A stretch of DNA of 47,606 bases, from positions 17,007-64,612 of the forward strand of contig PEZZ01000007.1 in NCBI GenBank assembly GCA_002773845.1, in the 5' to 3' direction. Every line of letters begins with the position of its first letter. Positions within the stretch are counted from its first letter, which is position 1. The translations under genes were made by a program, and so were the position numbers. Shown piece by piece: positions 1-47,606 of this stretch. The notes under the pieces are model-generated. The model was not told the origin of the DNA and made no database searches. It saw only the letters and a program-made list of their open reading frames with translations. The stretch is from Candidatus Buchananbacteria bacterium CG10_big_fil_rev_8_21_14_0_10_42_9. GTDB lineage: Bacteria; Patescibacteriota; Patescibacteriia; Buchananbacterales; 21-14-0-10-42-9.

Positions 1-1827
1 ATTGGCTACGTTGGAAGAAAAGACATTTACCCGGTCCTTATTGGCGGGTTGAAGCGTTTGGAGTATCGCGGTTATGACTCGGCCGGACTTGCGATTATTA
101 ATGAAGGCGAGCTGGATGTGACTAAGGCAGTTGGGCGAATATCAAATTTAGAAAAGGTTACCAAAAGTAAAAAATATACCGGTACAACTGGTATTGCTCA
201 CACCCGTTGGGCAACGCATGGAGAAGTGAATGAAACCAATGCCCATCCGCATTACGGACCGGAGAAAAGAGTGGCGTTAATTCACAACGGCATCATTGAA
301 AATTACCGAGTTTTAAAAGAGTTATTGTCGAAAGAAGGTCACACTTTTTACTCTGGCACCGACACGGAAGTTTTAGCCCACTTAATTGAGAAACATTTAA
401 AGCATACTCCAAGCCTAGAAGAAGCCGTGCGCCACGCTTTGCGTCAAGTGGAAGGTGCGTATGGTTTGGTAGTAATCAATAAGGACGAGCCAGATAAATT
501 AGTGGTGGCCAAAAAAGGTAGCCCGCTTGTGATTGGCATTGGTCAAGATGATTACATTATCGCATCCGACGCCACGCCGGTTTTAGAATACACTAATAAA
601 GTGATTTATTTAGATGACGGGGAATTGGCAGTAGTAACACCTCAAGGACATCGTATTTTCAATTTAGAAAACGAAGACATTGATAAGGAAGTAGACGAAT
701 TGGAGTGGGACTTGGAACAAGCAGAAAAGGGCGGTTATGACACATTTATGCTTAAAGAAATTTATGAACAACCAGAATCACTAACCAACACTATGCGTGG
801 CCGGTTGAATTTGGAAGATGGGTTAGTCAAGTTGGGCGGCTTGGAGCAAGTCAATCAACAGTTGCAATATATTGAACGAATTATTTTTGTGGGCATGGGA
901 ACCGCTAGTTACTCGGCAGTGGCAGGGCGTTTAATGTTGGAAGAATATGCCGGGATCCAAGCTGATGTTGAAAAAGGGTCGGAATTAAGATACCGCAAGG
1001 TTGTGGCTGACCCTAAAAACACCGCCGGAATTTTTATCAGCCAATCTGGCGAGACGGCTGACGTTATCGCGCCGCTGGAAGAATTTAAGCGCAAGGGTAT
1101 TTTGACTATCGGTATTGTTAATTGTGTGGGCTCAGCGATAGCTAGGTTGTCAGATGCTGGAGTTTATAATCACGCGGGTCCAGAAATTGGTGTGGCTTCA
1201 ACTAAAGCATATACAAGCCAACTGACGGTTTTGGCAATGCTGACTGTTTTGCTAGGTCGGCAACGGGAAATGTCTCACATTATGGGCAAGCGCATCGTCG
1301 AGGAATTGTACAAAATGCCGGAGCTGGTAAAACAATTCTTAGGCAGTGAAGCAAAAAAGATTGAAAAAATTGCCAAAAAATATCATAAGACAGAAAAAAT
1401 GATTACGCTGGGCCGAAAGTATAATTTTTCTACCGCGCTTGAAGCGGCTTTGAAAATTAAAGAGATCGCTTATATCCATACTTTTGGTGAAGTTGCCGGA
1501 GAATTAAAGCACGGCCCGATTGCCCTTATTGACAAAGATATGCCGGTATTAATGATCATGCCAAAAGACAGTGTGTATGAAAAAAATATAAGCTCTTTAG
1601 AACAAATTAAAGCGCGCGGCGGACGAATTATTGTAATTGCGACCGAGGGCGACAAGGAAATTGCCAAGTTGGCTAATGACGTAATTTATATTCCGAAGTC
1701 TTTAGAGATGCTAACGCCGATTATTGCCGCGATTCCGGTTCAGCTTTTTGCATATTATTTAGCGACACTGCGAGGGAATGACGTTGACAAGCCAAGGAAT
1801 TTAGCTAAAAGTGTAACGGTGGAATAA
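1..1827 (+). CDS. glmS: Glutamine-fructose-6-phosphate aminotransferase, 5' end cut
   Basis: Makes glucosamine-6-phosphate from fructose-6-phosphate and glutamine, the entry step to UDP-GlcNAc for cell wall. The reading frame is open from base 1 and begins IGYVGRKD, so only about four codons (Met-Cys-Gly-Ile, including the catalytic N-terminal Cys) lie outside the window. The class II glutamine amidotransferase part covers about residues 1-225 (AHTRWATHG, NGIIENY, SGTDTEV). Two SIS sugar-isomerase domains follow (about 280-420 and 450-590; SQSGETADV, ASTKAYTSQ, GELKHGPIAL). It ends with the typical DVDKPRNLAKSVTVE tail. About 612 residues in total, normal for GlmS. A palindromic stretch follows the stop. 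Confidence 0.97.
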   Translation: MGYVGRKDIYPVLIGGLKRLEYRGYDSAGLAIINEGELDVTKAVGRISNLEKVTKSKKYTGTTGIAHTRWATHGEVNETNAHPHYGPEKRVALIHNGIIENYRVLKELLSKEGHTFYSGTDTEVLAHLIEKHLKHTPSLEEAVRHALRQVEGAYGLVVINKDEPDKLVVAKKGSPLVIGIGQDDYIIASDATPVLEYTNKVIYLDDGELAVVTPQGHRIFNLENEDIDKEVDELEWDLEQAEKGGYDTFMLKEIYEQPESLTNTMRGRLNLEDGLVKLGGLEQVNQQLQYIERIIFVGMGTASYSAVAGRLMLEEYAGIQADVEKGSELRYRKVVADPKNTAGIFISQSGETADVIAPLEEFKRKGILTIGIVNCVGSAIARLSDAGVYNHAGPEIGVASTKAYTSQLTVLAMLTVLLGRQREMSHIMGKRIVEELYKMPELVKQFLGSEAKKIEKIAKKYHKTEKMITLGRKYNFSTALEAALKIKEIAYIHTFGEVAGELKHGPIALIDKDMPVLMIMPKDSVYEKNISSLEQIKARGGRIIVIATEGDKEIAKLANDVIYIPKSLEMLTPIIAAIPVQLFAYYLATLRGNDVDKPRNLAKSVTVE

Positions 1828-1830
1828 AAA

Positions 1831-1929
1831 GATTCCCCTTATAGAAGGGGAGGCGTGGCGGGGTTATTAAAAACCTCCCCTTGCCCCCGCCAGAGGACGG
1901 GCAGGCCTCATTCTCAAAGAGGGGAATCA
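1831..1929. repeat. Palindromic intergenic element after glmS
   Basis: GATTCCCCTT at the left is mirrored by GAGGGGAATC at the right, with nested inverted GC-rich arms (CCTCCCC, CCCCGCC) between them. The same CCTCCCC/GGGGAGG type of element recurs near 20590, 20900, 44918, 45310 and 46055. It probably also terminates glmS transcription, though it lacks a clean U-run. Confidence 0.6.
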
Positions 1930-1954
1930 TTAGAATAATTTACTATCAAGAAAA

Positions 1955-2887
1955 ATGAGAATTTTAGTTACAGGTGGCGCGGGGTTTATTGGCTCGCATT
2001 TGTGTAAAGAGTTATTAGAGCAAGGGCATGCTGTTGTATGCCTGGATAATTTTTTTACCGGTTCGCAGGATAATATAGAAGCGTTAAAAAGTAACACCAA
2101 CTTTTCAGTGGATGAACACGACATTATTGATCCGTATTTTGATGACGGACAAATTGATCAAATTTATAATCTGGCTTGTCCGGCTTCACCGGTCCATTAT
2201 CAAAAGAACCCAATTCGCACTATTAAAGCCAATACCATAGGCGTGATTAACATGCTCGGCTTAGCTAAAAAGCACAAAGCGCGAATTTTGCAAGCGTCAA
2301 CGTCTGAAGTGTACGGCGATCCAACGGTTCATCCGCAGCCAGAAACGTATCGCGGTGATGTAAACCCGATTGGCCCGAGGGCTTGTTACGATGAAGGTAA
2401 GCGTTGCGCCGAAACTTTATTTTTTGATTACCACCGTGCGCATGGTGTAGAAATTAGGGTTGCTCGCATTTTTAATACTTATGGACCCAATATGGCAATT
2501 GATGACGGGCGCGTGGTATCTAATTTTATTACCCAAGCAATTAAAGGCGTGCCAATTACTATTTACGGCGATGGTCAACAAACGCGGTCATTTTGTTATG
2601 TTGATGACATGGTCAAGGGTCTAATCGCCTTGATGAATTCAAATGATACGGGTCCGATCAATTTAGGAAACCCGGAAGAGTTTACAATGCGGGAATTAGC
2701 GGACGAGGTGATTGCGCTTACTGAAACGCAATCAACCGTAGAAAATAAGCCTCTGCCACAAGATGATCCTAAACAGCGCCAACCAGATATCACCAAAGCC
2801 AAAACAGTGTTGAAATGGGAACCTAAGGTTAAGTTAGCCGAAGGGTTACCTAAAACCATCGAGTATTTTAAAAGTAAGTTGAAATAA
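1955..2887 (+). CDS. UDP-glucuronate decarboxylase (UDP-xylose synthase) type SDR
   Basis: Predicted NAD-dependent decarboxylase converting UDP-glucuronate to UDP-xylose, for surface glycans. The 310-residue protein is an extended SDR. It has a Rossmann GGAGFIGSH at residues 7-15, [14 protein letters not shown] near 70, the STSEVYGDP segment near 115, and the catalytic YDEGK (Tyr-x-x-x-Lys) near 145. [10 protein letters not shown] and DDGRVVSNF follow, all characteristic of the UXS family rather than of plain epimerases. The ATG at 1955 has no Shine-Dalgarno sequence. A second SDR gene follows after one REP-like element, suggesting a nucleotide-sugar pair. The closest alternative is a dTDP-glucose 4,6-dehydratase, but the YDEGKR and CPASP motifs argue for UXS. 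Confidence 0.88.
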
Positions 2888-2888
2888 T

Positions 2889-2995
2889 GTCATTACGAGG
2901 ACCCCTGCCCCGTATCGTGGTACGGGATAAATTCCGGCAGGGGGACGTCGTAATCTCAGGGATTGCGACGCTCCCTATGGTCGCTCGCAATGACA
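2889..2995. repeat. REP-like palindrome (GTCATTACGAG ... CTCGCAATGAC family)
   Basis: GTCATTACGAGGA at the left is complemented by TCGCTCGCAATGACA at the right, with GACGTCGTAATCTC and GATTGCGACG inside. The same arms occur at 4882-4960, 6402-6687, 9100-9203 and, degenerate, at 34704-34804 and 36213-36300. Short palindromic elements of this kind are widespread in bacterial genomes. Confidence 0.8.
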
Positions 2996-3003
2996 AATAA
3001 TAT

Positions 3004-3921
3004 ATGCCAAAATCTTTAGTCACCGGAGGAGCCGGGTTTATTGGATCACACATTGCCGACGCTTTGATTGAACGTGGACATGAGGTCGTTGTGGTTGATA
3101 ATTTAGTAACCGGTGCTAAAGAAAATGTAAACTCCAAAGCGAAGTTTGTGGAGCTAGATATTGTTGACCAAAAGCTCGGTGATTTAATGATCCAAGAAAA
3201 ATTTGATTATGTTTTTCACAGCGCTGCCCAGATTGATTTGCGTAAATCAATTGATGATCCAGTCATGGATGCCAACACTAATATTTTAGGTGCGATTAAC
3301 GTGATTCATGAATCGCAGAAGGCGGGCGCGAAAAAGTTTATTTTCTCATCTTCCGGCGGAGCGATGTATGGTGAGGCAAAAAAGTTGCCAACTCGCGAAT
3401 CGGCCGAAAATCCGCTTTCACCATACGGCATTGCTAAAAAAACGATTGAATTGTATTTAGCCGCTTACTTTGATATGTATCATATGCCCTATGTGTCTTT
3501 ACGCTACGCAAATATTTACGGGCCGCGGCAAAGCACTCTTGGTGAGGCGGGCGTTGTGGCGGCTTTAGCTAGTCGAATTTTAAGCGATAAAGAATGCGTA
3601 ATTTTTGGCGATGGCGCCCAAACACGTGATTTTACTTATGTTGGCGATGTGGTGGAAGCTAACATGCTTGCGATGGAAAGCGATTTTATCGGTTCAGTAA
3701 ATATTGGCACGGCGAAAGAAATTAGTATCAATGATCTAGCGCAATTAATTCAGCAAGCAGCCGGCACAAGTGTTGTGATTCCGCACAAGGAAGCGCGTTT
3801 CGGCGATGTGTTGCGAAGCTGCTTGGATAGTAAACTAGCTAAAAAGGAATTAGGCTGGCAACCGCTGACTAAAATTAAAGACGGTATTCAGCTAACCGTA
3901 GATTGGTTTAAAGCTAAATAG
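3004..3921 (+). CDS. NAD-dependent sugar-nucleotide epimerase (GalE-like SDR)
   Basis: Extended SDR of 305 residues, predicted to interconvert UDP-hexoses (UDP-glucose/galactose or their N-acetyl forms). It shows the NAD-binding GGAGFIGSH at residues 8-16, DNLVTGAKEN near 32, HSAAQIDLRKS near 72, SSSGGAMYG near 115 and the catalytic SPYGIAK (Tyr-x-x-x-Lys) near 140. LRYANIYGPRQ and FGDGAQTRDFTYVGD also fit. The start at 3004 lies three bases after the REP-like element, with no Shine-Dalgarno sequence. The kinase gene begins on the base after its stop codon, so the two are probably co-transcribed. Substrate specificity cannot be read from the sequence. Confidence 0.88.
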   Translation: MPKSLVTGGAGFIGSHIADALIERGHEVVVVDNLVTGAKENVNSKAKFVELDIVDQKLGDLMIQEKFDYVFHSAAQIDLRKSIDDPVMDANTNILGAINVIHESQKAGAKKFIFSSSGGAMYGEAKKLPTRESAENPLSPYGIAKKTIELYLAAYFDMYHMPYVSLRYANIYGPRQSTLGEAGVVAALASRILSDKECVIFGDGAQTRDFTYVGDVVEANMLAMESDFIGSVNIGTAKEISINDLAQLIQQAAGTSVVIPHKEARFGDVLRSCLDSKLAKKELGWQPLTKIKDGIQLTVDWFKAK

Positions 3922-4857
3922 ATGATCTATTGCTCAGGATCAATTGCTTATGACCGGATTATGAATTTTCCTGGTCGTTTTAGTGATCATATTTTGCCTA
4001 ACAAAATTCATCAAATTAGCGTTAGTTTTTATTTAGAAAAATTTAATGAAAGTTTTGGTGGTACAGCCGGCAATATCGCTTACAATCTAGCTTTGCTTGG
4101 CGAAAAAGTTGAAGTGGTTGGGCTAGCCGGCAATGATTTTTCAAAATATCAAAAGTGGTTACGGCAAAATAAAATTGGAACTCGGTTTATTAAAATTATA
4201 AAAACCGAACCCACGGCCGCGGCTTACATGATGACTGATCAAAACGATAATCAAATTTCCGGCTTTTATCCAGGAGCAATGAAGCAGGTTGGATATTATA
4301 AAAATGTTAAGCTGCCAAAAGCAAAATTAGCATGCGTGGCGGCGGATTCTCCGCAGGCGGCCTACGCCTTAGCAAGATATTATAAAAAAAATAACACGCC
4401 GTATATTTTTGATCCGGGGCAAATTATTATTGTTTTAACAAAACAGCAGTTATTAGATGGCTTAAATGGTTGTGATGTTTTTATTTCAAATGATTATGAA
4501 TTGGCTTTAATTTTAAAACGCACCGGCTTATCTAAGTCTCAATTAAAAAAGAAAGTGCCAATCGTAGTCACCACGCTAGGCGCTAAAGGTTCAATTATTG
4601 AAGATAACAAAAATAACCAAAGATATAAAATTCCAGCCGCCAAGCCGAAAAATACATCTGATCCAACCGGGGCCGGAGACGCGTACCGGGCTGGGTTGAT
4701 TAAAGGCATGATGGAAAATTATTCTTGGCCTAAAGTTGGGCGTTTGGCAAGTACGGTTGCCGTATATGCTGTAGAAAAATACGGCACGCAAACGCACACA
4801 TTCACGTGGAGTCAGCTCAAAGCGCGGTATAAGAAAAATTTTGGCACTACTTTGTAG
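3922..4857 (+). CDS. PfkB-family kinase, possibly adenosine kinase
   Basis: A 311-residue ribokinase/PfkB fold sugar or nucleoside kinase. The N-terminal GSIAYDRIM and the GGTAGNIAYNLALLG motif (about 50-64) form the substrate-binding signature. The C-terminal DPTGAGDAYRAG (about 248-259) contains the anion hole and catalytic Asp. The ATG directly abuts the stop of the epimerase gene. The next gene is S-adenosylhomocysteine hydrolase, which releases adenosine, so an adenosine kinase role is attractive. That is inference from context, and ribokinase or another PfkB activity remains possible. Confidence 0.8.
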   Translation: MIYCSGSIAYDRIMNFPGRFSDHILPNKIHQISVSFYLEKFNESFGGTAGNIAYNLALLGEKVEVVGLAGNDFSKYQKWLRQNKIGTRFIKIIKTEPTAAAYMMTDQNDNQISGFYPGAMKQVGYYKNVKLPKAKLACVAADSPQAAYALARYYKKNNTPYIFDPGQIIIVLTKQQLLDGLNGCDVFISNDYELALILKRTGLSKSQLKKKVPIVVTTLGAKGSIIEDNKNNQRYKIPAAKPKNTSDPTGAGDAYRAGLIKGMMENYSWPKVGRLASTVAVYAVEKYGTQTHTFTWSQLKARYKKNFGTTL

Positions 4858-4881
4858 TGTTATTCTGAGCGCTTTCCCGAT

Positions 4882-4960
4882 TGTCATCTTGAGGAGCGAA
4901 CAAAGTGAGCGACGTGAGGATCTCAGGAATGAGATTCTTCGCTGACGCTCAGAATGACAA
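4882..4960. repeat. REP-like palindrome before ahcY
   Basis: GTCATCTTGAGGAGCG at the left and CGCTCAGAATGACA at the right are complementary arms, with GAGGATCTC / GAGATTCTTC inside. Another member of the family seen at 2889 and 6402. It lies directly upstream of the ahcY promoter and may terminate the preceding operon. Confidence 0.75.
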
Positions 4961-4989
4961 TTGATTATTTACAATAAAATTGCTACACT
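4961..4989 (+). promoter_or_regulatory. ahcY promoter giving a leaderless mRNA
   Basis: The -35 is TTGATT (4961-4966) and the -10 is TACACT (4984-4989), with a 17 bp spacer. The ATG at 4999 is only nine bases after the -10, so transcription would begin about two or three bases before it. No Shine-Dalgarno sequence can exist on such an mRNA. Confidence 0.65.
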
Positions 4990-4998
4990 TTTTTAGTT

Positions 4999-6258
4999 AT
5001 GAAATACGATGTAAAAAGTTTGAAATTAGCGCCGGGAGGTAAAAAACGCATTGTTTGGGCTGAGCGCGATATGCCGGTATTGGGCGCAATTAAAAAGCGT
5101 TTTCAAAAACAAAAGCCGTTACGCGGCGTCAAAATGGCGGCGTGTTTACATGTGACAACTGAAACCGCGAATTTAGTGCGTACGCTCAAAGCCGGCAGGG
5201 CTAATGTGACTTTAGTTGCTTCCAATCCGCTTTCCACCCAAGATGATACGGCGGCTTCACTGGTTAAAGATTTTGGCATTTCAGTTTTTGCTATTACCGG
5301 TGAAAATCGCACAACCTATTACAAACATTTAAACGCCGGCATTGACGCTAAGCCAAATGTGACTATGGATGACGGCGCGGATTTAATTCATTTACTGCAT
5401 ACGAAACGAAAAAAAGACGCGAATAGAATTTACGGCTCAATGGAAGAGACAACAACTGGCATTATTCGTTTAAAGGCGTTAGAGAAAACTGGTAAGCTGC
5501 AAGTACCGGTGATGGCAGTGAATGACGCCAAAACCAAATACTTATTTGATAACCGTTACGGCACCGGACAATCAACGATTGACGGAATTATTCGCGCAAC
5601 GGATATGCTGCTCGCCGGTAAAAAAGTTGTAACTGTCGGTTACGGTTGGTGCGGCAGGGGATTTGCGATGCGCGCGCGGGGCATGGGAGCACAGGTGATT
5701 GTGACGGAAGTTGACCATTTGAAAGCTTTGGAAGCAACCATGGATGGCTTTGAAGTGATGCCCATGAGTAAAGCCGCGCGAGTTGGGGATTTATTTTGTA
5801 CTTTGACCGGCGATATTTCGGTTTTGCGCCAAGAGCATTTTAAGGCGATGAAGGACGGCGCGGTGGTGTGTAACTCAGGGCACTTTGACGTGGAAATTGA
5901 CATTCCGGATTTAGCCAAGCTAGCTAGTAAAATAAACAAAAATGTCAGAAACTACGTTGACGAATATGTCTTACCCAAAGGCAAGCGAATTTATGTACTC
6001 GCTGAAGGCCGGTTGATTAACCTAGCGGCGGCCGAAGGCCATCCGGCCTCCGTGATGGATATGTCTTTTGCCACGCAAGCATTAATGACTGAGTGGGTAG
6101 TGAAGCACAAGGGCAAATTAGAAAACAAAGTGTATAATGTGCCCGAAAGCATTGAACAGTGGATTGCCAAATTGAAACTGCAATCCATGGGCGTTAAAAT
6201 TGACACTTTAACCGAAAAACAAAAACAATATTTATCCAGTTGGGAATTAGGGACGTAA
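4999..6258 (+). CDS. ahcY: Adenosylhomocysteinase
   Basis: Hydrolyses S-adenosylhomocysteine to adenosine and homocysteine, clearing the product inhibitor of methyltransferases. The 419-residue length matches the short bacterial/archaeal form without the long insertion. Visible signatures are [15 protein letters not shown] near 49, SNPLSTQDD near 75, [13 protein letters not shown] near 145 and [19 protein letters not shown] near 173. The NAD-binding [19 protein letters not shown] (near 213) and [11 protein letters not shown] (near 290) follow, and the C-terminus has [13 protein letters not shown]. The start is set by the promoter just upstream. It neighbours a PfkB kinase that could salvage the adenosine. 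Confidence 0.96.
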
Positions 6259-6306
6259 GCAACGGCGAAGAGGAGAAAAAACCTGAACAAAGTTAAACTG
6301 TTACAA

Positions 6307-7899
6307 TTGAGCTTGGGCTCATTCATCATCGGCGCGACATTAGCGCCGTTTTTTAATTGGCGAATTGATTGGACTATATGGGCGGTTGTTTTGGCGTTGC
6401 TTGTCATTCCGGACTTGTTACGGAATTTCTTTAAAGGGATCCTGAAACCCGCCCGACCGAATGCTTCGGCCATTCGGACACGGCAAGTTCAGGATGACAG
6501 CAGTACGTCATCTCGACCGAAGCGTAGCGAAGTGGAGAGATCTCAGCCGCGTCAAAGTGTGAGATCCCTCGCTATCGCTCAGGATGACAAAAATGTGTCA
6601 TTGCGAGCGACTAAAAGGAGCGTCGCAATCTCTTCAATAGAAAAAAGATTACCACGTCGCTCATTTTATTCGCTCCTCGTAATGACATTGATTTTGTTGT
6701 TTGCCTTACTTTTCGGCGTTTGGCGGTATCAGGTGTTGGTGCCAAAGACTATGCCGCAAGACATTTGGTTTTACAATGGCCAAGAAGTTACATTGCAAGG
6801 CATTGTGAGTAAAGAGCCAGACATTAGGATTAATAATGTTAAATACTCAGTTAAAACAAGTCAGTTAAAGCAGGGGAGCAGCGTGAAAGAAATTTCCGGC
6901 AATGTATTAGTGACAACACAACTATACCCGCGCTATGACTATGGCGATAGGCTGGAAATAAAATGCAAGCTACAACAGCCAGAACCATTTGAAGGTTTTT
7001 CTTATGATCGTTATTCGGCGCGGCATAATATTTACTCGCTATGTTTTTATCCGGTAGTTAATTTAATTGAAAATAACCAAGGCAATAAAACGCTAGCATT
7101 TATTTTATTAATAAAACAAAAGCTCCAACTACTAATTAACCGTAATTTGCCAGAGCCACAAGCCAGTATTTTAAGCGCTTTAATTTTAGGTTCGCGCAAG
7201 GGCATTCCTGATTACCTGTTTGATAAATTTGCAATTACCGGCACAGCGCATTTGATTGCGATTTCGGGGATGCATATTGCCATTATTATTTCACTACTCG
7301 CTAGCGCATTTTATGAACAAATAGGCAGGAAGCGTGCGTTTTGGCTAATTACGGGCTTACTTATTATTTACAATATTGTTATTGGATTTCCGGCGTCGGC
7401 GGTGCGCGCATCAATTATGGGGTGGCTAATTTTATTGGCTCAATATGTCGGCCGATTGAATAGGTCGGCGCATGCGCTGCTTTTGGTGGCAAGTGCCATG
7501 ATTTGGCTTAATCCCAAAATTATCTTAGATGACGTTGGGTTTCAGTTATCGTTTTTAGCCGTGCTTGGAATAATCAAAGTGTCGCCGTGGCTAGAACGGC
7601 GCTGGGTAAATTTACCTGACAAATTTGGAGTTAAAACATTAACAATTTTGAATTTATCGGCGCAAGCGTTTTCCTGGCCAATACTATTTTGGAATTTTGG
7701 TCGGGTGTCGTTAATTGGGCCAGTAGTTAATTTGCTGGTGCTCCCCGTATTGCCATTTTTGATGATCTTTAGTTTTGTTAGCCTGGTTTTAACTTGGATT
7801 CATCAAATATTCATTTGGCCATCGTATTTTTTGCTGACGTATTTAATTAAAGTAATTGAAATTTTTGCGAGCTTGCCATTTATAACTTTGAGTTTATGA
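6307..7899 (+). CDS. comEC: ComEC/Rec2-type DNA channel protein (competence domain), with REP-derived insert
   Basis: Polytopic inner-membrane protein of 530 residues, predicted to pass single-stranded DNA into the cytoplasm. The competence domain is recognisable from GTAHLIAISGMHIAIIISLL (about 310-330) and FPASAVRASIMGWL, with about ten hydrophobic segments. The separate metallo-hydrolase half is encoded at 8258. Residues about 32-127 are translated REP-like palindromes (VIPDLLRN, VQDD, SLAIAQDD, SLRATKRS) lying between two N-terminal membrane helices. The TTG at 6307 is the conventional start. An in-frame CTG at 6283 has a better placed AGAGGAG upstream and may be the true start. Its stop overlaps the next ATG (ATGA). 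Confidence 0.85.
   Translation: MSLGSFIIGATLAPFFNWRIDWTIWAVVLALLVIPDLLRNFFKGILKPARPNASAIRTRQVQDDSSTSSRPKRSEVERSQPRQSVRSLAIAQDDKNVSLRATKRSVAISSIEKRLPRRSFYSLLVMTLILLFALLFGVWRYQVLVPKTMPQDIWFYNGQEVTLQGIVSKEPDIRINNVKYSVKTSQLKQGSSVKEISGNVLVTTQLYPRYDYGDRLEIKCKLQQPEPFEGFSYDRYSARHNIYSLCFYPVVNLIENNQGNKTLAFILLIKQKLQLLINRNLPEPQASILSALILGSRKGIPDYLFDKFAITGTAHLIAISGMHIAIIISLLASAFYEQIGRKRAFWLITGLLIIYNIVIGFPASAVRASIMGWLILLAQYVGRLNRSAHALLLVASAMIWLNPKIILDDVGFQLSFLAVLGIIKVSPWLERRWVNLPDKFGVKTLTILNLSAQAFSWPILFWNFGRVSLIGPVVNLLVLPVLPFLMIFSFVSLVLTWIHQIFIWPSYFLLTYLIKVIEIFASLPFITLSL
6402..6687. repeat. Three tandem REP-like palindromes inside comEC
   Basis: Three palindromes follow one another: about 6402-6499 (GTCATTCCGGAC ... 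TTCAGGATGAC), 6507-6589 (GTCATCTCGACC ... CTCAGGATGAC) and 6596-6687 (GTCATTGCGAGC ... CTCCTCGTAATGAC). All are read through in frame without a stop. The same families occur in intergenic gaps elsewhere in the window. Confidence 0.8.
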
Positions 7900-8180
7900 A
7901 AAAATATTATGTTTATATTATGACTAATAAAATTGATACTGTTTTGTATATTGGTGTAACAAATGATTTGAATAAGCGTGTTTGGCGACACAAGCAAAAA
8001 TCAGTTAAAGGGTTTACGCAGAAGTATAACGTTACCAAGCTAATTTACTATGAAGAATTCATTAATGTTCGTGATGCAATTACGAGAGAGAAACAACTGA
8101 AAGCATGGAAAAGAAAGTGGAAGTATGAGCTGGTTGATACAGTCAATCCTAAATGGTTAGATTTATATGAATTAATTTGA
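7896..8180 (+). CDS. GIY-YIG nuclease-domain protein
   Basis: Small protein of 94 residues consisting of one GIY-YIG endonuclease domain. YYVYIMTNKIDTVLYIGVTN carries the two signature strands (YVY and YIG). Then come the RVWRHKQKSVKGFTQKYNVTKLIYYE segment and the conserved Glu in AITREKQLKAWKR, typical of the short UPF0213/YhbQ-like group. Proteins of this type are common as solitary genes in Candidate Phyla genomes. It begins four bases before the end of comEC and separates it from the ComEC-type hydrolase gene. It could be a mobile insertion or an unrelated repair nuclease. Confidence 0.88.
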   Translation: MKKYYVYIMTNKIDTVLYIGVTNDLNKRVWRHKQKSVKGFTQKYNVTKLIYYEEFINVRDAITREKQLKAWKRKWKYELVDTVNPKWLDLYELI

Positions 8181-8184
8181 TAGA

Positions 8185-8242
8185 GGTCCTGAATCAATTT
8201 CAGGACGACAAAAAGGTTGTCATTCCAAACTTGATTTGGAAT
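8185..8242. repeat. Short REP-like elements before the metallo-hydrolase gene
   Basis: GTCCTGAAT ... TTCAGGAC and GTCATTCCAAA ... TTTGGAAT form two small inverted repeats of the same family as at 6402. They are open in frame with the following gene, which makes an artificially early start at 8177 possible. The residues they would encode (VLNQFQDD, VIPNLIWN) are repeat translation. Confidence 0.65.
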
Positions 8243-8257
8243 CTCTATCTAAATAAT

Positions 8258-9094
8258 ATGAAACATAAAAAAATATACATAGCAATTATTGGGTTAGCAT
8301 TCGTAGGTTTTTTATTTGTTTATTTTTCAAATCAGCAGCACGACTGGAGAATTATCTTCTTTGACATCGGGCAAGGGGACAGCATTTTAATCCAAACGAA
8401 CGACGGACAAGATATTTTAATTGACGGCGGTCCGGATAGCACTGTAATTTATAAACTTGGAGAGTATTTGCCGTTCTATGACCGGACGATTGATTTAGTT
8501 ATTGCCACTCATCCGGACGCTGATCATATAGTCGGTTTAATTGAAGTGTTAAATCGTTACCAAGTGAAAAAGTTTTTATATACTGGCATTGAAGACGATT
8601 CATCAATTTATGCCACGTTGCAAAAAATAGTTAATGACCGAAAAGTGACAGCTGAAATTACATTTGCCGGTCAGGATTTGGGAATACATGAACTGGAAGT
8701 TTTATATCCGCTAGAAAATATTTCTGGCCAAAGTTTTGATAATACTAATAATACTTCAATTGTTCTTGAAATTCAGTCAGGGGAAATCAAAGTGTTATTA
8801 ACTGGTGACGCTGAAAAAGAAGTAGAACAGCTACTTGTTGATACATATGACAATTTAGATATCGATATTTTAAAGCTAGGGCACCATGGCAGCAATACTT
8901 CTTCAATTGAAGAATTTATTTTAGCTACCAAGCCAGAAGTTGCTATAGTTTCTGCCGGCGAAGATAACCGATACGGCCATCCAGCAAGGCGTGTGATTAA
9001 AAGAGCGGAGCGCTTGGGCACAAAAATTTTAAGCACGATAGAAGTAGGCGATATTGTAATCAATATTGATGAGCAAAAATATTTTGCTGAATAA
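8258..9094 (+). CDS. ComEC-type metallo-beta-lactamase-fold hydrolase
   Basis: Predicted 278-residue protein with an N-terminal membrane anchor (IYIAIIGLAFVGFLFVYF) followed by a metallo-hydrolase domain. The domain shows FFDIGQGDSILI, LIDGGPDS, the metal site THPDADHIVGL (H-x-D-x-D-H), LTGDAEKEVE, and LGHHGSN before the C-terminus. This is the domain normally fused to the end of ComEC, where it is proposed to degrade the non-transported strand. Here it is an independent gene. I chose the ATG at 8258 because the upstream in-frame extension is repeat sequence. Family membership is clear; a role in DNA uptake is inferred from the neighbour. Confidence 0.85.
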   Translation: MKHKKIYIAIIGLAFVGFLFVYFSNQQHDWRIIFFDIGQGDSILIQTNDGQDILIDGGPDSTVIYKLGEYLPFYDRTIDLVIATHPDADHIVGLIEVLNRYQVKKFLYTGIEDDSSIYATLQKIVNDRKVTAEITFAGQDLGIHELEVLYPLENISGQSFDNTNNTSIVLEIQSGEIKVLLTGDAEKEVEQLLVDTYDNLDIDILKLGHHGSNTSSIEEFILATKPEVAIVSAGEDNRYGHPARRVIKRAERLGTKILSTIEVGDIVINIDEQKYFAE

Positions 9095-9099
9095 ACATC

Positions 9100-9203
9100 T
9101 GTCATTGCGAGGAGTGATCCCAAGCTTGTCGAGGGGGAGCGACGTCGTAATCTCTTTTTATTATACGAGATTGCCACACTCACTATGTTCGCTCGCAATG
9201 ACA
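9100..9203. repeat. REP-like palindrome after the hydrolase gene
   Basis: GTCATTGCGAGGAG at the left pairs with TTCGCTCGCAATGAC at the right; GACGTCGTAATCTC and GAGATTGCCAC form the inner arms. Closely similar to 2889-2995. Confidence 0.8.
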
Positions 9204-9215
9204 CTAGGATTGAAT

Positions 9216-9238
9216 AAATTAGCTTAATTTAGTATACT
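9216..9238 (+). promoter_or_regulatory. Promoter of the receiver gene
   Basis: The -35 is TTGAAT, ending 17 bp before the -10 TATACT at 9233-9238 (within TTTAGTATACTAAG). The ATG at 9247 is eight bases downstream, so the mRNA would be leaderless. This argues for 9247 rather than the GTG at 9241, which is too close to the -10 to be transcribed. Confidence 0.55.
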
Positions 9239-9246
9239 AAGTGCGT

Positions 9247-9627
9247 ATGGCTGATAAACCGCTTAAAGTATTGTTGGTGGAGGATGATGATACTTTAATT
9301 GATATGTACAAGATGCGCTTTGACGCCGAAGGTTTTGATTTAACGGTGGTTAAAGACGGCACTACCGGCATAGACACTGCGCTTCAAGGTGGCTGGGATG
9401 TAATTTTGCTTGATGTGATGCTGCCAAAAGTTGATGGTTTCATGATCTTAGAAGAGGTTAAAAAGAACGCTAACACTAAAAATGCCAAAGTTATTTTGCT
9501 AACTAATCTAGGCCAAGAGTCTGACAAGAAAAAAGGCGAAGAGATGGGCGCCTCAGGATATTTAGTTAAGGCGAATTTCACGCCGAGCCAAGTGGTTGAC
9601 AAAATTAAAGAAATCATTAAAATATAG
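9247..9627 (+). CDS. Stand-alone response-regulator receiver protein
   Basis: A single CheY-like receiver domain of 126 residues without an output domain. Acidic residues at VEDDD (about 10-13), the phospho-acceptor Asp in VILLDVMLP (about 53), a Thr/Ser-type switch in ILLTN (about 84) and the conserved Lys in LVKAN (about 106) are all present, so it should be phosphorylatable. No histidine kinase is nearby. Single-domain receivers act by protein-protein contact in chemotaxis, pilus or phosphorelay systems; the partner here is unknown. The start is placed by the promoter spacing. Confidence 0.88.
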   Translation: MADKPLKVLLVEDDDTLIDMYKMRFDAEGFDLTVVKDGTTGIDTALQGGWDVILLDVMLPKVDGFMILEEVKKNANTKNAKVILLTNLGQESDKKKGEEMGASGYLVKANFTPSQVVDKIKEIIKI

Positions 9628-9634
9628 GGTCAAT

Positions 9635-10084
9635 ATGGAACAATCATTAATTATTTTCAAACCAGATGCTCTCCAGCGTAATTTAGTTGGAGAGATTATT
9701 CGCCGTTTTGAACAAAAGGGTCTAAAAATTATTGGGCTTAAAATGTTGTCTTTGGATGATACTGTTTTGGACGAGCATTATGCCCATCATAAAGATAAGC
9801 CGTTTTTTGCCGATTTGAAAAATTTTATGAAATCTTATCCAGTGATTGTAATGGCTTTGCAAGGGCCTGACATTGTTGATGCGATTCGTTTAATTGTCGG
9901 ATCAACTAACGCCAAAGAAGCTGATGCCGGAACTATTCGCGGCGATTTTGGCATGAGCAATTTAAATTTAGTTCACGCTTCTGATTCAGCTAAAACCGGT
10001 AAAGCCGAAATTAAGCGATTTTTTAAATCAGACGAACTATTTGAATACGATAAAATCACGGATGTAATGATTTACGAAGAGTAA
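9635..10084 (+). CDS. ndk: Nucleoside diphosphate kinase
   Basis: Equilibrates nucleoside di- and triphosphates using a phospho-histidine intermediate. 149 residues, usual length. It begins MEQSLIIFKPDALQRNLVGEII, the canonical N-terminal nucleotide-binding segment. It contains RLIVGSTNAKEADAGTIRGDFG and the active-site motif NLVHASDS with the catalytic His. It starts seven bases after the receiver gene stop and is probably in the same transcript. A hairpin with a U-run at 10137-10163 may be its terminator. Confidence 0.97.
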   Translation: MEQSLIIFKPDALQRNLVGEIIRRFEQKGLKIIGLKMLSLDDTVLDEHYAHHKDKPFFADLKNFMKSYPVIVMALQGPDIVDAIRLIVGSTNAKEADAGTIRGDFGMSNLNLVHASDSAKTGKAEIKRFFKSDELFEYDKITDVMIYEE

Positions 10085-10107
10085 ATTTATCTGTGAATTA
10101 AATACCC

Positions 10108-10135
10108 TTGACAAGTTTTAAGCAAGAGCTAGACT
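10108..10135 (+). promoter_or_regulatory. Island unit 1 promoter
   Basis: TTGACA (10108-10113), 16 bp, TAGACT (10130-10135). An ATG follows 16 bases later at 10152. It starts the accessory island directly after ndk. Confidence 0.5.
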
Positions 10136-10136
10136 G

Positions 10137-10163
10137 ACGGCAGTTCCTTACATGCCGTTTTTT
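10137..10163 (+). terminator. Hairpin plus U-run after ndk / at the unit 1 5' end
   Basis: ACGGCA (10137-10142) pairs with TGCCGT (10153-10158), followed by six T. It lies just after the unit 1 -10, so it could terminate ndk transcripts, or very early unit 1 transcripts. Confidence 0.55.
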
Positions 10164-10179
10164 AAACCCAAACTTGTTT

Positions 10180-10250
10180 GGAGAACTCTTATTGTGAGTA
10201 CAAGGCAACTTGTAAATACCAAAGAGCTCTCCAGAAATGGGGAGTTTTTT
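10180..10250 (+). promoter_or_regulatory. Unit 1 candidate attenuator
   Basis: GGAGAACTCTT (10180-10190) can pair with AAGAGCTCTCC (10222-10232) with one mismatch, enclosing a small hairpin ACAAG-GCAA-CTTGT (10200-10213) with a GNRA-type loop. The competing hairpin CTCTCC/GGGGAG (10227-10244) is followed by six T. The two structures are mutually exclusive, the logic of a transcription attenuator. Unlike the other units no closed leader peptide is evident. Confidence 0.5.
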
Positions 10251-10304
10251 GGTAGCCGAATTTCTGGTTGCCAACAAGCGCATTACAGCAGAAGGGGAAT
10301 TGTA

Positions 10305-10493
10305 GTGGGCGAGTGCACCGGTTCTCATGACGATGAAAACCAAGTGGCCGCGGACCAGGCTCTGCCTAAGGCTGTAATAGCCACGTCGGATGCTTACCGG
10401 CAGTGGCTTATTCAGCAAGAGGCCTTGCATGGGCCCTCATCCAAGTGGCCACAAAGCAGTTGCCGAAGATTGATTCTCAAGCCCGGCGATTGA
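10305..10493 (+). CDS. Small hypothetical protein, unit 1
   Basis: Unrecognised 62-residue protein starting at GTG with AAGGGGAA about eight bases upstream. It contains VAADQALPKAVIATSDAYR and a basic, Cys-containing C-terminus ending LILKPGD. The same frame stays open upstream to an ATG at 10152, so a 113-residue product that includes the leader region is possible. The upstream residues overlap the attenuator hairpins and look non-coding, so I prefer the GTG. Codon use is GC-rich compared with neighbouring core genes. No function is proposed. Confidence 0.45.
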   Translation: MGECTGSHDDENQVAADQALPKAVIATSDAYRQWLIQQEALHGPSSKWPQSSCRRLILKPGD

Positions 10494-10526
10494 CGAGACA
10501 GGAGGTAAGATTCTCGTTGCCAGGCC

Positions 10527-10557
10527 GAACACAAGACAGTTGTATGCGCTTGTGTTC
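10527..10557 (+). terminator. Hairpin downstream of the unit 1 gene
   Basis: GAACACAAG (10527-10535) pairs with CTTGTGTTC (10549-10557), a perfect nine base-pair stem. It is followed by a short T-rich stretch (ATTTTGA), so termination may be inefficient. Confidence 0.5.
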
Positions 10558-10574
10558 ACATTTTGATGCCTTGA

Positions 10575-10605
10575 CCCCGTTAGAAGTTTTCAACTTCTAA
10601 CGGGG
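10575..10605. repeat. 14-bp palindrome abutting the unit 2 -35
   Basis: CCCCGTTAGAAGTT (10575-10588) and AACTTCTAACGGGG (10592-10605) are perfectly complementary around a three-base loop. The right arm ends exactly one base before TTGACA. Related CCCCGTTAGAA-type arms occur at 17487, 21493-21557, 29836-29855 and 37332-37432. It may be a terminator-like insulator, an operator, or a dispersed palindrome. Confidence 0.7.
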
Positions 10606-10634
10606 TTGACAGGCAATAGTTATTAAGTTAACCC
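10606..10634 (+). promoter_or_regulatory. Island unit 2 promoter
   Basis: TTGACA (10606-10611), 17 bp, TAACCC (10629-10634). The leader ATG at 10644 follows after nine bases, the same geometry as in units 3, 4 and 6. The -10 is the weakest of the group. Confidence 0.55.
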
Positions 10635-10643
10635 GAAATAAAT

Positions 10644-10730
10644 ATGATGGAGTTAAACCTTTCAGTCATTATTACCACTATTAAGACCAAGACTACGCAC
10701 CTTGTGGGTGGAAGGTTAATTGTTGCATAG
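10644..10730 (+). CDS. Unit 2 leader peptide (Thr/Ile-rich)
   Basis: A 28-codon ORF whose ATG lies nine bases after the -10. Its middle reads SVIITTIKTKTTH: five Thr and three Ile codons within twelve positions, ending about nine bases before the anti-terminator strand at 10706. The stop TAG is inside the conserved CATAGATAA. The arrangement resembles the thr operon leader peptide, where stalling on Thr/Ile codons prevents termination. That it is translated is inference. Confidence 0.5.
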   Translation: MMELNLSVIITTIKTKTTHLVGGRLIVA

Positions 10731-10796
10731 ATAATACAAGTTAGACAATCGCAAGCAGCCTTCTACCCAGAAGGCTTTTTTGATTGTCTTGCTTGC
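10706..10796 (+). promoter_or_regulatory. Unit 2 transcription attenuator
   Basis: GGGTGGAAGG (10706-10715) can pair with CCTTCTACCC (10759-10768), one G-U pair. This would disrupt the terminator AGCCTTC / GAAGGCT (10757-10776) that is followed by six T. Flanking arms AGACAATC / GATTGTCT (10743-10750, 10782-10789) and GCAAGCA / TGCTTGC (10751-10757, 10790-10796) interleave. From CATAGATAA to the end the sequence is almost identical to unit 3 (11549-11636). Confidence 0.72.
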
Positions 10797-10886
10797 CTGG
10801 ATACGCCTTACGCGGATTCCATGCGGACAAGACAGCACATTGACTAAACATCGGACTCAATTTCCCGCCTTGCGGGGGAGAAAGAA

Positions 10887-11303
10887 ATGCCGACGAGGAG
10901 ATTAATTTTTGTTCCGGCTGAGTGTCATGTCTCGGCCAATGGCGATGGTGCATTCCATGCCAGCATCACTATGGCTGAGAAGTTTGACTTAAGTCGCCTA
11001 CGGAGCGGCAGCGCAATTTCCGAATGCATTCAGTGTGCGGTCGGCGATGCTGTGTCTGAAGCCATGGGATTACCGTGCTCGACAGCACTAAAGCTGGATG
11101 ACGCGGGAAATCTGTGGCAACACGTGTCGGTTGACGGTGGCTACTCAAGCAGCCGCCGTCTAGCGGACAAAGGCGAAGCGTTGGCTGATAGAATTTGGCC
11201 CATGCTTGAATCCGCTGAGCCGGTGCTTGTCCAGGCGATGGCGTCTGAAATGGCTCGTGTTTTCACGGACTACAATAGAGTGTACGTCGACTATGCAGTA
11301 TAG
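10887..11303 (+). CDS. Hypothetical protein, unit 2
   Basis: Unrecognised protein of 138 residues. It starts at ATG preceded by GGGGGAG, itself sitting on a CCCGC-CTT-GCGGG hairpin (10864-10876). The N-terminus looks like strands (RRLIFVPAECHVSANGDGAFHASITM), then a helix (AISECIQCAVGDAVSEAMG), a glycine-rich turn and a long C-terminal helix (SAEPVLVQAMASEMARVF). There is no signal peptide or membrane segment. Strand-helix order and spacing resemble the unit 6 protein. The coding sequence is clearly GC-richer than core genes. Function unknown. Confidence 0.72.
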   Translation: MPTRRLIFVPAECHVSANGDGAFHASITMAEKFDLSRLRSGSAISECIQCAVGDAVSEAMGLPCSTALKLDDAGNLWQHVSVDGGYSSSRRLADKGEALADRIWPMLESAEPVLVQAMASEMARVFTDYNRVYVDYAV

Positions 11304-11348
11304 GTCGGCAGCTCATATTGGGAAAATGCCATCGAGGGATCCGCCACA

Positions 11349-11387
11349 GGGGTTCGAGAAATCAAGAAAGGAGATATCTCGAACCCC
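11349..11387 (+). terminator. Hairpin after the unit 2 gene
   Basis: GGGGTTCGAGA (11349-11359) and TCTCGAACCCC (11377-11387) form a perfect 11 base-pair stem. There is no U-run, so it may be an mRNA 3' stabiliser rather than an intrinsic terminator. Confidence 0.5.
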
Positions 11388-11410
11388 TCGAACCCATCTA
11401 GTAGTTGGAT

Positions 11411-11452
11411 CCCGGATCGGAGTCCGGGACGACACATTTCTTGATGTGTCGT
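11411..11452. repeat. Tandem hairpins immediately before the unit 3 promoter
   Basis: CCCGGA/TCCGGG (11411-11428) is followed by ACGACACAT/ATGTGTCGT (11429-11452), whose last base touches TTGACA. The same two-hairpin module, with compensating base changes, precedes the unit 6 promoter at 14357-14396. Confidence 0.65.
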
Positions 11453-11481
11453 TTGACATTATTTTTTACTTCCTATATACT
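11453..11481 (+). promoter_or_regulatory. Island unit 3 promoter
   Basis: TTGACA (11453-11458), 17 bp, TATACT (11476-11481), close to perfect consensus. The leader ATG follows ten bases later. Confidence 0.8.
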
Positions 11482-11491
11482 GCAAAACAAC

Positions 11492-11548
11492 ATGAATATT
11501 GCCAAACTTTCCCAAATTATTAACATTATCATTATTGACCAGCCTTAA
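11492..11548 (+). CDS. Unit 3 leader peptide (Ile-rich)
   Basis: Encodes MNIAKLSQIINIIIIDQP, 18 residues with seven Ile codons, six of them in a seven-residue stretch. The stop TAA is directly followed by the anti-terminator strand GGGTGGAAGG. The ATG is ten bases after the -10, so the mRNA would be essentially leaderless. This is the expected layout of an isoleucine-sensing attenuator; translation and stalling are inferred. Confidence 0.6.
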   Translation: MNIAKLSQIINIIIIDQP

Positions 11549-11636
11549 GGGTGGAAGGTTTAGCGCATAGATAAAAACAAGTTAGACAATCGCAAGCAGC
11601 CTTCCCCCGGAAGGCTTTTTTGATTGTCTTACTTGC
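11549..11636 (+). promoter_or_regulatory. Unit 3 transcription attenuator
   Basis: Strand GGGTGGAAGG (11549-11558) competes with the terminator AGCCTTCC / GGAAGGCT (11598-11616) followed by six T. Outer arms AGACAATC / GATTGTCT (11584-11591, 11622-11629) and GCAAG / CTTGC interleave as in unit 2. The near-identity with unit 2 extends over about 70 bases, while the peptides and genes on either side differ. Confidence 0.75.
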
Positions 11637-11727
11637 TTATACCAGTGGTATTAGCGAGCAAGGCATTTGGTCTTCATAAGTTATCCTGTTCGACTCAACC
11701 CTAAACACCCCGAGAGGAGGTTTAATT

Positions 11728-12159
11728 TTGAGCGCAAACAACTGGTATTATTACCCCACTGGAACCATTCTGGTTCCAAGAAACCCTGAAGGCGGAGGCC
11801 ATGAATCTATCCACGGAGAGTACGGTGAATGGTTCATGGTCAGGGGATATCAAGGCAGCGAAGGTGATGACCTCGTGGTGTTGGTGTCTCTGAGTGAAAG
11901 GACGGGCGCTTGGAAGCGGCTCTTCCCCGGCCATTACGGGACACCTGATGTTGGCTTGCATCCACACAGGCCGACAATCATGAGGTTCATGAGGCCAGCC
12001 ACTCCTGAAGAGATACTTCCCCAGCAGATGGCGGAGCTCTACCGTGATGAGCTCGACGTGCTGTACCACTGGGGTAACCGCGAGCAGTGGCCTGACCACC
12101 TGCGCAAGCGGTTCCGCCGGCGTCGGAGTATTCCGAAGCGAGAACTCAACGGGCAGTAA
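11728..12159 (+). CDS. Hypothetical protein, unit 3 first gene
   Basis: Unrecognised protein of 143 residues, starting at TTG eight bases after a strong GAGAGGAGG. It has an aromatic N-terminus (NNWYYYPTGTILVP), a Gly-rich segment, a hydrophobic strand (DDLVVLVSLSE), HPHRP near residue 75 and a strongly basic tail (KRFRRRRSIPKRE). No signal peptide or membrane helix. GC-rich codon use. The basic tail could bind nucleic acid, but that is speculation. First gene of a likely four-gene transcript. Confidence 0.7.
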   Translation: MSANNWYYYPTGTILVPRNPEGGGHESIHGEYGEWFMVRGYQGSEGDDLVVLVSLSERTGAWKRLFPGHYGTPDVGLHPHRPTIMRFMRPATPEEILPQQMAELYRDELDVLYHWGNREQWPDHLRKRFRRRRSIPKRELNGQ

Positions 12160-12175
12160 AGCCCAGGAGGAGGAC

Positions 12176-12247
12176 ATGACAAGAGGACCGCCCAAGAGGG
12201 CTGGACGCGAATGGAAAGCGTCCGGCCCTCACACACCCTGCTTCTGA
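12176..12247 (+). CDS. Very small ORF, unit 3 second gene
   Basis: A 23-codon ORF (starts MTRGPPKRAGREWK, ends PHTPCF). It is preceded by an exceptionally strong AGGAGGAGG placed right after a GGGC...GCCC hairpin (12151-12164). The hairpin plus Shine-Dalgarno arrangement matches the longer island genes, which is the reason for listing it. It is basic and has one Cys. It could be a microprotein or a translational leader for the next gene. Confidence 0.45.
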   Translation: MTRGPPKRAGREWKASGPHTPCF

Positions 12248-12344
12248 ATGCTGATAATTATTTGTCATTATCCAGAAGCCGAGTGCTTCCTAGCGATGTA
12301 GTTTCGCTAGTAAGTCCCGCGTAGCGCGGGGGAGGATTTACATA

Positions 12345-12704
12345 ATGCCTACCGGGACCAAACGGAAACGGTTTGAATTGTTCTATCTGTCGCCTGAGAA
12401 ACGTGGTGGCAGTTGGCAGGTTTGCGTTGGCGTCCGTGACTGTGTCGATCGCCGAGAACATCGCGGCAAAGGCGCAGACGATCTTCAGCACCTTGCTATC
12501 GAACGGGCGTTCGCTAAGGCACTGGGCGATAAGCTCTCTTTCAGCATCAAGTGGGAGCTGGATCTGGATAACGAGCAGCGCGCAACTGGCGGCTGGTTGC
12601 GGAATGGCAAAGCAAGAGTAAAGCTTGGGAGTTTGCACTCTCATAGCTCGGCGGATTTCGCCAACGCTATTGTAGCAGCCTTGAATACAGTCACCTCGCA
12701 CTAA
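12345..12704 (+). CDS. Hypothetical protein, unit 3 third gene
   Basis: Unrecognised 119-residue protein. The ATG follows GGAGG by nine bases, and the GGAGG sits on a perfect CCCGCG-TAG-CGCGGG hairpin (12316-12330). A strand-like N-terminus (KRFELFYLSP, GSWQVCVGVRD) leads to a helix (DDLQHLAIERAFAKALGD). Two strands (SFSIKWELDLDN, KARVKLGSLH) and a last helix (DFANAIVAALNTV) follow, suggesting a small alpha/beta fold. GC-rich. A longer antisense frame overlaps it but has no ribosome site or promoter. Function unknown. Confidence 0.65.
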   Translation: MPTGTKRKRFELFYLSPEKRGGSWQVCVGVRDCVDRREHRGKGADDLQHLAIERAFAKALGDKLSFSIKWELDLDNEQRATGGWLRNGKARVKLGSLHSHSSADFANAIVAALNTVTSH

Positions 12705-12732
12705 GACCTGACCCAGTTGAGGAGAACAAGAC

Positions 12733-13017
12733 ATGTACACACAAGGAACCGCGTTGTGCTCTCCGGGAGCAAATGCGGAAAGCGGAAACTTCCTAGTAGT
12801 ACTGGAGGTAGCCAAAAAAGGGGATCGCCCCATCTGTATGGTAAGTCCAGCTCTGGCAAGCATGGTCCAGCGGCCTTATGTCGGACCGGTGGATACCACA
12901 ATTCTTGACGCGCTCGTGCCCGTCGCGCTTGAGAGCGCGGCGTTCCAGAGTGTCGTGTCGGAGTTGACCGGTGAGGATCGCCGGCAAGTGCGTCGGCTCC
13001 GGCCGCGTAGTCGGTGA
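12733..13017 (+). CDS. Hypothetical protein, unit 3 fourth gene
   Basis: Unrecognised 94-residue protein starting at ATG eight bases after GAGGAG. It has a hydrophobic strand (NFLVVLEVAKKG), a helical middle (TILDALVPVALESAAFQSVVSEL) and an Arg-rich C-terminus (RRQVRRLRPRSR). It lies 28 bases after the previous gene and before the terminator at 13039, so it is probably the last gene of unit 3. GC-rich like the rest of the island. Confidence 0.6.
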   Translation: MYTQGTALCSPGANAESGNFLVVLEVAKKGDRPICMVSPALASMVQRPYVGPVDTTILDALVPVALESAAFQSVVSELTGEDRRQVRRLRPRSR

Positions 13018-13038
13018 CTGCCATAGTTCGAACAAATG

Positions 13039-13078
13039 GCCCGCTGGCACTTCGGTGTCGGCGGGCTGGTGTACTTTT
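13039..13078 (+). terminator. Unit 3 terminator
   Basis: GCCCGC (13039-13044) pairs with GCGGGC (13061-13066), extended inside by GGCAC-TTCG-GTGTC with a stable UUCG-type loop. ACTTTT follows. Confidence 0.7.
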
Positions 13079-13089
13079 CCACACGACAT

Positions 13090-13117
13090 TTGACAAAAAA
13101 TAAGGCTATGCTAATAT
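13090..13117 (+). promoter_or_regulatory. Island unit 4 promoter
   Basis: TTGACA (13090-13095), 16 bp, TAATAT (13112-13117). The leader ATG follows nine bases later. Confidence 0.75.
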
Positions 13118-13126
13118 GTTTTTAAC

Positions 13127-13186
13127 ATGATTTTACACGCAAACAACCTACCATTATTGCCTTTATTGCCAGTCCCAAGCCGGTAG
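13127..13186 (+). CDS. Unit 4 leader peptide (Leu/Pro-rich)
   Basis: Encodes MILHANNLPLLPLLPVPSR. Five Leu and four Pro codons fall in ten consecutive positions (CTA CCA TTA TTG CCT TTA TTG CCA GTC CCA). The stop TAG overlaps the first base of the anti-terminator strand GGGAGTTTG. Its spacing from the -10 is the same as in units 2, 3 and 6. It suggests control by charged tRNA-Pro and/or tRNA-Leu; translation is inferred. Confidence 0.6.
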   Translation: MILHANNLPLLPLLPVPSR

Positions 13187-13253
13187 GGAGTTTGTTTGTA
13201 TCCATAGATAAATAAAAGTTTCAGACAAATTCCCATACCAACTGGGATTTTTT
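13186..13253 (+). promoter_or_regulatory. Unit 4 transcription attenuator
   Basis: GGGAGTTTGTTTG (13186-13198) can pair over 13 positions (two G-U) with CAGACAAATTCCC (13222-13234). This prevents the short terminator stem TCCCA/TGGGA (13231-13247), which is followed by six T. The CATAGATAAATAAAAG spacer resembles units 2 and 3. Confidence 0.68.
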
Positions 13254-13278
13254 GATTATAAGCACATTAAATTTATAT

Positions 13279-13352
13279 GTTCGTGTAGCTCAGCAACGTA
13301 GAGCACCTCGCATGGGGCGAGGGGGTCGCAGGTGCAATACCTGTCACGGACC
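13279..13352 (+). tRNA. tRNA-Pro(UGG)-like sequence with altered loops
   Basis: A full cloverleaf can be drawn. The acceptor GTTCGTG/CACGGAC has seven pairs including one G-U. Then come TA at positions 8-9, the D-stem GCTC/GAGC, the anticodon stem CCTCG/CGAGG with loop CATGGGG (anticodon TGG), variable GGGTC, and the T-stem GCAGG/CCTGT. However, the D-loop (AGCAACGTA) lacks G18-G19, the T-loop (TGCAATA) has G at position 55, and position 33 is A instead of U. No CCA is encoded. It follows the Leu/Pro leader attenuator. It may be a specialised tRNA, a decoy or a decayed tRNA; normal decoding is doubtful. Confidence 0.6.
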
Positions 13353-13541
13353 GGGCTTTGCCCGAACTATTCGGCGGTTTCGCCAAATAAGTGCCCACAC
13401 GGGGTGGGAAGACTTATGCGGTGATCCGCCGGCCGGCGCACATCGCGTCAATATCTTCGGAAAGTTGCCCGCAACCCGGGCGGCAATCCACGTGGCGGCA
13501 GGTGTTTACCAACCCTGCCGCCACGATTCCCTAAAAATATT
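13353..13541 (+). other. GC-rich structured stretch after the tRNA-like sequence
   Basis: Contains successive small hairpins (CGGGC-TTT-GCCCG, GGCG-GTTT-CGCC, CCCAC...GTGGG) and ends with a perfect 11 base-pair stem GTGGCGGCAGG/CCTGCCGCCAC (13492-13524). Open frames run through it but have no ribosome site, and the last hairpin lacks a U-run. It is more like an RNA, or a processed tail of the tRNA-like transcript, than a protein gene. Function unknown. Confidence 0.4.
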
Positions 13542-13643
13542 ATGCTAAGACTTTTACTAAAATCTAATGTACTTTCAAAAGCATTGTTATTGCTTGGTTT
13601 GTTATTGTTGGCACCGCCGGGTGGCAAGTTGATACGTGTTTAA
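13542..13643 (+). CDS. Unit 5 leader peptide, Leu-rich frame (alternative Cys-rich frame)
   Basis: The frame starting at 13542 encodes a 33-residue peptide with LLLLGLLLLAPP and 15 Leu in total. A second, overlapping frame from the ATG at 13567 to the TGA at 13632 encodes 21 residues including HCYCLVCYCWH. The second frame stops right beside the anti-terminator strand, as in units 3 and 6, but the first has the more usual attenuator residue run. No consensus promoter is visible, so the unit may be read from unit 4. Which frame is translated is undecided. Confidence 0.4.
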   Translation: MLRLLLKSNVLSKALLLLGLLLLAPPGGKLIRV

Positions 13644-13696
13644 CCAAGTCTTTGATAAACATATATGAGCCTACCACCCCTGTCGGGTGGTTTTTT
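13619..13696 (+). promoter_or_regulatory. Unit 5 transcription attenuator
   Basis: GGGTGG (13619-13624) inside the leader frame competes with GGGTGG (13685-13690) for CCACCC (13674-13679). The second pairing makes a terminator followed by six T. Confidence 0.6.
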
Positions 13697-13796
13697 CATA
13701 AAGGTTCATGCGGACCGTCTCCGCGGGAATCAGGCTCATGCCCTTGTACAATCTCAAAAAATGAAAAAACGAGCAAGCGCTCGGGAGGAAAGGGCC

Positions 13797-14240
13797 ATGG
13801 AACTTGCTGATTTCCAGATGGAGTACTACAAGCACTTACGGCCCGGCCCAATCGGCACTCCGCCAGGGGGATGGGAGATGTCACTGACCATTGGTGATAT
13901 TACCATTTCCAGTAAAGGGGGGCATTGGTACCTCGCCGCTGCCGAGTTGCTTACGCAGCTCGGCTTTCCAAGGGAGTACCTCGACGAGCTCGAGGTCGAG
14001 CACTTGGTCACTTCCCAAGAGACTGCGGAGAAGTTCGTCGGCAACTGCCTGGCACCCTTACGGATTGCCTTAAGTCGGCCGCGGCGGTCTAATCGCCACC
14101 AAATTCGCGTGGCTGGCTACCTGAATGGCCGGCATCGTAAGGAGGGGGCGAAGGCAGGGACGAAACTCGCTGCCTTGCAGGGGGCTATTGCCCGCCTGTT
14201 CGGTGGACGACCCATTCTGCGGACTGAAGGCGCGGCATAA
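13797..14240 (+). CDS. Hypothetical protein, unit 5
   Basis: Unrecognised protein of 147 residues. It starts at ATG nine bases after GGAGG, which directly follows a CGAGC-AAGC-GCTCG hairpin (13770-13783). An in-frame ATG at 13761 would lie upstream of that hairpin and is less likely. Composition: acidic N-terminal helix, strand pair (WEMSLTIGDITIS), helix (WYLAAAELLTQLG), acidic middle, then a basic C-terminal half (SRPRRSNRHQIRVAGYLNGRHRKEG) and a final helix. No signal peptide. GC-rich. Function unknown. Confidence 0.7.
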   Translation: MELADFQMEYYKHLRPGPIGTPPGGWEMSLTIGDITISSKGGHWYLAAAELLTQLGFPREYLDELEVEHLVTSQETAEKFVGNCLAPLRIALSRPRRSNRHQIRVAGYLNGRHRKEGAKAGTKLAALQGAIARLFGGRPILRTEGAA

Positions 14241-14299
14241 GGGAGGTCTCAAGTTTAAGGCGAAAGTACCTCACCAGGTATTAATCGCCGCGAGTTTTC

Positions 14300-14339
14300 A
14301 AAAGGGCCGAGATCGCACACCCACGATCCGGCCCTTTTC
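14300..14339 (+). terminator. Unit 5 terminator
   Basis: AAAAGGGCCG (14300-14309) pairs with CGGCCCTTTT (14329-14338). The stem continues inside as GATCG/CGATC, and the hairpin ends in a T-run, so it can act in both directions. Confidence 0.8.
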
Positions 14340-14356
14340 TAATTATTTTAACTGGT

Positions 14357-14396
14357 TCCCGGGTCAGAGCCCGGGACGGCGCATTCCTTTTGCGCC
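14357..14396. repeat. Tandem hairpins before the unit 6 promoter
   Basis: TCCCGGG/CCCGGGA (14357-14376) and GGCGCA/TGCGCC (14378-14396). The second ends two bases before TTGACA. The module aligns with 11411-11452 with paired changes in both stems. Confidence 0.65.
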
Positions 14397-14398
14397 AA

Positions 14399-14427
14399 TT
14401 GACAAGATTTTAAGCATTTGATAATCT
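14399..14427 (+). promoter_or_regulatory. Island unit 6 promoter
   Basis: TTGACA (14399-14404), 17 bp, TAATCT (14422-14427). The leader ATG follows ten bases later. Confidence 0.78.
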
Positions 14428-14437
14428 TTTTATTACT

Positions 14438-14509
14438 ATGAATAACATATCAAATCAGCGAATTTTTTGGGGCTATTTTTTCTTTTTTTCCCACGCCGGG
14501 CGGGACTGA
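14438..14509 (+). CDS. Unit 6 leader peptide (Phe/aromatic-rich)
   Basis: A 23-codon ORF containing RIFWGYFFFFSH: seven aromatic residues in nine positions, five of them Phe. It then has AGRD and a stop directly beside the anti-terminator strand. It is strikingly like the pheA/pheST leader peptides of enterobacteria in composition, though not homologous by sequence. A phenylalanine-sensing attenuator is the natural reading; translation is inferred. Confidence 0.62.
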   Translation: MNNISNQRIFWGYFFFFSHAGRD

Positions 14510-14564
14510 TTTAGTTATTTAAGATAATTTAAAATTAGCAGATCCCGCACCCGCGGGATTTTTT
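14497..14564 (+). promoter_or_regulatory. Unit 6 transcription attenuator
   Basis: GCGGGAC within the leader end (about 14500-14506) competes with GCGGGAT (14553-14559) for ATCCCGC (14542-14548). The latter hairpin is followed by six T. Outer arms AGATAAT / ATTATCT flank it. Confidence 0.68.
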
Positions 14565-14715
14565 GATTATCTAAAAGGGTTAATTCTGGTACAGATAAAT
14601 GGCAGTCTGAACCAGAACCGACCCCTGTAGTGGTCAAACCGGCCCATTTGGGATCGGGCAGAGATATGCCATAACGAACATTGACTTGGCGGGAGCCAAA
14701 GGAGACCTATAAGCC

Positions 14716-15150
14716 ATGCCAGGTACTAACGGACTCATAAGGCCAATATCCTGTGGGAGGGGTTCGCACGTGATTACCGTCTACACGAACGGTGCACGAT
14801 GCAATATCAACCTTCCCTGGGGGGGCTTTGGCGACATGACGGAGGTTGGCCGCACGGTGATGGAGGAAGATATCAACAGCTTCCTGGAAGAAGTGGCCGA
14901 GGCTGCGCTGCCCGGGCATAAAGTCACCGAGAGGTGCCGTACCGTTTCTCACCTTGCGGACGGATCGTTTTCCGTCAGCGTGTCCCTTGAAGTGGAAGGG
15001 GTAATTGACCCAATTAAGGCCACGGAGATCGGTGAGTGTGTGTACCTCCTGCTCACCGAATGCTACTCCGTTGCCTTACGCGAGGCTAGCGCTCGTCTCA
15101 TCGCGAGAGCTGAGGGTAGCTCACCGGTATTCGCGAGGCTTTTCCACTAA
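14716..15150 (+). CDS. Hypothetical protein, unit 6
   Basis: Unrecognised protein of 144 residues. AGGAG lies 11 bases before the ATG and directly after a TTGGC-GGGA-GCCAA hairpin (14686-14699). Predicted order: strands (SHVITVYTNGARCNINLP), helix (MEEDINSFLEEVAEAALPG), strand pair (DGSFSVSVSLEVEG), and a long helix (ATEIGECVYLLLTECYSVALREASARLIARA). The second half shows the same spacing of Gly, Ala and Leu as the unit 2 protein, so they may be distant paralogues. GC-rich, no membrane segment. Function unknown. Confidence 0.72.
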   Translation: MPGTNGLIRPISCGRGSHVITVYTNGARCNINLPWGGFGDMTEVGRTVMEEDINSFLEEVAEAALPGHKVTERCRTVSHLADGSFSVSVSLEVEGVIDPIKATEIGECVYLLLTECYSVALREASARLIARAEGSSPVFARLFH

Positions 15151-15214
15151 CCCTCCGTCAGTCAGTACGTCGCCTAAGCGGTACACCACCCGCGAGGCAA
15201 CGTCAGAACGTATT

Positions 15215-15250
15215 GGAACCACATCTCACCGATGTGGTTCCTCTCTTTTT
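15215..15250 (+). terminator. Unit 6 terminator, end of island
   Basis: GGAACCACAT (15215-15224) pairs with ATGTGGTTCC, followed by TCTCTTTTTT. A strong intrinsic terminator between the island and the convergent antiporter gene. Confidence 0.88.
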
Positions 15251-15262
15251 TGCTAAAGCTAA

Positions 15263-16465
15263 TTAAATAATTTCCGCCTGATTCCTATTACGGTTGTGGC
15301 AGTTAATGCAATATTTTAATAAAGGCGGGGTAATTAAAGTCGTTAAGATTACCATCAACATCGCGGCGCTAAAAATATTTTGGGTAATAATTTTTAATTG
15401 AAAGCCTAAAGTGGCAAAAATAATTCCAACCTCGCCGCGCGGTATCATGCCCACGCCAACTATCCAGCTTTTTACTACGGCGCCTGCCACAATTTTACCC
15501 AATACAGCAATGACAGTTAACGAAAGGCCCAAAGCAATAACCTTAAAGTTCAAAAAGATAACTGGATTCACAATTGAGGTGGCATAGACAAAAAAGATGG
15601 GCGCTAATGTGCCTTCTAAAATTAAAACTCGCTGTTCCACTGGTTTTTCATGGTCGTCTTTTCCACTTCTAAAAAAGGCTTCTTCTAAAGCGACTCCGGC
15701 AAAGTAAGCACCGACAATTGGCGCTAAGCCGGCAAATGCCGCGCCGGCGCCATAAGCGGCCATGAAGCCAAAAATAATTTTACTGTTAGCTTGTGGGTCC
15801 AAAGCTCTCAGCTGTTTCATTAAAGGGGCGACAAAAAAGTAGCCTAGCAAAGGGAGTAGCACAATAAAAGCTAGGGCAGTGCCGATTTGAGCTATGATTG
15901 TAAATATGTCTAATTTAATATCGCCAGCAAAAGATTGAGCGACCATAAGGACAATTAGTCCTAAAACATCATCAAGTACCGCGGCGCTGATTATGATTTT
16001 AGCGTAAGTAGCTTGCAGTAGCTTAAATTCAGATAAAACCGCGGTCGTCACCCCGACGCTAGTGGCAACTAAAATACCTCCGGTGAAAAAAGCGGTGGCA
16101 AAATCATAGCCTAAAAGTTGCATTAATAAGTAAGCGCCAACAAGCGGCATGATAACTCCGATCAAGGCCACCCATATACTGGTCTTAGCGTCACGAAGCA
16201 TGGACTTAACATTGCCCTCAAGTCCGGCGCGAAATAGCAACACCATGGCGGCAAATTCAGCTAATTGCGGAATAAAGCCATGCTCATCATGGCGTACCGC
16301 TTGTAGCCATTGAGTCCAATTAAACAAAATACCAATCACAATACCGGCGAGTAACATTCCTAAAACGCGCGGTTGCTTAAATTTAATAGCTATTCGATTG
16401 CCCACGACTGAACCGAGCAGGGCAAAAGCGATGAAGATGAGAGATTGAAAAAAAGCGGTGGCCAT
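15263..16465 (-). CDS. CPA2-type cation:proton antiporter
   Basis: Integral membrane protein of about 400 residues with some 12 hydrophobic segments. It is predicted to exchange Na+ or K+ for protons. The N-terminal helix leads to RVLGMLLAGIVIGILF (about 35-50). The central SAAVLDDVLGLIVLMV (about 160-175) carries the paired acidic residues expected in the ion-binding region of the family. GLAPIVGAYFAGVALEEA (about 250) and MIPRGEVGIIFATLG (about 340) are typical of the KefB/NapA-like branch. There is no C-terminal TrkA-N domain. I prefer the ATG at 16465; an in-frame TTG lies three codons upstream. Confidence 0.88.
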   Translation of the reverse strand: MATAFFQSLIFIAFALLGSVVGNRIAIKFKQPRVLGMLLAGIVIGILFNWTQWLQAVRHDEHGFIPQLAEFAAMVLLFRAGLEGNVKSMLRDAKTSIWVALIGVIMPLVGAYLLMQLLGYDFATAFFTGGILVATSVGVTTAVLSEFKLLQATYAKIIISAAVLDDVLGLIVLMVAQSFAGDIKLDIFTIIAQIGTALAFIVLLPLLGYFFVAPLMKQLRALDPQANSKIIFGFMAAYGAGAAFAGLAPIVGAYFAGVALEEAFFRSGKDDHEKPVEQRVLILEGTLAPIFFVYATSIVNPVIFLNFKVIALGLSLTVIAVLGKIVAGAVVKSWIVGVGMIPRGEVGIIFATLGFQLKIITQNIFSAAMLMVILTTLITPPLLKYCINCHNRNRNQAEII

Positions 16466-16477
16466 TTTTTCCAATGA

Positions 16478-16500
16478 TAAAATCCCGCGGCGGGATTTAT
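16478..16500 (-). terminator. Palindrome after rpmB
   Basis: AAATCCCGC and GCGGGATTT form a compact hairpin flanked by T on both sides, just past the rpmB stop and before the antiporter start. It could terminate rpmB. Confidence 0.6.
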
Positions 16501-16676
16501 CTTTGCTTGACTTTGGTTAGTGTGCGTATGCAGTTAGCGCAAATCGTCATTTTTTTTCCGTCAACGCGCTTGACTTGCAAGTTAAGCTTTTGACGATGGA
16601 TGGTTTTGATGTTGGAGTGGCTTTTAAGATTGCCTTTCAGCGGTCCGCGGCCACAACGGTCACATGCGTTTCCCAT
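16497..16676 (-). CDS. rpmB: Ribosomal protein bL28
   Basis: Short gene of 59 residues on the reverse strand. It begins MGNACDRCGRGPLKGNLKSH, continues IKTIHRQKLNLQVKRVDGKK and ends ICANCIRTLTKVKQR. The two Cys-x-x-Cys pairs (residues about 5-8 and 47-50) mark the zinc-binding form of L28, a 50S subunit protein. Length is normal for the family. It is divergent from the M50 protease gene and sits between it and the antiporter, away from other ribosomal genes. Confidence 0.93.
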   Translation of the reverse strand: MGNACDRCGRGPLKGNLKSHSNIKTIHRQKLNLQVKRVDGKKMTICANCIRTLTKVKQR

Positions 16677-16718
16677 ACTCTTTAATTATTTTATAGTACG
16701 CCCTACTATAGCAAAGGT

Positions 16719-16747
16719 TTGAAATAAAAGCAAGGGTTGCGTATAAT
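16719..16747 (+). promoter_or_regulatory. Promoter of the M50 protease gene, leaderless
   Basis: TTGAAA, 17 bp, TATAAT (16742-16747). The ATG at 16754 is seven bases after the end of the -10, so the start codon is at or next to the first transcribed base. Confidence 0.7.
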
Positions 16748-16753
16748 GAGCAT

Positions 16754-17416
16754 ATGTTTAATGACCCGGTATTAATTACTCTATTTTTTGTCGCTTTTTT
16801 ATATTCGGTTATTTTTCACGAAATCGCCCACGGGCTAGTCGCGTATTTTTATGGCGACGACACCGCAAAAGTACTGGGACGGTTTTCGCTTAATCCGTTG
16901 AGGCACATAGATTTGTTTGGCTCAATTATTTTGCCGCTTTTTTTGTTATTTTCGTTTGGCGGTTTGATTGGCTATGCTAAACCTGTGCCCGTAAATGTGT
17001 TGCGTCTGCGCGACCGCCACCGTTCAATGTTTTTTGTGGCCTTAGCTGGCATCGCGACTAATTTTTTATTAGTCGTGATTGCCGGTATTGTGATTAGCTC
17101 TACTTTAGACATTGTTCCCAACGCGACATATAATTTAGGCTGGCAATTTTTTTTAATGGTGTTTCGCGTTAATATTTTACTTGGCGTATTTAATTTAATG
17201 CCCTTTCCTGGTTTTGACGGCTTCAATGCTTTGTCAACTTTCTTTCCCCACCAATTGGGGCGCTTGCAAGCTAAATTATTTGCGCGTTTTGGGCAGTTTA
17301 GCTTTGTTGTGGTTTTGATTTTAGTATATTTGTTGTTGCCTGTAATTTCTTTGATTTTGCGTTTGGCCGAGGCCTTTTTCTTTAATCTTTTTGGCTTATC
17401 CAGTCTATTTTTGTAA
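16754..17416 (+). CDS. M50-family site-2-type zinc metalloprotease
   Basis: Membrane-embedded protease of 220 residues. The zinc-binding HEIAHG (about residues 22-27) lies in the first membrane helix. The second metal ligand motif is NLMPFPGFDGF (about 150-160), with the conserved Asp-Gly. GRFSLNPLRHIDLFGSIILP is the usual linker of the short SpoIVFB/YwhC-like group. Five to six hydrophobic segments are visible and there is no PDZ domain. It presumably cleaves membrane protein substrates; none can be named from context. Confidence 0.9.
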   Translation: MFNDPVLITLFFVAFLYSVIFHEIAHGLVAYFYGDDTAKVLGRFSLNPLRHIDLFGSIILPLFLLFSFGGLIGYAKPVPVNVLRLRDRHRSMFFVALAGIATNFLLVVIAGIVISSTLDIVPNATYNLGWQFFLMVFRVNILLGVFNLMPFPGFDGFNALSTFFPHQLGRLQAKLFARFGQFSFVVVLILVYLLLPVISLILRLAEAFFFNLFGLSSLFL

Positions 17417-17486
17417 ATTATCCACACCGGCTTGGCCTGGTTGGAAATTCAATAAATTGTCAGAGAATATTTTATTAACACATTTA

Positions 17487-17527
17487 TTTCTAGCGGGGTT
17501 GACTTTTTTTGAGCTGACCGTTAGAAT
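17487..17527 (+). promoter_or_regulatory. str operon promoter with GGGGTTGAC box
   Basis: TTGACT (17499-17504), 17 bp, TAGAAT (17522-17527). The -35 is fused to an upstream TTTCTAGCGGGG; nearly the same box precedes unit 2 (10594-10610), tuf (21546-21561) and pyrB (37422-37437). Confidence 0.75.
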
Positions 17528-17540
17528 ATGGGCAAATTCC

Positions 17541-17564
17541 ATGGCTGACGAATCAGCTTTTTAA
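17541..17564 (+). promoter_or_regulatory. Mini-ORF coincident with a terminator-like hairpin before rpsL
   Basis: GCTGA-CGAA-TCAGC followed by five T lies within the rpsL 5' untranslated region. The same bases encode a seven-residue ORF, MADESAF, whose ATG is about seven bases after the expected transcription start. Possible attenuator of the str operon. Confidence 0.4.
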
Positions 17565-17574
17565 TTTTCTAAAA

Positions 17575-18000
17575 ATGCCTACAGTTAATCAATTGCTTAA
17601 AAAACCGCGTAAAACGGCCAAGCGTAAACCTAAAACGCCAGCTTTGCGCCGGGTTTCTAATACTTTGAAAAGAACCAAAAAGGATATGTCTAAAGGCGCG
17701 CCGTTTAAACGCGGTGTGTGCTTGAAGGTGCAAACGACAACACCGAAAAAGCCAAACTCAGCCTTGCGAAAAATCGCAAGGGTGCGTTTATCTAACGGCA
17801 TGGAAGTGACAGCTTATATCCCGGGCGAAGGACACAATTTACAAGAACACTCAATTGTAATGATTCGCGGCGGACGAGTGCGTGATTTGCCGGGCGTTCG
17901 CTACCACGTAGTACGGGGCGTGTATGACACTACAGGCGTGGACGGGCGCAAGCAAAGCCGGAGTTTGTATGGCGCTAAGAAAGAGAAGAAAAAGTCTTAA
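17575..18000 (+). CDS. rpsL: Ribosomal protein uS12
   Basis: Decoding-centre protein of the 30S subunit. 141 residues, with the canonical [13 protein letters not shown] start and [20 protein letters not shown] around the streptomycin-contact Lys. [25 protein letters not shown] follows, and the C-terminus is slightly basic. No Shine-Dalgarno sequence. First gene of rpsL-rpsG-fusA; rpsG follows after five bases. Confidence 0.98.
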
Positions 18001-18005
18001 TCATT

Positions 18006-18473
18006 ATGCGCCGACCAACGCCTAAACGAACCGTTGATCCAGATTTAAAGTTTAACAACTTGACTCTCGCCAAGTTTATTAATTTGATTATGGATGACGG
18101 TAAAAAATCAGTTGCTCAAAAAATTGTCTATAACGCGCTCAATACGATTTCAGAAAAAACTAAACAAGACCCGTTAGAAATTTTTCAAAAAGCATTGCAA
18201 AATATTGCCCCGGAAGTTGAAGTGCGCGGCCGACGGGTAGGCGGAGCAAATTATCAAGTGCCAGTCCCGGTAAGTGAACCGCGGCGTACCACGCTTGGCT
18301 TGCGTTGGTTAATTAAGGCAGCTAAGGCGCGTAAAGGTATTAGTATGGATAAGCGCATCGCCGCGGAAATTATGGATGCGGCTGAAGGCCACGGCGCGGC
18401 AGTAAAGAAACGGGAAGACACATACAAGATGGCTGAAGCTAACCGAGCTTTCGCTCACTTTGCCCGTCGTTAA
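18006..18473 (+). CDS. rpsG: Ribosomal protein uS7
   Basis: 30S head assembly protein, 155 residues. It starts [16 protein letters not shown], has [23 protein letters not shown], and contains the rRNA-binding [25 protein letters not shown]. It ends with the usual [21 protein letters not shown]. Lies between rpsL and fusA with short spacers. Confidence 0.98.
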
Positions 18474-18483
18474 TTTTAAATCA

Positions 18484-20583
18484 ATGGCTCGCGAATACTC
18501 ATTGGAAAAAACTCGCAACATCGGAATTATCGCTCATATTGACGCTGGGAAAACTACAGTGACCGAGCGGATTTTGTTTTATACCGGAATTAAACATAAA
18601 ATCGGGGAAGTGCACGAAGGCGAGGCGGAGATGGATTGGATGGAACAAGAACGTGAACGCGGTATTACCATAACTTCTGCGGCCACGACCTGTTTTTGGG
18701 CGCCACGAGGCCAAGAAGATAAGAAGGTGCGAATTAATATTATTGACACTCCCGGGCACGTTGACTTTACGGCCGAAGTGGAAAGATCCCTGCGCGTGCT
18801 TGACGGCGGCGTTGTGGTATTCGACGGCGTGGCTGGGGTGGAACCACAATCAGAAACGGTATGGCACCAAGCCGATAAGTATAAAGTGCCGCGGATTTGC
18901 TTTATTAATAAGCTAGATCGTACCGGAGCAGATTTTTACGCCGACCTTCAATCGATTTACGACCGATTAACTAAAAATGCCTACCCGATACAGCTTCCGG
19001 TTGGCGCGGAAGATAATTTCCAAGGCATTGTTGATTTATTAGAACAAAAGGCTCGCATCTATAAAGACGCTGAAGGCAAAGAATGGGAAGACACTGATAT
19101 CCCTGATGACCTAAAGGAGAAGGCGAGTGAGTACCGTAATAAATTAGTGGAAGCCATTGCCGAGAACGATGAAAAATTAATGGACCGTTACTTGGGGGGA
19201 GAAGACATCAGTTTAGATGAATTAAAAGCCGGGTTAAGAAAAGCGGTAATTGGTAATCATTTGATTCCGGTGTTGTGCGGCTCAGCTTTGAAAAATAAAG
19301 GCGTGCAATTTTTATTGGACGCGGTGGCTGATTATTTACCTAGCCCCCTAGATGTGCCGGAGATCGTTGGATTTGATCCGGACGATGAAGAAAAGAAGAT
19401 TTCACGTAAAGCTTCTGATGATGAGCCGTTTGCGGCATTAGCATTTAAAATCGCAGTTGATCCATATGTTGGTAAGCTAGCTTTTTTCCGGGTTTATTCG
19501 GGTAAAGTCTCGTCCGGTTCGTATGTTTTAAATTCCAGTACTGGCAAAAAAGAACGCATTGGACGAATTTTACGCATGCACGCCAATTCTCGCGAAGAAG
19601 TACAAGAAGTTTACGCCGGAGAAATTGCAGCCGCGGTTGGCTTAAAAGAAACTTTTACCGGCCACACGCTTTGCGCTGAAGATAGCCCGGTAGTCTTAGA
19701 GACCATTACGTTCCCAGAGCCGGTAATTAGCGTCGCGATTGAACCGAAAACCAAGCAAGACCAAGAGAAGATGGGGATTGCTTTGGGTAAACTTGCGGAA
19801 GAAGATCCGACTTTTAGAATCCGAACCGATGAAGAAACTATGCAAACCGTTATTTCTGGAATGGGAGAGTTGCATTTAGATATTATTGTTGACCGGATGA
19901 AGCGCGAATTTAAAGTGGAAGCCAATGTCGGCCAGCCGCAAGTGGCCTACAAAGAAACGATCAAGCAAACCGGTGAAGCTGAAGGTAAATACATTCGGCA
20001 ATCCGGCGGTCGGGGACAGTACGGCCATTGTTGGCTTAGGCTTGAGCCAAAAGAACCAGCGTCAGGTTTTGAATTTGGCAATGAAATTAAGGGCGGTATT
20101 ATTCCCAACGAATATATTCCAGCTATTGAAAAAGGTGTTAAAGAGGCAATGGACAAGGGCGTGATTGCCGGTTACCCAATAATAGATTTGAAAGCAACAG
20201 TTTATGACGGATCATTCCACGAAGTTGATTCATCAGAAGCAGCATTTAAAATTGCGGCATCAATGGCATTTCAAGCGGCGTTCAAAAAAGCTAATGGTGT
20301 TATATTAGAGCCAATTATGAAAGTCGAAGTGATTACGCCGGAAGAATTTATGGGCGATGTGATTGGTAATTTAAATTCTAAACGAGGCCAGGTGCAAGAA
20401 ATGCGGGAACGCGGTAATGCTAAAGTAGTAGATGCGCAAGTACCCTTAGCTGAAATGTTTGGTTATGCGACTGAACTTCGGTCCATGACACAAGGTCGCG
20501 CGTCGTATAGCATGGAATTTAGCCACTACGCAGAAGTGCCTAAAAACGTAGAAGCTAAAATAGTTTCTGGCGAAACCAAGTAA
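18484..20583 (+). CDS. fusA: Elongation factor G
   Basis: Translocation GTPase, 699 residues, normal length. GTPase motifs are visible: AHIDAGKTT (G1), [11 protein letters not shown] (G2), DTPGH (G3) and NKLDRTGAD (G4). Domains II-V follow, ending with [34 protein letters not shown] and [14 protein letters not shown]. The ATG at 18484 is chosen because the protein family begins [12 protein letters not shown]; upstream in-frame codons belong to the rpsG end. It is followed by a large repeat-filled gap. Confidence 0.98.
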
Positions 20584-20956
20584 CAAAAATTAACCCTCTC
20601 CTGGCGGGGGACGTCAGACGTCCCCTGAGAGGAGAGCCCGCCAGACTGAATGACTTCAGTCATTCGGGCGGGGGTGGGACAGAAAAAGTAGTCATCTTGA
20701 CCGAAGCCGAGATAGACTCGGCGAAGTGGAGACCCCGTCATACGACGGGGCAAGGATCTCAGCTTTTAACATCTTGTACCGCTTAACGAGGCGTGGGATT
20801 CCTCGGTGCGACCCGTTAGACGGGTCAAGCTCGGAATGACATTCAATAACTCACTCTCACCTTAACCTGCCTGCGCTCCGTCGGCCAAAGCCTTTGGCGG
20901 CGTGCGATCGGCAGGCAGGTCCTCTCCCGCAAGGGAGAGGAGATAATATATAATCT
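20584..20956. repeat. Composite of REP-like palindromes between fusA and the next gene
   Basis: This 373-base gap holds no gene. It contains several nested palindromes: CCCTCTCCTGGCGGGGG with GAGAGGAGAGCCCGCC, TGAATGACTTCAGTCATTC, GTCATCTTGACCGAAG ... CTCGGAATGACA, and CCTGCCTGC ... GCAGGCAGG. It closes with CCTCTCCCGC-AAG-GGGAGAGG just before 20945. All resemble other intergenic elements in the window. Confidence 0.75.
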
Positions 20957-21379
20957 ATGGCAACTAACTGGGAAAAATTAGCAAAGCTTGTTAAGCAGAC
21001 TGGTGATAGTGTCATTGTGGTCAACGAGCAAGGCGAGCCGCAATACGTGTTAATGGACATTAAAAAATACGAACGTTTGGTTGATATTTCCAAAGTAGTT
21101 GACGAAGCGGTTTCCAACCATGTTAAGCAGGAGGCTTTTCCACCTGAAAAAAATAATCCAGTTAATGCCGAAAAAGACGTCAGCATTGATAAAATTAAAC
21201 AACAAATTAGCACTTGGAAAAAAAATCATCCAGTTGAAAATTCTTTCGCGAAAAGTGAAAAAACGGATAAGCCATTTGATGTTTTTGCCGCACCTCAAGC
21301 CGAAGATAAATCTGCAAATATCGCTAACCGGGGCAACGCCAATGATTCGGACACTTACTATTTTGAGCCAGAGGATTAG
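20957..21379 (+). CDS. Hypothetical protein with Phd-like N-terminus
   Basis: 140-residue protein between fusA and tuf. Its first 45 residues (TNWEKLAKLVKQTGDSVIVVNEQGEPQYVLMDIKKYERL) follow the pattern of the Phd/YefM antitoxin fold: a helix, then beta strands with Gly-x-Pro and a hydrophobic-x-x-x-x-Tyr-x-x-Leu ending. The rest is low-complexity, charged and probably disordered, ending in an acidic DSDTYYFEPED. No toxin gene is adjacent. It may be a DNA-binding regulator or a conserved lineage-specific protein of unknown role. Confidence 0.75.
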   Translation: MATNWEKLAKLVKQTGDSVIVVNEQGEPQYVLMDIKKYERLVDISKVVDEAVSNHVKQEAFPPEKNNPVNAEKDVSIDKIKQQISTWKKNHPVENSFAKSEKTDKPFDVFAAPQAEDKSANIANRGNANDSDTYYFEPED

Positions 21380-21492
21380 ATTTATCTAAATTAAGGTAAA
21401 AAATAGTTAGCAATTCATTTCCATGATTTATTCACAATCGGTAAATTTTAACTAGATTTAGCGGTTTTTTTCAATTTCACTCTATTACCTTG

Positions 21493-21557
21493 ACTCCTTT
21501 AGAAATTTACTAAAATTGGTAAATTTTGCCTAAAGTAACATTTATTTCAAACGGAGT
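21493..21557. repeat. Imperfect palindrome arms upstream of the tuf promoter
   Basis: ACTCCTTTAGAAAT (21493-21506) and ATTTCAAACGGAGT (21544-21557) are complementary at 12 of 14 positions. The right arm runs into the TTGACA -35. Same family as 10575-10605. Confidence 0.55.
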
Positions 21558-21585
21558 TGACAAGTGGATAAGTTTTATATATACT
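21557..21585 (+). promoter_or_regulatory. tuf promoter
   Basis: TTGACA (21557-21562), 17 bp, TATACT (21580-21585), near-perfect consensus. A leader of about 110 bases follows, containing a CTGCC/GGCAG hairpin (about 21599-21616) with a GTTTT tail. AAGGA lies 13 bases before the ATG. Confidence 0.85.
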
Positions 21586-21701
21586 GCCGAAGTGTTTCTG
21601 CCAATAAACAGGCAGGTTTTAAAACTAAACATTAAGTAATTAAGGCGACTGGATTACAAAATCTGTGGTAAGCAGATGTCGCGCTAAGGAAAAAAATTAT
21701 T

Positions 21702-22889
<1,188 letters not shown>

Positions 22890-22900
22890 AACAATTGTGT

Positions 22901-22932
22901 TGTGTCTGGCCCTTACGGGCCAGACACTTTTA
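22901..22932 (+). terminator. tuf terminator
   Basis: GTGTCTGGCCC-TTAC-GGGCCAGACAC followed by TTTT: an 11 base-pair stem with a four-base loop, between tuf and rpsJ. Confidence 0.88.
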
Positions 22933-22938
22933 AAAGAC

Positions 22939-23283
22939 ATGGCAAAAGAAAAAAAGAAAATTGAAAACGAGGAAGGGTCGGCGCAGAGAATTAGAATCAA
23001 GATTAAAGCCTACGACCATAAGATTATTGATCAATCGACTAAGAATATCATTGACACAGTCGAACGATCGGGTGCTAAAACAATTGGTCCAGTGCCGTTG
23101 CCAACAGAAATAAAAAAGTACACGGTGATGAAGTCAACCTTTGTTCATAAAGACGCCCGCGAACAGTACGAAATGAGGGTTCATAAAAGATTATTGGACA
23201 TTGTCGAGCCAACACCAAAAACCATTGATTCTTTATCAAGTTTAAATCTTCCAGCCGGAGTCGATGTTGAAGTTAAAATGTAA
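22939..23283 (+). CDS. rpsJ: Ribosomal protein uS10
   Basis: 30S protein and NusB partner in antitermination. 114 residues: an extra charged N-terminal stretch ([15 protein letters not shown]) before the usual [51 protein letters not shown] and [11 protein letters not shown] follow. It lies between the tuf terminator and a 258-base gap before rplC, so its transcript boundaries are unusual for the S10 operon. Termination at 22932 must be incomplete, or an unrecognised promoter exists. Confidence 0.97.
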
Positions 23284-23541
23284 GCCGAATGGCTACCATT
23301 TCGCCCAAAGGCGAACCGGCCTTTGGTTGAAGCCTTTAATTAATAATCAGTCATAAAGTTATTTTGGCACAATAGAGAAAGCTACCCTTTGGCAGCATCT
23401 AGCTTCGGTAAAACCTCTATATAAACTAAAGTAACCACTTGGAGTAACACCGACCAACATACATCACGATCATAAAATAATTAACATTAAAAAAATTATT
23501 TGAGGTCTGGTGTGAGGCAATACCAGATTTTTTTAAACCGT
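23284..23541 (+). promoter_or_regulatory. 258-base leader between rpsJ and rplC with terminal hairpin
   Basis: No gene is seen. The first part has a GCGAACCGGCCTTTGG-type palindrome. The last part has TCTGGT (23506-23511) pairing with ACCAGA (23522-23527), followed by seven T. This intrinsic terminator shape ends only eight bases before the rplC start. In enterobacteria the S10 leader is an L4-controlled attenuator; a comparable role here is inference. No convincing consensus promoter was found. Confidence 0.5.
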
Positions 23542-24378
23542 ATGAAATTCATTCTTGGAAAAAAAGTTGAGATGACACAAAAATATGACGAACATGGTCA
23601 GGTCGTTCCGGTGACCAAGATTTTTGCTGGTCCAAATATTATTACCCAGGTAAAGAATTCCAACAAGGATAAGTATCAAGCGGTGCAAGTGGGTTTTGGC
23701 GCTCGGCGTAAAATGCCCAAACCACAAGTTGGCCACACTAAAAAATTAGGCAATTTTTTATATTTTCGCGAATTTAATTTGAAAAATGACGCTGATGCCG
23801 AAAAGACCAAGGCGGTAAAAGTTGGGGATACCATCACTGTGAATACGTTTGCTAAAGGTGATGTAGTGCAAGTAACTGGCGTATCCAAAGGTAAGGGTTT
23901 TCAGGGCGTAGTCAAGCGTTGGGGTTTTCATGGTTCTCCGGCAAGCCACGGACATAAAGATCAGTTACGCATGCCCGGCTCCATTGGGGCAAGTTCTGAT
24001 CCGTCGAGGGTTTTTAAAGGCAAAAAAATGCCTGGCCGCATGGGCGCGGCTCAAGTAACGGTTAAAAATTTGGAAATTATTGATATTGACCCGGAACACG
24101 ATTATTTATTTATCAAAGGTGCGGTTCCTGGGGCACGTAACGGTTTAGTCCTGATTTCCGGCAACGGCACTCTATCGATTGGGATTAAAGAAGATCAAAG
24201 TCAAGAAATGCCAGCAGAATCAAAAAAGGATGAATCCCAAGTTACCACTAGACCAGAAGAGTCCGCCAACTCTAGCGCCAAAGAATCAACCCCGGAAGAT
24301 AAAAAGGAAAATACGGACGTTAAAGTTGAGGCTAAGCCAGAAGAGAAAAAAAATGATACTGAGGAAGATAAAAAATAA
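23542..24378 (+). CDS. rplC: Ribosomal protein uL3 with acidic/basic C-terminal tail
   Basis: 50S protein near the peptidyl-transferase centre. The 278-residue product starts MKFILGKKVEMTQKYDEHG and has the RNA-contact loop GFQGVVKRWGFHGSPASHGHK followed by PGSIGASSDPSRVFKGKKMPGRMG. The conserved protein ends near residue 210 (LVLISGNGTLSIG). About 65 further residues are Lys/Glu/Ser-rich and probably disordered (SKKDESQVTTRPEE and so on). The ATG after the hairpin is chosen over an upstream in-frame start. Confidence 0.96.
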   Translation: MKFILGKKVEMTQKYDEHGQVVPVTKIFAGPNIITQVKNSNKDKYQAVQVGFGARRKMPKPQVGHTKKLGNFLYFREFNLKNDADAEKTKAVKVGDTITVNTFAKGDVVQVTGVSKGKGFQGVVKRWGFHGSPASHGHKDQLRMPGSIGASSDPSRVFKGKKMPGRMGAAQVTVKNLEIIDIDPEHDYLFIKGAVPGARNGLVLISGNGTLSIGIKEDQSQEMPAESKKDESQVTTRPEESANSSAKESTPEDKKENTDVKVEAKPEEKKNDTEEDKK

Positions 24379-24380
24379 TT

Positions 24381-25130
24381 ATGAGCCAAGTTAAAATTTA
24401 CAATCAAACGGGTGAAGAGTTAAAGGCGTTAGATTTGAACGATAAAATTTTTGGCCACCCGTTAAAAATTGAATTAATTTGGGAAGCTGTGGTGGCGCAG
24501 CTAGCTAACGCCCGGCCGGTTTTGGCTCATACCAAGGGCCGGTCAGAAGTTAGAGGCGGGGGTAAAAAACCATGGCGGCAAAAGGGCACAGGGCGCGCTC
24601 GGCACGGATCAATTCGCTCACCTATTTGGATTGGTGGTGGCGTGACTTTTGGGCCAACCAAAGATAGAAATTTTTCCAAAGCCATTAACAAAAAAGTTAA
24701 ACGCCAGGCCCTGCTCACGGCTCTTTCGGATAAAGCCAAGAACGGAAATATTGTTGTGGTGGACAGTTTGCAGTTGGAAAGCATCAAAACTAAAACTGCT
24801 AATGAAATTTTGCATAATTTAAAATTGCGCACTAAAAAAACTAAAGCCAAAAAGGTTGACAGCAAATCAAAGGCCACGGCGAAATCCACGGAGGATTCAA
24901 AACAACCAAAAGACCCGAGCGTGCTAGTAGTTTTGGATAGCGTGGACACTAATGTTATTCGATCAATGAAAAATTTACCGCGCTTAACCACAATTCAAGC
25001 TAATAGTTTAAATGTTTATGACGTGGTTAAGCACCAAAAATTGTTAGTTACGGAAAAAGCCTTGGCGGTAATTACTAAAGTTTACGGCGATACAGCGGTT
25101 GGGGAAAATAAGCCTAAAGTTAAAGCCTAA
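24381..25130 (+). CDS. rplD: Ribosomal protein uL4
   Basis: Exit-tunnel protein of the 50S subunit, 249 residues. The extended loop that reaches the tunnel is clear: RPVLAHTKGRSEVRGGGKKPWRQKGTGRARHGSIRSPIWIGGGVTFGP is present in the stretch near residues 45-92. An insertion rich in Lys and Ser (KKTKAKKVDSKSKATAKSTE, about 153-175) is unusual. It starts two bases after rplC. Confidence 0.97.
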   Translation: MSQVKIYNQTGEELKALDLNDKIFGHPLKIELIWEAVVAQLANARPVLAHTKGRSEVRGGGKKPWRQKGTGRARHGSIRSPIWIGGGVTFGPTKDRNFSKAINKKVKRQALLTALSDKAKNGNIVVVDSLQLESIKTKTANEILHNLKLRTKKTKAKKVDSKSKATAKSTEDSKQPKDPSVLVVLDSVDTNVIRSMKNLPRLTTIQANSLNVYDVVKHQKLLVTEKALAVITKVYGDTAVGENKPKVKA

Positions 25131-25133
25131 AAT

Positions 25134-25667
25134 ATGGGTTTGTTTGATAAGTTTAAAAAGAAAAAGGATAGCGATAAGCCGGAAGCCAAGACGGAAGCTT
25201 TAGCTATTAGCGGTAAGCCTAAAGCAGGGGTTAAAGATGAGGCTAACAAAGTTGAGCCAGCCAAAAAGTCTAAACCGAAAGCAGCCGAAAGTAAAAAGAC
25301 AGAAGTTAAACAAGCAGCTAAGAAAACAGAGGCCAAGCCCGCGAAAGTTAAAAAATCAGGCAACCAAAAAGATTTTGAATATTTGCCTGGCAGTAAGATT
25401 ATTATTCGTCCGGTCGTATCAGAAAAATCTGCCCATTTGGCTGATCAAAACAAATATGTCTTTGCTGTTAGTCCTAAAACCAACAAAGTCGAAATTAAAA
25501 AAGCGGTTTTAAGCATCTATGGCGTAGAGCCGTTATCAGTAAATATTGTCGCGCTTAAGGGCAAGAAAAAAGGTTTTGGGCGTATTCAAGGCAGCCGCAA
25601 AGATTGGAAAAAGGCGGTTGTGACTTTAAAAAAGGGTGATACTATTGAGGTTTACGAAGGCGTGTAA
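25134..25667 (+). CDS. rplW: Ribosomal protein uL23 with long basic N-terminal extension
   Basis: Exit-tunnel rim protein that contacts trigger factor and SRP. The core L23 domain occupies about residues 85-177 (IIRPVVSEKSAHLADQNKYV, VEIKKAVLSIYGVEP, GRIQGSRKDWKKAVVTL). It is preceded by about 80 residues dominated by Lys, Ala and Glu, with no counterpart in typical L23 of about 95 residues. The start at 25134 is the only start before the core that follows rplD closely. The extension is probably disordered. Confidence 0.95.
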   Translation: MGLFDKFKKKKDSDKPEAKTEALAISGKPKAGVKDEANKVEPAKKSKPKAAESKKTEVKQAAKKTEAKPAKVKKSGNQKDFEYLPGSKIIIRPVVSEKSAHLADQNKYVFAVSPKTNKVEIKKAVLSIYGVEPLSVNIVALKGKKKGFGRIQGSRKDWKKAVVTLKKGDTIEVYEGV

Positions 25668-25794
25668 ATAACATTTGACTAGTCGCATTTAACCAATAAC
25701 AATCAGAAACAATAAACCAATGACAAACAATATGTATCAAAAAGAAGATTTGAAAGTTGTTAGTTGTGAATTGTTAACGGTGAATTGCTAATTT
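25668..25794 (+). other. Spacer between rplW and rplB
   Basis: 127 AT-rich bases with imperfect direct repeats (GAATTGTTAAC, GAATTGCTAA). A 23-codon ORF could start at 25720, but it has no ribosome site and looks like repeat translation. A weak TTGACT/TAACAA promoter pair is possible. Confidence 0.3.
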
Positions 25795-26637
25795 ATGGCA
25801 TTAAAAAGATACAAACCAACTACCCCGGCTCGGCGCCACTCATCCGTAGTGAGTAGCGAAGATTTAACTGTGAAAAAGCCGTTAAAAAGTTTGATTAGCA
25901 ATAAGAAAAAGTTTGCCGGCCGCAATAACACTGGTAAAATCACTGTGCGTCATAGAGGCGGCGGGGCCAAGCAATTTTATCGCCAGATTGATTTTACTCG
26001 TGATAAATTAGATATACCTGCCACCGTTAAAACGATTGAATATGATCCCAACCGGAACGCGCGCATAGCTTTAATTTCATATGTTGACGGCACCAAGCGA
26101 TACATTATCGCTCCGGGGGAATTAAAAGTTGGCCAAAAAATTGTGACTTCCAAAAAGCGCACGGAAATCGCCCCGGGGAATCGCATGCCGTTGGAATTTA
26201 TTCCTCAAGGGATGCTGGTTTATAATGTTGAGCTAACGCCGGGCCGCGGCGCTAAAATTGTGCGTTCAGCCGGTTCTTGGGCCAAGCTGATGGCGATAGA
26301 AGGAAAATATGCTCATTTGCGTTTACCGTCCGGTGAGGTTCGCATGGTCCAGAAAGATTGCATGGCAACGATCGGCCAAGTTTCAAATTCTGACGCCCGC
26401 TTAGTTAGAATTGGCAAAGCTGGCCGTAAACGCCATATGGGGATACGCCCGACAGTTAGAGGAAAAGTGATGAATCCAGTTGACCATCCGCACGGCGGAG
26501 GTGAAGGCTCTAATCCGATTGGTATGAAAGCGCCCAAAACTCCTTGGGGCAAAAAAGCTTTGGGTGTTAAAACCAGAAAAGCTAACAAGTATTCTGATAA
26601 GTTAATCATTAAACGTCGTAAGCGGCGCAAGCGATAA
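25795..26637 (+). CDS. rplB: Ribosomal protein uL2
   Basis: Large-subunit core protein needed for subunit joining and peptidyl transfer. 280 residues: [18 protein letters not shown] start, [39 protein letters not shown] and the universally conserved HPHGGGEG near residue 230 with its functional His. It ends in a lysine/arginine tail. No Shine-Dalgarno sequence. Confidence 0.98.
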
Positions 26638-26638
26638 T

Positions 26639-26926
26639 ATGTCAAGAAGTTTAAAAAAGGGACCCTACGTTAACCCCAAGATTTTGAAAAAGTTGGAAGG
26701 CAAAAAAGCCGGAGATAAAACAGTGATTAAAATTTGGGACCGCGGTTGCAGTATTACCCCAGAGATGATCGGCTTTACTTTTGGCGTGCATAATGGTAAA
26801 GAACATATTCCAGTAACGGTGATTGAAAATATGGTGGGGCATAAATTCGGTGAGTTTTCACCCACCCGCAAGTTTAAAGGTCATGGTGGCAAGATGGCTA
26901 AAGATCAATCAGCTGCCACCAAATAA
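26639..26926 (+). CDS. rpsS: Ribosomal protein uS19
   Basis: 30S head protein, 95 residues. [20 protein letters not shown] start, then [58 protein letters not shown], the complete S19 core. The ATG lies one base after the rplB stop. Confidence 0.98.
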
Positions 26927-26931
26927 TACAT

Positions 26932-27516
26932 ATGGCAGAAGCTAAAACTACAACTCAAGCGAAGAGGCCGGCTAAAAAGGAAGTTAAGGCAGATTTGCAA
27001 ATGACTCGGGCTCGTTTGAGTCGCTTACGCATATCACCGCGCAAGGTTAGGTTAGTAGTTGATATGGTTAGGGGACTGCCGGTTGAGCAAGCCTTGGATC
27101 AGCTTAATTTCAGTGCCAAAGCCGCAGCGCGTCCGGTGCATAAGCTAATCAAGTCGGCTGTGGCTAACGCTGAGCATAATCAAAATTTGTCAGTCGGGAA
27201 TTTATTTATTAAAACCATTACGGTTGACGACGGGCCAACGCTAAAACGTTATAAACCGCGCGCCATGGGACGGGCCACCCCAATCCGCAAGCGCACAAGC
27301 CACGTTAAGTTAATTTTGTCTGAAATTAAAGCGAGCAAAAAGACTGAGGTGAAACTATATAAATCAAAAGAACCTAAGGTGGATACAATTAAGCAAGATA
27401 CGGCTCCAAAAAAATCAGCCTTAAATACTGGCCAAACCGCAGTTAAGAGTGGCGGTATTACTAAAGCTGAGTCTAAAAAAGTTGAGGCCACCCGCCATCA
27501 AACAACGAATAAGTAA
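26932..27516 (+). CDS. rplV: Ribosomal protein uL22 with C-terminal extension
   Basis: Exit-tunnel protein, 194 residues against about 110 in most bacteria. The core runs from about residue 25 to 135 (ARLSRLRISPRKVRLVVDMVRG, AAARPVHKLIKSAVANAEHN, FIKTITVDDGPTLKRYKPRAMGRATPIRKRTSHV). The last 60 residues are a low-complexity Lys/Thr/Ser tail. A shorter charged stretch also precedes the core. Confidence 0.96.
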   Translation: MAEAKTTTQAKRPAKKEVKADLQMTRARLSRLRISPRKVRLVVDMVRGLPVEQALDQLNFSAKAAARPVHKLIKSAVANAEHNQNLSVGNLFIKTITVDDGPTLKRYKPRAMGRATPIRKRTSHVKLILSEIKASKKTEVKLYKSKEPKVDTIKQDTAPKKSALNTGQTAVKSGGITKAESKKVEATRHQTTNK

Positions 27517-27517
27517 T

Positions 27518-28219
27518 ATGGGACAAAAAGTACATCCAAGAAGTTACCGTTTAAGCACCATTTATCATTGGAGCTCAAAGTGGTTTTCCCGTGATCAATA
27601 CGCTAATTTTTTACAACAGGATTTGAAAATCAAAAAGTTTTTGCGAAATGAATTAAAAGCTGCGGCGATTGCGAATATTGAAATTGATCGTTCCGGCAAT
27701 GACATTACTGTAATTATCCATTCAGCTAAGCCCGGCGTGATTATCGGCCGCGGCGGAAAAGGCGTTGATGAAGTTAAAACTAAGTTGCAAAAGTTTTTAC
27801 CCCCTAAAACTTCATTGAATTTAAGCATTAAAGAAGTCAATAATCCTAATTTAAATGCTGAACTGGTTTGCCAAGCGATGATCGCTGACCTAGAAAAGCG
27901 TGTCCCGTTTAGGCGGGTTTTAAAACAAACCATTGCCCGAGTTGAAAAAGCCGGCGCTAAGGGAGTAAAAGTTATGGCGGCCGGACGTTTAAACGGCGTT
28001 GAAATTGCCAGGACGGAAAAATTAGTTTCTGGCAACTTACCGCTTTCCACATTACGTGCCGATATTGATTTTGCCCGCGGGGCGGCTAAAACCACTTACG
28101 GAGCGATTGGGGTTAAGGTTTGGATTTATAAAGGTGAAGTTTTTGGAGATCAGAAAGTGGAGACCGACAGCAAAAGTGACACTAAGGGTGGCAAGCGCAA
28201 ACCTTTTAAAGCTAAGTAA
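27518..28219 (+). CDS. rpsC: Ribosomal protein uS3
   Basis: mRNA-entry-site protein of the 30S subunit, 233 residues. MGQKVHPRSYRLSTIYHWSSKW start, KH-domain loop GVIIGRGGKGVDEVKTKLQ, then EVNNPNLNAELVCQAMIADLEKRVPFRRV and the C-terminal IDFARGAAKTTYGAIGVKVWIYKGE. The start is set by the family's N-terminus and by the tight spacing to rplV. Confidence 0.98.
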   Translation: MGQKVHPRSYRLSTIYHWSSKWFSRDQYANFLQQDLKIKKFLRNELKAAAIANIEIDRSGNDITVIIHSAKPGVIIGRGGKGVDEVKTKLQKFLPPKTSLNLSIKEVNNPNLNAELVCQAMIADLEKRVPFRRVLKQTIARVEKAGAKGVKVMAAGRLNGVEIARTEKLVSGNLPLSTLRADIDFARGAAKTTYGAIGVKVWIYKGEVFGDQKVETDSKSDTKGGKRKPFKAK

Positions 28220-28221
28220 AT

Positions 28222-28632
28222 ATGTTAGCGCCAAAAAAGACCAAACATAGAAAATCATTTAAGGGCCGTAAACGTTTTAGCGGATCAGCCCAAGCCGGAA
28301 CTACAGTTAGCTTTGGACGTTATGCGATTAAAAGTTTAGATAACGCTTGGATTGACTCAAGGCAAATTGAAGCCGCTCGTAAATCAATGGCCCACTATAT
28401 TAAGCGGGGCGGTAAAATTTGGATTCGTATTTTCCCCGACCGCGCTATTACTTCAAAAGGTACTCAAGCGAGTATGGGATCTGGTAAGGGCGTGCTTGAT
28501 CGTTATGTTATTGAAGTTAAGCCCGGCACGGTATTATTTGAAATGGATGGCGTTGACGCGGACAAAGCGCGTGAAGCGATGCGCCTAGCCGGCCATAAAT
28601 TGCCAGTTAGAACTAAATTTGTATCCCGTTAA
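28222..28632 (+). CDS. rplP: Ribosomal protein uL16
   Basis: 50S protein at the A-site tRNA elbow, 136 residues. MLAPKKTKHRKSFKGR start, FGRYAIKSLDNAWIDSRQIEAARKSM, then IWIRIFPDRAITSKGTQASMGSGKGVLDRYV, ending HKLPVRTKFVSR. Normal length. Confidence 0.98.
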   Translation: MLAPKKTKHRKSFKGRKRFSGSAQAGTTVSFGRYAIKSLDNAWIDSRQIEAARKSMAHYIKRGGKIWIRIFPDRAITSKGTQASMGSGKGVLDRYVIEVKPGTVLFEMDGVDADKAREAMRLAGHKLPVRTKFVSR

Positions 28633-28633
28633 T

Positions 28634-28882
28634 ATGGATTTTAAGGATTTAAAAGAATATAGTGAAAAAGATTTGCACCAGCTTTTAAACGAGCAACGCG
28701 AACGTTTGCAGCAGTTAAGATTCAAGGCTGGCCAAAGCCAAGTTACCAATATTCGCGAATTGAGACAAGTTAAAAAAACGATTGCTAAAATTTTAACTAA
28801 ATTAAAGATGAATCAAGCCGCCGCAAGCCAGAAAAGCACCCAGGCAGAAACCGAGCGTGAAACTAAGCAAGCTAAAGCATAA
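28634..28882 (+). CDS. rpmC: Ribosomal protein uL29
   Basis: Small helical 50S protein, 82 residues. MDFKDLKEYSEKDLHQLLNE, RLQQLRFKAGQSQVTNIRELRQVKKTIAKI is its two-helix core, followed by a basic Gln/Lys tail. It begins one base after rplP and without a Shine-Dalgarno sequence. Confidence 0.95.
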   Translation: MDFKDLKEYSEKDLHQLLNEQRERLQQLRFKAGQSQVTNIRELRQVKKTIAKILTKLKMNQAAASQKSTQAETERETKQAKA

Positions 28883-28884
28883 AT

Positions 28885-29142
28885 ATGAGCGACGAAAAAA
28901 AATCAATCAAAAATATACGCAAGTTAACCGGTGTAGTCGTGTCGGATAAGCAAGACAAAACTATTGTGGTTAAGGTTGACCGAACCAAAATTAATCCTAA
29001 GTACCATAAGCGATTTAAAATATCAAAAAAATATCATGTCGATGATTCCAAAAATCAATTTCATACTGGTGATGTGGTATCATTTGTGGCGGCTCGGCCA
29101 ATTAGTAAGACTAAGCGTTGGCGCGTGATTTATTCTAAATAA
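28885..29142 (+). CDS. rpsQ: Ribosomal protein uS17
   Basis: 30S OB-fold protein, 85 residues. [21 protein letters not shown], then [44 protein letters not shown]. Normal length and position between rpmC and rplN. Confidence 0.97.
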
Positions 29143-29144
29143 AT

Positions 29145-29516
29145 ATGATTCAAGCAGGAACCAATTTAAAAGTGGCCGATAATTCCGGCGCCAAAAAGAT
29201 TCGTTGTTTTAAAGTGTTAGGCGGAACAAAACGCCGTTATGCTTATATTGGCGATATAGTTGTGGTTTCAGTTAAGGAAGCGATGCCTCACAGCATGGTG
29301 AAAAAAGGCGAAGTCTTGCCGGCCGTGATTGTTCGCACGCGTAAAGAAATTAAGCGTCCGGATGGATCTTATGTCAGATTTGATGATAATGCCGCGGTAA
29401 TTGTTGATAAAAAAACTAAAGACCCTAAAGGTACGCGGATTTTCGGTCCAGTGGCAAGGGAGTTAAGAGGCCGGGGATTTAATAAAATAATTAGTTTAGC
29501 TCCAGAAGTTTTGTAA
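29145..29516 (+). CDS. rplN: Ribosomal protein uL14
   Basis: Intersubunit-bridge protein, 123 residues. [27 protein letters not shown] start, [41 protein letters not shown] and the final [23 protein letters not shown] are all present. Confidence 0.98.
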
Positions 29517-29517
29517 T

Positions 29518-29829
29518 ATGAAGATTAAAAAAGGCGACAAAGTAAAGGTTTTAGCCGGAAAGGACAAAGGTAAAACCGGCAAAGTGTTGCAAGTGCTACC
29601 TAAGTATAATAAAGCTTCGGTCGAAGGGGTTAATATTGCGGTTAAACATTTACGTTCGCAAAAACGCGGTGAAGCTGGCCAAAAAATTGAATATCCGGCA
29701 CCAATTCACATATCTAGCTTAGCTTTGATTTCCCCAGTATCTGGAAAAACGGTTAGAGTTGGTTATAAAAAATTGGAAAACGGAAAAATGGTACGCCGCG
29801 ATACTAAAACTAACGAAACATTTGAATAA
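29518..29829 (+). CDS. rplX: Ribosomal protein uL24
   Basis: Early-assembly 50S protein with a KOW motif, 103 residues. MKIKKGDKVKVLAGKDKGKTGKVLQVLP, then VEGVNIAVKHLRSQ and the C-terminal strands VGYKKLENGKMVRRDTKTNE. Confidence 0.97.
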   Translation: MKIKKGDKVKVLAGKDKGKTGKVLQVLPKYNKASVEGVNIAVKHLRSQKRGEAGQKIEYPAPIHISSLALISPVSGKTVRVGYKKLENGKMVRRDTKTNETFE

Positions 29830-29835
29830 TATGAA

Positions 29836-29855
29836 CCCCGTTAGAAATAACGGGG
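29836..29855 (+). repeat. CCCCGTTA-GAAA-TAACGGGG hairpin between rplX and rplE
   Basis: A perfect eight base-pair stem closed by a GNRA-type GAAA loop, with no U-run. The arms belong to the same CCCCGTTAGAA motif family found at promoters at 10575, 17487, 21493 and 37332. Confidence 0.65.
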
Positions 29856-29867
29856 GCAGATAAACAC

Positions 29868-30434
29868 ATGACTAATACTAATAAAATTTCTAACCGGGTG
29901 AAGGCCCAAGAGAAATTTAAAACTCAAGTTGCCCCGGCTTTAATGAAAGATTTGAATTTGAGCAATGCTATGTCAGTGCCGAAGATTAATAAAATTGTGC
30001 TCAATGTCGGTTTAGGCAAGGGTTTGACGGACCCTAAGTATAACGAAGTGGTTGAACAAACCTTGCTTCGGATTACCGGCCAAAAACCAATTTTTACCAA
30101 AGCCAAAAAAGCTATTTCCAATTTTAAGATTAAAGAAGGCAATATAGTCGGTGCCAAAGTCACTTTAAGAGGGCCGAGAATGTATGATTTTTTGGATAAA
30201 TTAATTAATTCAGCCTTGCCTCGGGTACGAGACTTTCGGGGTATTAGTAAAAAATTAGTCGACGAGCATGGCAATCTAAGCTTAGGGTTAAAAGAGCATA
30301 TTGCTTTTCCTGAGATTCGTTCAGATGAAGTTGAAAAAATTCATGGTATGCAAATCACTATTGATACTTCAGCCCAAACTCATAATCAAGGCGTTTCTTT
30401 ATTAGAGCATTTTGGCTTTCCATTCACCAAATAA
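29868..30434 (+). CDS. rplE: Ribosomal protein uL5
   Basis: 5S rRNA-binding protein, 188 residues. [16 protein letters not shown] near 40, [53 protein letters not shown] and the [23 protein letters not shown] end are canonical. A hairpin separates it from rplX. Confidence 0.98.
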
Positions 30435-30435
30435 T

Positions 30436-30621
30436 ATGGCAATCAAATCACAAATCGCAAAATCTAACAGACAGCAGAAATTCAGCACGCGTAAAGTGCG
30501 CCGCTGTTGGCGCTGTGGCCGTAACCGCGGTTATATGCGTGATTTTCAAATGTGCCGAATATGTTTTCGAGAATTAGCCCGGAACGGTCAAATCCCGGGA
30601 ATTAAAAAATCAAGCTGGTAA
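30436..30621 (+). CDS. rpsN: Ribosomal protein uS14, zinc-binding type
   Basis: 30S head protein, 61 residues, the short form. [20 protein letters not shown] gives the Cys-x-x-Cys ... Cys-x-x-Cys zinc site, followed by [18 protein letters not shown]. Starts at the ATG one base after the rplE stop. Confidence 0.97.
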
Positions 30622-30625
30622 ATTT

Positions 30626-31027
30626 ATGACAGATCCAATTTCAGATATGTTAACCCGAATTCGCAACGCTCAAGCAGTTGGTAAAACTGAAGTGATTTTA
30701 CCGTGGTCAAAGATAAAGTTTCATCTGGCCGAAGTGTTGCATCGCAACGGTTACATCAAGAGCGCTGAGGTACTTGAGCCAAGTAGTGATAATCGGTTTA
30801 AACAAATTAGAGTAACCTTGAAATATGTTGCGCCCAAAACCGGTGCCATTAAAAAAATAAAGCGAGTTAGCACACCCGGCAGTAGAGTCTATGTTAAGCA
30901 AGAAGAATTACCGGTAGTTTTAAATCATTTGGGAATTGCTATTATTTCCACGTCGCAAGGGTTGATGACCAATAAGGAAGCTAGGAATAAGAAATTAGGC
31001 GGCGAAGTTTTATGCGAAGTGTATTAA
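30626..31027 (+). CDS. rpsH: Ribosomal protein uS8
   Basis: 30S platform protein, 133 residues. MTDPISDMLTRIRNAQAVGK, VEVLP-type WSKIKFHLAEVLHRNGYI, then the C-terminal GIAIISTSQGLMTNKEARNKKLGGEVLCEVY with the conserved STS motif. Confidence 0.98.
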   Translation: MTDPISDMLTRIRNAQAVGKTEVILPWSKIKFHLAEVLHRNGYIKSAEVLEPSSDNRFKQIRVTLKYVAPKTGAIKKIKRVSTPGSRVYVKQEELPVVLNHLGIAIISTSQGLMTNKEARNKKLGGEVLCEVY

Positions 31028-31031
31028 TTGT

Positions 31032-31580
31032 ATGAGTAGAGTAGGTAAAGAACCAATTGTCATACCAGCAGGCGTTACCGTAACCGTTAGTGATAAAGAG
31101 GTTAAAGTTAAAGGCCCTAAAGGTGAATTAAGTGAGCGCTTGCCAGCTAATATTACCGTGGCCCAAGCTGACGGAGCGTTGACCGTGGCGATAAAAAATG
31201 AAGGTGATAAAATGCAACGTTCGCTGTGGGGCACTATCAGGGCGATATTATCTAATTTAATTACTGGTGTCACAGAAGGATTTAGTAAACAATTAGAATT
31301 TAGCGGTGTAGGCTATAAAGCCCAAGTTAATGGCAGCACGTTGGTTTTAAATGTGGGGTTCTCACATCCAGTTGAATACCAATTAGCCGACGGTGTTACT
31401 GCGACTGTTGAAAAAAATCTTATTACCATAAGTGGAATTGATAAGCAGTTAGTCGGACAAGTGGCGGCTGAAATTAGAAAAATAAGAAAACCAGAGCCGT
31501 ATAAAGGTAAAGGCATTAAGTACGTTGATGAAACGATTAGACGCAAGGCCGGTAAAGCCGCCGCGGGCAAATCCGAATAA
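31032..31580 (+). CDS. rplF: Ribosomal protein uL6
   Basis: 50S protein near the factor-binding site, 182 residues. MSRVGKEPIVIPAGVTVTV, VKVKGPKGELSERLP, then the second repeat GVGYKAQVNGSTLVLNVGFSHPVEY and the C-terminal IRKPEPYKGKGIKYVDETIRRKAGK. Confidence 0.98.
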   Translation: MSRVGKEPIVIPAGVTVTVSDKEVKVKGPKGELSERLPANITVAQADGALTVAIKNEGDKMQRSLWGTIRAILSNLITGVTEGFSKQLEFSGVGYKAQVNGSTLVLNVGFSHPVEYQLADGVTATVEKNLITISGIDKQLVGQVAAEIRKIRKPEPYKGKGIKYVDETIRRKAGKAAAGKSE

Positions 31581-31606
31581 TTTGATAAGCCCACTATAAT
31601 AATCAT

Positions 31607-31963
31607 ATGAAAGAAGGAAGCACCAATAAATTATCACGCGCGAAACGTCGGCAAATTAGAGTCCGGACAAAAATTAGCGGCACAAGCTTTCGCCCGCGCT
31701 TAAGTGTCAGCCGAAGCGCCCGTCATATCAGCGCCCAGTTGATTGATGATACGGTTGGCAAGACTTTGGTTTTCGCTAACGATAAAGAGGTCAAAGGTGA
31801 AGGCACAAAATCAGAAAAAGCCAAAAATGTTGGTCAATTGTTGGCCCAAAAAGCGATCCAGAAAAAAATCAGCCAAGTGGTTTTTGACCGCAGATCATAC
31901 TTATATCACGGTCGGATAAAAGCATTGGCAGATGGCGCCCGGGAAGGGGGATTAAAGTTTTAA
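31607..31963 (+). CDS. rplR: Ribosomal protein uL18
   Basis: 5S rRNA-binding protein, 118 residues. [52 protein letters not shown], and the end [40 protein letters not shown] stretch in the 26-base spacer upstream could be a weak -10. Confidence 0.97.
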
Positions 31964-31974
31964 GATATAAATTT

Positions 31975-32511
31975 ATGGCCAAACCACAAGAGTTTAAAAA
32001 ATCAGAACATGAATTTGATCAATCTATCATTGATTTAGCTAGAGTGACCCGTGTCATGAAAGGTGGCAAACGATTGCGTTTTAGGGTATGTATGGTAATC
32101 GGCGACAAGAAAGGAAAAGTTGGTTATGCGGTGGCAAAAGGGACTGATGTGGCCGGAGCTGTGAATAAAGCCGTGACTAAAGCCAAGAAGCATATGATTA
32201 CTGTGCCGATGATTAATGAAACCATCCCGCATGATGTCGAAGCTAAATATTCTGCCGCGATGGTGTTGATGAAGGCAGCGCCGGCCGGTACCGGAGTGAT
32301 TGCGGGAGGAGCGATGAGAACGATTTTGGAGCTTGCTGGCGTTGGTAACGTGGTGGCAAAAAATTTAGGACGGACCAATAACAAAGTATCTATTGTTAAG
32401 GCGACTTTCAAAGCGATTGAACAACTAGTTCCTGCGAGCAAGCCAAAATCTGGCGGCTCGGTAAACAAAGAATCATCAAGCAAGAAAGCCAAAGAAAAAG
32501 CTGCCGCTTAA
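31975..32511 (+). CDS. rpsE: Ribosomal protein uS5
   Basis: 30S fidelity protein, 178 residues. VTRVMKGGKRLRFRVCMVIGDKKGKVGYAVAKGTDVAGAVNKAV, VEAKYSAAMVLMKAAPAGTGVIAGGAMRTILELAGVGNVVAKNLG are typical. A Lys/Ser tail ends the protein. The next gene is rplO: no rpmD (uL30) lies between them, as in Candidate Phyla Radiation genomes generally. Confidence 0.98.
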   Translation: MAKPQEFKKSEHEFDQSIIDLARVTRVMKGGKRLRFRVCMVIGDKKGKVGYAVAKGTDVAGAVNKAVTKAKKHMITVPMINETIPHDVEAKYSAAMVLMKAAPAGTGVIAGGAMRTILELAGVGNVVAKNLGRTNNKVSIVKATFKAIEQLVPASKPKSGGSVNKESSSKKAKEKAAA

Positions 32512-32520
32512 TTTAACTTT

Positions 32521-32967
32521 ATGTTACATCAACTAAAATCATCCAAAGGATCGACAAAAAAGCGCAAGCGTTTAGGTAGGGGCAATGCTTCGGGGCATGG
32601 CACCTATTCAAGCCGAGGCCTTAAAGGTCAACGTTCGCGTTCTGGCGCTTCAGGTTTTAAGAGCCGAGGGTTAAAAACATATTTAACCCAAACCCCAAAA
32701 CTGGGCGGGTTTAAGAGCGGAAAACCTAAAATGAGCGTGATTAGCTTAAGGCAAATCGAAGCCATTGCTAAAGATAATGAGACGATTAATGTCCAGAAGC
32801 TCGCGGCCTTAAATTTAATTAAATCAGCTAAGAACAAAGTAAAAATTTTAGGCACCGGGTCGTTGTCTAAACCGGTGACCGTGGTGGCGGACGCGTTTTC
32901 TGAAAGCGCCAAAGAGGCTATCAATAAATCTGGAGGCAAAGCAGTGGTGCGAAACCAAAAAAAATAA
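32521..32967 (+). CDS. rplO: Ribosomal protein uL15
   Basis: 50S assembly protein, 148 residues. The glycine-rich N-terminus KKRKRLGRGNASGHGTYSSRGLKGQRSRSG and the VKILGTGSLSKPVTVVADAFSESAKEAINKSGGKA end identify it. secY starts one base after its stop. Confidence 0.97.
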   Translation: MLHQLKSSKGSTKKRKRLGRGNASGHGTYSSRGLKGQRSRSGASGFKSRGLKTYLTQTPKLGGFKSGKPKMSVISLRQIEAIAKDNETINVQKLAALNLIKSAKNKVKILGTGSLSKPVTVVADAFSESAKEAINKSGGKAVVRNQKK

Positions 32968-32968
32968 T

Positions 32969-34258
32969 ATGTCGGTTATCGCCAAGCTAAGACAAATTTG
33001 GAAAATAACGGAATTGCGCAACAGCATCTTTTTCGTTTTGGGTTTATTGGTGATTTTTAGAATTGCCGCTCATATCCCGGTACCGGGCATAAACAATGAA
33101 GCCTTACAACAATTTTTTTCAAGCAATCAACTTTTAGGCTTAGTTAATATTTTTTCCGGCGGCGGCTTGGAAAATTTTTCTATTGTGGCGATGGGGGTGG
33201 CACCATACATTACTGCCTCAATTATTTTTCAGTTACTTACCATGATTGTGCCAAAACTTGAGGAAATTTCTAAAGATGGTGAGGCCGGCCGGCAAAAAAT
33301 TAACCAGTGGACGCGCTATTTGACTATCCCTTTAGCTTTTTTGCAAGGTTATGGCTTGGTGGCACTTTTGCGCCAAAGCCAAGGCGGCATAATTTCTGAT
33401 TTGAGCATTTGGAAATTAATGGTAACTTTAATCACTGTTACAGCTGGAACAATTTTCTTAATGTGGATTGGTGAAATAATTTCTGAAAAAAATATTGGCA
33501 ACGGAATTTCAATTATGATTTTTGTCGGCATCGTCGCTTCTTTACCGCAAGCGTTACAGCAGACCCTATTGACTTATACAACATCTGACCCCGGCGTACT
33601 TTTAGATATCGTTATTTTTGCTTTGATTGCCTTAGTGACTATTGTCGGTGTGGTAATTATTACGGAAGGCCAACGTAATATCCCAATTTCTTACGCTCGC
33701 CAAGTGCGCGGTTCTTCCTCGTATGGCAGCGTCAACACCCATTTACCGCTGCGCGTAAATCAAGCTGGCGTGATCCCGATTATTTTCGCTATTTCTTTTG
33801 TGTTGTTTCCGCCGGTAGTGGCACAATTTTTCGCCAATGCCAGAACCGCATGGGTGGCTGATGCCGCTAACTTTGTCGCTGATATTTTTCAAAACCAGTT
33901 GTTTTACGGGATTTTATATTTCTTATTGGTTTTCGGGTTTACTTATTTTTACACTGAGGTCATTTTTAAACCAGATCAAATTGCTGAAAATTTACAAAAA
34001 CAAGGTGCTTTTATTCCCGGCATTAGGCCAGGCAAGCCAACGGAAGAGTATTTGAACTATGTCTCGAACCGGATCGTGCTTTTTGGGGCGTTATTTTTAG
34101 GCGCAATTGCCGTGTTGCCTTTGGCCGTCCAACAATTTACCGGTATTGGCTCTTTAACTATTGGCGGCACATCTTTGCTGATTGTGGTTTCTGTGGTAAT
34201 TGAGATTGTCGATAAGGTGAAGTCGCAACTTACCATGCGTGATTACGAAGCATATTAA
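32969..34258 (+). CDS. secY: Protein translocase subunit SecY
   Basis: Central pore of the general secretion channel in the cytoplasmic membrane. 429 residues with ten hydrophobic helices. Signatures: HIPVPGINNEAL in the first periplasmic region, FSIVAMGVAPYITASIIFQLLTMIVP around helix 2, INQWTRYLTIPLAFLQGYG, and the cytoplasmic loop YARQVRGSSSYGSVNTHLPLRVNQAGVIPIIFA. FKPDQIAENLQKQGAFIPGIRPGKPTEEYL lies near the end. A good terminator follows. Confidence 0.98.
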   Translation: MSVIAKLRQIWKITELRNSIFFVLGLLVIFRIAAHIPVPGINNEALQQFFSSNQLLGLVNIFSGGGLENFSIVAMGVAPYITASIIFQLLTMIVPKLEEISKDGEAGRQKINQWTRYLTIPLAFLQGYGLVALLRQSQGGIISDLSIWKLMVTLITVTAGTIFLMWIGEIISEKNIGNGISIMIFVGIVASLPQALQQTLLTYTTSDPGVLLDIVIFALIALVTIVGVVIITEGQRNIPISYARQVRGSSSYGSVNTHLPLRVNQAGVIPIIFAISFVLFPPVVAQFFANARTAWVADAANFVADIFQNQLFYGILYFLLVFGFTYFYTEVIFKPDQIAENLQKQGAFIPGIRPGKPTEEYLNYVSNRIVLFGALFLGAIAVLPLAVQQFTGIGSLTIGGTSLLIVVSVVIEIVDKVKSQLTMRDYEAY

Positions 34259-34280
34259 TTTGATAAAAATTTTTTATGGC

Positions 34281-34307
34281 ATCAAGGTATTTGCCTTGAT
34301 TTTTTTG
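34281..34307 (+). terminator. secY operon terminator
   Basis: ATCAAGG-TATTTG-CCTTGAT followed by a run of T: seven base-pair intrinsic terminator. Confidence 0.88.
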
Positions 34308-34324
34308 TTTAAATTAACTATACT
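34296..34324 (+). promoter_or_regulatory. Promoter for the gene at 34334, leaderless
   Basis: TTGATT (34296-34301), 17 bp, TATACT (34319-34324); the ATG lies nine bases after. The -35 overlaps the secY terminator tail. Confidence 0.6.
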
Positions 34325-34333
34325 AGTTCAGAT

Positions 34334-34696
34334 ATGGGATTTTGGAATGCAATAGATATATTTGGTTTAAGCGCGCCAATGAAGGTTTTTACCGGCAAGA
34401 TGAGCATTAAGCGCGCGCTTTGGAAGATGTCCTCGCTTGATTACAAGCAGCGAAAAATTGTGTATGACGCGTTAGTTGAAAAGCTTGGTGGCGGAGGAGT
34501 GACTCGCTTGGAATTGCTTGACGTGGCGCGGAAATTACACATGGCGCATAAAATATCAGACATAGACCGGCGCGCCCTAGAGCACTTAATTGAAGAAATT
34601 AAAGAACGTTCAGCCCCTAGAAAAGGGGAAACTAAAGACGAAACCGAACAAGAGGCATACGAGCGCAAGCTAGAAAGAGAGTTGGAGAATGAATAA
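34334..34696 (+). CDS. Hypothetical protein
   Basis: Unrecognised 120-residue, mostly helical, charged protein. Its N-terminus (MGFWNAIDIFGLSAPMKVFTGKM) is hydrophobic but not a clear signal peptide. The middle (LDYKQRKIVYDALVEKLGGGGVTRLELLDVARKLH) could be a helix-turn-helix, and the end is Glu/Lys-rich and probably coiled. It has its own promoter between secY and adk. AT-rich like core genes. Confidence 0.75.
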   Translation: MGFWNAIDIFGLSAPMKVFTGKMSIKRALWKMSSLDYKQRKIVYDALVEKLGGGGVTRLELLDVARKLHMAHKISDIDRRALEHLIEEIKERSAPRKGETKDETEQEAYERKLERELENE

Positions 34697-34703
34697 ATAA
34701 CCT

Positions 34704-34804
34704 GTCGCCCCAAACTTGATTTGGGGTCAAGAAATTCAGGATCCACATTAGAAAGAGATTCCGGATCACAAAGCCATGCGGCCTCGCGTGGAGTCCGGAA
34801 TGAC
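34704..34804. repeat. REP-like element before adk
   Basis: Two palindromes: TGTCGCCCCAAACTTGA / TTTGGGGTCAAG, and ATTCCGGATCACAA ... GGAGTCCGGAATGACA. Same families as at 6402 and 11411. Confidence 0.7.
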
Positions 34805-34812
34805 AATTACGT

Positions 34813-35436
34813 ATGAAGCTATTAGTTTTTGGACCACAAGGCTCGGGCAAAGGCACGCAAGCTGAATTAATTGCCCGGCGGCATGATATTCCGTATATTT
34901 CAACCGGGGATATTTTTCGTTATCACCTAAAAAATGAAACTGAATTGGGTGAAAAAGTGGAGGCTAATATCAGTAAAGGGTTATTAGTACCCGATGAATT
35001 AACTAATGAAATTGTTAAAGACCGGCTACAGCAGCCGGATTGCGCGGTTGGTTTTGTGCTGGATGGATACCCGAGAAATAAAATCCAGCAAGATTTTTTA
35101 CATTCAATTACTGAAATTGATAAAGCTGTCGTAATTCAAATTTCTGACACTGAGGCAATTACAAGGCTAGAGGGCAGATTAGCCTGCAAGTGTGGGTTGA
35201 GTTATCATGTTAAGTACAACCCGCCCAAAACCAAAGGTATTTGTGATAAGTGTGGCAATCAATTATTCGTCCGGGATGACGATAAACCGTTGGCGATTCA
35301 AAAACGCTTAGCGATTTATCATGAAGAAACCGAACCGTTGTTAGAAAAATATAGATCAGGCGGTACTTTAATTGAGATTAATGGCAGCCAACCTATTGAA
35401 GATGTTTATCAAACGATAGATTCTCAACTTGCGTAA
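34813..35436 (+). CDS. adk: Adenylate kinase, zinc-LID type
   Basis: Interconverts AMP, ADP and ATP. 207 residues. P-loop GPQGSGKGTQ at 7-16, AMP-site STGDIFR near 31, DGYPRN near 84. The LID domain carries Cys-x-Cys and Cys-x-x-Cys (CKCGLSYHVKYNPPKTKGICDKCG, about residues 126-150), a structural zinc site. Located after secY as in many bacteria, although one gene intervenes. map follows after one base. Confidence 0.96.
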   Translation: MKLLVFGPQGSGKGTQAELIARRHDIPYISTGDIFRYHLKNETELGEKVEANISKGLLVPDELTNEIVKDRLQQPDCAVGFVLDGYPRNKIQQDFLHSITEIDKAVVIQISDTEAITRLEGRLACKCGLSYHVKYNPPKTKGICDKCGNQLFVRDDDKPLAIQKRLAIYHEETEPLLEKYRSGGTLIEINGSQPIEDVYQTIDSQLA

Positions 35437-35437
35437 T

Positions 35438-36208
35438 ATGGCAGGCTTGATTAAAAGCGCAAGCGATATTGAAACTTTGCGCCAAAGCGGCAAGATTTTA
35501 GCTCAAGCTATGACGGCGGCCGTTGAGGCGGTAAGGTCTGGCATTAACACCGAGGAATTAGAAAATATTGTTGTAGCTGTGATTACCAAAGCTGGCGGTA
35601 AACCAGCTTTTAAAGGGTATAAAATTCATCCTCAAGACCCACCCTTTCCGTCAGCTTTATGCGTTTCAATCAATGAAGAAATTGTCCACGGCTCATCATT
35701 ACCGAACCGGGTTTTAAAAGAAGGTGATATTGTTGGACTTGACTTAGGTGTTAACTATAAAGATCGTTTTACTGACATGGCACGCACCGTGGCTGTTGGC
35801 AAAGTTGGGCAATCAGCTCGGCAGTTAATTAAAGTTACTCGCGAATCATTAGCTAAAGGTTTGTCTCAAGTCAAATCCGGTAATTTTGTTAGCGATATAT
35901 CCCAAGCCATTCAAAATCATTTGGAAACTAATGGTTTCGGTGTAGTGCGAGAATTAGTAGGGCACGGGGTAGGTTATGCCGTGCATGAAGAGCCGGTGAT
36001 ACCAAATTATGTTGGTAGCAACCAGCCCAAAATTAAACTTCAAGCGGGCATGGTGTTAGCCATTGAACCGATGTCGACCCTCGGAAATTATGCCGTTAAA
36101 ACATTGAAAGATGGTTGGACAGTGGTAACTCAAGATGGCAGTTTGTCAGCTCATTTTGAAGATACGGTGGTAGTGACTGATAGCGGTTATGAACTTTTAA
36201 CCAAATAA
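35438..36208 (+). CDS. map: Methionine aminopeptidase, type I
   Basis: Removes the initiator Met from nascent proteins. 256 residues. Metal ligands can be assigned in GLDLGVNYKDRFTDMARTV (two Asp), LVGHGVGYAVHEEP (His), AIEPM (Glu) and HFEDTVVV (Glu). The substrate-side His is in EEIVHGSSLPN. No N-terminal zinc extension. Start at the ATG one base after the adk stop. No infA, rpmJ or rpsM follows, so the usual downstream alpha operon is elsewhere. Confidence 0.97.
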   Translation: MAGLIKSASDIETLRQSGKILAQAMTAAVEAVRSGINTEELENIVVAVITKAGGKPAFKGYKIHPQDPPFPSALCVSINEEIVHGSSLPNRVLKEGDIVGLDLGVNYKDRFTDMARTVAVGKVGQSARQLIKVTRESLAKGLSQVKSGNFVSDISQAIQNHLETNGFGVVRELVGHGVGYAVHEEPVIPNYVGSNQPKIKLQAGMVLAIEPMSTLGNYAVKTLKDGWTVVTQDGSLSAHFEDTVVVTDSGYELLTK

Positions 36209-36212
36209 CTAT

Positions 36213-36300
36213 GTCATTTCGAGCTTGCCGAGAAATTTCAACCAGCGGAAAAATGGCAGCGGAGATCCTTATACTCCGCTATGCATCGCTTTGGATGACT
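36213..36300. repeat. Degenerate REP-like element before ruvX
   Basis: TGTCATTTCGAGC at the left and CGCTTTGGATGAC at the right, with GCGGAGATCC / ATACTCCGC inside. Open in frame with ruvX, which could mislead start selection. Confidence 0.55.
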
Positions 36301-36311
36301 GTAAAAGAGGT

Positions 36312-36710
36312 ATGAATTTATTAGGTGTAGACTATGGTTTAAAAAAAGTTGGTATAGCCAAAGCGACTGATGCCATAGCTTTGCCGTTGCAAATTATAGA
36401 AAATGGAAGCGTAGAAAGCGTAGTTGATGCGATTTCGCATTTGTGCGAAACAGAAAGAATTGGCAAGGTTGTTGTCGGCTTACCAATATCAATGTCAGGT
36501 GATAAAAAGCGAGCTGTTTCACTGGAATATAAAAAATTTGTGGATGCATTGTCCAAGGCTTTGCCTGTGCCGGTAGAGACAATCGACGAGCGCTTAACCA
36601 CTCAAGCGGCAAAAAGACTAATGCAATCGGCTGGCCAAAAAGATAAGGGGCAAGATGATGCGGTGGCAGCTATGACTTTGCTGCAAAATTACATTGATCA
36701 AACGGGTTAA
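36312..36710 (+). CDS. ruvX: YqgF/RuvX-family RNase H-like nuclease
   Basis: Putative pre-16S rRNA processing nuclease / Holliday-junction resolvase homologue, 132 residues. It starts NLLGVDYGLKKVGIA with the first catalytic Asp, and has VVVGLPISMSGDKKR, VETIDERLTTQAA with the Glu, and KDKGQDDAVAAMTLLQNYI with the last Asp. AGAGG lies four bases before the ATG. An upstream in-frame extension is repeat sequence and is excluded. recO starts two bases after. Confidence 0.93.
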   Translation: MNLLGVDYGLKKVGIAKATDAIALPLQIIENGSVESVVDAISHLCETERIGKVVVGLPISMSGDKKRAVSLEYKKFVDALSKALPVPVETIDERLTTQAAKRLMQSAGQKDKGQDDAVAAMTLLQNYIDQTG

Positions 36711-36712
36711 AC

Positions 36713-37348
36713 ATGTCATACAATAATTCTACGGCTATAGTTTTACGCCAAGTTGATTGGCAAGAACATGATCGGCTGGTGACTTTATTTACTTATCATT
36801 TAGGGAAGGTAAGTGCAATTTGCCAGGGCGCCAAAAAATCAACCAGTAAGCTAGGATCACATTTACAACCATTTGCCTTGATTGATATTGAGTTAGTTCA
36901 AGGAAAGCAGTGGCAAAGAATCATTAACATTGGCCAGACAAAATTTTTTAATAATATGACTAGCGCTTTGCCGCGCCAAATGGTCGGTTATTTTTGGCTG
37001 GAGTGCGTAGACAAGTTAACCCATGAACATTCTCCAGAACCTAAGCTTTTTCAATTGCTAGCCGACGCCTTTGAGGCCTTAGACCGATTGCCGTTAGATA
37101 AATTAAGATTAATTCGCTCGGCTTTTATTTTTAAATTATTAGATATATCAGGATATGGTTTTAAGTTCAAGCACCCCCAATGGCAAAAAGTTTTGCGCCA
37201 AAATATATCCGAAATTGAGGTGAACAATTGGACTGATCGGGCAATTAATGAGTTGGGCCAGCAAAGTTTGAAAATTTTACAAGATAAGCTAGACCAACCG
37301 CTTAAAACCTTGATCACGGTTCGGGACTTAACCCCGCTTAGAAACTAA
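36713..37348 (+). CDS. recO: DNA repair protein RecO, short form
   Basis: RecA-loading mediator of the RecFOR pathway. 211 residues. The N-terminal OB fold is clear (TAIVLRQVDWQEHDRLVTLFTYHLGKVSAICQGAKK). The helical C-terminal half (FWLECVDKLTHEHSPEPKLFQLL) lacks the usual four-Cys zinc motif, so this is a reduced RecO. Its last codons (PLRN) overlap a CCCCGCTTAGAAAC arm of a palindrome upstream of the pyrBI promoter. Confidence 0.88.
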   Translation: MSYNNSTAIVLRQVDWQEHDRLVTLFTYHLGKVSAICQGAKKSTSKLGSHLQPFALIDIELVQGKQWQRIINIGQTKFFNNMTSALPRQMVGYFWLECVDKLTHEHSPEPKLFQLLADAFEALDRLPLDKLRLIRSAFIFKLLDISGYGFKFKHPQWQKVLRQNISEIEVNNWTDRAINELGQQSLKILQDKLDQPLKTLITVRDLTPLRN

Positions 37349-37428
37349 TGTGAAAGTCATCCAAGTTGCGTTTCTGGTAATTAAAAATAAATTATCAAGT
37401 TATCGCGGAAAAGCGCTTTACTTATAAT

Positions 37429-37461
37429 GGGGTTGACCTAATATGACAGGGGCGCTATACT
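37429..37461 (+). promoter_or_regulatory. pyrBI promoter with GGGGTTGAC box
   Basis: TTGACC (37433-37438), 17 bp, TATACT (37456-37461), preceded by ATAATGGGG. A complementary CCCCGCTTAGAAAC lies at 37332-37345. The ATG is 21 bases downstream. Confidence 0.7.
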
Positions 37462-37482
37462 GTAGCAGATATAAGAAAATCA

Positions 37483-38997
37483 ATGGCTAAAGCACCTATT
37501 TTAAAACACATTCTTGGCTTAGACCATTTTTCCCGTGAAGATATTGAGTATATAATCAATGGCGCAGAGAAATTTATTCCAGCCGCCAAAAAGAAAACAA
37601 TTCCCAGAGGCGTTACATTCAAAAGCGAAGTAACGCTTCTTTTTGATGAACCCAGCACGCGCACCTGCGGTTCGTATGGGCGAGCGGCGAGAAACTTAGG
37701 GGTTACGCCGGTGGTTTGGCAAAATGACAAAGTTATGTCTTCGGGCGGAAAAGGTGAAAGTTTGGCTGACACTGCTAGAATATTAGTTGGACAGCAAGGC
37801 GCAGACATTTTAGTGTTGCGGACAGCAGTAGAGGGCGCACCAGCGTGGTTGGCCCATTATGTTCTGCCGGAGAGGGGTTTTAAGGCGGCTGTGCATAATG
37901 CTGGCGATGGCGCCCACCATCACCCAACGCAAGTACTTTTAGATTTATTGACTATCAAGCAAAAATTTGGTCGGCTGGATAATTTGATAATTGGCGCGGT
38001 CGGCGATATTAAAAATTCGCGCGTAGTTCATACGCTGCTTGATGCCCTGTCAAGATTTGATGGCATTAAGGTGCGTTTGGTGGCGCATTCCAATTTACAA
38101 TTGCCAGGAGTAGGGGACTCATTTAAAGATTTACAGCAAAGTGAAAATCCTGAGATTTTGAAAGATTGCGATATCGTATATGCAATTCGGTTGCAAAAAG
38201 AAAGATTTGATGATATGGCAGAATACAATCGTTACAAATCCATGTATCAAGTGAATCAACAATTTTTGTCAAAATTAAAATCAGATGTGGTTGTTATGGA
38301 CGCTATGCCGATTGTTGATCAAATTTCACCTAACGTTCGCCATGATCCGCGCATCATCGCTCATACTCAAGCTTGGCACGGCATTCCGGTGCGCATGTGG
38401 CTGTTAGCCGAAAGTTATAGGCATCGCGACAAGGTTGTCGGTTTCCCCGAGGTTGAAAAACTGGAAGCAGAGTTGCTTGAGGAAGTAAGCATTAGCGACC
38501 ATCGTAAAGAATTAATTAAGAAAAAAGGACAAGTGGTCAAGCCGATTGACGACGGGATGGTAATTGACCATCTACAGTCAGGTACAGCATCTATTTTGCA
38601 TCAGGCTTTTTCCGGCTTAGGTTTAGTTGATTCTGGCAAAGGCATGGTGGTGCATGCGACCGGCTTAAAGTCAGAGCATAAAGCCATGGGTGGGAATAAG
38701 GATTTGTACCTGGTGCAAAACCAGCATATCCCGGAAGGTATTTGGGGCTTGATTGCAGTTTTGAGCCCAACGGCTACTATCAATGTTATGCGAGACGGCA
38801 GATTCAAAAAATATCGCCCGATGTTGCCGTCAATGATTTATAATATTGATGCGTTGTGTTGCCCCAATGACCGGTGTGTCACGAATGTAGAACCGGAAGC
38901 CAAGACGCGTTTTTATGTTTACGATCGTGAATCCTCAACTCAATTGGAATGTTTCTTTTGCAACACCGTGCTGCCGGTCCAAGATGCCATCCGCTGA
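37483..38997 (+). CDS. pyrBI: Aspartate carbamoyltransferase, catalytic-regulatory fusion
   Basis: First committed step of pyrimidine synthesis. 504 residues. Residues 1-about 320 are the catalytic chain: carbamoyl-phosphate site DEPSTRTCGSYGRAARNLG, SGGKGESLADT (80s-loop Lys), LRTAVEG, HHHPTQVLLDLL, RLQKERFD and a variant of the HPLPR loop reading MDAMPIVDQI. From about 345 on it matches the regulatory chain PyrI: DDGMVIDHL near 350 and a C-terminal zinc site (CCPNDRC near 460, CFFC near 490). Such PyrBI fusions are known, for example in Thermotoga. Whether it senses CTP/ATP is inference. Confidence 0.92.
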   Translation: MAKAPILKHILGLDHFSREDIEYIINGAEKFIPAAKKKTIPRGVTFKSEVTLLFDEPSTRTCGSYGRAARNLGVTPVVWQNDKVMSSGGKGESLADTARILVGQQGADILVLRTAVEGAPAWLAHYVLPERGFKAAVHNAGDGAHHHPTQVLLDLLTIKQKFGRLDNLIIGAVGDIKNSRVVHTLLDALSRFDGIKVRLVAHSNLQLPGVGDSFKDLQQSENPEILKDCDIVYAIRLQKERFDDMAEYNRYKSMYQVNQQFLSKLKSDVVVMDAMPIVDQISPNVRHDPRIIAHTQAWHGIPVRMWLLAESYRHRDKVVGFPEVEKLEAELLEEVSISDHRKELIKKKGQVVKPIDDGMVIDHLQSGTASILHQAFSGLGLVDSGKGMVVHATGLKSEHKAMGGNKDLYLVQNQHIPEGIWGLIAVLSPTATINVMRDGRFKKYRPMLPSMIYNIDALCCPNDRCVTNVEPEAKTRFYVYDRESSTQLECFFCNTVLPVQDAIR

Positions 38998-39004
38998 TGC
39001 GTTA

Positions 39005-39033
39005 TTGCAAAAAAACCAATAATTTGTTATAAT
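39005..39033 (+). promoter_or_regulatory. aspS promoter
   Basis: TTGCAA (39005-39010), 17 bp, TATAAT (39028-39033). The start codon lies about 43 bases downstream. Confidence 0.65.
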
Positions 39034-39076
39034 TTTAGGTACACTCGCGGCTATTTCAAGAGTGTTTTAATTGTTT

Positions 39077-40465
39077 ATGGAGAGAATTTTAACTGAGAAT
39101 ACCACAGACAAAATAGATCAAACCGTGACCGTGGCTGGCTGGGTAGCTGCCAGGCGCGATATGGGTAAAATTATTTTTTTGGATATCCGGGATCGGACCG
39201 GAATTTTGCAGGTCGTTTTTTCTGATGACCACGCCGAGGCGTTGCGGCTGGCTGATACGGTGCGCCCGGAATTTTGCATTAAGGTCATCGGCTTGATAAA
39301 AAAGCGGGGAGAGCGCCAAATTAACAAAAATATTCCTACCGGCACGGTGGAAATGGAGGCGCATGAGCTTGAAATTTTAAACCCCTCAAAGACGACGCCA
39401 TTTGAAATTGAAGGGGGATCGGAAGCTGGTGAAGAAACACGGTTGCGCTATCGCTATTTAGATTTGCGCCGCGCGCGTCCGGCCGCAAATATTACGCTGC
39501 GCCATAAGGTAATCAAATTTATTCGCGGTTATTTAGACGAGCAGGATTTTAGAGAAATAGAAACGCCGTATTTAACCAAAGGCACACCGGAGGGCGCGCG
39601 AGAATTTATTGTGCCTTCAAGAAATTTTCCAGGCGAATTTTATGTTTTACCGCAATCGCCACAACAGTTTAAAGAATTACTGATGGTAGCCGGGGTTGAG
39701 CGCTATTTTCAAATTGTGCGCTGTTTTCGCGACGAAGATCAAAGGGGCGATAGGCAGGCTGAATTCACGCAACTAGATTTAGAAATGAGTTTTGTTGAAC
39801 AAGAAGACGTGATGGATCTAATTGAAAAATTAGTCATTGCATTGGTGGAAAAAATTACACCGGATAAAAAGATCAGCAAAAAACCATTTCCTCGCCTGAC
39901 CTATGGTGAGGCGATGGCGAAGCACAAAAGCGACCGGCCGGATATGCGTAAAAACAAAGATGATGAAAATGAACTGGCCTTTTGCTGGGTAACTGATTTC
40001 CCGATGTTTGAAATTGACGATGATAAAAATCTTAACGCCAAACATCATCCTTTTACTAAGCCTCAAGAAAGAGACATTAATGTTATTCAAAAAGACCCGT
40101 TAGTAGCAAAGGCCCACGCCTATGATTTAGTTTTAAACGGACAAGAAGTTGCCGGTGGCAGTATTCGTATTCACGATGCTAAATTTCAAAAACAGATTTT
40201 ACAACTACTTGGTTTAACGGACGAGGAAATAACCTCACAGTTTGGCCATCTTATTGAAGCGTTGGAGTATGGCGCACCGCCCCTGGGCGGCATTGCTTTT
40301 GGATTGGACCGGTTAATAATGGTATTAGCCAACGAACCAAATATTCGTGAAGTCATTCCGTTTCCTAAAACAAGTGATAACCGTGATTTAACCATGGGCG
40401 CCCCGAGCACATTGTCAGATTGGCGTTTAAAGGAAGTTCACGTTAGAATTGATAAAGAAGAGTAA
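39077..40465 (+). CDS. aspS: Aspartyl-tRNA synthetase lacking the bacterial insertion domain
   Basis: Charges tRNA-Asp (or tRNA-Asp/Asn). 462 residues against about 590 in typical bacterial enzymes. The N-terminal OB anticodon domain (VAGWVAARRDMGKIIFLDIRDRTGILQ), motif 1-2 region (RCFRDEDQRGDRQAEFTQLDLEMSF) and motif 3 (GGIAFGLDRLIMVLA) are intact. Between SDRPDMRKNKDD and LAFCWVTDFPMFE the roughly 110-residue GAD domain of bacterial AspRS is absent. ATG 39077 is preferred to the TTG two codons upstream. Confidence 0.95.
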   Translation: MERILTENTTDKIDQTVTVAGWVAARRDMGKIIFLDIRDRTGILQVVFSDDHAEALRLADTVRPEFCIKVIGLIKKRGERQINKNIPTGTVEMEAHELEILNPSKTTPFEIEGGSEAGEETRLRYRYLDLRRARPAANITLRHKVIKFIRGYLDEQDFREIETPYLTKGTPEGAREFIVPSRNFPGEFYVLPQSPQQFKELLMVAGVERYFQIVRCFRDEDQRGDRQAEFTQLDLEMSFVEQEDVMDLIEKLVIALVEKITPDKKISKKPFPRLTYGEAMAKHKSDRPDMRKNKDDENELAFCWVTDFPMFEIDDDKNLNAKHHPFTKPQERDINVIQKDPLVAKAHAYDLVLNGQEVAGGSIRIHDAKFQKQILQLLGLTDEEITSQFGHLIEALEYGAPPLGGIAFGLDRLIMVLANEPNIREVIPFPKTSDNRDLTMGAPSTLSDWRLKEVHVRIDKEE

Positions 40466-40466
40466 T

Positions 40467-40766
40467 ATGCAGCTTTCTGCATTGCAAAAATATATTTTAA
40501 AGCAATGCGCGGGCAAGACCAAAGTCACACGAGATGTTTTTTTACAGTTTTATAAAGGTCAAAAATCAACCAAGTCAAAAGTCAACGATATTACGCGCAG
40601 TTTAGAGCGCTTAATTGATAAAAAATTAATGGTTGGTTTCGGACGCCGAACACCCCAAAAATGGTTTATTGAATCAGTACGACTAACCTCAGCCGGTAAA
40701 AAAGCAGCTAAATCATTATTTGGGCAACAACAAAAATTACCTTTTAAAAAATTAAGGAAAAAATAA
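40467..40766 (+). CDS. Hypothetical protein, possible winged-helix
   Basis: 99-residue basic protein that begins one base after aspS. The helices (LSALQKYILKQCAGK, KSKVNDITRSLERLIDKKLMVGFG) followed by WFIESVRLTSAGKKAA resemble a winged helix-turn-helix with a two-stranded wing and a Leu-Thr-x-x-Gly end typical of such folds. Probably DNA-binding; no family recognised. Co-transcribed with aspS and the membrane protein downstream. Confidence 0.75.
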   Translation: MQLSALQKYILKQCAGKTKVTRDVFLQFYKGQKSTKSKVNDITRSLERLIDKKLMVGFGRRTPQKWFIESVRLTSAGKKAAKSLFGQQQKLPFKKLRKK

Positions 40767-40767
40767 T

Positions 40768-41721
40768 ATGGAAGACAAGATATCTACCAAACCAAAATCA
40801 ACGGCCGTGCTTGATACTTTTTTGCATTTTGTGTCATTTTTCACGCTCGGTTTGTTAACTTTTGCGGTCGGAGCGATCACTTTTCAGCTAATTAATAAGT
40901 ATTTGCCAAGCCTTGAATTTGATAGATACTACCAAATTCGCGTTAATCGAGATCTTGTTCGCTTTAATATGGCTTCAATTTTACTGGCCTCGCCAATTTA
41001 CCTAGTGGTAACTGGTTACATTCACAAGTTGTACAAGCAACAAAAGTTAAATTCTAAAAGCGCGTTACGCCGCTGGTTAATTTATATCGTGTTGTTTTTG
41101 GCCACAGTTAATATCATTATCAATACGATCAGGTTAGTTAGTGAATTTTTAGGCGGGAATTACGCGGCCAATTTTGTGGCAAAGACTTTAGTTATGATAG
41201 TTATTGGCGTGGCGATTTTCGCCTACTATGTTTGGGAGTTACGGCGTGATAGTTATGACCGCCGGGATATGAAAGCCCAAGTTTCATTAGCCGCTTATAG
41301 TGTGCTGGCCGTGGTGTTATTTGTGGCCGGCTTTACTATTATTGGTTCGCCCCAAACTGCGCGGTTGCTTAAATTTGACGATGCGCGCGTCAATGATCTT
41401 TCGCAAATTCGTTTTGAAGTTGAATCATATTTTTTCACAACCGACTCACTGCCATCATCGCTTGATGATTTGCCAGGCGAATACCGTGATCCAGAAACTG
41501 GCCAAGCTTACACATTTAAATTAGTCGATGAAAATAAGTATGAATTATGCTCGACTTTTAGTTTAGCGTCTGAAGGTCCAGAATATCGATATGCACCAGG
41601 TTACGCAGAGCCGTGGCAAAATCACGGAGCTGGAGAGGAATGTTATCAGCTGGAAGTGACAGTTGATCCAGACGCGCCGCAATATCCACGGACTAAACCC
41701 TTGCCAACTTTAGTTGAGTAA
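40768..41721 (+). CDS. Membrane protein with DUF5671-like helices
   Basis: 317 residues. Five to six membrane helices lie between residues 20 and 200 (FLHFVSFFTLGLLTFAVGAITFQLI, ASILLASPIYLVVTGYI, WLIYIVLFLATVNIIINTI, TLVMIVIGVAIFAYYVW, AAYSVLAVVLFVAGFTIIG). A soluble C-terminal domain of about 110 residues follows, with two Cys (YELCSTFSLA, GEECYQLEV) that could form a disulfide outside the cell. It resembles the DUF5671-type proteins frequent in Candidate Phyla genomes. Function unknown. Confidence 0.78.
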   Translation: MEDKISTKPKSTAVLDTFLHFVSFFTLGLLTFAVGAITFQLINKYLPSLEFDRYYQIRVNRDLVRFNMASILLASPIYLVVTGYIHKLYKQQKLNSKSALRRWLIYIVLFLATVNIIINTIRLVSEFLGGNYAANFVAKTLVMIVIGVAIFAYYVWELRRDSYDRRDMKAQVSLAAYSVLAVVLFVAGFTIIGSPQTARLLKFDDARVNDLSQIRFEVESYFFTTDSLPSSLDDLPGEYRDPETGQAYTFKLVDENKYELCSTFSLASEGPEYRYAPGYAEPWQNHGAGEECYQLEVTVDPDAPQYPRTKPLPTLVE

Positions 41722-41741
41722 TTTATTAGTAACTCAAAGAT

Positions 41742-42341
41742 ATGGCCTCAAATACAAAATTAGTTAAATACTTAGACGCCAAGGCAGTCAAATACGAACC
41801 GATTGTGCATAAAACCGTATACACGGCTTATGACACCGCTAAAACATTGAAAAAAGAACTGTCGCAAATTGCCAAGTCGCTATTAGTCTCAGCTGATAAA
41901 GCGTACGTGATTGTGGTGTTGCCAGCGAGCATGCGGCTAGATATGGCCAAATTAAAAAAGGCGATTGGCGCAAAAAAGATTAGTATCCCAAAAGAGAGCG
42001 TAGTGGTAAAAATTTTGAAGTTAAAAAAAGCGCCGGTTGACGCTTTTGGGGGAATGCGGAAATTGCAAGTGGTAGTTGATAAAAGCTTAGCCAAAAGCAA
42101 GGAAGCAATTTTTAACGCCGGTACGTTTACCGATTCGGTCGCGATGAAAGTTAAGGATTTTATTGGAGCAGAAGAGGCGACGGTGGCAAGTTTTGCCGCC
42201 AGCGCCGGGTACAAGAAAGCAAAAGCATCAGTCAAGAAAATGACTGCAAAAAAGGCAACGAGTAAAACTAAAACAAAAAGAAAGCCCGCCCGTTTCAAGC
42301 AACGCCGAGGTGCGGTTCCTTTAAAAAGAAAAAAGCGCTAA
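41742..42341 (+). CDS. YbaK/ProX-like aminoacyl-tRNA deacylase with basic tail
   Basis: 199 residues. Residues 1-155 match the YbaK fold: KLVKYLDAKAVKYEPIVHKTVYTAYDTAKTL, QIAKSLLVSADKAYVIVVLPASMRLDMAKLKKAIG, and the C-terminal GAEEATVASFAASAGY. These hydrolyse mis-charged tRNA (Cys- or Ala-tRNA-Pro) in trans. The last 45 residues are Lys/Arg-rich and may bind tRNA or be disordered. Its specificity here is not readable from sequence. Confidence 0.85.
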   Translation: MASNTKLVKYLDAKAVKYEPIVHKTVYTAYDTAKTLKKELSQIAKSLLVSADKAYVIVVLPASMRLDMAKLKKAIGAKKISIPKESVVVKILKLKKAPVDAFGGMRKLQVVVDKSLAKSKEAIFNAGTFTDSVAMKVKDFIGAEEATVASFAASAGYKKAKASVKKMTAKKATSKTKTKRKPARFKQRRGAVPLKRKKR

Positions 42342-42347
42342 AGCGAA

Positions 42348-42377
42348 ACCTACCCAAACGCGAGTGCGCGGGTAGGT
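42348..42377 (-). terminator. Hairpin between the YbaK-like and zinc-ribbon genes
   Basis: ACCTACCC and GGGTAGGT form an eight base-pair stem, read on the minus strand into TTTCGCTTTAG. It separates two convergent genes and may serve both. Confidence 0.6.
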
Positions 42378-42385
42378 CAGGGAGG

Positions 42386-42667
42386 TCACGTCAGAATTTG
42401 GCGAGCCTGCTTTTTGTGCGGCTCTCTATCAGAGCCGCAGTGCACGCAGCTGAAATATGTGAATTCCCACCGCGTGCAGGTCAGTGGATTTCTCCACTGG
42501 TACCAATCGGAGTGCCTTAGTCCGCATAACGGACAAAAAGGCACTTCACTCACTTCGATCAATTCAGCCTCCTCCGTAACGCGCACCATACCCATGCCCG
42601 AGAGTTTTTGCTCCCAGGCAGAAGGGCCCTCTTCCCTCAAGTTGTCTACTTCTTTTTCTTTTGCCAC
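42386..42667 (-). CDS. Small zinc-ribbon-like protein
   Basis: Unrecognised 93-residue protein. Two Cys pairs, CPLCG (about 45-49) and CVHCG (about 74-78), with an intervening Cys (PLTCTRWEF), suggest one zinc ribbon. It starts at GTG with a perfect AAGGAGGG and a TTGACA promoter. It is the only gene outside the island with this strong-promoter, strong-ribosome-site style. It lies on the opposite strand to all neighbours. Confidence 0.72.
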   Translation of the reverse strand: MAKEKEVDNLREEGPSAWEQKLSGMGMVRVTEEAELIEVSEVPFCPLCGLRHSDWYQWRNPLTCTRWEFTYFSCVHCGSDREPHKKQARQILT

Positions 42668-42697
42668 GGTTACCCTCCTTGCCGAAGAGCGTACTGT

Positions 42698-42727
42698 GTA
42701 TTATTAAAAATATACTCAAACTGTCAA
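42698..42727 (-). promoter_or_regulatory. Promoter of the zinc-ribbon gene
   Basis: On the minus strand TTGACA (42727-42722), 18 bp, TAATAC (42703-42698). AAGGAGGG follows at about 42679-42672. Confidence 0.55.
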
Positions 42728-42747
42728 GGGAATAAATTTTTTGAAAA

Positions 42748-43455
42748 ATGCACCAAGTCAAAATTGAACAATTTAGCGGTCCGTTGGACCTATTATTACA
42801 GTTAATTGAAGAACAAAAGCTGGAAATTACGCAGGTTAGCTTGGCTGAAGTCACCGAACAATACATTAAGACAATTTACGAAGCGGTTGACCGTCAGCAC
42901 ATAAAGCCGGGCGAATTGGCTGATTTTTTAGCCGTGGCTTCAAAATTATTACTGATAAAATCTAAAGCTTTACTGCCTTATTTGAAGTGGGAAGATGAAG
43001 AAGCTGAAGATTTAGAGCGGCAGTTGAAAATTTATCAGGAGTATCTAGAGGCTTCAAAAGCTATAGAAAAAATAATTAGGCGCAAAAAATTTGGCTATGG
43101 CCGGGAGAGATTGTTAGTGACTGAAGAAATTGGTTTTAATCCGCCGCCCTCCCTAAGTAAAAGCAAATTGCACCAAGTCATGCTTGCAGTTTTAAACAAC
43201 GTAGAGCGGTCAATTTTACCGGATATTCCAAAAGAAACGATTAAGCGCACAATTTCTATTCAACAAAAAATTGCTGACATTAGAAATAGAATATTATCTA
43301 GCGCCTCGCTGGATTTTTCTAAAATATTGAATGAGGCCAAAGATAAAACTGAAATTATAGTGTCGTTTTTAGCTGTATTAGAGCTAATTAAACAGCGCAC
43401 GGTGACAGTTGAACAGGATGGCTTGTTTACTAATATCACTATTAATAAATTGTAA
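42748..43455 (+). CDS. scpA: Segregation and condensation protein A
   Basis: Kleisin subunit that bridges the SMC heads. 235 residues. The N-terminus HQVKIEQFSGPLDLLLQLIEEQKLEITQVSLAEVTEQYI and LADFLAVASKLLLIKSKALLP are highly typical, with the C-terminal winged-helix part IIVSFLAVLELIKQRTVTVEQDGLFTNITI. Overlaps scpB by one base. Confidence 0.96.
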   Translation: MHQVKIEQFSGPLDLLLQLIEEQKLEITQVSLAEVTEQYIKTIYEAVDRQHIKPGELADFLAVASKLLLIKSKALLPYLKWEDEEAEDLERQLKIYQEYLEASKAIEKIIRRKKFGYGRERLLVTEEIGFNPPPSLSKSKLHQVMLAVLNNVERSILPDIPKETIKRTISIQQKIADIRNRILSSASLDFSKILNEAKDKTEIIVSFLAVLELIKQRTVTVEQDGLFTNITINKL

Positions 43456-44006
43456 TGTCCACTGTTTCTAAAATTGAAAGCTTGCTTTTCATAAGCCACC
43501 AGCCGCTATCGGTTAAAAAATTAGCTAGCTTAATCGGGGCGCAGTCAGCTGAAATTAAAGAGGCAATTGAGCAATTGACGCAAAAGTACAACCAAAAAGA
43601 TAGTGGTGTGATTTTGCAAAAGATTGGCCATTCGGTGCATTTAGTGACTGCCGGCGACAACGCCAAGTTAGTTAAAGATTACATTAAAGATGAAACCACA
43701 GGCGAACTGACGCGGCCGTCACTTGAAGCCTTGACTATCATTGCCTACCGCGGGCCGATTACCAAGTATGAGTTGGAGCAAATTCGCGGCGTGAATTGCA
43801 GTTTAATTTTACGTAATTTACTGATGCGCGGGCTAATTGAAGCCAATGAAGACAAAAAAAAGATGACTACTTATTATCAAATTACTCATGAATTTTTAAA
43901 GTTCTTGGGGTTGGCCGAATCACGCGAGTTGCCGAATTTTGAACAATTACACAGTCACGAAGTAATGCAAAAACTGATAGATCAAAATACTCAAAGCTCT
44001 GAATAA
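43455..44006 (+). CDS. scpB: Segregation and condensation protein B
   Basis: Dimeric winged-helix partner of ScpA in the SMC complex. 183 residues. KIESLLFISHQPLSVKKLASLIG, GVILQKIGHSVHLVTAGDNA, LTRPSLEALTIIAYRGPITKYELEQIRGVNCSLILRNLLMRGLIE are diagnostic. Normal length; translationally coupled to scpA through ATG/TAA overlap. Confidence 0.96.
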   Translation: MSTVSKIESLLFISHQPLSVKKLASLIGAQSAEIKEAIEQLTQKYNQKDSGVILQKIGHSVHLVTAGDNAKLVKDYIKDETTGELTRPSLEALTIIAYRGPITKYELEQIRGVNCSLILRNLLMRGLIEANEDKKKMTTYYQITHEFLKFLGLAESRELPNFEQLHSHEVMQKLIDQNTQSSE

Positions 44007-44008
44007 CA

Positions 44009-44911
44009 ATGTTGCTTAATTTTTTTGCCAATTTACTTTTGGTGAGTTTTTTATTATCGCCACATTTCGGTTTGGTAACAACAGGAAATTTTTTAGATGA
44101 CGGAGTTATTGGACCGCAAAAAAAGGTTAGCCAAAGTTTGGGCCTTGTGACCTCAGCGACGTCGGCATTAGTGATTGATAGAAAGACTAAAAAAGTATTG
44201 TGGTCAAAAAATCCTGACACAGTCGGTCCGGTCGCCAGCCTGACTAAACTGATGACGGCGTTAGTATTTTTAGATAACAATCCGGGTTGGGATGAAACAG
44301 TATTAATCAATTCCCAAGATCAACTAAATGGCGGAAGAGTTTACATCGTGCCGGGGGATACCATTTCCATTAAAGATTTATTCAATCTAACTTTAATTGC
44401 CTCGTCCAACGAGGCAGCCGCGGCCTTGGCTCGTTCAACTGGTCTGAGTAGTGAAGAATTTGTTAGCCAAATGAACGAACGAGCGCAATTGTTAGGCCTT
44501 GAAGACACTAAGTTTGTAGAACCGTCAGGACTTGATCCCAATAATGTTTCCACCGCCGCGGACATCGCAAAGTTGTTAAATCACGCTTTTAGTGTAGATG
44601 AAATCATTGAAACCAATCAGCGTGAAGAATATATTTTTACTCCAGTTGGCAGTAAAATTTCTCGTGCCGCCCAAGCGACCAACTTACTGCTAAATAGTTT
44701 TGTGAACGAAGGGGAGTATAAAATCTCTGGCGCGAAAACCGGGTTTATTGATGAGTCAGGTTATAATTTGGCGATGTCGGTTAGCAAAGTTGATTCTTCC
44801 GGCGAAATTATTTTAGTCTTGCTTGGAAGTGAAACCATTGAGTCTCGCTGGCAAGATGCTAAGGGGTTGGTTGATTGGACCTTTCATGAATATAAGTGGT
44901 CCGACGATTGA
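44009..44911 (+). CDS. D-alanyl-D-alanine carboxypeptidase (PBP5/6-like)
   Basis: Penicillin-binding serine peptidase that trims peptidoglycan stem peptides outside the membrane. 300 residues with an N-terminal signal segment (MLLNFFANLLLVSFLLSPHFG). The three active-site motifs are present: SLTK (Ser-x-x-Lys, about residue 76), SSN (in LIASSNEAAAALA, about 132) and KTG (in ISGAKTGFIDESGYN, about 246). The C-terminal beta domain and membrane anchor of PBP5 are absent. Follows scpB by two bases. Confidence 0.93.
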   Translation: MLLNFFANLLLVSFLLSPHFGLVTTGNFLDDGVIGPQKKVSQSLGLVTSATSALVIDRKTKKVLWSKNPDTVGPVASLTKLMTALVFLDNNPGWDETVLINSQDQLNGGRVYIVPGDTISIKDLFNLTLIASSNEAAAALARSTGLSSEEFVSQMNERAQLLGLEDTKFVEPSGLDPNNVSTAADIAKLLNHAFSVDEIIETNQREEYIFTPVGSKISRAAQATNLLLNSFVNEGEYKISGAKTGFIDESGYNLAMSVSKVDSSGEIILVLLGSETIESRWQDAKGLVDWTFHEYKWSDD

Positions 44912-44917
44912 AATAAT

Positions 44918-44957
44918 AGCCTCCCCCTTTATAAGGGGGAGTGAGAGGGGGTAGTAA
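44918..44957. repeat. Palindromic element left of the DUF559 gene
   Basis: CCTCCCCCTTTATAAGGGGGAG is a near-perfect palindrome, followed by TGAGAGGGGGT. Matching elements lie right of the gene (45308-45345) and at 46060-46095. Confidence 0.75.
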
Positions 44958-44958
44958 A

Positions 44959-45336
44959 ATGACTAAAATCTACAATACAGCAAGACTTAGATTTATCAGG
45001 AAAAAGTTAAGGAATGAAATGCCTTACCCTGAGTTAAAGTTGTGGTTACGTATTAAAAATAAGCAATTAAAAGGCTATAAGTTCAGACGACAGTATAGCA
45101 TAGGTAATTACGTAGTGGATTTTTATTGCCAAGAACTCAAGCTAGCAGTTGAGGTTGACGGAGATTCTCACTACAACGAGGCTTCAATTGAGTATGACAA
45201 AGCTAGAGAAAAATATTTGCAAAAGTTTGGAATAAGAATAATTCGTTTTAGCAATGAGGAAGTTAAGGATAATATTGATGGAGTTTTAGAAAGGATCATG
45301 AGTACTATTAATACCTCCCCGCACCCCTCCTTATAA
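44959..45336 (+). CDS. DUF559-family protein (Vsr-like nuclease fold)
   Basis: 125 residues of the DUF559 type, related to very-short-patch repair endonucleases. ARLRFIRKKLRNEMPYPELKLWLRIKNKQLKGYKFRRQYSIGNYVVDFYCQELKLAVEVDGDSHY carries the conserved Asp (VDFYC) and Glu-Val-Asp-Gly core. It ends IRFSNEEVKDNIDGVLERI; the last residues (TSPHPSL) are translated repeat. Flanked on both sides by CCTCCCC-type palindromes, which suggests it travels with them. Biological role unknown. Confidence 0.87.
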   Translation: MTKIYNTARLRFIRKKLRNEMPYPELKLWLRIKNKQLKGYKFRRQYSIGNYVVDFYCQELKLAVEVDGDSHYNEASIEYDKAREKYLQKFGIRIIRFSNEEVKDNIDGVLERIMSTINTSPHPSL

Positions 45337-45345
45337 AGGAGGGGA
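45308..45345. repeat. Palindromic element right of the DUF559 gene
   Basis: ACCTCCCCGCACCCCTCC with TTATAAAGGAGGGG: inverted copy of the type at 44918. It overlaps the end of the DUF559 frame. Confidence 0.7.
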
Positions 45346-45356
45346 TTAAAGTTTGT

Positions 45357-45944
45357 ATGATTGAAGTTGAGAAAAATTTTGAGCTGAATTTGGGAGAGAA
45401 AGAGAAATTGATCAAAAAAGCGGTGCCGACAAAGAAGATTAGCTTTGTCGATTCTTATTACGATACAGTAGATTATGATTTAACGAAGAAAGATTTATGG
45501 CTGCGTACTCGTGACGGGAAGTTCCAACTTAAGGCACCTCTGAATAAGCAAAGCATTCATGAAAGAAGCACCGATCAATACAAAGAAATAGAAAATGAGG
45601 CCGAGATAGCGCGGGAGCTCGGGTTAGCCTTAAGAACAAATTTAGCTGACACTTTGAAAGAAAAGGATATTTTGCCATTTGCGACAATCAAAACTGAACG
45701 TGATAGTTATCGCAGCGGGAAGTTTAATTTAGATTTTGATGAGATGGATTTCGGTTTCAGCACATTTGAGGTGGAAATTTTAGTTGATAATGAAGCGGAC
45801 ATAGCGGCGGCTGAAAATGATATTTTAACATTCGCCAAGGAGTACGGTATTGTATCAAAACTTGGGCATGGGAAACTGTTAGAATATTTGATTCGCTTTA
45901 ACCCAAAACATTCCAAAGCTTTAGTTGATAGTTGTGTAGTTTAA
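45357..45944 (+). CDS. CYTH-domain phosphatase-like protein
   Basis: 195-residue protein of the CYTH superfamily (adenylate cyclase class IV / thiamine triphosphatase / triphosphate tunnel enzymes). The N-terminal EVEKNFEL matches the Glu-x-Glu-x-Lys metal signature in reduced form, followed by YYDTVDYDL, WLRTRDGKFQLK, IKTERDSYRSGKFNLDFDEM and FEVEILV, the other charged strands of the tunnel. It probably hydrolyses a triphosphate; ThTPase is the nearest guess. Substrate not determinable. Confidence 0.85.
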   Translation: MIEVEKNFELNLGEKEKLIKKAVPTKKISFVDSYYDTVDYDLTKKDLWLRTRDGKFQLKAPLNKQSIHERSTDQYKEIENEAEIARELGLALRTNLADTLKEKDILPFATIKTERDSYRSGKFNLDFDEMDFGFSTFEVEILVDNEADIAAAENDILTFAKEYGIVSKLGHGKLLEYLIRFNPKHSKALVDSCVV

Positions 45945-46265
45945 GAAAAAAATAGCGCCAAAAAGTGATAGACTTGAACTATAATTTGACATTACCAGCA
46001 CCCCGGGGTTTGGGGCGGCGCATGTTTGAGCGTACCAGCTATGAGGGTATATAAAAAATCTCCCCCTTTATAAGGGGGAGTGAGAGGGGGTGTAGCAGTA
46101 TCTTGTAAATCACCCCACCTCAATCCTCCCCTCTAAAGAGGGGAGGACGAGCAAGCGGTCGGGTTCGCCGACCCCCAAAACTTTTGATTACTTTTGATTA
46201 CAAAAATAACAGATAACTGTCATATTGAAAAAAGAGGCATTTTTTAGTATACTAGTGAGACTTAT
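45945..46265. other. Gap with palindromic repeats before the export-protein gene
   Basis: No gene is seen. It holds a CACCCCGGGGTTTGGGGCGG stretch near 45998, a CTCCCCCTTTATAAGGGGGAG palindrome near 46060, a CCTCCCCTCTAAAGAGGGGAGG palindrome near 46125, and a duplicated CTTTTGATTA. A promoter for the next gene closes it. Confidence 0.6.
46225..46253 (+). promoter_or_regulatory. Promoter of the small export protein gene
   Basis: TTGAAA (46225-46230), 17 bp, TATACT (46248-46253). The ATG at 46266 lies 12 bases after, giving a nearly leaderless mRNA. Confidence 0.65.
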
Positions 46266-46757
46266 ATGGTTGACGCATTAATTGAAACACTAGCGAATTT
46301 GCCGCCGCAACTTGCGGTGTTTATTATTTCCATGGTGCCAATCGCTGAATTGAGAGTTTCAATTCCGGTGGCTTTGGGGGTGTATAAATTACCGATTTGG
46401 GAAGCGGTTTTGTTTTCCGTGCTCGGTGATATTTTAATTGCCTTGTTAATTATTCGCTATATTGGTCCGCTGTCACAGTGGCTGCGCCAAAAATCAAAGT
46501 TTTTTAAAAAGCTGTTTGATTGGTGGTTTAGCCGGGCGATTAAGCGAATGGATAATAAATTGGATGTTTGGGGACCGCTTGCCTTAATGCTGTTTGTCGG
46601 AGTGCCGCTGCCGGTAACAGGCGCTTGGACCGGCGCGACAGCATCGTGGCTGTTTAAAATTCCACGAAAAATTGCCGCCGTATTTATCAGTGCTGGTGTG
46701 CTAATGGCGGCTTTTATTGTGACATTAATTAGTTTGGGCGTTTTTTCATTTTTTTGA
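46266..46757 (+). CDS. Small multidrug-export family membrane protein (COG2426-like)
   Basis: 163 residues with four to five membrane helices. PPQLAVFIISMVPIAELRVSIPVALG, WEAVLFSVLGDILIALLIIRYIG and LALMLFVGVPLPVTGAWTGATASWLF are the conserved segments of the Sm_multidrug_ex family. The family name suggests export, but activity has little experimental support. Single gene with its own promoter. Confidence 0.88.
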   Translation: MVDALIETLANLPPQLAVFIISMVPIAELRVSIPVALGVYKLPIWEAVLFSVLGDILIALLIIRYIGPLSQWLRQKSKFFKKLFDWWFSRAIKRMDNKLDVWGPLALMLFVGVPLPVTGAWTGATASWLFKIPRKIAAVFISAGVLMAAFIVTLISLGVFSFF

Positions 46758-46761
46758 TATG

Positions 46762-46890
46762 CCCCGTAGAGAAATTTCGAAAGTATCGCGGAGCGTCAAT
46801 ATAACCACTTAATTTTAACAGGATGAATAAATTTAACATTATTATTAGTCTGCGTTGGGCTTAAAGCCCGTTCGAAATTCTTCTACGGGG
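46762..46890 (+). promoter_or_regulatory. Leader region of tpiA: 20-bp inverted repeat enclosing a small ORF
   Basis: CCCCGTAGAGAAATTTCGAA (46762-46781) and TTCGAAATTCTTCTACGGGG (46871-46890) are complementary at 18 of 20 positions; the right arm ends one base before the tpiA ATG. Between them lie a weak promoter (TCGAAA, 17 bp, TATAAC at 46800-46805), an ORF encoding MNKFNIIISLRWA (46823-46864), and a GGGCT-TAA-AGCCC hairpin overlapping its stop. This may be a leader-peptide control region or an inserted palindromic element. Confidence 0.5.
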
Positions 46891-46891
46891 T

Positions 46892-47606
46892 ATGGAACGT
46901 AAAAAAATAATCATTGGTAATTGGAAAATGAAATTAAATCTTGGTGAAAGCGTAAGGCTAGCTAAGGGGTTGGTTAAGGCATTTAAAAAATATAACCGGG
47001 CGGCTGAAGTGGTGGCCTGCCCAAGTTTTGTCAGTTTGGTTGATGTGGCAGAAATTTTAGTCAAAAGTAAAATTCAGTTAGGCGCCCAAGACGTTTTTTG
47101 GGAAGCCGTCGGCGCTTTTACGGGCGAAGTTTCGCCTCAAACCTTGCAAGAAGTAAATTGCCGCTATGTTGTTTTAGGGCATTCTGAGCGGCGAACATAT
47201 TTGGGGGAAACCGACCAGATGGTGCATCAAAAAGTTAAAGCAGTTTTGGATCATAAAATGAGCCCAGTAGTATGTGTCGGTGAAACCTTAGAACAACGAC
47301 AAGAAAAACAACAAGATTATGTTGTCATTGGCCAAGTGACTAAAGCCTTAGAAGGCATAGCAGTCAAACCGAATGATAAGATTACAGTCGCTTATGAGCC
47401 GGTTTGGGTGATTGGATCTGGCCGCCCGGTCGCCCCAAGCGAGGCGCTACACATGCACCAATTAATCCGCCAAACTTTGATTGATATTTTTCCGCTAGAT
47501 GTAGTGCAACAAAATTTTAGAATTATTTACGGCGGGAGCATTGACGCTGAAAACGTGTCAGATTATAGCAGCTTAGAGCTAGTCGATGGATTTTTAGTTG
47601 GCGGCG
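46892..47606 (+). CDS. tpiA: Triosephosphate isomerase, 3' end cut
   Basis: Interconverts dihydroxyacetone phosphate and glyceraldehyde-3-phosphate. The first 238 residues are in the window, so only a short C-terminus is missing. IIIGNWKMKLN carries the N-terminal Asn and Lys of the active site. VVLGHSERRTYLGE has the catalytic His, CVGETLEQR and AYEPVWVIGSG the catalytic Glu, and IIYGGSIDAENV and DGFLVGG are the phosphate loops. The ATG at 46892 directly follows an inverted repeat and has no clear Shine-Dalgarno sequence apart from ACGGGG. Confidence 0.97.
   Translation, partial: MERKKIIIGNWKMKLNLGESVRLAKGLVKAFKKYNRAAEVVACPSFVSLVDVAEILVKSKIQLGAQDVFWEAVGAFTGEVSPQTLQEVNCRYVVLGHSERRTYLGETDQMVHQKVKAVLDHKMSPVVCVGETLEQRQEKQQDYVVIGQVTKALEGIAVKPNDKITVAYEPVWVIGSGRPVAPSEALHMHQLIRQTLIDIFPLDVVQQNFRIIYGGSIDAENVSDYSSLELVDGFLVGG

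Follow-up and report, generated by a model that had tools for sequence, protein, structure and literature searches.

Organization of the array

The window analyzed here, a 47,606-nucleotide stretch of contig PEZZ01000007.1 from the small-genome Patescibacterium Candidatus Buchananbacteria bacterium CG10_big_fil_rev_8_21_14_0_10_42_9 (G000), contains five leader-peptide attenuators, at positions 10644, 11492, 13127, 13542, and 14438. All five lie where the initial annotation had put them, and the presence of a five-element array is confirmed. Each unit consists of a short open reading frame (ORF) of biased composition, an antiterminator segment, and a U-tailed terminator. As had also been proposed, these leaders precede small genes of no recognizable family, namely, six GC-rich orphan proteins (P1 to P6; 94–147 amino acids [aa]), and a tRNA-Pro-like RNA. 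All features described below are on the forward (+) strand.

Unit 1 has a −35 element, TTGACA (10606 to 10611), with a poor −10 (GTTAAC/TTAACC), followed by a Thr/Ile-rich leader ORF of 28 aa (MMELNLSVIITTIKTKTTHLVGGRLIVA; 10644 to 10730). Its antiterminator segment (TGGGTGGAAGG; 10705 to 10715) and its terminator hairpin with U-run (10757 to 10781) were located by folding, and P1 (138 aa, GC-rich; 10887 to 11303) lies downstream. In unit 2, the promoter TTGACA-N17-TATACT (11453 to 11481) precedes an Ile-rich leader ORF of 18 aa (MNIAKLSQIINIIIIDQP; 11492 to 11548), and folding places the antiterminator segment (GGGTGGAAGG; 11549 to 11558) directly 3′ of the stop codon and the terminator hairpin with U-run at 11598 to 11621. 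Three orphans follow: P2 (143 aa; 11728 to 12159), which begins with a TTG start codon 3′ of AGGAGG, P3 (119 aa; 12345 to 12704), and P4 (94 aa; 12733 to 13017).

Unit 3 comprises the promoter TTGACA-N16-TAATAT (13090 to 13117), a Leu/Pro-rich leader ORF of 19 aa (MILHANNLPLLPLLPVPSR; 13127 to 13186), an antiterminator segment (13182 to 13198) and a terminator hairpin with U-run (13231 to 13253), both identified by folding, and the tRNA-Pro(UGG)-like RNA (13279 to 13352). Unit 4 contains a Leu-rich leader ORF of 33 aa (MLRLLLKSNVLSKALLLLGLLLLAPPGGKLIRV; 13542 to 13643), an antiterminator segment within that ORF (CGGGTGGC; 13618 to 13625), a terminator hairpin with U-run found by folding (13673 to 13696), and P5 (147 aa; 13797 to 14240). 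In unit 5, TTGACA is combined with either GATAAT (N15) or TAATCT (N17) (14399 to 14427) upstream of a leader ORF of 23 aa rich in Phe and other aromatic residues (MNNISNQRIFWGYFFFFSHAGRD; 14438 to 14509). Here, the antiterminator segment overlaps the stop codon (CGGGCGGGACTGA; 14497 to 14509) and the terminator hairpin with U-run spans 14540 to 14565 (both by folding), while P6 (144 aa) is encoded at 14716 to 15150.

Leader peptides, promoters, and alternative folding

Residue runs like those in the leaders occur at frequencies of 0.0001 to 0.0007 among the 8,263 short ATG ORFs (15 to 40 aa) of the genome, as judged with a set of biased residues that was picked for each leader once the leaders had been seen. 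Four of the five units (10644, 11492, 13127, and 14438) were annotated as complete, with a TTGACA promoter, a leader, and a hairpin pair. All of these elements are present, and the promoters directly 5′ of the leaders at 11492, 13127, and 14438 are good, but the −10 at 10644 is weak. A good promoter specific to the leader at 13542 is lacking, in agreement with the earlier description. Judging from the spacing to the −10, the leader ATG would lie at or near the transcript 5′ end in the four promoter-bearing units.

Folding in two states, with bases masked by hand and kinetics ignored, showed the expected alternation in the same four units: the free leader adopted the antiterminator, and a ribosome on the stop codon gave the terminator. 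The alternative hairpin pairs proposed initially are thus upheld for these four; unit 13542 is ambiguous, with the terminator forming in both states. The antiterminator duplexes have energies of about −19 to −21 kcal/mol for 10644, 11492, and 14438 and of −12.3 kcal/mol for 13542.

A genome-wide attenuator scan (1.08 Mb) returned nine candidates, compared with two in a reversed-genome control, and the three matches that fall within the 4.6 kb of the array are therefore far above chance. The short stem of the terminator at 13127 caused the scanner to miss it, but folding this unit explicitly revealed the same switch. Elsewhere in the genome, ordinary attenuators lie upstream of a homoserine-dehydrogenase-like gene and a ProB-like gene. 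Three other scan candidates (C17:40267, C34:1542, and C18:1452) were inspected and rejected as amino acid leaders, and a scan that started from promoters with permissive thresholds gave too much noise to be usable. No T-box was matched in Rfam at E values up to 5 between positions 10000 and 15300, and no Rfam family reached its gathering score anywhere in the window.

The same locus in relatives

The array site is conserved, with the gene order PfkB–SahH–ComEC–ndk–[array]–…–rpsL–rpsG–fusA. An array occupies the same site in three related genomes (G010, G002, and G005), and in two others (G003 and G001) the contigs are split in a manner consistent with this position. Outside the order to which the window genome belongs, no ndk-linked array was seen; scanning around 80 Ndk loci in other genomes yielded only three noise-like matches.

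Leaders for Ile, Val, Leu, Pro, and Phe are all present in two relatives, G003 and G010. Matching Ile leaders additionally occur in G002 and G005, Val and Leu leaders in G002, and a Phe leader in G001, while Pro leaders were found in G003 and G010. Their residue runs are conserved through synonymous codon changes. Peptide frame and residue runs are thus retained among relatives, so that the refuting condition set initially, their lack of conservation, was checked and did not hold. The proposal that these are attenuators of the thr, ilv, leu, and phe type, with a distinct residue run in each, survives, and it is supported by the folding and by the rarity of the runs as well. Homology also bears on the residues read: the Leu/Pro run annotated at 13127 is present, but its homologues suggest that it is read as Pro, and the run at 13542 is likewise suggested to be read as Leu.

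In G003 and G010, the genes downstream of the leaders have metabolic roles that correspond to the amino acid sensed. Ile and Leu leaders in these genomes precede citramalate/isopropylmalate synthases (CMS/IPMS; HMGL-like/LeuA_dimer by Pfam), Phe leaders of the relatives precede DAHP synthase or TyrA–PDT (Pfam), and the Pro leader is followed by a degenerate tRNA. In other families of the class, IPMS/CMS genes are likewise preceded by Ile/Leu leaders. The idea that the array is a free-standing battery of sensors therefore cannot be maintained: in relatives, the orthologous array at this locus controls cognate biosynthetic enzymes. In the window units, no recognizable amino acid metabolism gene was detected downstream of the leaders with Pfam, PHROGs, or NCBIfam. 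Relatives of IPMS/CMS, DAHP synthase, PDT, and TyrA were not found in G000, of which the roughly 4% missing from the assembly could hold them.

It is highly improbable that the hairpins are conventional terminators serving the genes 5′ of them and that the short ORFs arose by chance. Terminators between units would be normal, and ATG ORFs of this length are common, but such an origin does not account for the codon-run statistics, the promoters, the alternative pairing, or the conservation of leader peptides at one locus. Leader peptides, alternative pairings, and locus conservation together therefore argue for classical ribosome-mediated attenuation with unusual cargo. We consider it very probable that ribosome-mediated transcription attenuators make up this array and that they would induce the six orphans and the tRNA-Pro-like RNA upon starvation.

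Orphan proteins and the tRNA-Pro-like RNA

For each of P1 to P6, the codon score of the annotated frame is the best of all six frames, and each gene has a Shine-Dalgarno (SD)-like sequence. No significant homologues were found for P1 in 35 relatives, for P3 and P6 in 286 genomes of the class, or for P1, P2, P3, P5, and P6 in IMG/VR, and comparison of the orphans with Pfam, PHROGs, and NCBIfam gave nothing significant. The possibility that the orphans are pieces of the enzymes in the relatives' arrays was rejected, as no sequence match was found.

The tRNA-Pro(UGG)-like RNA retains the cloverleaf according to the covariance model (RF00005, 40 bits) and has the anticodon TGG. It differs from tRNA-Pro(UGG) in carrying A instead of U at position 33 and an atypical T-loop (T-arm GGUGCAAUACC), and CCA is not encoded. 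A normal tRNA-Pro(UGG) is present on contig C43 of the genome.

These features could indicate a relic, in which leaders were left behind after enzyme loss and the ORFs that follow are functionless, being either fortuitous or in decay. The absence of the biosynthetic enzymes and of orphan homologues, the abnormal anticodon loop and T loop of the tRNA-like RNA, and the several relatives whose contigs, over the length available, show no array next to rpsL are consistent with such an origin. However, decay should erase the run, the pairing, and the terminator, which are kept in all five switches, and every orphan has an intact frame in addition to its SD-like sequence and top codon score. Moreover, G005 is in the same state as the window genome, with an Ile leader followed by an orphan alone, which again has an SD sequence, and G003 and G010 share two small conserved orphans, o1 and o2, downstream of the Val leader (E values of about 1e-21 and 1e-5). 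A functionless relic therefore appears unlikely.

The cargo may instead consist of stand-alone amino acid-binding domains related to the regulatory LeuA_dimer domain (PF08502) of IPMS/CMS that outlasted the catalytic parts and serve as sensors or regulators. This possibility is compatible with attenuation, and we regard it as tentative. The enzymes encoded downstream of the homologous leaders contain LeuA_dimer, and one genome of the class, G041, encodes a genuine stand-alone protein of this type (L282:4482-4853; E value of 5e-29). P6 ranked first among G000 ORFs against a class-wide profile of 26 LeuA_dimer sequences, with an E value of only 0.025 and a partial alignment, and the G005 orphan, whose sole Pfam match is LeuA_dimer (E value of 0.3), ranked next. 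In hhalign comparisons with an IPMS/CMS regulatory-domain profile, the G005 orphan and P1 ranked 2nd and 3rd of 659, but shuffled sequences scored alike. None of the window proteins has a significant Pfam match; for LeuA_dimer, there was no match to P1 to P6 at E values up to 1 or to P1, P3, P5, and P6 at E values up to 10.

The regulatory domain of IPMS is reported to be built of strand-strand-strand-helix repeats (PMC11057210). The single-sequence model of P3 has the similar order βββ-α-βββ-α (pLDDT of 64) and that of P6 contains strand-strand-strand-helix repeats (pLDDT of 54), with both models being of low confidence. Fold searches with P3 (Foldseek and VIA-align) and P6 (VIA-align) gave middling scores (best Z scores of 7.2 and 7.8), and IPMS chains were absent among the matches listed, which carries no weight. 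Assignment of P3 in particular to the IPMS regulatory domain is unsupported and was dropped because its profile ranks were poor (46th with hhalign and 65th to 100th in a further profile comparison). Taken together, stand-alone amino acid-sensing domains are suggested as the cargo.

Proposed mechanism and comparison with known systems

Under the attenuation model, RNA polymerase would start the transcript at or nearly at the leader ATG, and a ribosome would then translate the short leader. When the cognate charged tRNA is plentiful, the ribosome would reach the stop codon and cover the antiterminator segment, so that the U-tailed hairpin terminates transcription. When it is scarce, the ribosome would stall on the run, and the segment would pair with the 5′ arm of the terminator, allowing read-through into the unit. 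The amino acids sensed by units 1 to 5 would be Ile or Thr, Ile, Pro, Leu, and Phe, respectively. In relatives, the units encode enzymes that initiate the synthesis of Ile, Leu, or aromatic amino acids; in G000, which lacks such enzymes, we infer that starvation would induce expression of the six small orphans and the tRNA-Pro-like RNA.

A host-dependent bacterium that lost amino acid synthesis might have kept its attenuators and rewired them into a starvation response, with separate switches for Ile/Thr, Pro, Leu, and Phe inducing stand-alone amino acid-sensing proteins and a decoy-like tRNA. We put this forward as a possible scenario rather than a probable one. If it is true, the array would signal which amino acid has run short rather than direct its synthesis.

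The array suggests that leader-peptide attenuation is a conserved form of gene control in Patescibacteria, in which regulation is poorly known and culture is hard. Such attenuation is apparently undescribed for this group, and no reports of attenuation in Patescibacteria/CPR were found in the literature searched. The loci form a natural series, from leaders with enzymes, through leaders with enzymes and orphans, to leaders with orphans only, that bears on the fate of a sensor after pathway loss. As leaders name the sensed amino acid, they also offer a direct functional handle on unclassifiable small genes and tRNA-like RNAs.

The thr, ilv, leu, and phe operon leaders of enterobacteria are ribosome-mediated attenuators. 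The genes downstream of attenuators usually, though not strictly by definition, act in metabolic pathways of the amino acid being sensed. Leaders of trp, ilvB, trpS, and leuS are documented in Actinobacteria (PMC1262725), and a theory of ribosome-mediated attenuation is available (PMC1183508). The window units share with known amino acid attenuators the leader peptide with its cognate codon run and, once in each transcription unit, an antiterminator and a U-tailed terminator that exclude each other, and leader 5 weakly matches the Rfam Phe_leader (RF01859; 29.8 bits, below the gathering score of 55). Unlike in known attenuators, the leader ATG lies almost at the predicted transcript start, leaving no room for an SD sequence, several amino acid switches are adjacent to one another, orphan proteins and a tRNA-like RNA take the place of cognate enzymes as cargo, and the host is a small-genome Patescibacterium. 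The initial view that no system of this kind had been described therefore applies only in part: the switch type is already known, and what is unusual is its cargo and the retention of the switches in the window genome.

Leader peptides and alternative folds of the array

All five leader-peptide attenuators proposed in the initial annotation (at 10644, 11492, 13127, 13542 and 14438; units 1 to 5) were present in the window sequence. Against a background of 8,263 short ORFs from this genome (G000), the residue runs of these leaders were rare, and an attenuator detector returned nine matches in the genome versus two in the reversed genome. Two-state folding compared the free leader, taken from 15 codons before the stop, with the same RNA after removal of the bases covered by a ribosome at the stop codon. 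The proposed alternative hairpins were borne out at 10644, 11492, 13127 and 14438, where the free RNA folded into the antiterminator and the ribosome-covered RNA into the terminator; 13542 was ambiguous, the terminator forming in both states. Antiterminator duplex energies were about -19 to -21 kcal/mol at 10644, 11492 and 14438, and -12 kcal/mol at 13542. At 11492, the antiterminator segment begins immediately 3' of the stop codon, 12 bases downstream of the last Ile codon; this spacing fits the classical attenuation model. Hairpins with T-runs were also read from the sequence at the unit ends.

Similar GC-rich palindromes, CCCGGATCGGAGTCCGGGACG (about 11410-11432) and CCCGGGTCAGAGCCCGGGACG (14357-14380), lie just upstream of the unit 2 and unit 5 promoters. 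A sixth attenuator-like stretch (10109-10493) carries a TTGACA/TAGACT promoter followed by a small GC-rich ORF, and its U-run hairpin near 10225-10250 is able to pair with upstream GGAGAACTC; the stretch lacks a closed leader ORF bearing such a run of residues.

Cargo of the array

The genome comprises 1.09 Mb in 50 contigs (41% GC), and the array forms an island (10.1-15.25 kb) of 43-58% GC, flanked by DNA of 35-40% GC immediately upstream and of about 39-46% on the downstream side. Unit 1 carries the orphan protein P1, unit 2 P2-P3-P4, unit 4 P5 and unit 5 P6. An SD-like sequence precedes every one of these genes, and each scored highest in its own frame of the six when judged by the codon usage of the array enzymes in the relatives. 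No recognizable homologue was found for any of P1 to P6. Likewise, no relative of the isopropylmalate/citramalate synthases (IPMS/CMS), prephenate dehydrogenase-dehydratase or DAHP synthase was found in G000, one local search having covered the genome apart from 10 kb of contig C49.

Unit 3 carries a tRNA-Pro-like RNA (13279-13352; RF00005, 40 bits) in which every stem is paired but position 33 is A, the T-loop is atypical and CCA is absent; a normal tRNA-Pro(UGG) is present on contig C43. Degenerate tRNAs also lie downstream of the Pro leaders of two other genomes, G003 (30.8 bits) and G010 (29.8 bits); by blastn, a close match to the canonical tRNA-Pro(UGG) elsewhere in the genome was obtained for G003 and none for G010. 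A tRNA-like RNA thus stands behind the Pro switch in three genomes, and one guess is that it acts as a decoy. The Pro unit of G003 (L102, 5896-6071) contains a tRNA-Pro(UGG)-like sequence that has CCA but whose D-arm region carries a long insertion. In G002, a tRNA-like sequence in the Val unit (L134, minus strand, upstream of the Leu leader) spans about 141 bases; its acceptor ends match and it has CCA, but a large insertion lies inside it.

The array in related genomes

The relatives compared all come from outside the genus and family of G000. G003 belongs to a different family of this order. On its stretch L102, leaders for Ile (285), Val (2247), Leu (about 3510), Pro (5662) and Phe (6160) precede, respectively, an enzyme resembling citramalate/isopropylmalate synthases, a pair of small orphans, a small Cys-rich protein with IPMS, the degenerate tRNA, and an unknown protein with prephenate dehydrogenase-dehydratase. 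G010 has the same five leaders in the same order, its Phe unit containing DAHP synthase. Ile, Val and Leu leaders occur in G002 with a tRNA-like sequence and an IPMS-family gene, a Phe leader lies upstream of DAHP synthase in G001, and an Ile leader in G005 is followed only by a 131-aa orphan.

As far as contigs reach, the site is conserved: PfkB, SahH, ComEC, a response regulator and ndk border the array at one end, and M50 peptidase, rpsL, rpsG and fusA at the other. For G003 and G001, whose contigs break at the array, we infer linkage to this site. No convincing array was found in the rpsL-adjacent stretches covered by the contigs of G004, G007, G009 and G011. The sequences nearest to the G000 Ndk are from the Parcubacteria group and Ca. 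Buchananbacteria, so that G000 very likely belongs to the Patescibacteria. The window Ndk (9596-10084) is of the short common type, and a longer variant (about 37-40% identical) occupies the same place in G010 and G002.

The window Leu leader ALLLLGLLLLAPPGGK matches SLLLLGLLLIQPKGGR and GLLLGLLLLSQPVGGR. Ile leaders of four relatives have C-terminal Ile runs followed by SQPxGGS, and Phe leaders have a common aromatic run (WFFSFYFF, FFGFYF, WFFSFYF, FWGYFFFF). Synonymous codon differences at identical focal residues, counted over aligned pairs that are not independent events, were 21/36 for Leu, 19/70 for Ile, 9/23 for Phe, 5/7 for Pro and 8/12 for Val. A scan around IPMS/CMS genes recovered similar leaders outside the order, in other families of the class (e.g., MMIIHNHNAIIGIIISQPLGGRPTL, MTSFHRQFIAIISIIISQPLGGRPTL).

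Possible identity of the orphans

A true stand-alone IPMS regulatory domain (LeuA_dimer, PF08502, E 5e-29; 123 aa) is encoded in another genome of the class, G041 (L282:4482-4853). This gene adjoins an amino-acid kinase and an IPMS/CMS-like enzyme. The sole Pfam match of the G005 orphan was LeuA_dimer, at an insignificant score. With a 26-sequence class profile, P6 ranked top among G000 ORFs (E 0.025) and the G005 orphan next, and a smaller profile placed the G005 orphan second and P1 third of 659; shuffled sequences come close, and no single sensor-domain clue is significant alone. In single-sequence models, P3 and P6 consist of repeats of three strands plus a helix, except that the second repeat of P6 has two strands; a beta-beta-beta-alpha architecture has been described for the IPMS regulatory domain (PMC11057210). 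It is possible, but less likely than not, that the window orphans are sensor domains related to this domain.

Attenuators elsewhere and comparison with known systems

Elsewhere in G000, on contig C22 (L049, 1644), a Thr/Ala-rich leader, MDKLHAITATTTMAATASG, and a terminator lie 130 bases upstream of a homoserine-dehydrogenase-like gene (named by eye, not by Pfam); this is an ordinary thr-type attenuator. Another ordinary attenuator, leader MLIVQNYLQLNPPVV... (MLIVQNYLQLNPPVVTGSHCLGSFVM) and a terminator on C27 (L054, 14466), lies upstream of a ProB-like kinase gene, also named by eye and not by Pfam. On C38 (L065, 161) there is a Val-rich leader, MHKALFNNPVLGYDRGPLAVVKAVIVAVPLRGC, with a strong attenuator; the DNA behind it is GC-rich and contains no more than a small ORF. 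On C15 (L042, near 12025, minus strand), the His-rich tail (LNHHHNQSHS) of a TrpR/YerC-like gene overlaps an alternative-pairing terminator, with a LOG-like gene downstream; His attenuation at this gene end is possible.

The mechanism of the array is very probably classical ribosome-mediated attenuation, for which we infer expression and sensing. No description of attenuation in this phylum was found in the literature searched, and leader-peptide attenuation is apparently undescribed there. New relative to known systems are the multi-amino-acid array, the near-leaderless leader ORFs and the retention of switches with orphan and tRNA-like cargo once the enzymes were lost.

Follow-up and report, generated by a model that had tools for sequence, protein, structure and literature searches.

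Attenuators are textbook regulators of amino-acid biosynthesis, among them the thr, leu, ilv, phe and his leaders of enterobacteria. Ribosome-mediated attenuators have also been described in the ilvB leaders of Actinobacteria (PMC1262725) and in Listeria Rli60 (PMC5864092). The latter acts as a nutrient sensor in a functional auxotroph, a situation resembling the one discussed here, except that Listeria retains the biosynthetic operon. For leader-peptide attenuators in Patescibacteria/CPR we found no paper in the open-licence PMC literature.

The window analysed here, 47,606 nucleotides of DNA, is part of the draft genome G000 (1.09 Mb, 96% complete), which by its size and gene content probably belongs to the Patescibacteria/CPR. 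It carries an array of attenuators which, like those of classical amino-acid operons, combine an amino-acid-rich leader ORF, mutually exclusive antiterminator and terminator, a U-run and a downstream gene. Unlike the classical cases, six switches for different amino acids stand side by side in a single array, they precede genes for small proteins without a Pfam match rather than for biosynthetic enzymes, and the genome lacks IlvD and LeuC. This is a known mechanism, attenuation, in an unusual setting: a multi-amino-acid array that persists after the loss of IlvD and LeuC.

The array extends over 10.1–15.2 kb of the window, between an NDK gene upstream (9596–10084) and a Na/H exchanger gene downstream (15266–16474, minus strand), and its units lie on the plus strand. 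They follow one plan: a short leader ORF, a strand A able to pair with a strand B, a terminator formed by B and C with a U-run, a Shine-Dalgarno sequence and a small ORF, called payload in the following. Enrichment of the leader in a sensed amino acid is clear in units 2–6, if less so in unit 4, and unit 1 has no clear leader of this kind; the specificities are Thr/Ile (unit 2), Ile (3), Pro/Leu (4), Leu (5) and Phe (6). When leader, antiterminator and terminator were all required, a strict scan detected four units in the array, none elsewhere in the window and none on the minus strand, and on dinucleotide shuffles it returned at most one unit, in 1 of 300. At curated thresholds no Rfam family reaches its cut-off for the array. 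The array ORFs (10306–13017 and 13797–15150) have a GC content of 54–59% compared to about 41–42% outside; raised GC is also seen in the arrays of the relatives G003 and G010.

An earlier note had drawn attention to some 70 almost identical bases in units 2 and 3. The likeness is confirmed and reaches further, as a common block of 97 bases (10700–10796 versus 11543–11636) with 86% identity (E 3e-24), which begins where the leader ORF ends and reaches slightly beyond the terminator. The local alignment starts with CCTT(GT/AA)GGGTGGAAGGTT and ends with TCTT(G/A)CTTGC, and leader codons and downstream ORFs are not alike. The block thus covers only the attenuator, and the borders of the alignment are the attenuator's own. 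In unit 2 the attenuator spans 10706–10789, with strand A (GGGTGGAAGGTT) at 10706–10717, the outer stem AGACAATC/GATTGTCT at 10743–10750/10782–10789 and the terminator hairpin with U-run at 10757–10781. The corresponding positions in unit 3 are 11549–11629, 11549–11560, 11584–11591/11622–11629 and 11598–11621. The RNA of both units can adopt two mutually exclusive folds, antiterminator or terminator. Compared to shuffled sequences, the whole block folds with z-scores of -3.8 (unit 2) and -3.3 (unit 3), with A and B paired in the best fold, and the terminator part only with -5.8 and -7.0.

What surrounds these two blocks differs. The leader of unit 2, MELNLSVIITTIKTKTTHLVGGRLIVA (Thr/Ile; 10647–10730, with an alternative in-frame ATG upstream at 10644), precedes a payload of 138 residues (10887–11303; Shine-Dalgarno GGGGGAGAAAG) with very weak LeuA_dimer likeness. 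Unit 3 has a promoter-like TTGACA-17-TATACT (11453–11481), the Ile leader MNIAKLSQIINIIIIDQP (11492–11548) and a TTG-initiated payload of 143 residues (11728–12159), followed by ORFs of 119 (12345–12704; weak LeuA_dimer-like repeat pattern) and 94 residues (12733–13017). The suggestion that leaders and ORFs are unrelated holds for the ORFs, for which BLASTP of unit 2 against unit 3 finds no similarity, but perhaps not entirely for the leaders. These share a weakly similar stretch of 26 bases (shuffle p about 0.01), a likeness to be expected of a Thr/Ile leader that arose as an altered copy of the Ile leader, and this would fit a duplication or conversion after which codons of unit 2 changed from Ile to Thr. 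Since units 2 and 3 hold the only two close copies of the block in the whole genome, their near-identity points to a local duplication or conversion, probably a recent one, after which the unit 2 leader would have drifted from Ile to Thr/Ile.

How would such a unit switch? From its sequence, the block of units 2 and 3 is well supported as a classical ribosome-mediated transcription attenuator. An intrinsic terminator competes with an antiterminator, and the upstream strand of the latter overlaps the leader's last part. If the cognate amino acid runs short, the ribosome would stall in the leader peptide and leave strand A (GGGTGGAAGG) unpaired; A could then capture strand B (CCTTCYACCC), so that the B:C terminator is blocked and the downstream small gene transcribed. 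A ribosome that arrives at the leader stop codon would instead cover A, and transcription would end. The Ile frame of unit 3 stops immediately before A, and the frame of unit 2 runs through A to a stop at 10728–10730; a ribosome at the stop codon is expected to cover A in both. Starvation probably induces the payloads in this way. In the family alignment the A:B pairing is retained through near-invariance and not through covariation, with 0 of 8 pairs changed on both sides.

The other units vary this theme. Unit 1 (10108–10250, fold z -6.5, no clear leader peptide) comprises a promoter-like TTGACA/TAGACT (10108–10135), a possible antiterminator segment TTTGGAGAACTC (10177–10188) and a terminator hairpin with U-run (10224–10250). 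Unit 4 (13127–13253, z -6.5) has the Pro/Leu leader MILHANNLPLLPLLPVPSR (13127–13186), strand A at 13180–13194 and a terminator at 13231–13253. The GC-rich, strongly folding stretch behind it (13262–13540, z -5.3) is without a convincing ORF. ARAGORN calls a tRNA-Pro (tgg) at 13279–13352 behind this Pro/Leu attenuator, a doubtful one with A at position 33 and the T-loop TGCAATA. The tRNA was considered as the payload of unit 4 and rejected, the call having no Rfam tRNA support at E 1 or better. In unit 5 the Leu leader MLRLLLKSNVLSKALLLLGLLLLAPPGGKLIRV (13542–13643) overlaps an attenuator (13618–13696; strand A 13618–13628, terminator hairpin and U-run 13673–13696) that precedes a payload of 147 residues (13797–14240). 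Unit 6 consists of the Phe leader MNNISNQRIFWGYFFFFSHAGRD (14438–14509), an attenuator (14496–14564; strand A 14496–14514, terminator hairpin and U-run 14541–14564) and a 144-residue payload (14716–15150) with very weak LeuA-family likeness. It shares the Phe-rich leader and attenuator with Rfam Phe_leader (RF01859), for which it is the best sub-threshold match (14457–14567; 29.8 bits, cut-off 55).

The relatives place these switches in a broader context. Of the 12 genomes analysed for the order, 9 match a covariance model of the attenuator core, counting that of the window. The attenuators of relatives (GGTGGAAG/CTTCCACC) follow Ile, Leu or Ser leaders and precede CimA, LeuA, an HMGL-like enzyme, SerA or small ORFs. 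Across the order both the Ile leader (..III..SQPxGGS), for example as IIISISIISQPTGGS, IIIEIIISQPLGGS, IIIGIIIISQPRGGS, IIIGIIISQPMGGS and IIIGIIINQPQGGS, and the Leu leader (LLLL..GGRF) are conserved beside NDK. Up to its premature stop, the leader of unit 3 agrees with the relatives' Ile leaders (..III-x-III-SQP-x-GGS). Citramalate synthase (CimA) lies behind the Ile switch of G003 and of G010, and 2-isopropylmalate synthase (LeuA) behind the Leu switch of both; prephenate-type genes follow the Phe switch of G003, a Ser leader stands before SerA-like genes in G003 and G004, and in G041 a Pro/Leu leader resembling that of unit 4 precedes a ProB-like kinase. Genes of these kinds behind the relatives' switches indicate that ordinary amino-acid attenuators were the ancestors of the switches.

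Several further loci in relatives are recorded here as observations. G303 (contig C85, L122/L143), without an aconitase-family match, has three attenuators in a row, with a Val/Leu leader, a Leu leader before LeuA and an Ile leader before CimA. On contig C1 of G002 (L007, reverse strand, about 1030–480) the Val leader MNKVLSNNLVITISLVVLILVVLI has no ORF behind it; in its place stands a tRNA-like sequence with the end ..GGGTTCGATTCCCAATCACCCACCA, for which ARAGORN makes no call. A membrane protein of 50–60 residues with a CxxCG...C motif (..KNAPxxCxxCGxL..) stands behind a Leu attenuator in G007 and G003 (L095/L159 on G007:C59; L040:3651–3872). A Val-attenuated small protein without known family is conserved between G003 and G010 (L040:2404–2700, L046:11380–11658; 43% identity, E 6e-24).

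Can the attenuator be regarded as a module, as the earlier note proposed? A search for the motif in the genome and its relatives gives a divided answer: the core does recur in relatives with other leaders and genes, but the genome itself has just the two close copies. A mobile or recombining cassette joined to unrelated genes would account for one core with different payloads and for the exact coincidence of the block borders of units 2 and 3 with the attenuator. Several results speak against it: no close copy sits at an unlinked place in G000, scans for the exact motif in viral contigs and in genome contigs gave no matches, and no flanking repeats are seen bounding the units. Moreover, the array stays beside the same neighbours, following response-regulator and NDK genes in G002, G005, G009 and G010 as in the window, with orthologous Ile and Leu leaders (that of G003 lies at a contig start). 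We therefore regard a cassette as very improbable.

Pairs of close relatives show what changes instead. G044 and G111, of one genus, share a Leu leader with its attenuator at 93.7% identity over 111 nt, and their flanks at 78–96%. Behind this switch G044 encodes LeuA (524 residues), G111 unrelated small ORFs without DNA similarity to LeuA, the first of which contains a run of N. A second swap of payload behind a conserved attenuator, before CysS, distinguishes G043 and G135, members of one family. Simple decay of LeuA as the source of the payloads is weakened as an explanation, G111 having no DNA trace of it. The data are better accounted for by replacement of payloads at a fixed locus, together with a single local duplication, than by modules joined to new genes.

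A stronger result than the cassette idea is that the amino-acid switches survive the loss of IlvD and LeuC, and that some now stand before stand-alone regulatory domains. Neither enzyme occurs in any of the order's 12 genomes, an absence that rests on drafts of 78–98% completeness, and all 14 control genomes were positive. The switches have thus outlived the pathway. G000 lacks an HMGL-like enzyme as well as IlvD and LeuC. In the class as a whole, 31 of the 362 genomes encode an HMGL-like enzyme; only 6 of these 31 have an aconitase-family protein, and 25 lack LeuC.

The orphan first-step enzymes (CimA, LeuA) and the stand-alone domains might be thought to act on a partner, with intermediates or regulatory domains made under starvation causing a host cell to put out more amino acids. 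The first or committed steps of Ile, Leu, Ser and Pro synthesis are feedback-regulated, and several attenuated genes belong to them; most orphan enzymes have intact active-site motifs although the downstream IlvD and LeuC are missing. The enzymes could also serve other internal chemistry, and we consider action on a partner improbable.

In five genomes the regulatory part of such an enzyme occurs as a protein of its own. A search of the 362 class genomes with PF08502 (LeuA_dimer), the allosteric domain of LeuA and CimA, yielded proteins that consist of the domain with short extensions and lack the HMGL barrel. Those of G302, G041, G081, G013 and G110 exceed the Pfam cut-off of 24.9 bits, the first four with 38–105 bits; the HMGL search gave no match in G302, G013 or G110. 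In G302 a protein of 139 residues (E 5e-28) follows the Ile leader MNFQRIRIISIIIGIIINGSPLHPLKT, read by eye where the automatic scan had not picked it; in G081 one of 185 residues (E 4e-18) follows the Ile leader MDLRAIQIISIISQPTCGGRFTL, and in G013 one of about 208 residues (E 6e-10) the Leu leader MYLPQQNHQAVSGLLLTLLALPLFGRMVFA. In G041 a Pro/Leu leader is followed by the kinase and then the domain (123 residues, E 1e-30). For G110 (E 1.5e-20) a leader and attenuator were looked for and none found. Judged by these sequences, stand-alone LeuA/CimA regulatory domains appear to be some of the switches' new products in relatives.

A more sobering account sees the array as a relic, in which attenuators and ORF fragments of lost biosynthetic operons decay slowly without present function. 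The pathway genes are gone, payloads are mostly orphans, G261 looks degraded, as does the LeuA of G002, and the premature stop in the unit 3 leader is consistent with this account. Decay does not readily explain, though, that many genomes still have undamaged leaders, A/B/C segments and Shine-Dalgarno sites, that payload ORFs are longer than those of shuffled sequences (p 0.014 or less), or that G111 keeps no DNA trace of LeuA between well-conserved flanks. Neither does it account for stand-alone domains that have a clean start at a Shine-Dalgarno site, occur in separate families and form at least two groups, LeuA-type and CimA-type; a weakly supported domain tree places G041 in the former and G081, G302 and G110 in the latter. 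A relic is unlikely in our view, without being far-fetched.

The window payloads themselves are harder to assign. They have no homologs and no Pfam match, no protein of G000 passes the PF08502 cut-off, no homolog of the 119-residue ORF was found in genome contigs, and a phage origin was rejected as there is no PHROG match. Against a class-specific LeuA_dimer profile the window ORFs reach only 1.6–3.4 bits. As a set, payloads differ from the background, 9 of 26 scoring above zero against 4 of 98 other small ORFs (Fisher p 9e-5), one of the four being the stand-alone domain of G302 itself. Smaller orphan payloads show weak PF08502 likeness in G112 (E 0.05) and G005 (E 0.3), for each of which it is the only Pfam family listed. 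The LeuA_dimer likeness of the window payloads is an effect at the level of the set, individually weak. AlphaFold models of the unit 2 payload and the Ile payload of G005 are of low confidence (pLDDT 39 and 52), and Foldseek found no significant match; the isoleucine-bound regulatory domain of citramalate synthase (3f6g), at rank 7 for the unit 2 payload (E 0.24, TM 0.2), is a curiosity only. The set-level signal suggests that the window payloads may descend from the LeuA/CimA regulatory domain, and the payloads presumably retain a function after pathway loss.

Our preferred reading, to which we assign a probability of about 0.7, is that the array consists of attenuators kept at a fixed locus in auxotrophs after pathway loss, with the genes behind them replaced or cut down. 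The attenuators would descend from the switches of amino-acid operons (Ile–CimA, Leu–LeuA, Ser–SerA, Phe–prephenate enzymes); as the pathways were lost, genes behind the retained switches would have been replaced or, in several relatives, trimmed to the amino-acid-binding regulatory domain of LeuA/CimA. Tentatively, and with rather low expectations, one may go on to imagine a starvation-response locus of ultra-small auxotrophs. Its attenuators would express catalysis-free amino-acid-binding domains, stand-alone LeuA/CimA domains and their diverged descendants, that act in trans, for example by relieving feedback inhibition of a partner's synthases or by capturing scarce amino acids.

Because the attenuator array persists in genomes without IlvD and LeuC, such auxotrophs may sense single amino acids and answer with uncharacterized proteins. 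The domains behind the Ile and Leu switches offer a concrete way to ask what role an amino-acid-binding domain without its enzyme plays in an amino-acid-dependent bacterium.

Follow-up and report, generated by a model that had tools for sequence, protein, structure and literature searches.

A tRNA-Pro-derived sequence behind a predicted Leu/Pro attenuator in an amino-acid attenuator array of a Buchananbacteria genome

The window (the whole 47.6-kb stretch of DNA analysed here, C7:17007-64612) carries at 10.1-15.2 kb five or six attenuators in a row, which from their sequences are assigned to Thr/Ile, Ile, Leu/Pro, Leu and Phe, and behind the Leu/Pro leader lies a sequence (13279-13352, forward strand) whose alignment and covariance-model match mark it as genuine and descended from tRNA-Pro. 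The first-pass annotation had pointed to a tRNA-Pro-like sequence behind a Leu/Pro leader (ORF 13127-13186), and this was borne out; it had not noticed the surrounding array, which is the stronger finding. We put it just short of an even chance that this descendant of tRNA-Pro is a non-decoding tRNA-like element in the RNA made when transcription reads through a ribosome-mediated Leu/Pro attenuator.

The Leu/Pro unit (unit 3, 13090-13253, forward strand) opens with a promoter at 13090-13117 (TTGACA-16-TAATAT, with TGC before the -10 hexamer). The ATG of the leader peptide MILHANNLPLLPLLPVPSR (13127-13186, with its Leu/Pro regulatory codons at 13148-13177) lies about 10 nt past the -10, so that the mRNA would be nearly leaderless. 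Unmasked, the leader folds with a z of -3.8. With a ribosome masked over the early or middle part of the Leu/Pro codons, the fold model gave an antiterminator (13182-13242, -22.4 kcal/mol) in which GGUAGGGAGUUUGUUUG (13182-13198) pairs with CAGACAAAUUCCCAUACC (about 13221-13238) and the 5' arm of the terminator is sequestered; with the ribosome masked at the leader stop codon, the intrinsic terminator hairpin (UCCCA-UACCAAC-UGGGA followed by UUUUUU, 13231-13253) was formed. The unit thus has a promoter, a short leader ORF containing a regulatory codon run and, on the fold model, mutually exclusive antiterminator and terminator structures set by ribosome position, and as modelled it is a textbook ribosome-mediated attenuator. 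Two Leu/Pro ORFs of this type occur in 954 kb (both strands), and the other one lies outside such a context. The first-pass annotation had matched the UGG at the anticodon position of the tRNA-like sequence to the CCA codons of the leader; CCA is indeed used three times, but CCT is used once and sampled host genes prefer CCG (90 versus 56 CCA), making the match mild evidence. Between the terminator (13253) and the start of the tRNA-like sequence, some 25 nt further on, no comparable promoter was found; the tRNA-like sequence would therefore be made by read-through only, and its place behind the attenuator is consistent with its being part of a longer regulated RNA. It is followed by a hairpin-rich non-coding tail (13353-13545, z -5.9) that contains no ORF with a ribosome site and is not repeated elsewhere in the host genome. 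Nothing sets this tail apart, other gaps between units of the array being similarly rich in hairpins.

The other units, all on the forward strand, have leaders starting at 10644 (Thr/Ile), 11492 (Ile), 13542 (Leu) and 14438 (Phe). Unit 1 (10644-11303) comprises the Thr/Ile leader MMELNLSVIITTIKTKTTHLVGGRLIVA, an attenuator extending to 10783 and an orphan ORF at 10887-11303. Unit 2 (11453-13017) has a promoter (TTGACA-17-TATACT), the Ile leader MNIAKLSQIINIIIIDQP with its ATG at 11492, an attenuator to 11623 and orphan ORFs at 11728, 12345 and 12733. Unit 4 (13542-14240) has the Leu leader MLRLLLKSNVLSKALLLLGLLLLAPPGGKLIRV, a terminator at 13673-13697 and an orphan ORF at 13797-14240. Unit 5 (14399-15150) has a promoter, the Phe leader MNNISNQRIFWGYFFFFSHAGRD, a terminator at 14540-14566 and an orphan ORF at 14716-15150. 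The least certain member is a possible extra unit 0 (10108-10493), with a promoter (TTGACA-16-TAGACT) and a hairpin with a T-run near 10225-10252, identified by eye. The leaders of the array thus precede orphan ORFs, except that the Leu/Pro leader precedes the tRNA-like sequence and its tail. No clear promoter of its own was seen for unit 4 (13500-13545), and transcription of its Leu leader may start at the promoter of unit 3; the two attenuators would then lie in tandem. We also observed that no more than about 9-18 nt separate the -10 hexamer from the leader ATG (at 11492, 13127 and 14438, as well as in the relatives L060, L061 and L065), so that these mRNAs look nearly leaderless.

When both strands of the 47.6 kb were scanned for leaders that start with ATG, have the same residue at four of seven positions and are followed by a terminator, four such ATG hits were found on the forward strand of the island formed by the array and none elsewhere on either strand; the scan misses unit 3, which has a short terminator stem, and a hit at 13465 starts with TTG. 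Against these four, 60 dinucleotide shuffles of the island gave no leader in 59 cases and one leader in the remaining case.

The orphan ORFs matched no Pfam or PHROG family above the cut-off. Two of them had no relatives in viral contigs and a third had no phage match; a search of 191 genomes with ORF 11728 gave one marginal match, and a sequence search with ORF 14716 gave no solved structure. Structure models reached a pLDDT of 54 for ORF 14716 and 39 for ORF 10887, and a fold search with the former returned nothing reliable. A weak Pfam match (E 0.3) of a relative's ORF raises the faint idea that these ORFs might be stand-alone LeuA allosteric domains.

Attenuators of this pattern were found in named genomes of Buchananbacteria, Falkowbacteria, Uhrbacteria and other Patescibacteria, and the class name ABY1 used here is our reading of the names of these genomes. 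Two further pattern matches, in Halomonas, were rejected as unrelated since they lie inside a protein-coding gene. Six further genomes of the order carry homologues of the Ile attenuator, and a covariance model found attenuator units in the order; in the host genome its matches were significant only within the array, whose four detected units had been part of the training set. Taken together, the leader-peptide attenuator family in ABY1 covers Ile, Leu, Phe, Thr/Ile and Val (relatives L071, L072, L076-L080 and L088-L093). In relatives, a citramalate-synthase-like gene follows the Ile leader (...IIISQPxGGS) and a gene for 2-isopropylmalate synthase follows the Leu leader (...LLLLSQPVGGRF), the synthase scoring above its curated cut-off, so that for these two amino acids a cognate gene stands behind the leader; a Phe leader is followed by one ORF and then by a DAHP-synthase-like gene. 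In other relatives, orphan ORFs lie behind the attenuators, often directly after ndk, the same as in the host. Proteins with a 7-residue tandem repeat (LKEDVSG) adjoin attenuators in L071 (7087-7605) and L078 (6424-6829; both in leader orientation). A search of the open-licence literature for leader peptides and attenuation, in the Candidate Phyla Radiation as well as in Patescibacteria, found no description, which is weak evidence of novelty, and the ABY1 attenuator family is apparently undescribed.

The same region between ndk and rpsL contains in Buchananbacteria (L075) an attenuator for Ile and an orphan ORF, along with fragments of tRNAs and a tRNA-Pro(GGG) that is intact. At 3628-3880 (reverse orientation), this tRNA-Pro lies within an inverted repeat (CCCCTCACCTTTATCGGG) and is preceded by pieces resembling the 5' halves of other tRNAs. 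Elsewhere, near several tRNA genes (L016, L028, L038 and L062), a repeated motif, GCACTAAA(ATTT), was observed together with a G+C-rich hairpin.

Turning to the tRNA-like sequence itself, ARAGORN called 13279-13352 a tRNA-Pro(TGG), and Infernal, which the first-pass annotation had proposed to run, gave in a direct search of this stretch a full-model match to RF00005 of 40.0 bits (E 9.5e-8; gathering score 29) with no non-standard pairs. By comparison, the 41 ordinary tRNAs of the host genome (1.09 Mb in 50 contigs) score 54.5-77.3 bits. The Infernal filters discarded the match in searches of the whole window or of 900 nt. The whole window gave no Rfam match at the gathering score, and in the local search RF00005 alone exceeded its cut-off. 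That a 40-bit tRNA match is filtered out in 900 nt or more suggests that degenerate tRNA-like sequences may escape routine annotation. A T-box riboswitch, a tmRNA or another Rfam family was rejected, as RF00005 was the only Rfam model to give a match and the ARAGORN tmRNA search of the window gave none. The sequence folds at -30.3 kcal/mol (z -2.4 to -2.7), and all 21 cloverleaf pairs are formed, in agreement with the four intact stems described earlier.

The loops depart from those of tRNA-Pro. Positions 18/19, said in the first-pass annotation to have lost G18-G19, read A18-C19 in register with tRNA-Pro; with the D-loop shifted by one base, however, they read C18-G19, in which case G19 is retained and G18 alone is lost. 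The reported replacement of U33 and U55, by A33 and G55, was found as described. The earlier list of changed positions was correct as far as it went, but omitted positions 59/60, which are altered, and the acceptor end, where C1-G72 has become G1-C72 and A73 has become C73. C32 and G38 can pair, lengthening the anticodon stem, and the 54-60 and 55-59 pairs could likewise lengthen the T stem; with U33 lost as well, the anticodon loop is probably reshaped. Outside the elbow, the universal U8, A14, G15/C48, A21, G53-C61, U54, C56 and A58 are kept. Compared with an ordinary bacterial tRNA-Pro(UGG), the sequence has the same length, register and complete cloverleaf, but is without the elbow, the U-turn, the first pair and the discriminator. 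Of the features of an elongator tRNA-Pro, it therefore retains the four-stem cloverleaf and lacks U33, G18-G19 and U55; judged from the changes at 18/19, U33, U55, 59/60, G72 and A73, it is not a decoding tRNA.

Bacterial ProRS has G72 and A73 of tRNA-Pro as determinants, A73 being strictly conserved in bacteria; in eukaryotes the tRNA carries G1-C72 and C73 (PMC9976931). Since both determinants are lost while the host ProRS belongs to the bacterial family, charging of the tRNA-like sequence with proline is unlikely. The host enzyme (G000:C4:22395-23603, 409 aa) apparently lacks the editing insertion, since profile positions 240-394 are passed over in its alignment to the bacterial family. The absence of an encoded CCA, noted in the first-pass annotation, is real but not diagnostic, because the normal host tRNA-Pro with CGG and GGG anticodons are likewise without it. 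The other, normal tRNA-Pro(UGG) whose presence was to be checked does occur in the host genome, together with those for CGG and GGG.

The tRNA-like sequence could be aligned without gaps to eight ordinary tRNA-Pro, each of 74 nt, the closest of which is identical at 50 of 74 positions in the same length and register. Relative to their consensus it carries 26 differences, none of them an indel and none breaking a pair; at six pairs (1-72, 2-71, 3-70, 4-69, 30-40 and 31-39) both sides have changed, and at no pair has one side alone. The eight tRNA-Pro share 22 invariant unpaired columns, and at 8 of these, including 18/19, 33, 55 and 73, the sequence is altered. When the nearest tRNA-Pro was mutated at random 20,000 times with the same number of changes, about 9 pairs were broken on average and in no case were all pairs kept. 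This makes simple neutral decay of the sequence unlikely, in line with the earlier argument from the intact stems, although the test overstates the case because it treats all differences as having arisen after loss of function. If the stem changes are older than the decay, so that just five or six clear violations in the loops count, we estimate from the fraction of tolerated positions a chance of about 2% that all stems were spared, a low value but one to be reckoned with. In the acceptor, a whole block might have been replaced, with pairing that is partly due to chance, and four pairs matching by chance would again have a probability of about 2% by our estimate. DNA searches with the sequence of 93 and of 380 class genomes gave only ordinary tRNAs or short non-tRNA matches; with no second copy among the 380, a set without same-genus sister genomes, the covariation in homologues by which the first-pass annotation had hoped to judge the stems is absent. 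As a single copy is known, function is something that we infer.

In the reading that we favour, a regulated RNA with a non-decoding tRNA-like element, scarcity of Leu- or Pro-tRNA would stall the ribosome on the leader codons and let the antiterminator form, and RNA polymerase would run on into the tRNA-like sequence and its hairpin tail; with Leu- and Pro-tRNA ample, transcription would end near 13253. The element would act by its shape, most simply as a module recognized by RNase P or tRNA enzymes within a regulatory RNA, and would process, stabilise or titrate rather than carry an amino acid. We infer both the classical attenuation behaviour of unit 3, from folding models, and this shape-based action. 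The fuller proposal, that the attenuator's product is a selection-kept, non-decoding tRNA mimic switched on by Leu/Pro starvation, in an array controlling small orphan proteins, we regard as rather less likely than not.

The sequence may instead be a relic, namely a copy of tRNA-Pro decaying at a hotspot, with the attenuator's original gene gone and the adjacency fortuitous, and to this we give a sizeable though minority share of belief. Alteration of the loop invariants, the identity elements and the discriminator would all be expected of a relic, as would a single copy without homologue, and a tRNA-Pro at the ndk-rpsL hotspot has a precedent, because L075 carries one along with broken tRNA pieces; against it speak the 26 differences without an indel, a broken pair or a one-sided change, and a random-mutant test that, as said, overstates the case. 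Chance resemblance to a tRNA, which the default Rfam search might suggest by missing 13279-13352, has next to no probability, being excluded by the score of the direct match and the ungapped identity to tRNA-Pro.

The first-pass annotation had proposed a non-ribosomal tRNA or a regulator of Pro-tRNA charging; as both need a chargeable tRNA, they fare poorly now that G72 and A73 are seen to be gone in a host with a bacterial ProRS. A donor of amino acids outside the ribosome, for example for a FemAB-type ligase, with loops that keep it out of translation, is accordingly improbable: the host genome does encode one FemAB protein, but on another contig. In staphylococcal tRNA-Gly, to which the sequence had been likened, changes in T-stem pairs are thought to lower EF-Tu binding. 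The non-proteinogenic forms have GG replaced by UU or CU and the 49-65 and 51-63 pairs weakened (PMC4052509). The likeness holds at 18/19 only, whereas the 49-65 and 51-63 pairs of the tRNA-like sequence are the same as those of the host CGG and GGG tRNA-Pro, and U33, U55, 59/60, 1-72 and 73 are changed in addition. Slightly less probable still is mimicry of tRNA-Pro, in which the RNA, once the attenuator has opened, would bind ProRS or EF-P and in this way tune translation or the charging of proline. This reading would draw on the retained UGG, G35, G36 and G15-C48 and on a 9-nt D-loop with a stable 4-bp stem, which is the EF-P determinant (PMC4890201), but sits poorly with the loss of U33 and the pairable C32-G38.

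For the favoured regulated RNA, the nearest parallel is the Bacillus cereus pseudo-tRNA tRNAOther, which has no translation role and for which a structural role within a larger, regulated RNA has been proposed (PMC3399842). By analogy, both would be tRNA-like sequences outside translation and parts of a regulated RNA; tRNAOther, however, is iron-regulated, with putative Fur sites in place of a Leu/Pro attenuator, and its expression and phenotype have been shown, whereas the present sequence is known from the DNA alone. The array units resemble the thrL, leuL, pheL and ilvL-type attenuators of E. coli in their short leaders, regulatory codon runs, exclusive antiterminator and terminator and the structural gene behind. 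They differ in belonging to class ABY1, in their nearly leaderless start, in the several amino acids sensed per array, and in that orphan ORFs or, once, a tRNA-like RNA replace the biosynthesis operon.

Patescibacteria are generally seen as auxotrophs with little regulation. The predicted ABY1 attenuators for Ile, Leu, Phe, Thr and Val, which precede first-step enzymes in some genomes and orphan genes in others, may allow one to read which amino acids are sensed and what is switched on. Should the tRNA-like sequence have a function, tRNA charging would directly control a regulatory RNA that itself has the shape of a tRNA.
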